A DNA stretch of 21,363 bases, from positions 1 to 21,363 of the IMG/VR virus record IMGVR_UViG_3300043437_000135, one strand, 5' to 3'. Both the position numbers and the translations under genes were made by a program. This stretch comes from a virus. Positions 1-21,363 of the stretch are shown in pieces (position 1 is the first letter of the stretch; every line of letters starts with the position of its first letter). The notes under the pieces are model-generated. The model had not been told where the DNA came from. It searched no databases and saw nothing but the letters and a program-made list of their open reading frames with translations.

Positions 1-89
1 GCGATACCGGATACAGGCTGGGTCAGCACGATAAAGACCATCCCATCAACAGTTAACCGCGCACACGCAGCAAAGTATTCGATATCCAT
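1..89 (-). CDS. Partial unknown protein cut by the left window edge
   Basis: An open frame begins with ATG at 89 and stays open to the window edge for 29 codons (begins MDIEYFAACARLTVDG). The start lies two bases after the TAA stop of the fiber-like gene (TAA-TT-ATG), the same tight packing seen along the whole leftward operon. A GGTG a few bases upstream is a weak ribosome site. Too little is visible to assign a family. Seen: frame and spacing. Inferred: it is the next gene of the virion operon. Confidence 0.5.
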   Translation of the reverse strand, partial: MDIEYFAACARLTVDGMVFIVLTQPVSGI

Positions 90-91
90 AA

Positions 92-1702
92 TTACACCGT
101 GCCGTTAATGAATCTGAGCGCGGGGGCGCGTAGAGCAAGCGAGTCCGAGCCACGAATCTGGCTGAACGCAACGCTACTAGGCAAACCACTTGTTGACACG
201 GAGTACACGCCTTGGCCCTGTGTAAACTGCTGGGTCGTGTTATGAGAAGCGCCGAAGAACCCGACAAAGTTACTGTTGATGTTAGACACTAACATCTGCG
301 AGATAGAGGCGTTATTGCCACCAGTCGAGGTTCTGGAAACTTGCGCGATATAAATTTCCTGTTCAGCAACCGTCAATGACCAAGGAATCGTAAGCAGCCG
401 CATACCAGAGTGCAGCGACCAGTGCGTACCCGTTGTGCCTTGGAACGTAAAAGCAGTGCTAATGGAAGTGCTCGCGCTCAGAGATAACGTGCTGACGTTC
501 TGTGTGTAGAACCCTACCCAGTAACTTAACGTCAAAGTACCATTGCTGCCAGAGGCGTTGGAATACGCAATCGGGATGCCCACCCGATCTTGGAAGTAAT
601 ATGGGCTATGCTCAGGTTCAAAATACAGAGTGCCGTTACCTTGCTGACCAGCCACTACCTCAAGATCCGCATACGGTGCCCAGCCATCATTCGTGCTGTT
701 TTGGATAATAGAAGCGGTCATGGTGCTACCGTTCAAACCGAAAGTAACCCCGTTAGCGTTACTAAACAGCACCGTGCCAGAAGTAATCGTGCCGTTGCTG
801 GCAGCAATGTTAGGGCCAGTCTGATTAGTTGTACCGCCAGCGCCGCCAGCAGCCGCAGAGATGACGATGGTGTTTGAGTTGCCGCTCAGAGTGACGTTGT
901 TGCCACCCGAGAAGTAGAGCGGGCCTTGCGTGGTGATCGTGCTTCCTGTCGTCCCCGCAGTATTACCAACCAGATTCCAAGCGTTGTAATCAATATCAGC
1001 CACGTTCGCTGACAGAGCCACACCATTGGTATTGACCCCCAGCGTTAAGGAGACATTGGTGCCAGCAGTCGTTGAGCCTACGCCTGCGCGTCCCGTCGTC
1101 AAGGTGGTGAACTGAGGCACGGCCATCGTCAGACCGTTAGTGCCCAACGCAGCAGTGATCGCCGTACCAGTAGTCGTCGTAGATGTAAACCCAGTTCCAG
1201 CCCGACCCGAGGTCAGGTCATTAGCGTAAGTAGTAATGAACTGAGGCACAGCCATCGAGAGGCCGTTGGTACCTAGTGCAGCCGTTACAGCGGTGCCTGC
1301 CGTCGTAGTAGAGGTAAAGCCCGTCCCGGCCCGACCCGAAGTGAGGTCGTTTGCATACGTGGTGAGGAACGCAGGCACGGCCATTGATAGACCGTTGGTA
1401 CCCAAAGCTGCGGTAACCGCAGTACCTGCGGTCGTGGTACTTGTAAAGCCCGTACCGGCTTTGTTTGTATCTACAGTTTGTGCAGCTACGCCAATAACAC
1501 TGACGGTCGAACCGTTGGCGCTCAGAGTGACGTTACTACCACCCGCCCAATAGATATCACTGCCACTAATCGAAGACGCGCCCGCCGTATTACCAGCAAT
1601 AAAGAGCGTCTGATTGTGGGCGCTGTTCCAGTCACTTGGACGGACTACGCTGGTCGCGGTGCCGTCTGCAACCGTTTGGCTGTAAACGTGCCTAATCGCC
1701 AT
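92..1702 (-). CDS. Repeat-containing fiber-like virion protein
   Basis: A 536-aa protein rich in Gly, Thr, Ser, Ala and Asn with few charged residues, as expected for a beta-rich fiber or adhesin. Its N terminus (MAIRHVYSQTVADG, then VRPSDWNSAHN) resembles the conserved start I know from phage tail- or head-fiber proteins. Residues 82-124, 125-167 and 168-205 are three near-identical units (AGTGFTSTTTAGTAVTAALG, then TNGLSMAVP), followed by a degenerate fourth. A second motif, FSGGNNVTLSGNSNT-like, recurs near residues 53-70, 263-281 and 310-335. The C-terminal ~200 residues are non-repetitive and could be the receptor-binding or trimerisation part. ATG is one base after the previous TAA, so translation is probably coupled. 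Virion location and host contact are inferred; no enzymatic motif is visible. Confidence 0.6.
   Translation of the reverse strand: MAIRHVYSQTVADGTATSVVRPSDWNSAHNQTLFIAGNTAGASSISGSDIYWAGGSNVTLSANGSTVSVIGVAAQTVDTNKAGTGFTSTTTAGTAVTAALGTNGLSMAVPAFLTTYANDLTSGRAGTGFTSTTTAGTAVTAALGTNGLSMAVPQFITTYANDLTSGRAGTGFTSTTTTGTAITAALGTNGLTMAVPQFTTLTTGRAGVGSTTAGTNVSLTLGVNTNGVALSANVADIDYNAWNLVGNTAGTTGSTITTQGPLYFSGGNNVTLSGNSNTIVISAAAGGAGGTTNQTGPNIAASNGTITSGTVLFSNANGVTFGLNGSTMTASIIQNSTNDGWAPYADLEVVAGQQGNGTLYFEPEHSPYYFQDRVGIPIAYSNASGSNGTLTLSYWVGFYTQNVSTLSLSASTSISTAFTFQGTTGTHWSLHSGMRLLTIPWSLTVAEQEIYIAQVSRTSTGGNNASISQMLVSNINSNFVGFFGASHNTTQQFTQGQGVYSVSTSGLPSSVAFSQIRGSDSLALRAPALRFINGTV
1088..1459 (-). repeat. Three 114-129-nt coding repeats in the fiber-like gene
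   Basis: The units run 1459-1331, 1330-1202 and 1201-1088 on the minus strand and encode 43-, 43- and 38-aa copies of AGTGFTSTTTAGTAVTAALG...TNGLSMAVP. The protein copies are nearly identical, but the DNA copies differ at many third codon positions. This is therefore an old duplication held by selection on protein, not a recent DNA expansion. Confidence 0.85.
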
Positions 1703-1703
1703 G

Positions 1704-2096
1704 TTATGCGGTCAGTGCAGTGTAGGTCAGGCTTGAACAAGACACCGTATCACCCGCTGATACAGTCAGTCCGTTAGTCAGGTTGATGTCGCTACCGCTC
1801 GCTGCTACCGCGCAGTGAACCACGATTGTTCCGCCTGAAGTCTGCAAGGTAGCAAACGCAACAGGAGAAGCGTTGCCGGTCGCGTTCGTGTCACTGGTGA
1901 TGGCGTTGGCTGTAGCTGTGCCGCTGGACGCTGCGCCGAAGGCCGTAGCACTAAAAGTCAGTGTAGCAACCGTAGTGCCGGGGGACGCCACCGAAGAAGG
2001 CGAAATGCGAAACACCAGCTTTCCGCTGGTAGAGATTAGCGCAGTAACAGCGTCAGTCGCTGCGTTCCGTGCTGCTGTCGAGTGAGTTACTGCCAT
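1704..2096 (-). CDS. Small beta-rich virion protein, unknown
   Basis: A 130-aa protein almost without charged residues beyond the first ~20, rich in Ala, Thr, Ser, Gly and Val, with alternating beta-strand-like segments. Such composition is usual for small decoration or fiber-associated proteins in phage head-tail modules, but I recognise no family. The ATG at 2096 is preceded by GAAGGAATTGCAAA, a good ribosome site that lies inside the overlapping 57-aa gene upstream. One base separates its stop from the fiber start. Structural role is inferred from composition and position. Confidence 0.65.
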   Translation of the reverse strand: MAVTHSTAARNAATDAVTALISTSGKLVFRISPSSVASPGTTVATLTFSATAFGAASSGTATANAITSDTNATGNASPVAFATLQTSGGTIVVHCAVAASGSDINLTNGLTVSAGDTVSCSSLTYTALTA

Positions 2097-2226
2097 TTTG
2101 CAATTCCTTCAGTTTCTCTTCGTCCAAGTAACCGACCAACTCAACGGTATCTGTCAGGCCGGTTTCTTTTCGCTTAATCTGGAGGGTGAAACGTAGCTCA
2201 CCCATCTGGCCGCTAAGATCAGGCAT
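2053..2226 (-). CDS. 57-aa unknown protein in an apparent gap
   Basis: ATG at 2226 shares one base with the TAA of the upstream gene (TAATG), the classic re-initiation arrangement, and the frame runs 57 codons to TGA at 2053. The product (starts MPDLSGQMGELRFTLQIKRK) has mixed charge and carries TGLTDTVELVGYLDEEKLKE in its middle, which looks like a real folded protein. It fills the gap between the 110-aa and 130-aa genes and overlaps the start of the latter by 44 nt. The overlap holds that gene's Shine-Dalgarno sequence. No family is recognised. Confidence 0.65.
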   Translation of the reverse strand: MPDLSGQMGELRFTLQIKRKETGLTDTVELVGYLDEEKLKELQNGSNSLDSSTERSD

Positions 2227-2558
2227 TACGCTTCTTCCAATATAGCAGTTACAGCTACTTCTGCGGCTTCACTAAGATTGATAATCAGAGGCGCGTCAAT
2301 AGCCCCACTAATCACTTGCCGCTTACTCAGAGCGAAAACCCGATAATACTCTTGCGCCCCAAGAAACACCCTAATTAGTGGTGAAGCTGAAGAGCCGGGA
2401 TCGTTAATTGCGTAAATCCAACGCAGCCTAATTAGCTTGCCTGCCGTGGGCGTATAAATGGTAGTAGGGCCGGAAGCAGTGACCGTAGCAACCACGTGGG
2501 TGTACTCGTATTCACCACTGTCCAGCCCATCTTGTAGGTTGGAGCGAATAGACGCCAC
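2226..2558 (-). CDS. Small conserved-looking structural protein
   Basis: A 110-aa protein with a GTG start at 2558, preceded by GGGGTAAG at good spacing; the start lies three bases after the previous stop. The sequence has an alternating beta pattern (VVATVTASGPTTIYTPTAGK, then LIRLRWIYAINDPGSSASP) and the motif FALSKRQVISGAIDAPLIIN. It gives the impression of a compact beta-sandwich, such as a head decoration or head-tail joining protein. The family is not identified. Translation of the next gene is coupled through TAATG. Structural role is inferred from context. Confidence 0.65.
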   Translation of the reverse strand: MASIRSNLQDGLDSGEYEYTHVVATVTASGPTTIYTPTAGKLIRLRWIYAINDPGSSASPLIRVFLGAQEYYRVFALSKRQVISGAIDAPLIINLSEAAEVAVTAILEEA

Positions 2559-2561
2559 AAC

Positions 2562-3080
2562 TTACCCCAGTTTGCTACGCAGCGCGTCCAGAGCCTTTTC
2601 AGCAGCAGCTTTACGCTTCTCAAGATCCTTCACATCGGCTTCAAGCGCAGCGACTTTATCTGCGTATTGAGCGTCAGCGGCGGTGAGCTTCTGAGCGAGA
2701 TTGGCTTCGACCTTAGCAAACTGAGCTTGCAAAGCGGCGGTCTTTTGAACCCACTCTGTCTCAGTCACGCTAAAGGCTTTTTCAGCCGCAGCGACTTTCT
2801 CAGCCTGAGCTTTCTTGGCGGCTTCGATCTCAGCCAAAGCTTTTTCTTTTTGCTGCATAACTTGCTCCATCTCGGAATTAACCGAAGATAGACGCTTATC
2901 AGCCTCAACAAAAGCGGCGTCAATCTTTTTGCCAGCCTCGTCAATTTCGATTTGCTTGATACGCAGTTCTCGCTCTACGTCGGCTTTCTTAGCGGTGGCT
3001 TCCAAAACCGCAGGGATGGCCTCAAGGACCGGACCCCACAAGTCTTGGAATTTCCGCAGTGCAGCAGTGTCAATAGCCAT
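2562..3080 (-). CDS. Coiled-coil protein of the virion operon
   Basis: A 172-aa protein that is almost entirely Ala-, Glu- and Lys-rich helix from about residue 25 to the end, with long heptad-like stretches (AEKVAAAEKAFSVTETEW, LEADVKDLEKRKAAAEKALD). I start it at the ATG at 3080 (MAIDTAALRKFQDLWGP) and not further upstream. That ATG lies two bases after the upstream stop, and a longer frame would run through the 110-aa gene. No signal peptide or membrane segment is seen. It could be a tail or neck filament, a fiber stalk or an assembly factor; nothing in the sequence decides between these. Confidence 0.65.
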   Translation of the reverse strand: MAIDTAALRKFQDLWGPVLEAIPAVLEATAKKADVERELRIKQIEIDEAGKKIDAAFVEADKRLSSVNSEMEQVMQQKEKALAEIEAAKKAQAEKVAAAEKAFSVTETEWVQKTAALQAQFAKVEANLAQKLTAADAQYADKVAALEADVKDLEKRKAAAEKALDALRSKLG

Positions 3081-3082
3081 AA

Positions 3083-3415
3083 TCAACTCCCCGGCATACC
3101 GGCTTGGATCACGGTCATAACGAGCGATCCTGACGTAATCGTAACAGCGTTCAAACGTACAGCCGTTACAGGAGAAGAAATCGTCCCGTCCTTGGATGTA
3201 GCCGTAGTAAGCGGGAACGCAGACATAACGAACCACCCAGCCGTGGCAGGATTAAACGTGCTGGAGAAAACGTCGTCGTAGGTGTATTCCACCGAATAGT
3301 CGACAGTACCCGTCTTCGTGACGCCAATCCCCACGCTAAACGGAGCGCGGTAAGTATCCAGAATAATCGGGGCCGAAACCCCGGCGGCTGTTAATGTAAC
3401 TCTAACAGGGCGCAT
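3083..3415 (-). CDS. Small beta-rich virion protein, unknown
   Basis: A 110-aa protein (starts MRPVRVTLTAAGVSAPIILD) with alternating hydrophobic residues and few lysines. The middle reads TGTVDYSVEYTYDDVFSS and the end LVMTVIQAGMPGS. An AGGGGG ribosome site sits about six bases before the ATG. The general look, a short protein reporting a noise- or offset-like repeat of beta strands, fits small phage head or fiber-associated proteins, but no family is assigned. Two bases separate its stop from the coiled-coil gene. Confidence 0.6.
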   Translation of the reverse strand: MRPVRVTLTAAGVSAPIILDTYRAPFSVGIGVTKTGTVDYSVEYTYDDVFSSTFNPATAGWFVMSAFPLTTATSKDGTISSPVTAVRLNAVTITSGSLVMTVIQAGMPGS

Positions 3416-3428
3416 CTTAGCCCCCTAA

Positions 3429-3872
3429 TCAGTTTTGGTTATAAGCAGGAGCGGTCGAACCGTCAGCGTTGCGCTGTGCGTACTGAATAACAATCGTCCC
3501 ATTACCCGTGGCAATCGTGCCACCAAGCGTGTAAGTGACCGTAACGTCCGAAGTGCCGACGTTGTTCACTAAAGCGATCCCACCGGCTGCAAAAGTAAGC
3601 GTATACGCGCCTGCGGCAGTTACAGTCACCGCTGCGGTGATATCAGTAGCGCCGATAGTCAGTTTAGCCGTAGTCGCCGCGTTAAACACCGTCGTGGTGT
3701 AGAACGTAGCAGACAGAATCTGCGAGCCAGCGGGCAGCGTAAAGGCGTTACCAGTCAGCGTGGTTGCTACAACATTAACCGACTGTGCAAGCACCATAAC
3801 GCCGGTATTCGAACTCGCGCCATAACGGACGGTGCCCGAGCGAACTGGACCCGAAAAAGTCGCCATCGACAT
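3429..3872 (-). CDS. Beta-rich head or fiber-associated protein
   Basis: A 147-aa protein opening MSMATFSGPVRSGTVRYG and continuing with alternating strands (FTLPAGSQILSATFYTTTVF, TDVTVTYTLGGTIATGNGTI). The composition is Thr-, Ala- and Val-rich and nearly free of lysine. An AGGG sequence lies eight bases upstream of the ATG; a second in-frame ATG two codons later is an alternative start. This is the first gene after the capsid terminator, so it needs read-through or its own promoter between 3873 and 3974, where I find no convincing pair of hexamers. Probably a decoration or fiber-base protein by position. Confidence 0.6.
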   Translation of the reverse strand: MSMATFSGPVRSGTVRYGASSNTGVMVLAQSVNVVATTLTGNAFTLPAGSQILSATFYTTTVFNAATTAKLTIGATDITAAVTVTAAGAYTLTFAAGGIALVNNVGTSDVTVTYTLGGTIATGNGTIVIQYAQRNADGSTAPAYNQN

Positions 3873-3974
3873 AATAGTTTCCCTTATTTGCGCCCATCAT
3901 CTCAAGGGAGAAGTCTGCCAAGCCAGTTGATGAGCAGGTGATCTTGGTTATTCAGAAACTAACATATAAAGCAC

Positions 3975-4003
3975 AAAAAGAAAAGGGGCCGAAGCCCCTT
4001 TTC
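3975..4003 (-). terminator. Intrinsic terminator with UUCG tetraloop after the capsid gene
   Basis: Read on the minus strand, a 10-bp perfect stem (GAAAAGGGGC/GCCCCTTTTC) closes a C(UUCG)G tetraloop and is followed by TTTTT. It begins about 20 nt after the major capsid stop. Complementary A and U runs make it potentially usable in both directions, but the clean U-tract is on the capsid side. It should cap capsid transcripts and set a lower level for the downstream genes. Confidence 0.9.
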
Positions 4004-4022
4004 CAACCGAGAATCCCAAGCC

Positions 4023-4973
4023 TTACAGCGGGATGGTCGGACCAGTCGAACCAGCCGAACCCCAGATACCGAGGGGGTCAGACCAGCCGAAGCTATAACG
4101 CTCGCGGGCTTTGTAACGGACGTTGCCGGTATCAAAGTCACCATCCATGCCGGTGGACATGGGGGTACGAACGAAGTGCTTCAGACCGTTAGGAACGTCG
4201 GTCATCAGGTACCAAGCATCCGGATCCACGAGGAAGTGGTTAACCGTATGGCCTTCGGGGATGGAACCCATCGCCTTCAGCGCATTGATGTCGTTGTCGG
4301 TAGTACCAACACGCAGTTCCGTTTCCAGAAGACGCTTAGCAACGAACATCAGTGACGGCGGGATAATCAGCTTACGGGGTTTAGCCGCAATCAGCATACC
4401 GCGCTCATCGGTCCAAGCAGCGATCTGGATAACAGCCGCCTCAAGCGAGGTTTCGTTCAGATCGACGTTGGTTGCGGGACGGTTGGAGTTAGTACCACCG
4501 TTAACCAGCGGGTGGTTAGTCACCGAGCCAGACGAGTTAGTACCAAACAGCGAACGGTCGTCACCGCCCAGAAAGTTACGGCTGAAACCATTGTTCAGCA
4601 CCGAAGCAGCCTTGACTTGCTTGGTGTAAGCCATTGCACGGGCCAGAGCCTTGGTGTAACGAGCCGACAGCGAGTCATACAGGTTGTCTTCGACAGCTTC
4701 TTCGGTCAGAGAGAAGCCCATCGCAATGGTTTCATGGGTGTAACGAGCAACCCATGCTTCTTGCGCAGTGTCGTAGGCGATAGCAGCGCCTTCGGTCTTC
4801 ACCGGGGCGGGAGCAAAACCAGACAGCTTGGTTTCTTCTTCGAACGAACGCTCGGAACTCTCGACTTCGTAGATTTCCTTGTGTTCTTCGCCGTAGCGGT
4901 TGTACTCCATGCCGAACAGTGCGTTCAGGCCGGGGAGCAGTTCCTTGAGTAGTTGGGAACGACTAATAGCCAT
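4023..4973 (-). CDS. Major capsid protein
   Basis: A 316-aa protein forming the icosahedral head shell. The N-terminal region is acidic and helical (MAISRSQLLKELLPGLNALF, then EIYEVESSERSFEEETKLSG). The centre has VARYTHETIAMGFSLTEEAV, typical of the capsid families whose E-loop and spine helix carry such motifs. A later segment reads PRKLIIPPSLMFVAKRLLET, and the end has RYKARERYSFGWSDPLGIWG, a pattern I associate with capsid proteins of uncultured phages. Length is normal for an HK97-fold capsid. A ribosome site, AAAAGGA, lies about nine bases upstream. It follows the scaffold, 154-aa and decoration-like genes and precedes a strong terminator, as expected for the most abundant product. Confidence 0.88.
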   Translation of the reverse strand: MAISRSQLLKELLPGLNALFGMEYNRYGEEHKEIYEVESSERSFEEETKLSGFAPAPVKTEGAAIAYDTAQEAWVARYTHETIAMGFSLTEEAVEDNLYDSLSARYTKALARAMAYTKQVKAASVLNNGFSRNFLGGDDRSLFGTNSSGSVTNHPLVNGGTNSNRPATNVDLNETSLEAAVIQIAAWTDERGMLIAAKPRKLIIPPSLMFVAKRLLETELRVGTTDNDINALKAMGSIPEGHTVNHFLVDPDAWYLMTDVPNGLKHFVRTPMSTGMDGDFDTGNVRYKARERYSFGWSDPLGIWGSAGSTGPTIPL

Positions 4974-4986
4974 GATTTATATCCTT

Positions 4987-5577
4987 TTAGGCGGCGGTAA
5001 CGGTGGTTGCATCGTACATATGCACGCCCGTGTTGAACTTGACGATGAGGTCGGTAAAGTTGCTACCGGCGTCAATGAAGTCAACAATACGAAGAGCGAG
5101 CGTAGCCGTACGGGCGGGAGTACCAGCGCGAAGGGTCGAAAGACCCGTGGTGACGCTACCGCCTTGGTTCTCAACGGCTACTTGATAGCCGCGAGTCGTT
5201 GCAGCAACCGAACCAGCCGCTTGGATCTGATAAAGCTGTTGCGGATCGTCGTTAACCTTGATGACGATGTTCTTGTAGCCAGCAGTGACCGCGTTTGCGG
5301 GCAAAAACTGAGTATGAACTTGATACTTCAGAACCGGGTCAACATAGCTGACACCGACGCAAACGCCAACCACACCACCAGTCGAAGTCGTAACGGTGGC
5401 CGAAGCGGCGGTGGGCTGACCCGCCGAAGACGCGCCGATCAGGATGATGTCGCCAGTGTAAATAGCCGTGGCGTTATCAACGGTGTATGCGATTTCGCGC
5501 ATGGCACCGCCGGGATTGGGGCGACCGCCGATCAAATTGATCGGACGAAGCCCATAAGGAGAAGCTACAGCAGCCAT
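4987..5577 (-). CDS. Probable head decoration or stabilisation protein
   Basis: A 196-aa protein starting MAAVASPYGLRPINLIGGRP. The N-terminal ASPYGLRP and the later beta-rich body (TGDIILIGASSAGQPTA, VVGVCVGVSYVDP, VIKVNDDPQQLYQIQA) resemble proteins encoded just before the capsid gene in many environmental phages; I know these only as conserved virion proteins. A strong GGAGG lies seven bases before the ATG. It is separated by 13 nt from the capsid gene. Decoration of the capsid is inferred from order and composition and is not shown by a motif. Confidence 0.6.
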   Translation of the reverse strand: MAAVASPYGLRPINLIGGRPNPGGAMREIAYTVDNATAIYTGDIILIGASSAGQPTAASATVTTSTGGVVGVCVGVSYVDPVLKYQVHTQFLPANAVTAGYKNIVIKVNDDPQQLYQIQAAGSVAATTRGYQVAVENQGGSVTTGLSTLRAGTPARTATLALRIVDFIDAGSNFTDLIVKFNTGVHMYDATTVTAA

Positions 5578-5593
5578 TTATGGCCTCCAAAAA

Positions 5594-6058
5594 TTAAAGT
5601 TTAGATGAACCTGTACCAAATGCACTGCGCGAAGTCTCGGACTTGTGGTCCTTGAACAAAGGCATACGGGGGTCATTCTCACGGAATAGCGTGTTATTGA
5701 CCGAATCCATCTGCGCGCGCGATTGCTTGTCGTAGTATTGGCTGCGCTGGTCCATAAAATCCGTGGGGATCTTACAGAGAATAAGCCCGCCAATCTCAAT
5801 ATTTCCAGATTTAGTTGCGTCGAGCATAAGCTCAGGGTGGTCCTCCGCCTTCACCGGTTCCCAGCCTTGGCGCAATTTGCCCGACATATTAGTCGGATCA
5901 GGCTGCCCAAGAATCGCGGTACGAACCCATCGGAACTCGTAACCGGGAATAGGATTAGGGGATGGAAGAGTCGCGGCTGGCTGCCACTGACGAACTCGCC
6001 GCTCACGCGTTTCCGCGTCACGGTTAGTAATACTGCGATCAGTACGGTTCTCAGCCAT
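5594..6058 (-). CDS. Conserved phage protein between scaffold and capsid
   Basis: A 154-aa protein, hydrophilic at both ends. Its central segment (YEFRWVRTAILGQPDPTNMS, then WEPVKAEDHPELM) I recall in uncultured phages at the same place in the gene order; its role is unknown to me. I use ATG at 6058, which overlaps the scaffold gene by 8 nt. An alternative TTG at 6082 would lie deeper inside that gene with no better ribosome site. It may be an assembly factor or a minor head protein. Confidence that it is a gene is high; no function is assigned. Confidence 0.7.
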   Translation of the reverse strand: MAENRTDRSITNRDAETRERRVRQWQPAATLPSPNPIPGYEFRWVRTAILGQPDPTNMSGKLRQGWEPVKAEDHPELMLDATKSGNIEIGGLILCKIPTDFMDQRSQYYDKQSRAQMDSVNNTLFRENDPRMPLFKDHKSETSRSAFGTGSSKL

Positions 6059-6980
6059 TGTCTTTACCCATTTGTTTAGCAACTTCTCTTGCGTAGTCTT
6101 GTAACGGGACTCCGAGCCGTTTTGCGAATGCCACTTGCGTCTGCGTCAGGCGAACTTTCTTCGCCCCAGTTGTACGCGTGGCTGGCGCAACGACATTCGC
6201 AGGTTTTTTGTCGTTACGAGAGGGTCCACCGAATTTATCGGGGAATATTTCTTTAATGCGAGCATTAAGGCGCTCGTAATAAACATCAGTGCGCGGGTCA
6301 ATACCAGCGGATACCAGTTTACGGTGTACCCCAAGCGCTAAACTGGTCATTTCGTCATCTTCGCCAAACCAAGGGTTTTGCGCTTGCCAGCGCGTAGCCT
6401 TTTCGTCCGGAGCAGTGACGTTCTGAGGTACAGACTCAGTATATACCGTATCTTCTTTTTCTTGTAAAGGGGGTGGGCGATAAGATTCGATCTGGTTTAA
6501 TCGAATCTTTGCTTCCGTCAGCGCCTCTTGAGCTTCAAGAATCTGATCCGGGTCCATGGATTCTTGCGCTTCTTTATACTTGCGTCGCGCAATATCAAGC
6601 TCGGAGCCGGCTTTTGCCTTAATAAGCTCTACGTTCTGGGTCTGGTTATCAGCCAAGCCAGCCCGTAATTTTTTATTCTCTTCAAAAACCTGCTGCGCAA
6701 ACTTAACAGCCTCTTCTTTTTCACGCAGAGCAGCTTCTTTAGCACGGCGTTCATCGTGCTTTGAGTGTGCAAGCTCCTTGATGCGCTTCTGAACTTTGTC
6801 GCTATATGTAGCTACTTCTTCATCGGTAACTTCATCAGGCTCTTTGTCCAGTGACTTGCGCCCTCGGTCTGGCTCGGGCGTATCGTCAACTACTTCAAGC
6901 TCAATATCACCTTCCGAGTCGATGTCGATGTTGACATCAGCTTCGTTATTCTCTTCGTCTGGGAACTTGTACTCAGCCAT
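6051..6980 (-). CDS. Probable capsid scaffolding protein
   Basis: A 309-aa, highly charged protein. Residues 5-60 are strongly acidic (DEENNEADVNIDIDSEGDIE). Residues ~60-180 are long helices likely to form coiled coils (DERRAKEAALREKEEAVKFA, LEAQEALTEAKIRLNQIESY). The C-terminal 50 residues are basic (NDKKPANVVAPATRTTGAKK), as in scaffolds whose C terminus binds the capsid shell. There is no protease motif. AAGGAGAAATAGT precedes the ATG at good distance. Order portal-small protein-GroES-like-this-capsid matches the scaffold position in tailed phages. Assignment rests on composition and order and not on sequence identity. Confidence 0.7.
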   Translation of the reverse strand: MAEYKFPDEENNEADVNIDIDSEGDIELEVVDDTPEPDRGRKSLDKEPDEVTDEEVATYSDKVQKRIKELAHSKHDERRAKEAALREKEEAVKFAQQVFEENKKLRAGLADNQTQNVELIKAKAGSELDIARRKYKEAQESMDPDQILEAQEALTEAKIRLNQIESYRPPPLQEKEDTVYTESVPQNVTAPDEKATRWQAQNPWFGEDDEMTSLALGVHRKLVSAGIDPRTDVYYERLNARIKEIFPDKFGGPSRNDKKPANVVAPATRTTGAKKVRLTQTQVAFAKRLGVPLQDYAREVAKQMGKDNG

Positions 6981-6991
6981 ACTATTTCTCC

Positions 6992-7348
6992 TTAACCAGC
7001 GCGGGTAATACCACGGGGATCTTCGACAACAGCCTCGACCATATCGTCGTTAATAAGCCGAAACTCTCGACCATGGATCTTCAGGCGAGTGCCAGCGTAA
7101 GCACGGGTAATAACGAAGTCGCCCTCTTTACACCACGGCCCCGTAGGAAACTTGTCCGCGTCCTTATAAGCCATTTCACCGGCCTTAATAACAAAGAGGA
7201 CCACCGTGCTGTGCTCTTCAATTCGTACCGAAGAGTCCGCTTTAAGGATTCCAGACTCAAACTTATCTTCTACTTCTGGTACTGCGCACAGCAATTTGTA
7301 CCCTTGCGGCTTGGGCAATTGCGTTGCTGCGGATTGTTCTTCACTCAT
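6992..7348 (-). CDS. GroES-like co-chaperonin (Cpn10 fold)
   Basis: A 118-aa protein aligning by eye with GroES along its length. YKLLCAVPEVEDKFESGILK matches the first strands plus mobile loop, and residues 33-35 (GIL) match the GroEL-binding IVL. CKEGDFVITRAYAGTRLKIH and FRLINDDMVEAVVED match the VGDIVIFNDGYG and the C-terminal EVLIMSESDILAIVE strands. Co-chaperonins cap the GroEL ring; T4 gp31 shows that phages may encode one to fold their capsid protein. Start: the ATG at 7348 follows GGAAGAAGCAG and overlaps the 63-aa gene by 8 nt. The TTG-initiated extension is rejected. No GroEL gene is in the window, so a host GroEL is presumably used. Lying between portal and scaffold suggests capsid folding. 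Confidence 0.78.
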   Translation of the reverse strand: MSEEQSAATQLPKPQGYKLLCAVPEVEDKFESGILKADSSVRIEEHSTVVLFVIKAGEMAYKDADKFPTGPWCKEGDFVITRAYAGTRLKIHGREFRLINDDMVEAVVEDPRGITRAG

Positions 7349-7532
7349 CTGCTTCTTCCATGGTTCGTGCGAGGTCGATAATGTGCTGCTCGGCAAGGAT
7401 TAGACCCCGAATAATCCCCGTGAGTTCCCGGTACTGATCGAAGGTGCCGCACTGGCCTTCGGTCAGAGCATTTCGTCTAGCGGTTAAGTCGTCTCGGACT
7501 TTAAGAAGCAAAAGCTCAAGAGTTCTGTCCAT
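7341..7532 (-). CDS. 63-aa helical protein after the portal gene
   Basis: A 63-aa, nearly all-helical protein (MDRTLELLLLKVRDDLTARR, then LTGIIRGLILAEQHIIDL) with no membrane-length hydrophobic run. It overlaps the portal gene by 17 nt upstream and the GroES-like gene by 8 nt downstream, so it is translated within a coupled chain. Small helical proteins right after the portal are frequent in phages, but I recognise no family and cannot assign a head-tail connector role. Confidence 0.65.
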   Translation of the reverse strand: MDRTLELLLLKVRDDLTARRNALTEGQCGTFDQYRELTGIIRGLILAEQHIIDLARTMEEADE

Positions 7533-9930
7533 TACCGCCTCCTTTAGCGCGAGAGCGCATCATTTCTTTGAACAAATCCAACTGCCCTTTTTTCTGCGTC
7601 TCTGAGGACTGGTGGGACAACTTGACACCCTCAAGCTGCTGCTTGCCAGCAAGCTCAGCTTGTTTAATCTGCAACTCCTGCTGCTTGATCTGGATGTCCG
7701 CCATGTCCTTCTGCTGTTTGCGCTGAACATCCGCCTGCTTGATCTGCAACTCCTGCTGTTGCATCTGAATGATCGGGTCTTGCTGCGCCTGCTGAGCCTG
7801 CTGCTGGGCAGCTTGGGCTTGGCTCTCAGCCACGAGACGGGGCGCGACTTCAGCGACCATCCGGCTCATCTCAAGCTCAAGCTCCTGCGGCAAGTCAGCA
7901 TCGGGAGCGGGCAACGCCACACCCAGCGCCTTCTCAATACGCTGCCTGTATGAGAACCCAACGTGCTCAGCAACGTGCGCCATGAGCGCGGCTTGGATGG
8001 CCTGCGCCTGCGGGTTCTGTCCAATTAGGGCGGCAATCGCCGGATCCTGCATCATCGCCATGTGCGCGCCGATATGCGCTTGGTGATCTTGGTACAGGAA
8101 CGCCTTGACCGGCTTCATCTTCAGGATGTTGCCGTTCTCCGACACCGGGTCACGCGGCTTCTGGTCGTCATCGACCGGCACCAACTTCGCCACTTCTTTT
8201 ATCCCGAGCACCTGCAGCATCTGCCTGTGCAACTGCGGCAAGTCATAAATCTGCGGGGCTTGCTGCGCCATCTGCATGACGGCTTGGTACTGGACTACCC
8301 GCTGGCTCATTGTGGCCGCGTTGGGGTCGCTCACCGGGATAATGTCAACGTGGCTGAAGTCGCTCTTGCGGGCCTTCTGCTGGTTATCCGCAACCTCAAA
8401 CTCATACGCCGCAGGGGCGTAGTCCCGAATTATCCCTGCCAGCAGTCGCAGTTCTTGCTTAAACGCGAAGTGAACCCGCGCCTGCACAGCGCTCATAACC
8501 TTGAGCATGCGCTCAAGAATCGCCAGCGTGGTCCCCACAGGGGTGTTAGCCGACATATCCGCGATCTTAAGATCAGCGGTGGCAGCGAATCGACGGCCTT
8601 CTTCAACGATTGTGTTGAGCAGGTTATACAGAGTGGCGCTCGGCTCCTTATAAGGCAGAGGCAAAATATTGTCTCTGATAGCACCACTGGGCACATCCAC
8701 ATCTCGCCATTCACCCGGAGCGATGGGAGTGTCATCACCCTTTAGGCGTAACCCTCTAGACTTAAGCCCTCCGGGCAGGTTACTCAGCGTGCCTGCGTCC
8801 ACCAACTGACGCATGATCGAGGTCGCGCTCTTTGCGAACCCACCAACGAGGTGGAACAGCCCGAACCCATACGATCCGTAGCCGGGGATGTATTGGTAGT
8901 GTACGAAGTGATCGCGCTTCGCCTTTTTCTTGTCGTCCTCATACCAATTACGGCGAATCGACAGGATTTCCTGAGTGTCTTTCAGGATTGTCACAACATA
9001 TGGGCACGCCAAGCCATCATTTTCGTCGTCAAACCCCGGCAATTCCAACAGGGCGTGGACTTCATAAAGCTCGTAGCGGTCGTCGTTATCGGCGCTAAAC
9101 CCGGTTTCTTTGTCTTTGGCCTTCTGCAAATCGTTGGTGTTTTTTGTCGGTTCACCAAGCTCAACATCCTTATAAAACCCGGCGTGCATAAGACGCTTGA
9201 TTTCATTCTCGGATTTGCGCATCCTATGGGTGAGCCGCTCAGCGGTACTGGTATCGGACACTCCGTAGGGCAGAATTACGTCCTCTGCGGGCACAAAACG
9301 GCTTGTCTGCCGCTCCATTGACGGGTCGTAATAAACTTTTTTGAACGCGCTACCTGCGCTTGGCAGGTTCCACAGCATGCGCTCGTGTTCGGGGCGAAAC
9401 TCCACCATGACATCCATCAACTGATAGTTGAGGTCGTCAACAACTCGCTTAGAGGCTTCTTCTTTCTCTTTAGTGGGCGCGCCAACAATGTTCGCCTTGA
9501 CCGGGCCTGCTGCCGGGAACGTCTCCATAATTGTTTCAGACTGGAAACGAACGACTGCCTCGGTAATCATGGGGTGAAACACCCCGCAAGCGCCCTCCCA
9601 AGGCTCTGAGCGCTCTTCGTACTGAAGGCCAAGCAGCTTAATGCCTTCCTTATATGTATCTTCCCAATCTTTACGCGACCCAAGATCGTTCTCGATGTCG
9701 TCCAAAAGGTCGCTTGCGAGTGTAGAGAGGTCGTTATCCTCCATTTTCTCGACCAAATTGGCGCTAAAGTCGGACTCATCCTCCGCGTTTGGGTCGATTT
9801 CGATCTCCAGATCGCCAATACCGATATTTACCTCCTCGGGATCAACAATTTCGATCTCAATAGGCTCTTCTTGCGCGGACTCCAAGCCTTCTGGGGCTTG
9901 ATAGAGGGCCTTATCCATATTATTTGCCAT
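7516..9930 (-). CDS. Portal protein
   Basis: An 804-aa protein that would form the dodecameric DNA entry channel at one capsid vertex. It follows the large terminase gene directly. Residues ~20-75 are acidic. The core contains SRKDWEDTYKEGIKLLGLQY, WEGACGVFHPMITEAVVRFQ, and YIPGYGSYGFGLFHLVGGFA. The run FAATADLKIADMSANTPVGT leads into long helices that fit the stem and wing of portals in environmental podo- and siphophages. Residues ~702-775 are an unusual Gln-rich helix with QELQIKQA twice, probably a coiled coil. It is longer than siphophage portals (~400-550 aa) and near podophage portals (~700+ aa). An AGGA lies ~15 nt before the ATG; the in-frame ATG at 9918 is an alternative start. Confidence 0.85.
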   Translation of the reverse strand: MANNMDKALYQAPEGLESAQEEPIEIEIVDPEEVNIGIGDLEIEIDPNAEDESDFSANLVEKMEDNDLSTLASDLLDDIENDLGSRKDWEDTYKEGIKLLGLQYEERSEPWEGACGVFHPMITEAVVRFQSETIMETFPAAGPVKANIVGAPTKEKEEASKRVVDDLNYQLMDVMVEFRPEHERMLWNLPSAGSAFKKVYYDPSMERQTSRFVPAEDVILPYGVSDTSTAERLTHRMRKSENEIKRLMHAGFYKDVELGEPTKNTNDLQKAKDKETGFSADNDDRYELYEVHALLELPGFDDENDGLACPYVVTILKDTQEILSIRRNWYEDDKKKAKRDHFVHYQYIPGYGSYGFGLFHLVGGFAKSATSIMRQLVDAGTLSNLPGGLKSRGLRLKGDDTPIAPGEWRDVDVPSGAIRDNILPLPYKEPSATLYNLLNTIVEEGRRFAATADLKIADMSANTPVGTTLAILERMLKVMSAVQARVHFAFKQELRLLAGIIRDYAPAAYEFEVADNQQKARKSDFSHVDIIPVSDPNAATMSQRVVQYQAVMQMAQQAPQIYDLPQLHRQMLQVLGIKEVAKLVPVDDDQKPRDPVSENGNILKMKPVKAFLYQDHQAHIGAHMAMMQDPAIAALIGQNPQAQAIQAALMAHVAEHVGFSYRQRIEKALGVALPAPDADLPQELELEMSRMVAEVAPRLVAESQAQAAQQQAQQAQQDPIIQMQQQELQIKQADVQRKQQKDMADIQIKQQELQIKQAELAGKQQLEGVKLSHQSSETQKKGQLDLFKEMMRSRAKGGGNGQNS

Positions 9931-9956
9931 GGCTACTTATTTTTCCTAAATAATTC

Positions 9957-11453
9957 TTAATAATAGGCGGCGCGACGCGAGCGCCAGAATACCGGTTCGT
10001 CTTTTTCGTCCGTATCAAGCCTAATTAGCCCGCCCTGCCTGAATCTGAGCAGCGCCATGGACATAGTATCTACGTAGTCGTCGTGTTCACCCACCGGAAA
10101 CGAAGCGACTTCCTCAATTACATCGCGCGCCCAGCGATTATCGGGTGCCCATACGCGGCCCGAAAAGAACATATCCGACACCGCGTTGACCCGAGTCACC
10201 TTATCGTTGCCGCGTGACGGCGTGTATTCAGCCACTGGGATACCCATGGCCCTAAGCTCCTGAATGAGCGGTGCGCCTGCGGCTTTCTTCTCAATAACAA
10301 ACGCGTCAGGTTCCCATTTCTTCCAGTGCTTATACGCAACCTGTTTTAACTCTGGAAACTCCATCCTGTCTTTGAACGCATCAAGCAGGATTATGTGCGC
10401 GTTACCGTTATCTTCGTCGTTGTGCCACACACCCCACGTAGTACACGCAGAATAGTCAGCACTTGTCTTGGCTTCGTACGCCGTATCCCATGTCTGAATA
10501 ACCCACTCGCACTTGGGCGGGTCTTCGGCTTCCCAGACGTTCCAGTATTCTCTTTTAATTACCGCCGCTGCATCCGATGTCGGCTGCTGCATGTACTGAG
10601 CGTTCCAGTACCGGGGGTCCATCGCCGCCTTTTTCTGTAGCAGCGACTCAAGGGGCCACTGCTCAGGCCACAACGACTTCTCATTCAGTATGGCTGGTAG
10701 CTCTACGACTTCCCACGGCTCAGAGTCCGGGTTCTTGGCAGCGAAGCTAATCAGCCTGCCCGTCAGGTCCAATAGTGACCAACGAGTCATAATGACGATG
10801 ATCGCACCGCCCGGCATCAAGCGCTGCAGCGGGCCAGTCTGGAACCATGACCAAGCCTGATCGAACGTCAAGTTACTGTTTGTCTTGATGTCCTGCTCAG
10901 AGTGGGGGTCGTCCACCACGAATAAGTCAGCGCCTCGTCCAGCCAGCGCGCCGCCCACACCGGCTGCGTAATACTGACCGCCTGCGCTCGTTGACCACTT
11001 ACCAGCGCTCTTTTGGTCGTCCGCAACCTTCGTAGCCGGGAATATCTCTGCGTATGCCGGGTCGTCGTTAATTAGATTTCGGACTCTTCGGCCAAAGTCT
11101 TCGGACAAGCCCGCAGTGTGGGTGCCCATAATGACTTTCTTTTCTGGGAACTTTCCCAGAAACCACGCTGGGAACAGGTAGCTGCTGAACTCAGACTTAC
11201 CCATACGAGGCGCGATATTGATAATCACGCGCTTTTTCGTACCCGTGGCTACGTCTTGAAACACCTTCGCAAGCTTGCGGTGGTGGGGGCCTACCTTAAA
11301 GCCGGGGTATACCCGCTTGGCAAACTCAAGTGGATCGTCTTGGGCACGCTGGATAGCGTCCTTGTGTTCTTTCTTCTCAAGAAGTTCAAGCAGGGCGATC
11401 TTCTCCTGCTTACTCATAGCCGCCAGCGCGGCTGCGTTCAATGGAGCGTTCAC
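9957..11453 (-). CDS. terL: Terminase large subunit
   Basis: A 498-aa ATPase and nuclease that drives DNA into the procapsid and cuts it. The Walker A-like loop is APRMGKSE (residues 81-88), Walker B is DLFVVDDP (176-183), and the coupling motif region is IIVIMTRW (218-225). The RNase-H-like nuclease shows QTWDTA (D323), FVIEKKAAG (E388) and EHDDYVDTM (D458/D459/D462). All expected parts are present at normal length. The GTG start at 11453 overlaps the small subunit stop by 4 nt (GTGA), with GGGGA six bases upstream. ATG at 11414 is an alternative. The portal gene follows. Confidence 0.93.
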   Translation of the reverse strand: MNAPLNAAALAAMSKQEKIALLELLEKKEHKDAIQRAQDDPLEFAKRVYPGFKVGPHHRKLAKVFQDVATGTKKRVIINIAPRMGKSEFSSYLFPAWFLGKFPEKKVIMGTHTAGLSEDFGRRVRNLINDDPAYAEIFPATKVADDQKSAGKWSTSAGGQYYAAGVGGALAGRGADLFVVDDPHSEQDIKTNSNLTFDQAWSWFQTGPLQRLMPGGAIIVIMTRWSLLDLTGRLISFAAKNPDSEPWEVVELPAILNEKSLWPEQWPLESLLQKKAAMDPRYWNAQYMQQPTSDAAAVIKREYWNVWEAEDPPKCEWVIQTWDTAYEAKTSADYSACTTWGVWHNDEDNGNAHIILLDAFKDRMEFPELKQVAYKHWKKWEPDAFVIEKKAAGAPLIQELRAMGIPVAEYTPSRGNDKVTRVNAVSDMFFSGRVWAPDNRWARDVIEEVASFPVGEHDDYVDTMSMALLRFRQGGLIRLDTDEKDEPVFWRSRRAAYY

Positions 11454-12058
11454 TCGGCGTCCCCGACGACTTCGGCGTCAGTTGCGTCCTTCTTTCTTTC
11501 CTCTACGTCCTCGATTAACCGCAGAGCGGTTAGCTTCTCCATGAGCTTGGCGTCGATCTCAGCGTCGGAAATGTCGGTCTTCTTAACCTCGATGCGCTCG
11601 GTGAACAGGCCCACCTCAGTGACCTTACCTAACAGTTCAAGCGCGCGCAGCCTGATCTTAGCGTCGGGGTGACCTGTTTCCTCAACGATCTTTGACACGG
11701 CGTAGCCGCGTAGCTCCTTAGCCTGCTCGACAAACTCCCAGTCATACGCGGTCAGCATGCCAACTAAATGGCGCACCGCCTGCGGGGTCTGTACACGCAG
11801 GAGCTTGTTTTTTGCTTTTGGGTCGTCTTGATCCGCGATCAATCCGCGAAACGCTTCTTGTGCGGAGGCTACCTGCGCAGACGCAGCCACTGCGTCATCA
11901 TCCTCGACGCCGAGAGACTGCAAGAAGTTACCCGTCTCAACTTGCGCGGCCAAAACCTGAGACGGGCTGGCCTTCTCTAAAGGCGTAAATCCTACTACCG
12001 GATCGTCATAAACGTCCGGAGCATTAGTTGAAACTTCGCCTAATAGGTGGTCAAGCAT
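11450..12058 (-). CDS. terS: Terminase small subunit
   Basis: A 202-aa protein whose C-terminal half (ELRGYAVSKIVEETGHPDAK, then ALELLGKVTEVGLFTERIEV) fits small terminases of environmental phages, where a helical repeat is followed by SEVGLFTER-like residues. It would recognise the packaging site and load the large subunit. It sits immediately upstream of terL with a GTGA overlap and is the first gene of the leftward operon. The ATG at 12058 lacks an obvious Shine-Dalgarno sequence (the upstream reads CAGATATAAAT). A sigma-70-like promoter sits about 40 nt above it. Confidence 0.75.
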   Translation of the reverse strand: MLDHLLGEVSTNAPDVYDDPVVGFTPLEKASPSQVLAAQVETGNFLQSLGVEDDDAVAASAQVASAQEAFRGLIADQDDPKAKNKLLRVQTPQAVRHLVGMLTAYDWEFVEQAKELRGYAVSKIVEETGHPDAKIRLRALELLGKVTEVGLFTERIEVKKTDISDAEIDAKLMEKLTALRLIEDVEERKKDATDAEVVGDAE

Positions 12059-12077
12059 ATTTATATCTGCGCAGGCA

Positions 12078-12106
12078 TTGACGCCTCGGTATGGTGAATA
12101 TACACT
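12078..12106 (+). promoter_or_regulatory. Candidate rightward promoter of a small RNA
   Basis: TTGACG (12078-12083) and TACACT (12101-12106) are 17 nt apart. The -10 overlaps the -10 of the leftward promoter on the other strand, so the two would compete. Transcription would start near 12112 and reach the terminator at 12157-12184. Confidence 0.35.
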
Positions 12107-12126
12107 TAAATCTGTTCCTGTGTGAA
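12097..12126 (-). promoter_or_regulatory. Candidate sigma-70 promoter for the leftward terminase operon
   Basis: On the minus strand TTCACA (12126-12121) and TATATT (12102-12097) are separated by 18 nt, matching five of six bases in each hexamer. Transcription would begin near 12090, about 30 nt before the small terminase start. It is the only good leftward pair I find in the divergent region. Confidence 0.5.
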
Positions 12127-12184
12127 TTCTCCTCAGTTGGACTCCCCTCCGACTTTAAGCCGCGCTCACTGCGCGGCTTTTTTT
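12112..12184 (+). ncRNA. Candidate ~70-nt small RNA with a C-rich loop
   Basis: Between a plausible plus-strand promoter and a very strong terminator lies no gene. The segment folds into a first hairpin, AGTTGGA/TCCGACT (12135-12141 with 12148-12154, one U-G pair), whose six-base loop is CTCCCC, then the terminator hairpin. C-rich loops that can pair with GGAG ribosome sites are known in bacterial small RNAs, and GGAG sites precede most right-arm genes here. Start, expression and targets are inferred. Confidence 0.35.
12157..12184 (+). terminator. Strong rightward intrinsic terminator in the divergent region
   Basis: A 9-bp perfect stem, AAGCCGCGC/GCGCGGCTT, with loop TCACT is followed by further T residues (12180-12184), giving a seven-T run with the stem end. 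No protein gene on the plus strand lies upstream, so it either ends a small RNA or blocks antisense transcription. Confidence 0.88.
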
Positions 12185-12333
12185 ATTTGTAGTTGTCTAA
12201 AACTTGACAAGACTCATTGGAATTTTTGTAGAAATTTTTAGGGGGGTTGCATTTGTTTTTGGAATTGTAATTAGTTTTGTGGTGTTGGAGACAAATAGTG
12301 TTATTGCGGCGTCGTTCAGCCGCCAAGATATTT

Positions 12334-12355
12334 GGGGGGTCGGGGATGGGTGGGG
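12334..12355 (+). promoter_or_regulatory. G-quadruplex motif upstream of the first rightward gene
   Basis: Four G runs of 6, 4, 3 and 4 with loops TC, AT and T satisfy the canonical G-quadruplex pattern with very short loops. It is on the non-template strand for rightward transcription, about 50 nt before the -10 element. Another G6 run lies at 12241-12246. Apart from these, 12185-12406 holds only a TTGACA at 12204 with no good -10. Confidence 0.6.
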
Positions 12356-12406
12356 TCAAACGAGGCTGAATTGCACCGCCAACTAGAACTAGCCAATAAT
12401 GTCAAA

Positions 12407-12415
12407 TGTTATAAT
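12407..12415 (+). promoter_or_regulatory. Extended -10 promoter for the first rightward operon
   Basis: TGTTATAAT contains a perfect TATAAT preceded by TG at the extended -10 position. No -35-like hexamer is at the right distance, which extended -10 promoters can do without. The start would be near 12422, with the first gene's ribosome site ~25 nt further on. Confidence 0.6.
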
Positions 12416-12423
12416 GGTTCTGT

Positions 12424-12436
12424 CAGCACGGTGCTG
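12424..12436. promoter_or_regulatory. 13-bp palindrome at the transcription start, possible operator
   Basis: CAGCACGGTGCTG is a perfect inverted repeat about a central G, located just after the predicted start site of the extended -10 promoter. A repressor bound here would block early transcription. In RNA it would be only a tight hairpin without a U-tract, so an operator reading is preferred. Confidence 0.4.
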
Positions 12437-12458
12437 GCAACAACCTACGGAGATCACC

Positions 12459-12608
12459 ATGTTCAAGGAAATCCTCATCGTCGCACTGCTCGTCGCCTCG
12501 GCCTGCGCAATGACCGCTGCCTTCGCATTCGCACTCGTCAGCGGCGTCAACGGCATCCTCTTCGTCGGCGGCGCACTGGCGGCTGGCATCGCTGTCGCAC
12601 TCGCCTAA
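12459..12608 (+). CDS. 49-aa membrane protein with two hydrophobic helices
   Basis: ATG at 12459 follows CGGAGATCACC, a good ribosome site; an earlier in-frame ATG would lie above the promoter -10. The product is MFKEILIVALLVASACAMTA, then a short turn (VSGVNG), then a second hydrophobic stretch ending VALA. Two helices with almost no loops are visible, with no charged residues after position 4. This could be a tiny inner-membrane protein, for example a holin-like or host-modifying peptide, but no lysis gene lies beside it. The function is unknown. Confidence 0.6.
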   Translation: MFKEILIVALLVASACAMTAAFAFALVSGVNGILFVGGALAAGIAVALA

Positions 12609-12641
12609 CCTAACCCACCCACTCACACACTGGAGATCACC

Positions 12642-13022
12642 ATGACATACGCAACCGTCCTGTCCGCAGCCCGCGCAATGCTCAACGGCGGCGCTAACTT
12701 CCACGCCGAGATGGCGAAGCACATCAACAAGGCAGGGCATGCACCTGCCGCGCTTATCAATCAGCTAGCCCGGACGTGGGACAAGCGCTACAAGTGTGAG
12801 GCTAAGCTCACAGACACGGGATGGAGGTTCAAGTCTGCGGATGGCACGCGGCACGATGCCGCGCAGAAGCAGTGGGATCGAGAGGTTCGCCCGTATGACG
12901 CAACCCCGATGAGCAACAGGGGTGGAGCGCGCAGCGCACAGCAGGACGCAGTAGCGAAGCTTGTTGCCGCGTACGGCAAGCTGAGCGCAGCCGAGAAGCG
13001 CAAGTTCAAGGCTTCGATCTGA
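12642..13022 (+). CDS. Unknown 126-aa right-arm protein
   Basis: The gene begins at ATG 12642 with the same GGAGATCACC-ATG sequence as the preceding gene. The N-terminal half is helical (VLSAARAMLNGGANFHAEMA). The middle (WDKRYKCEAKLTDTGWRFKS) is beta-like and aromatic. The C terminus is basic and helical (LSAAEKRKFKASI). It could bind nucleic acid, judged only by charge. No family is recognised. The coding sequence contains perfect short inverted repeats, for instance CGCGGCA/TGCCGCG at 12847-12863. Confidence 0.65.
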   Translation: MTYATVLSAARAMLNGGANFHAEMAKHINKAGHAPAALINQLARTWDKRYKCEAKLTDTGWRFKSADGTRHDAAQKQWDREVRPYDATPMSNRGGARSAQQDAVAKLVAAYGKLSAAEKRKFKASI

Positions 13023-13029
13023 GAAACCT

Positions 13030-13051
13030 GTTTGCGACACGTGTCGCAAAC
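13030..13051. promoter_or_regulatory. 22-bp perfect palindrome, copy 1 of a repeated site
   Basis: The core TTTGCGACACGTGTCGCAAA is flanked by a further matching G and C, giving 22 bp of perfect dyad symmetry in the gap between two genes. Three more copies occur at 14522, 15154 and 17220. No U-tract follows, so it is more likely a protein binding site than a terminator. Confidence 0.8.
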
Positions 13052-13104
13052 TCAATCACGGCGTGGGTGAGAGTCCACGCCTATTCAACCCAAAGGAGAA
13101 AACC

Positions 13105-13617
13105 ATGAAAGCAACATTCAAACTCACACCCGAGCAACTCAACGCCGCGCTTGAAGCGCAGCAAATCAACAAGTTCGCGTTGGAGGAGGACAGCGATGGG
13201 CTGATCGACTGCGGTCTGTATTGTGTGGCGGATGAGCCGCACACCAACCCAAACCAGCGGGTCTACATTAAAGGCAAGCATCTGGTTGTGGAAGGCGAGC
13301 GCTGCGCGCTAGTTGGAGACGACGGCTACGAAATAGCCATGTGTATCGTCGGCGAGGACGCCGTGCCAGTGAAGTATGAGACGAGCGATCCTCGTCTGAA
13401 GTGGAATGAAACGTTGGCGATGTATATGAAGGCACGAGCACCGCTCGATGCACGGATTGCGTACGTATTGGACAAGCGACATCACGAATGGCGCTGGTTC
13501 CTCCCGGAGTACGAGGCATGCGTCGCCTACCTGCAAACCAACCCAGCAAAGGCGTACGCGCAATTCGACGCATACACAATCAGCGTATGCCGCCAGATCG
13601 TAAAGGAAACAACATGA
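13105..13617 (+). CDS. Unknown 170-aa right-arm protein
   Basis: ATG at 13105 follows AAAGGAGAAAACC; the longer frame starting at 13063 is rejected because it has no ribosome site. The product begins MKATFKLTPEQLNAALEAQQ, has a beta-rich centre (VYIKGKHLVVEGERCALVGD) and a helical C terminus with HHEWRWFLPEYEACVAYLQT. No membrane segment, signal peptide or catalytic motif is evident. Its stop overlaps the next start (ATGA), so the two are coupled. I do not recognise a family. Confidence 0.7.
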   Translation: MKATFKLTPEQLNAALEAQQINKFALEEDSDGLIDCGLYCVADEPHTNPNQRVYIKGKHLVVEGERCALVGDDGYEIAMCIVGEDAVPVKYETSDPRLKWNETLAMYMKARAPLDARIAYVLDKRHHEWRWFLPEYEACVAYLQTNPAKAYAQFDAYTISVCRQIVKETT

Positions 13618-13748
13618 TCTTCAACGCCATCTCACTCGCCGCATTCGCGGCGCTCATCGCAGGCTACGCGGCCTTGCCGCTTAGCTACTGTGTCATCGCC
13701 GCTGCGCTTGGCGCAGCCCTTTCCATCCTCATCGACCGGAGCAAATGA
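13614..13748 (+). CDS. 44-aa membrane protein with two hydrophobic helices
   Basis: ATG at 13614 overlaps the previous stop by 4 nt (ATGA) and is preceded by AAAGGAAACAAC. The product has two hydrophobic stretches (FNAISLAAFAALIAGYAALP and YCVIAAALGAALSILI) and ends with DRSK. The positive C terminus suggests both ends inside the cell. It resembles the 49-aa protein at 12459 in size and topology but not in sequence. The function is unknown. Confidence 0.6.
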   Translation: MIFNAISLAAFAALIAGYAALPLSYCVIAAALGAALSILIDRSK

Positions 13749-13909
13749 TGAAAGCAACCAAAGTCCCCGCCCTGCTGGGCGGTCGTCCCATCTCAAAGTA
13801 CACGGACACTCCGCAGGCTGCGCATGCTCGCTTGCTGCGCGCCGATCCCAAAACCCTCACGCCAATGCAGGCAGCACTGCTGCGCGCCATCAAAGGACAA
13901 ACCAAATGA
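13748..13909 (+). CDS. 53-aa basic protein, coupled at both ends
   Basis: Two adjacent ATG codons (13745 and 13748) are possible. I choose the second because GGAG lies six bases before it, and it shares one base with the previous stop (TGATG). The product begins MKATKVPALLGGRPISKY and continues with helical LLRADPKTLTPMQAALLRAI. It is basic, with no membrane segment. The stop overlaps the next gene by ATGA. No family is recognised, but overlaps on both sides and codon continuity argue for a real gene. Confidence 0.6.
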   Translation: MKATKVPALLGGRPISKYTDTPQAAHARLLRADPKTLTPMQAALLRAIKGQTK

Positions 13910-14052
13910 GCAAGACGCACAAGTCCGCGCATGCGGACACCAAAGAATCAGCAGCCCGTCGCCGTGCTGCGCACGTAGCCCGCATGAAGCGGGAGAAAGC
14001 AATGCTCAAGGACCATATCAGTAATACGTTAGTGATACGGGGTCAAAAATAG
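13906..14052 (+). CDS. 48-aa highly basic helical protein
   Basis: ATG at 13906 overlaps the previous stop (ATGA) and follows AAAGGACAAACCA. The product (MSKTHKSAHADTKESAARRR, then MKREKAMLKDHISNTLVIRG) has many Lys, Arg and His residues and is helical. It could bind nucleic acid, judged by charge only. It is the last gene before the 350-bp non-coding element, and its transcripts would run to the terminator at 14350. Confidence 0.55.
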   Translation: MSKTHKSAHADTKESAARRRAAHVARMKREKAMLKDHISNTLVIRGQK

Positions 14053-14057
14053 GGTCG

Positions 14058-14094
14058 AAAAAAACGCGTCCACGTTTTCAGCACCAGTGGACGC
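14058..14094 (-). terminator. Leftward-facing terminator at the left edge of the element
   Basis: On the minus strand GCGTCCAC, a 13-nt loop and GTGGACGC form an 8-bp stem, then G and seven T residues. No known minus-strand gene lies upstream of it; everything to the right is on the plus strand. Confidence 0.65.
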
Positions 14095-14210
14095 ATAGTG
14101 GGTAACCGGAGAAGCGCATGCCTACTGGGCGCGTCCAGATTTGGGGCATCTATGTATCTATATTTATATATTATTAGTAGTAGTAGTAGGGTAGTGGGTA
14201 AGTGGACTCT

Positions 14211-14239
14211 TTGAGCCTCTTAATGTCTGGCTATATAAA
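14211..14239 (+). promoter_or_regulatory. Candidate promoter inside the inverted-repeat element
   Basis: TTGAGC (14211-14216) and TATAAA (14234-14239) are 17 nt apart, matching four and five of six consensus bases. RNA from about 14246 would run ~105 nt to the terminator at 14350, or read through into the zinc-ribbon gene. Confidence 0.4.
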
Positions 14240-14307
14240 GTACCGCAAAAAAGGATACACTTGTGCCCGACTACCCAACAACTACGCTACCATGCGCATC
14301 TCCAGCG

Positions 14308-14350
14308 ACCCACTATGCGTCCACTTGGCCTGAAGTGGTGGACTTTTTTT
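14308..14350 (+). terminator. Rightward-facing terminator at the right edge of the element
   Basis: GTCCAC (14319-14324) pairs with GTGGAC (14338-14343), followed at once by seven T residues. A competing stem CCACTT/AAGTGG (14321-14338) could form instead. It should end transcripts coming from the first right-arm gene block. Confidence 0.7.
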
Positions 14351-14406
14351 GACCAAGCTGGACTATATTCCAGTGATTGAAACCAAAACAAAGGACTAAC
14401 ACCCCC
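14349..14406 (+). promoter_or_regulatory. Shared leader/promoter module, copy 1
   Basis: TTGACC (14349-14354) is followed by a hairpin, CTGGA-CTATAT-TCCAG (14358-14373), then TGAAACCAAAACAA and GGACTAACAC before the ATG. The same order and spacing recur upstream of the MoxR gene (17286-17339). The Shine-Dalgarno-like AAGGA is 11 nt from the start, rather far. Confidence 0.5.
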
Positions 14407-15054
14407 ATGAACGAACAAGCATGCTCACGCTGCGGGCAGTTCAAGCCCCGCGAATCCTTCCGAGTGAAGGCAACCCCAGCGCAGAAGCAGCGCTGGAATA
14501 AGGAATGGATAACCTCCGGTGTTTGCGACACGTGTCGCAAAGAACCCGCAAAGAGAACGCTCGGCCCGGTCGGGCTATTCAAGAAGCTCACAACTGCAGG
14601 CTTGCCTGCGCCCATCATCGAGATGCGCGTAGCGCAACGCGCTCACATAAACAAGGAGCGACGCGTGGCGGGCCTACGCAAGGCATGGAGGGAGAAGAAC
14701 AAAGACACAACCGAAGCATGCTTGGCTTCCCTAGATAGGGAAGCAACGATGAACAGAAACAGAATCACTTACGCGCTGCGCGTAAGCATGGCTGCACCGA
14801 TCAACGCAGCACTCATCGCATACAACGAAGTTCTAATAGCCGCCAGAGCGGCTATCAAGGAGGACACAAACGCAGGTAGGACACCGCCCAACCCATGGCA
14901 CAACGCTATCCCAAAGGAGCAGAAACTAGAACTAATAACTGTATTTCACTCTGCTATGCAGAGCATCGAGGACTCGTACATGCGAGGCTACTTAGGCCGC
15001 GCTCAACCCTCATGGTGGAGCGAATTTGTTATGAGCCAAACAAAAGGAGAGTGA
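14407..15054 (+). CDS. Zinc-ribbon protein of unknown function
   Basis: A 215-aa protein with a four-cysteine site near the N terminus: C6-x2-C9 in ACSRCGQFKPRESF and C40-x2-C43 in GVCDTCRKEP. This is the knuckle pattern often seen in phage DNA-binding or nuclease-associated zinc ribbons. The remaining ~170 residues are helical and basic (INKERRVAGLRKAWREKNKD), with no HNH or other catalytic motif that I can find. ATG at 14407 is preferred over a TTG at 14377 that lies in the leader. The codons for the second knuckle coincide with a copy of the repeated palindrome (14522-14541). The gene also carries several perfect hairpins within its coding sequence. Nucleic-acid binding is an inference. 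Confidence 0.65.
   Translation: MNEQACSRCGQFKPRESFRVKATPAQKQRWNKEWITSGVCDTCRKEPAKRTLGPVGLFKKLTTAGLPAPIIEMRVAQRAHINKERRVAGLRKAWREKNKDTTEACLASLDREATMNRNRITYALRVSMAAPINAALIAYNEVLIAARAAIKEDTNAGRTPPNPWHNAIPKEQKLELITVFHSAMQSIEDSYMRGYLGRAQPSWWSEFVMSQTKGE
14522..14541. promoter_or_regulatory. 20-bp perfect palindrome, copy 2, inside the zinc-ribbon gene
   Basis: TTTGCGACACGTGTCGCAAA lies in the coding sequence, read as V-C-D-T-C-R-K in frame. The copy at 15154 is read in another frame, so protein coding does not explain its conservation. Confidence 0.8.
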
Positions 15055-15056
15055 AC

Positions 15057-15407
15057 ATGAAGATCAACCCACTGGACGAGATCAAGAACTTATACCGCTT
15101 CGCGGACAAAGACGAGATCAATAAGGCTATAGACAGGCAAATCACCAAGCTGATTGCGACACGTGTCGCAAAGCCCATCAAGACAATCATTCACGTTAAC
15201 CAGCACGCTGTTAAGCGCAACGCCAAGACAGGCGGCGATGAGCCTGTCCTCACAGTCAAGACATACAAGAGCAACACATACGCGCACAGCGTAGCCATCG
15301 ACGGACCGTCGCGTGTCATCTACAGCCCAGACAAACCCCTGTCATGCGGCGCTAAGGTGTGGATCGAGACGCACGCACACGTAACCATTGACCCCAAAGG
15401 AGAGTAA
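15057..15407 (+). CDS. Unknown 116-aa right-arm protein
   Basis: ATG at 15057 follows AAAGGAGAGTGAAC and lies two bases after the zinc-ribbon stop; the much longer frame beginning at 14895 would overlap that gene and is rejected. The N-terminal part is helical and charged (MKINPLDEIKNLYRFADKDE). The rest is beta-like and basic (TIIHVNQHAVKRNAKTGGDE, KTYKSNTYAHSVAIDG). No motif is recognised. A palindrome copy (15154-15171) encodes I-A-T-R-V-A-K here, and a 7-bp stem, GACAGGC/GCCTGTC, lies at 15227-15248. Confidence 0.65.
   Translation: MKINPLDEIKNLYRFADKDEINKAIDRQITKLIATRVAKPIKTIIHVNQHAVKRNAKTGGDEPVLTVKTYKSNTYAHSVAIDGPSRVIYSPDKPLSCGAKVWIETHAHVTIDPKGE
15154..15171. promoter_or_regulatory. 18-bp perfect palindrome, copy 3, inside the 116-aa gene
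   Basis: TTGCGACACGTGTCGCAA is embedded in coding sequence in a different reading frame from the copy at 14522. The outer T/A pair of the longer copies is absent here. Confidence 0.8.
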
Positions 15408-15409
15408 CC

Positions 15410-15919
15410 ATGAAACTTCACTACCGCACCATCCGCCACATCGACTCACGCTGGCCCGATACCGAGCCGTACGAAACGGCTCACGAGTTTAGCTACGACC
15501 CGGACGCGATCACCCCCGAGTACGACGGGTTCTGCCCCTCCCCCTGCCGCGCCTTCAGCAAAGAGGAGGCGCAGTGGATTCTGCGCGCCTACGACTTCCC
15601 GCCCGTGGTCGAGGTGGATGACGCCGACCACTTGAAGGATGAGTACGGGTTCGACGACTACAAGAAGTACACGTGGCTCGACAAAACCGTGCCAAACAAA
15701 AAGGAAGAAGTGAAACTGAATGTGAACGGCTGGTCAATTGTCCACACTGCCGACGGCAAGGGGCTTTCCCTCAAACCCGACGACGCTAGCGCCAACCAGT
15801 ACGAGGTATGCGTAGCCCTGCGCCCCCTGCGCGGCGGCGTGTTGCACTTGGCTATTCACGAGGACGGTGTGGACGCCCCCGTGTTTGAGATCGACCAAAC
15901 CCTTACAGAAGGAGAATGA
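15410..15919 (+). CDS. Unknown acidic 169-aa protein
   Basis: ATG at 15410 follows AAAGGAGAGTAACC and lies two bases after the previous stop. The N terminus (MKLHYRTIRHIDSRWPDTEP) leads into an acidic region rich in Asp, Tyr and Trp (VVEVDDADHLKDEYGFDDYK). A beta-rich C-terminal half follows (WSIVHTADGKGLSLKPDDAS, LRGGVLHLAIHEDGVDAP). The net charge is clearly negative, which can be a feature of DNA-mimic inhibitors but is not evidence by itself. No family is assigned. The stop overlaps the next start by 4 nt. Confidence 0.65.
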   Translation: MKLHYRTIRHIDSRWPDTEPYETAHEFSYDPDAITPEYDGFCPSPCRAFSKEEAQWILRAYDFPPVVEVDDADHLKDEYGFDDYKKYTWLDKTVPNKKEEVKLNVNGWSIVHTADGKGLSLKPDDASANQYEVCVALRPLRGGVLHLAIHEDGVDAPVFEIDQTLTEGE

Positions 15920-16110
15920 AAATGCACGAACACTACTTGCAAGAAGTGGGCACCCGTGACCCACGTACAAACACCGTTCGTTTCAGCCGCACATACGTGC
16001 CGGCGCATGCGACGGACATCAGGATCACATTCGCCAGAGTCAAGGCGCAGAAGCAACTGGATGCGCTGCGCATGGCGCTGCAGTTGGAAGAGTGGATGAA
16101 GAGCGAGTAA
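15916..16110 (+). CDS. Unknown 64-aa protein
   Basis: The ATG at 15916 overlaps the previous stop (ATGA) and follows AAGGAGA; a second in-frame ATG at 15922 is possible. The product (MKMHEHYLQEVGTRDPRTNT, then DIRITFARVKAQKQLDALRM) seems to be a short beta hairpin followed by an amphipathic helix. The stop is followed by a 9-bp hairpin at 16113. I recognise no family. Confidence 0.6.
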   Translation: MKMHEHYLQEVGTRDPRTNTVRFSRTYVPAHATDIRITFARVKAQKQLDALRMALQLEEWMKSE

Positions 16111-16112
16111 CG

Positions 16113-16134
16113 GGCACGCTACCCCTAGCGTGCC
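16113..16134 (+). promoter_or_regulatory. 9-bp hairpin with CCCC loop between genes
   Basis: GGCACGCTA-CCCC-TAGCGTGCC is a perfect stem-loop starting two bases after the 64-aa gene. It lacks a T-run on either strand, so it is probably not a terminator; it could protect an mRNA 3' end or be a binding site. CACGCTA recurs at 17171, 17191 and 17211. Confidence 0.6.
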
Positions 16135-16161
16135 AAACACAAACAACCAAGGAGAATCACC

Positions 16162-17178
16162 ATGTCATTCGGCAACAGAGCAGATAAGTGCAAGACCATC
16201 CGCAACTACAGCCAAGCGCTCATGTTCTTCACGCGCTACCCCAAGCCACGCTCAGCCAAGTGGTCAGACAACGAGCGCCCCATCTACATATCAGATGGCA
16301 AGCCCAGCACACGCATGTATCAGTACAGAATGACCGCTGGCCCCACCGACGCAACCACTAGCACCCCAGCGTACTTCGACCTCGTGCTGCACAGCACAAG
16401 CGTCATCCGCTACATGGCACCGACCGAGGACAACAAGCGTGTCGTCTACCTTACGTATGGTGGGTGGACTAGCACGCTCACACGCGCATTCATGTGGCAG
16501 CACGGCTGGCACTACGGACAGGAGTTCAATACGACGGACGGCACACGCGTAGCTGTGCCACTGAACTACTGCGCTAGGAGTGAGCACTGGATAGACAATC
16601 AATGGCTAGCCAAGCTGACGTTCAACGAGGACGACAGGCTCATCGTGCCTGAGAGCGATCACATGATCGTGTACAAAAGGAAGTCATCTACAGAAGACAA
16701 GGCAGTGCGCGCAGACATGCGCCGTAAGATGGACCTCATGCACGACATGCTGTGGTTCAGCATCGAGAGCCTACTGACTGACTTAAAAGCGGCAGTGGAC
16801 GGGCAAAGCACAAGCAAGTGGCGCTTCCTGCAGGATGAGTTCGGTCCGTTCACCACTGCGCTGGATAGGCTGTCTCGTGAGAACAGCGAGCAGATCATTA
16901 ACTCCGAGTCCGAGTTCCTGCGTGCCGACGTTGACTTCACGCCCGATACCATCGAGGCAATGCGCGCGCTATATATGTGCGCCTTCCGGCATCTGTATGG
17001 CAAGAACTTGGTAGACGGTACGGAGACACTACCCACGCAAGACGCGGTGAAGCGGTCAGTCACCACCTACCTGATGTCGATGTTCCGCATCAAGGACGGC
17101 AAGGAGTTCGTGCCGCTGCCCAAGTTCATGCTGGTCGAGGACTACCCGGCACGCTCACACTTCCTGCGCCCACGCTAA
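16162..17178 (+). CDS. Unknown 338-aa phage protein
   Basis: ATG at 16162 follows AAGGAGAATCACC. The first ~140 residues hold YFDLVLHSTSVIRYMAPTED and VVYLTYGGWTSTLTRAFMWQ. These recall a small domain I have seen in phage proteins, with a histidine, a GGW and T-rich turn; this is a resemblance only. Residues ~175-338 are helical (ADMRRKMDLMHDMLWFSIES, FTPDTIEAMRALYMCAFRHL). No Walker, nuclease or membrane motif is seen. The gene ends in the first of two tandem 20-bp repeats. It precedes the MoxR operon by 161 nt that include a promoter-like leader, so it need not be co-transcribed with it. Confidence 0.7.
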   Translation: MSFGNRADKCKTIRNYSQALMFFTRYPKPRSAKWSDNERPIYISDGKPSTRMYQYRMTAGPTDATTSTPAYFDLVLHSTSVIRYMAPTEDNKRVVYLTYGGWTSTLTRAFMWQHGWHYGQEFNTTDGTRVAVPLNYCARSEHWIDNQWLAKLTFNEDDRLIVPESDHMIVYKRKSSTEDKAVRADMRRKMDLMHDMLWFSIESLLTDLKAAVDGQSTSKWRFLQDEFGPFTTALDRLSRENSEQIINSESEFLRADVDFTPDTIEAMRALYMCAFRHLYGKNLVDGTETLPTQDAVKRSVTTYLMSMFRIKDGKEFVPLPKFMLVEDYPARSHFLRPR

Positions 17179-17217
17179 GCACGCGAGCGACACGCTAAGC
17201 ACGCGAGCGACACGCTA
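17171..17217 (+). repeat. Tandem 20-bp repeat at the end of the 338-aa gene
   Basis: CACGCTAAGCACGCGAGCGA occurs twice exactly (17171-17190 and 17191-17210), followed by a third CACGCTA. The gene's TAA stop lies inside the first copy, so extra copies would not change the protein. Confidence 0.9.
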
Positions 17218-17219
17218 GC

Positions 17220-17248
17220 TTTGCTACACGTGTCGCAAACACGTTTGC
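17220..17248. promoter_or_regulatory. Palindrome copy 4 with an extra half-site
   Basis: 17220-17239 matches the 20-bp palindrome with a single change (T at 17225). The right half then pairs again with a further GTTTGC, GCAAAC-AC-GTTTGC (17235-17248). Three half-sites in alternating orientation lie just upstream of the MoxR operon. Confidence 0.75.
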
Positions 17249-17257
17249 AGTACCCCA

Positions 17258-17280
17258 TGAGGGTCGGGGCTTGACCCTCA
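17258..17280 (+). promoter_or_regulatory. 8-bp hairpin before the MoxR operon
   Basis: TGAGGGTC and GACCCTCA form a perfect stem around a seven-base loop, GGGGCTT. What follows is CAACCTTTAC, not a true U-tract, so termination would be weak. It lies six bases before the -35-like TTTACA and may separate the two transcription units. Confidence 0.5.
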
Positions 17281-17285
17281 CAACC

Positions 17286-17339
17286 TTTACAGCTACTATT
17301 TGGCTGTAGTATTTGAAATCAAAACAAGGAGTAACACAC
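17286..17339 (+). promoter_or_regulatory. Shared leader/promoter module, copy 2
   Basis: TTTACA (17286-17291) overlaps a 7-bp hairpin, ACAGCTA-CTATT-TGGCTGT (17289-17307), then TGAAATCAAAACAA and GGAGTAACACAC before the ATG. It parallels the module at 14349-14406: in each case 22-23 nt lie between the -35-like hexamer and TGAAA. No strong -10 is present, so a host sigma-70 promoter is uncertain. Confidence 0.5.
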
Positions 17340-18473
17340 ATGATCGCTTACACCAACTTCCTGTCGCACGCCGAAGTCGCACAGTCCATCGTCGCCGACG
17401 GTCACGTTCTCACCACTCACATTCTCGGTGAGACGGGTATCGGTAAGACGGCTGTCGGCAAGCTGGTAGCCAAGGCGCTGCCCACCCACCGGTTCTCAAT
17501 CATCGACGCAACCCAAGTCAGTGACGGCAGCATCACGCTGCCTGTGCTCGACGTTGAGCGTGGTATCTCAGATGAGTTACCAAATGTGCGGTTCGGCGTG
17601 AGCCGCACAAGCCAGCGTGGTGTCGATGGTAGCCAGCCCATCATCGTGTTCATTGACGAGTACAACAAGGCAAGTAAGTACGCCAAGAACGCACTGGCTC
17701 CGGTGATCTACGAGCGCAGGCTGGGTCACTTCTACCTGCCCGATGGCAGTATCGTCATCCTTGCATCCAACCTCGGTGTCGAGGGTTACGGTGATTCGTC
17801 GCAGATGTTCCTCAAGACTCGGGAAGCCACGCTGTACATGCGCAAGCCCACGAGCGAGGAGTTGGTGGCGCACGCCACTGAGCAGGGCTGGGAGGCAGAG
17901 GTGATCGGGTTCATTCATGAGCACCCGCAAGTGTGCGACTCATTCATGGACTACTCCAAGGAGTACGGCGGCAAGTACGCGGGTCGGGATCAGACCAAGG
18001 AGAATCAGATGATCCTCAATCCGTACGTGGAGCAAGACAAGATCACCTCACCGCGTACCCTTGAGTTCTCATCGCACGTGATGCGCGGGGCCAAGGCGAA
18101 CAAGTTATCGCTCAATGTGGTGCGTGCCAAGCTGATCGGCACAGTTGGCGAAGCGTGCGCGCTGCTCATGATGGCGTACTTCCAGTCAGGCCAAGAGGCT
18201 GAGACTTTCGAGAACGTAGTCGCTGACCCCATGGGCGCGCGTCTCAGCACCAACCCGACTGTTCAACTCATTCAGTTGTTCAAGTTCCTCACACGTGTCT
18301 CTGATCGCACTGAGGCACAGGCAGTGACTAAGTACATGGGTCGGTGCCGTGAGGAGATGCAGATCCTGTTCTGCAAGCGCGTGTCTAACACAGCCACGCT
18401 GATGTCGCTGTTCGTTACCGTCGCTGAGTTCGGTGCGATGCTGCGCAATAACCGTGACCTGTTCAAGCTGTAA
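17340..18473 (+). CDS. MoxR/CobS-type AAA+ ATPase
   Basis: A 377-aa AAA+ ATPase. Walker A is GETGIGKT (residues 30-37), Walker B is IIVFIDEYNKA (101-111) with catalytic E107, and sensor 1 is the N144 of IVILASN. EATLYMRKPTSEELVAHATE follows, and the C-terminal ~200 residues are helical. Families of this type (MoxR, RavA, CobS, CbbQ) form hexamers that use ATP to remodel a target, usually with a VWA-domain partner, which is the next gene here. Start: ATG at 17340 is preceded by CAAGGAGTAACACAC; the TTG-initiated extension at 17313 is inside the leader. It is first in a five-gene operon. The target is not evident; a host or phage protein complex are both possible. Confidence 0.85.
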   Translation: MIAYTNFLSHAEVAQSIVADGHVLTTHILGETGIGKTAVGKLVAKALPTHRFSIIDATQVSDGSITLPVLDVERGISDELPNVRFGVSRTSQRGVDGSQPIIVFIDEYNKASKYAKNALAPVIYERRLGHFYLPDGSIVILASNLGVEGYGDSSQMFLKTREATLYMRKPTSEELVAHATEQGWEAEVIGFIHEHPQVCDSFMDYSKEYGGKYAGRDQTKENQMILNPYVEQDKITSPRTLEFSSHVMRGAKANKLSLNVVRAKLIGTVGEACALLMMAYFQSGQEAETFENVVADPMGARLSTNPTVQLIQLFKFLTRVSDRTEAQAVTKYMGRCREEMQILFCKRVSNTATLMSLFVTVAEFGAMLRNNRDLFKL

Positions 18474-18500
18474 ACCAACTACTAACAAGGAGTAACACAC

Positions 18501-19799
18501 ATGACTCTCACTACACACTGGGATCGTCTGACGCCTGAGCAGCGCGTTGCTGCGGCTGGCGTGGACTGCATGGGTAGCCCCATGTTCTCGTTCCTCACGG
18601 GCTTCTACGTGATGGGCACCGTGTCATTCGATGACAAGTGGCAGACCGCTGCCACTAACGGACGCGACGAATGCTACGCACCGTCATTCGTTGCCAAGCA
18701 GAACCGCAAGCAGATGCGCTACCTGCGCACCCACGAGGTGATGCACAAGGCGCTCAAGCACTGCTCGGACTACAAGGAGATCAACAGCAAGTATCCGCTG
18801 CTGTCCAACATCGCGCAGGATCATGTCATCAACCTCATGATTGAGTCGCTAGACCCGACGTTCAGTTTCGTTGAGCGTCCTGCTGGTGTGTCTATCTGCT
18901 GCGACGCGCAGTACACCGACATGAGTTGGCTCGATGTGCTGCGCCTGCTGATTAAAGATCAGCCACCACCGGATAGACCCAACCCCAAGAAAGACGGTAG
19001 CGGTGGTAAGGCTAGTGCGCCGCAGGATGGTGCGCAACCCAAGCAAGGCGCGGGTGAGCCGCATGATGGTGTGGGTGAGCCGGGTATGCCGCTCGATACG
19101 CATCTGCCCCTGCCCGACGATGTTGACGCTGACAAGCACAACGAGCAGGTCGATGTCATGGTGCGTCAAGGCAAGTTCATCGCTGACAAGCTGGCTGGTC
19201 GCAAGGGTAGTGGTGGCCCGCTTGATGCGCTTGCACAGACACGTAGCACCGACTGGGCTAGCGCCATGCGTGAGTTCATCGACACGGTGTGCGAGGGCGA
19301 CGAGTATTCCACGTTCAGCCCGCCCAACAAGCGCCTGCAGCACCTCAACAACATCGTGCTGCCGTCTAGGTTCGATGAGCGTGCGGGTGAGCTAATCATT
19401 AACTGCGATACGTCAGGGTCTATGGGTAGCGTATATCCCACAGTGTTCGGTGAGATCGCGCGCATCGTGCAGGTTGCCAACCCCGAGGCAGTGCGCGTTA
19501 TCTGGTGGGACACACGTGTGGCAGGCGAGCAGTTATTCACGCCTGCTCAGTACGCCAACATCGCCAAGCTGTTCAAGCCCAAGGGTGGCGGTGGTACCTC
19601 ACCCGGTGCAGTGGTCGAGTACGTACGTGCTAAGAAGTACAAGCCTGTCGCTGCGATCTGGCTGACTGATGGCTACCTCGATGGCTCCGAGAGGCAAGCG
19701 CGTGGACTCGACATCCCTCAGTTGTGGGGTGTCGTTGATAACACATCGTTTCGCGCACCTGTCGGCAAGGTTGTGCGTATCAACAGCATGACCCTGTGA
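18501..19799 (+). CDS. VWA-domain protein with HExxH metallopeptidase-like N domain (DUF2201-like)
   Basis: A 432-aa protein of two parts. The N-terminal domain has HEVMH at residues 78-82 and NIAQDHVIN at 103-111, the arrangement of the DUF2201-type putative metallopeptidase. Residues ~154-215 are a Pro-, Gly- and Asp-rich linker. The C-terminal VWA-like domain has an intact MIDAS: DTSGS (303-307), GGGGTSP with T366, and LTDG with D390. The DTSGSM...WWDTRV...GGGGTSP order is as expected. In MoxR-type systems the VWA protein is the adaptor or effector of the ATPase. The HExxH suggests that this one might also cut a protein, though related members may be inactive. Its ribosome site (CAAGGAGTAACACACATG) is identical to that of the MoxR gene 28 nt upstream. 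Confidence 0.82.
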   Translation: MTLTTHWDRLTPEQRVAAAGVDCMGSPMFSFLTGFYVMGTVSFDDKWQTAATNGRDECYAPSFVAKQNRKQMRYLRTHEVMHKALKHCSDYKEINSKYPLLSNIAQDHVINLMIESLDPTFSFVERPAGVSICCDAQYTDMSWLDVLRLLIKDQPPPDRPNPKKDGSGGKASAPQDGAQPKQGAGEPHDGVGEPGMPLDTHLPLPDDVDADKHNEQVDVMVRQGKFIADKLAGRKGSGGPLDALAQTRSTDWASAMREFIDTVCEGDEYSTFSPPNKRLQHLNNIVLPSRFDERAGELIINCDTSGSMGSVYPTVFGEIARIVQVANPEAVRVIWWDTRVAGEQLFTPAQYANIAKLFKPKGGGGTSPGAVVEYVRAKKYKPVAAIWLTDGYLDGSERQARGLDIPQLWGVVDNTSFRAPVGKVVRINSMTL

Positions 19800-20065
19800 A
19801 CACTGCACCGACAGTAACTATCTGTATCCCGGAGGGGTGCGACTACGTAACACATGCACAGGTTGAGAAAGCCAATGTGCAGGTGAAGCCTACTCGATAC
19901 CCCGTGCCGGGTAATAAATACTACGTTACGGTAACCATGGCATACCGGCGTGACTACCCAGCGGAGAACACGCTTGCGTACGCATTCACTGACACTAAGG
20001 AGGAAGCTGACATGATCGCGTCCAGTATCAAGGACCTCATCCACCTGCGCCTGAAGGTGCGCTGA
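19796..20065 (+). CDS. Unknown 89-aa protein in the MoxR-VWA operon
   Basis: The GTG start at 19796 overlaps the VWA stop by 4 nt (GTGA); no good ribosome site is seen, consistent with re-initiation. The product (begins VNTAPTVTICIPEG as read from GTG) has a beta-rich first half (YYVTVTMAYRRDYPAENTLA) and a helix (EEADMIASSIKDLIHLRLKV). It shares one base with the next start (TGATG). No family is recognised. Coupling to the VWA gene suggests a related role, inferred from position only. Confidence 0.6.
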   Translation: MNTAPTVTICIPEGCDYVTHAQVEKANVQVKPTRYPVPGNKYYVTVTMAYRRDYPAENTLAYAFTDTKEEADMIASSIKDLIHLRLKVR

Positions 20066-20334
20066 TGAGCATCAACATCACAGGCATCGCCTACATACCT
20101 GCGTACAACACTGGCGTCTACCGCACAGAGTCGAAAGAAGTAGGATCGACAGCCCTGTACTCAGTCAGCGTGTATTCCGCGTGTGACATACACACGGCAG
20201 GCATACCAGAGATGCTGATCGCGTGGGGTTTTGCGTCCAAAGAAGCAGAGATATCACCACTCATCGAAACAATTGTCGCTGCTTGCGAACTTATTCATAT
20301 CACCAACAAGGAGAGTCAACATGCAAACGTCTAA
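20065..20334 (+). CDS. Second unknown 89-aa protein in the MoxR-VWA operon
   Basis: ATG at 20065 shares a base with the preceding stop. The product (MSINITGIAYIPAYNTGVYR) is beta-rich up to residue ~50, then helical (KEAEISPLIETIVAACELIH). Its size equals that of its neighbour and its order of elements, beta then helix, is similar, though I see no clear sequence identity. It overlaps the next gene by 14 nt, with that gene's AAGGAGAG ribosome site inside it. The function is unknown. Confidence 0.6.
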   Translation: MSINITGIAYIPAYNTGVYRTESKEVGSTALYSVSVYSACDIHTAGIPEMLIAWGFASKEAEISPLIETIVAACELIHITNKESQHANV

Positions 20335-21217
20335 CACCATCGTTCCCCGTTACAACGTCGATACCTGCGCCACCATCGTTGAGTTCAACGTCTCGGAGTG
20401 GACTGCCCGCAAGCTGGACCGTGGCGTGTCCGAGGAGATCGTCGCTGCCAAGAGTGCGCAGTCCAAGGACTCGGCGCGTGTTAACAAGAACCTCATGGCT
20501 GGCCGCTGTGAGTTGGATAACATTCACAAGTTCGTTGCTGCGACCCGTGTGTACGTCTACGGTGCGACGCTGCCTTGGTCTGACAACGGCCAGCGCCTGC
20601 TGCCCGCTGCGCAGTTCGCTGCCTTCGATGACGCTATGAAAAAGCGCGAGGAGCAATTCGTCAGCATGGTGTCTGAGTTCATTACGCTGTATCCGTCGCT
20701 CATTACCGGACAGGCGCTTGTGCTGGCTGGGATGTTCGACCGCAACGACTACCCGTCTCCGTCTGCTATCGCTAGTAAGTTTTCATGGACGCTGGACTAC
20801 AGCCCTGTGCCTGCTACGGGTCACTTCATCATCGACGTAGGCAACGCAGCGCAGGCTGAGCTTCAGCGCAAGCTGGCAGAGCGATCTGACAAACGCGTTG
20901 AGCAAGCCATCGAGTCGCTGTTCGGTAGCGTCAAGGATCACCTTGAGCGTATGGCTAAGCAGTTAACAGTAGAGGTCGGGCCTGATGGCAAGGAGCGTAA
21001 AGGCAAGCTTTACGACTCGCTTCTCGACAGCGGCATCGAGATTTGCGATAGGATTAAGGCCCTTAACATTATCAACGACCCGAAGCTGGAGTCGATGCGC
21101 CACGATATGCTGGGCTTGCTCAACACCGTGGACATGGACGATCTGCGCAAAGCAGAAGGAGCGCGGCAAGAAGTTAAAGCTAAGGTTAATGATCTGCTTG
21201 ACAAGTTTTCCTTTTAA
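20321..21217 (+). CDS. DUF3150-like protein, probable third partner of the MoxR-VWA pair
   Basis: A 298-aa protein. I start at ATG 20321 (MQTSNTIVPRYNVDTCATIV) behind AAGGAGAGTCAAC; the longer frame from 20231 is an extension through the previous gene. The pattern FNVSEWTARKL (W27), then FVAATRVYVYGATLPWSDNG and a helix ending EFITLYPSL, fits my memory of DUF3150, a family found beside CobS/MoxR-like ATPases and VWA proteins in integrative elements and phages. The C-terminal third is helical and charged (SMRHDMLGLLNTVDMDDLRK). The biochemical role of the family is unknown. No enzyme motif is visible. A profile search would confirm or reject the family. Confidence 0.6.
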   Translation: MQTSNTIVPRYNVDTCATIVEFNVSEWTARKLDRGVSEEIVAAKSAQSKDSARVNKNLMAGRCELDNIHKFVAATRVYVYGATLPWSDNGQRLLPAAQFAAFDDAMKKREEQFVSMVSEFITLYPSLITGQALVLAGMFDRNDYPSPSAIASKFSWTLDYSPVPATGHFIIDVGNAAQAELQRKLAERSDKRVEQAIESLFGSVKDHLERMAKQLTVEVGPDGKERKGKLYDSLLDSGIEICDRIKALNIINDPKLESMRHDMLGLLNTVDMDDLRKAEGARQEVKAKVNDLLDKFSF

Positions 21218-21229
21218 GGACTAAAGCAA

Positions 21230-21363
21230 ATGGGCTTTCGCACACCACTGGAACTCAAGAAGTTCCAAGAAACACACGGCACCAACGACGTAGTAGATAA
21301 CATGCTGACGCTGTTGGCTGATGGGTATGAGCGCCCCACCCTGCGCTTCATTAGCGAGTGCAT
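21230..21363 (+). CDS. Partial unknown protein cut by the right window edge
   Basis: ATG at 21230, with AAGGA nine to ten bases upstream, opens a frame that runs to the window edge (44 codons, MGFRTPLELKKFQETHGTND). The visible part is helical and ends LRFISEC. It lies 12 nt after the DUF3150-like gene, so it is probably the next gene of that operon. No family can be given from so short a piece. Confidence 0.6.
   Translation, partial: MGFRTPLELKKFQETHGTNDVVDNMLTLLADGYERPTLRFISEC

What the first reader, a model, noticed from the sequence alone, without database searches (positions are those of the whole stretch)
13030..17239. Four copies of a long palindrome in the right arm, two of them inside genes in different frames
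The core TTGCGACACGTGTCGCAA is perfect at 13030-13051 (22 bp of symmetry), 14522-14541 (20 bp) and 15154-15171 (18 bp), and one base off at 17220-17239. In the zinc-ribbon gene it reads C-D-T-C-R-K; in the 116-aa gene it reads I-A-T-R-V-A-K. Two unrelated proteins cannot both select for the same 18 bases in different frames, so the DNA or RNA site is conserved for itself. No copy was noticed in the virion arm. Possible roles: operator of a phage regulator, partition or replication site, or a dispersed recombination site. The CACGTG core is shared with bacterial parS, but the flanks are not.
Basis: partly seen in the sequence, partly recalled or inferred. Interest (0 to 1): 0.82.

Follow-up and report, generated by a model that had tools for sequence, protein, structure and literature searches.

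The report
Phage operator palindromes paired with regulator
The repeated palindrome is real and belongs to a set of DNA binding sites that every phage of this family carries in its own sequence version, matched to a small unnamed neighbouring protein that probably binds them to control early genes, much as rival phages carry different immunity switches.

Summary
In detail: TTGCGACACGTGTCGCAA occurs at 13032, 14523 and 15154, and once with one mismatch at 17221. Shuffles give 0.03. It is one case of a family-wide system. In relatives found by TerL, the 3-6 kb between terS and the MoxR gene holds a dyad repeated 2-7 times, identical within a phage but different between phages (TTGCGACA, TTGCTACA, TTGGGACA, GCAGACA, GTGGAG, GGACAG and others). 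Complete 55-66 kb genomes have essentially no sites elsewhere. Spacers vary and wobble pairs are not favoured, so the element is DNA, not RNA. The dyad type follows a ~130-aa protein, "gene 1" (window 12642-13022), not TerL, TerS or the C-terminus of gene 1. Among 42 further contigs found by gene 1 alone, 41 have a repeated dyad, mostly of the predicted kind. Sites bracket gene 1 and cluster 15-60 nt before start codons. Gene 1 has no Pfam, PHROG or PDB match. Best reading: gene 1 encodes a dimeric, self-regulating early regulator whose specificity is exchanged between phages. Binding and the sign of regulation are inferred. parS/ParB and N4-type promoters are not supported.

The parts
13030..13051 (.). 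dyad site 1 (22 bp perfect), about 10 nt after the stop codon of gene 1
   Evidence: the same place is occupied in 36 of 45 related phages
14522..14541 (.). dyad site 2 (20 bp perfect), inside the zinc-ribbon gene (reads CDTCRK)
   Evidence: kept in L001/G001, L002, L003 (one central change) and, as TTGCTACACGTGTAGCAA, in G004
15154..15171 (.). dyad site 3 (18 bp perfect), inside the 116-aa gene (reads IATRVAK)
   Evidence: kept in L003; in L002 as TTGCTACACGTGTAGCAA through two synonymous changes
17220..17239 (.). dyad site 4 (one mismatch), intergenic, upstream of the MoxR-type ATPase gene
   Evidence: same place in G001 (2990), L003 (10963) and G004 (10414, oriented coordinates)
12642..13022 (+). 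gene 1, 126 aa: candidate dyad-binding regulator at the start of the rightward early cluster
   Evidence: family HMM; dyad type follows it; AlphaFold pLDDT 88.5; no Pfam/PHROG/PDB match
13059..13088 (+). hairpin ggcgtgg...ccacgcc just after site 1; similar GC-rich hairpins follow the post-gene-1 site in other phages
   Evidence: sequence; seen by eye; not in the terminator scan list
13105..13617 (+). 170-aa early protein of unknown function downstream of site 1
   Evidence: no Pfam or PHROG match
14407..15054 (+). zinc-ribbon protein, 215 aa, weak PHROG match to endonuclease VII/HNH families; contains site 2
15057..15407 (+). 116-aa protein (PHROG 8676, unknown function); contains site 3
16162..17178 (+). 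338-aa early protein of unknown function, just upstream of site 4
17340..18473 (+). MoxR-type AAA ATPase, right border of the dyad block
11450..12058 (-). terS (202 aa), left border of the dyad block; used as a control protein
9957..11453 (-). terL (498 aa), used to find relatives and as a control protein

Best explanation
The palindromes are double-stranded DNA operators. The gene-1 product, a ~130-aa protein with a predicted helix / beta-hairpin / helix domain (about residues 35-86) and a C-terminal helical pair, binds each dyad as a dimer. It controls its own gene, which is bracketed by sites upstream or inside and just after its stop codon. It also controls the other early genes, which carry sites 15-60 nt before their start codons or inside them. 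The likeliest action is repression or roadblock of early transcription once the protein has accumulated. Each phage lineage has its own operator/protein specificity, and the block from gene 1 to MoxR appears to be exchanged between phages with near-identical virion genes, as immunity regions are. Shown: dyad conservation, clustering, position, and association with gene 1. Inferred: direct binding, dimerisation, repression, and the immunity-like selection.
For: 0.03 expected by chance in the window. All sites switch together in G004, and the zinc-ribbon protein follows the DNA. Repeated phage-specific dyads in 45 TerL relatives, 0 of 100 shuffles. Sites confined to one block of about 3-6 kb in long genomes: 14 of 14 windows in the block against 8 of 100 elsewhere. 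Arm mismatches break pairing 39 times against 4 wobbles, and spacers vary freely. Nearest neighbour by gene 1 has dyad distance 0.27, by TerL 0.54, by TerS 0.51, all pairs 0.545; against the zinc-ribbon protein 0.26 versus 0.44. Using only sites more than 100 nt past gene 1, the association sits at residues 35-86 (partial r 0.36-0.46, p 0.001) and is absent at residues 96-126. 41 of 42 contigs found by gene 1 alone have a repeated dyad, mostly of the kind expected from the query subfamily. Distant sites lie 10-60 nt before start codons in 52% of cases against 15% for random positions. The same predicted topology in a second subfamily.
Against: No binding data. Neither gene-1 model matches a known DNA-binding structure, and no HTH was called. 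Gene 1 and the sites are physically linked, so co-inheritance explains part of the association; TerL keeps a partial association of its own. The zinc-ribbon protein also retains a partial correlation (0.41). No integrase was recognised, so a classical immunity role is not supported directly.
Confidence: 0.7

Rival explanations
1. The dyads are operators, but bound by another protein of the block, most likely the zinc-ribbon protein, or by a host regulator.
For: The zinc-ribbon protein is widely present in the block and keeps a partial correlation with the dyad (0.41, p 0.001). It weakly resembles nucleic-acid-binding endonuclease VII/HNH families. Gene 1 has no recognised DNA-binding fold.
Against: Nearest neighbours by the zinc-ribbon protein share dyads no better than random (0.44 against 0.46), while gene 1 gives 0.26. 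L102 has five dyads but the gene at that place lacks the zinc-ribbon N-terminus and is not in the zinc-ribbon family list. A host factor should not follow one phage protein independently of the other phage genes.
Confidence: 0.15
2. The dyads are hairpin-type early promoters read by a virion-packaged RNA polymerase, as in phage N4.
For: The MoxR/VWA pair is related to N4 gp24/gp25. Sites lie just before start codons. G001 encodes a 3147-aa protein.
Against: No homologue of N4 vRNAP pieces or of gp15/gp16 was found, and no RNA polymerase match for the 3147-aa protein, which carries LPD38. In N4 the loop bases are recognised and part of the stem may vary if it pairs (PMC4496689); here the arms are fixed and the spacer varies. 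Many sites lie inside genes or between the gene-1 stop and a hairpin.
Confidence: 0.06
3. The element works as RNA: a hairpin in early mRNAs bound by a protein or cut by RNase III.
For: All sites would form hairpins, and many lie in 5' leaders or just before a downstream hairpin.
Against: Mismatches do not favour G-U pairs (4 of 43; about 7 expected by chance), loops are free in sequence, and the arms rather than the loop are sequence-specific.
Confidence: 0.04
4. The dyads are partition (parS), replication-origin or packaging sites.
For: They lie next to terS and an AT-rich non-coding stretch.
Against: No ParB domain in ten long relatives. Dyad type does not follow TerS (partial 0.055, p 0.17). 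Sites are spread over 3-6 kb with a preference for gene leaders.
Confidence: 0.05

Closest known systems
Stoperators and immunity repressor of Cluster A mycobacteriophages (L5, Bxb1)
   Same: A phage-specific repeated site, mostly not promoter-associated, with distinct consensus per lineage and with protein and site diverging together (PMC6550527).
   Different: Stoperators are 13-bp asymmetric sites, up to about 30 per genome, oriented, bound by a repressor with an HTH domain that is monomeric, in temperate phages (PMC6550527; PMC9283540 title and abstract). Here: symmetric dyads, 2-7 per genome, one block, a small protein of unrecognised fold, no integrase found.
Lambdoid immunity regions (CI/Cro operators)
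   Same: Dyad operators near the regulator gene and modular exchange of specificity (general knowledge).
   Different: No HTH_3 repressor pair and no integrase found; sites in many leaders and inside genes rather than two clusters of three.
Phage N4 early promoters and MoxR/VWA gene pair (Schitoviridae)
   Same: Inverted repeats at early genes; related MoxR/VWA pair.
   Different: No N4 RNA polymerase homologue found; arms, not loops, are conserved.
Bacterial parS/ParB
   Same: CACGTG centre in the window phage and its closest relatives only.
   Different: No ParB; dyads of the more distant relatives lack CACGTG.

Membership tests
Cluster A-type repressor/stoperator system | phage-specific repeated binding site, divergent between lineages together with the regulator | tested here: met
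   (association, not binding)
Cluster A-type repressor/stoperator system | 13-bp asymmetric site with one orientation relative to transcription | tested here: not met
   sites are symmetric dyads
Cluster A-type repressor/stoperator system | 20-30 sites spread over the genome | tested here: not met
   3-6 sites in one block
Cluster A-type repressor/stoperator system | repressor with helix-turn-helix DNA-binding domain | tested here: inconclusive
   no HTH called by Pfam or PHROGs and no PDB fold match; the second model has a helix order loosely like a winged helix
Lambdoid-type immunity switch | integrase and HTH_3 repressor | tested here: not met
   (one HTH_3 hit, in G007 only); records may be incomplete
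parS/ParB partition | ParB protein encoded with the sites | tested here: not met
   with positive controls ringing
N4 vRNAP hairpin promoters | virion RNA polymerase homologue | tested here: inconclusive
   no match to vRNAP pieces or RNAPII, but no positive control was run
N4 vRNAP hairpin promoters | 3-base loop with conserved bases | tested here: not met
   spacers differ in length between phages and vary in sequence within a phage
Sequence-specific dimeric regulator with dyad operators | direct binding of the regulator to the dyad | not testable with these tools
   needs EMSA, footprinting or ChIP

The most novel reading that the evidence does not exclude
A previously undescribed family of phage DNA-binding regulators with no recognised relative among known folds, whose operator specificity has diversified into many versions and is swapped as a block between otherwise near-identical, apparently lytic phages, which implies immunity-like selection between co-infecting viruses without known lysogeny genes.
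Probability: 0.4. Interest if true: 0.85.

Novelty: new variant of a known kind. Interest (0 to 1): 0.72.

Why it matters
If gene 1 binds the dyads, these uncultivated phages are a natural library of dozens of regulator/operator pairs, which makes the question of how a DNA-binding protein changes specificity directly testable. It would also show that immunity-style specificity swapping is not confined to known temperate phages, and it would give a function to a protein family that no library names.

Tried and rejected
(1) Exact 18-mer in bacterial genomes: 14 stretches in unrelated settings, such as Prevotellaceae arrays with 42-bp spacing and Rhodobacteraceae; not syntenic, left aside. (2) BEN domain for gene 1: one member of 26, below cut-off; not accepted. 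(3) ParB, integrase and HTH_3 searches: negative (one HTH_3 in G007). (4) N4-like virion RNA polymerase: negative; the RNA_pol family search rang in no control genome, so it shows nothing. (5) Foldseek of two gene-1 models against PDB, and of one against BFVD: no hit at E <= 0.001. (6) A sigma-70 promoter at a fixed distance from the sites: none consistent. (7) Rfam: no match. (9) Literature searches found nothing on this system.

Full report
OBSERVATION. No other site with up to 3 mismatches exists in the record, and the chance expectation is 0.03. The window is a 21,363-base virus record: virion genes run leftward from terS/terL, and an early cluster runs rightward to a MoxR-type ATPase and a VWA protein.

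CLOSE RELATIVES. Exact search of viral contigs gave three relatives, and a MoxR search gave one more, 68% identical in that protein. All carry the sites. In G004 all five sites are TTGCTACACGTGTAGCAA, so every site has changed in both arms at once. In its zinc-ribbon gene this made two amino-acid changes (CDTCRK to CYTCSK), exactly the two bases required by symmetry. In L002 the same change in the 116-aa gene is two synonymous codons. The DNA, not the protein, is held.

THE WHOLE FAMILY. Eighty TerL relatives were fetched. Opposite terS lies a ~130-aa protein, called gene 1 here, which an HMM finds in most of them. In the 6 kb from gene 1, 45 phages with distinct gene-1 proteins hold a dyad repeated 2-6 times; none of 100 shuffled regions does. 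The half-site is constant or nearly so within a phage and different between phages, and spacer length is constant within a phage. Scans of 12 long records (25-66 kb) found essentially all sites in one block of about 3-6 kb. As a control on real sequence, 14 of 14 windows in the block but 8 of 100 elsewhere show any repeated dyad, and only 1 of 100 a strong one. More distant phages (HTVC023P, HTVC027P, 023Pt_psg01, DSL-LC04, N4) show only occasional weak repeats, 0-3 windows each.

DNA OR RNA. Among 43 one-sided arm mismatches, 39 break pairing and 4 are G-U; about one in six would be G-U by chance. Spacers vary in sequence within a phage, for example TGG, ACC, AGG and GAC in L032. This fits a dimer gripping two half-sites on duplex DNA.

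POSITION. 36 of 45 phages have a site 0-25 nt after the gene-1 stop codon, and 41 of 45 have one upstream of or inside gene 1. Of 71 more distant sites, 52% lie 10-60 nt before a start codon with a ribosome-binding site, against 15% for random positions, and none lies within 10 nt. Several post-gene-1 sites are followed by a GC-rich hairpin, seen by eye; this was not tested statistically.

WHO BINDS. Dyad similarity was compared with protein similarity. Nearest neighbours by gene 1 (excluding pairs nearly identical in TerL) share dyads (distance 0.27); by TerL (0.54) and TerS (0.51) they do not (all pairs 0.545). Phages with nearly identical TerL but different gene 1 have different dyads, for example L103 and L077. 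With the zinc-ribbon protein included (17 phages), gene 1 is again best (0.26 against 0.44), though the zinc-ribbon protein keeps a partial correlation. To limit the effect of linkage, only sites more than 100 nt beyond gene 1 were used: residues 35-86 still follow the dyad (partial r 0.36-0.46), while residues 96-126 do not (0.01). Residues 66-86 score highest; in the AlphaFold model this stretch holds helix 72-81 after a beta-hairpin. A second, distant subfamily is predicted with the same order of elements. Neither model matches a PDB structure, and Pfam and PHROGs have nothing.

PROSPECTIVE TEST. Three gene-1 subfamilies were used to find further contigs without reference to TerL. Of 42 new loci, 41 have a repeated dyad in the expected region (25 of 26 whose gene 1 is not a near-copy of an old one, though some of these resemble each other). 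The kind is the one expected from the query subfamily in most: GCAGAC, TTTGGGACA or TTTGCGACA, GTGGAG. The most distant hits carry variants (GCGGACA, GGGACA, GGGGACA, TGTGGA).

INTERPRETATION. Established: these are selected duplex-DNA dyads, clustered in the early region, co-diversifying with gene 1. Inferred: the gene-1 product is the binder, it acts as a dimer, and it represses or blocks early transcription including its own. The exchange of dyad and gene 1 between phages with near-identical TerL recalls immunity regions; the nearest described parallel is the repressor/stoperator diversity of Cluster A mycobacteriophages (PMC6550527). No integrase, ParB or (with one exception) HTH_3 protein was found in ten long relatives, although these records may be incomplete.

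LIMITS. Sequences are metagenomic assemblies and the host is unknown. The correlations treat related phages as units; permutation p-values are therefore rough, and physical linkage of gene 1 with its sites cannot be removed completely. No experiment has shown binding.

Noticed in passing
window 14061-14350: Non-coding AT-rich stretch between two 60-nt inverted-repeat arms (78% complementary, 170 nt apart) just before the zinc-ribbon gene; similar TATA-rich stretches lie at the same place in L102 and G004. Possible replication origin.
   Followed up: partly
window 17340-19799: MoxR-type ATPase and VWA protein related to N4 gp24/gp25, although no N4-type RNA polymerase was detected in the relatives.
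   Followed up: partly
L105 2074-11517: A 3147-aa protein with an LPD38 domain in relative G001, otherwise unlike known proteins; probably a large ejected virion protein.
   Followed up: partly
L005, L014, L015: The same 18-mer or near copies occur in arrays with 42-bp spacing in Prevotellaceae contigs, unrelated to the phages.
   Followed up: no
L004 7681, L013 555: Two Rhodobacteraceae (Pseudooceanicola, Maritimibacter) share the 18-mer with identical flanks, suggesting a conserved bacterial regulatory site.
   Followed up: no
window 1103-1459: Three direct repeats of 99 nt spaced 129 nt apart inside the 536-aa virion gene, 73-75% alike.
   Followed up: no
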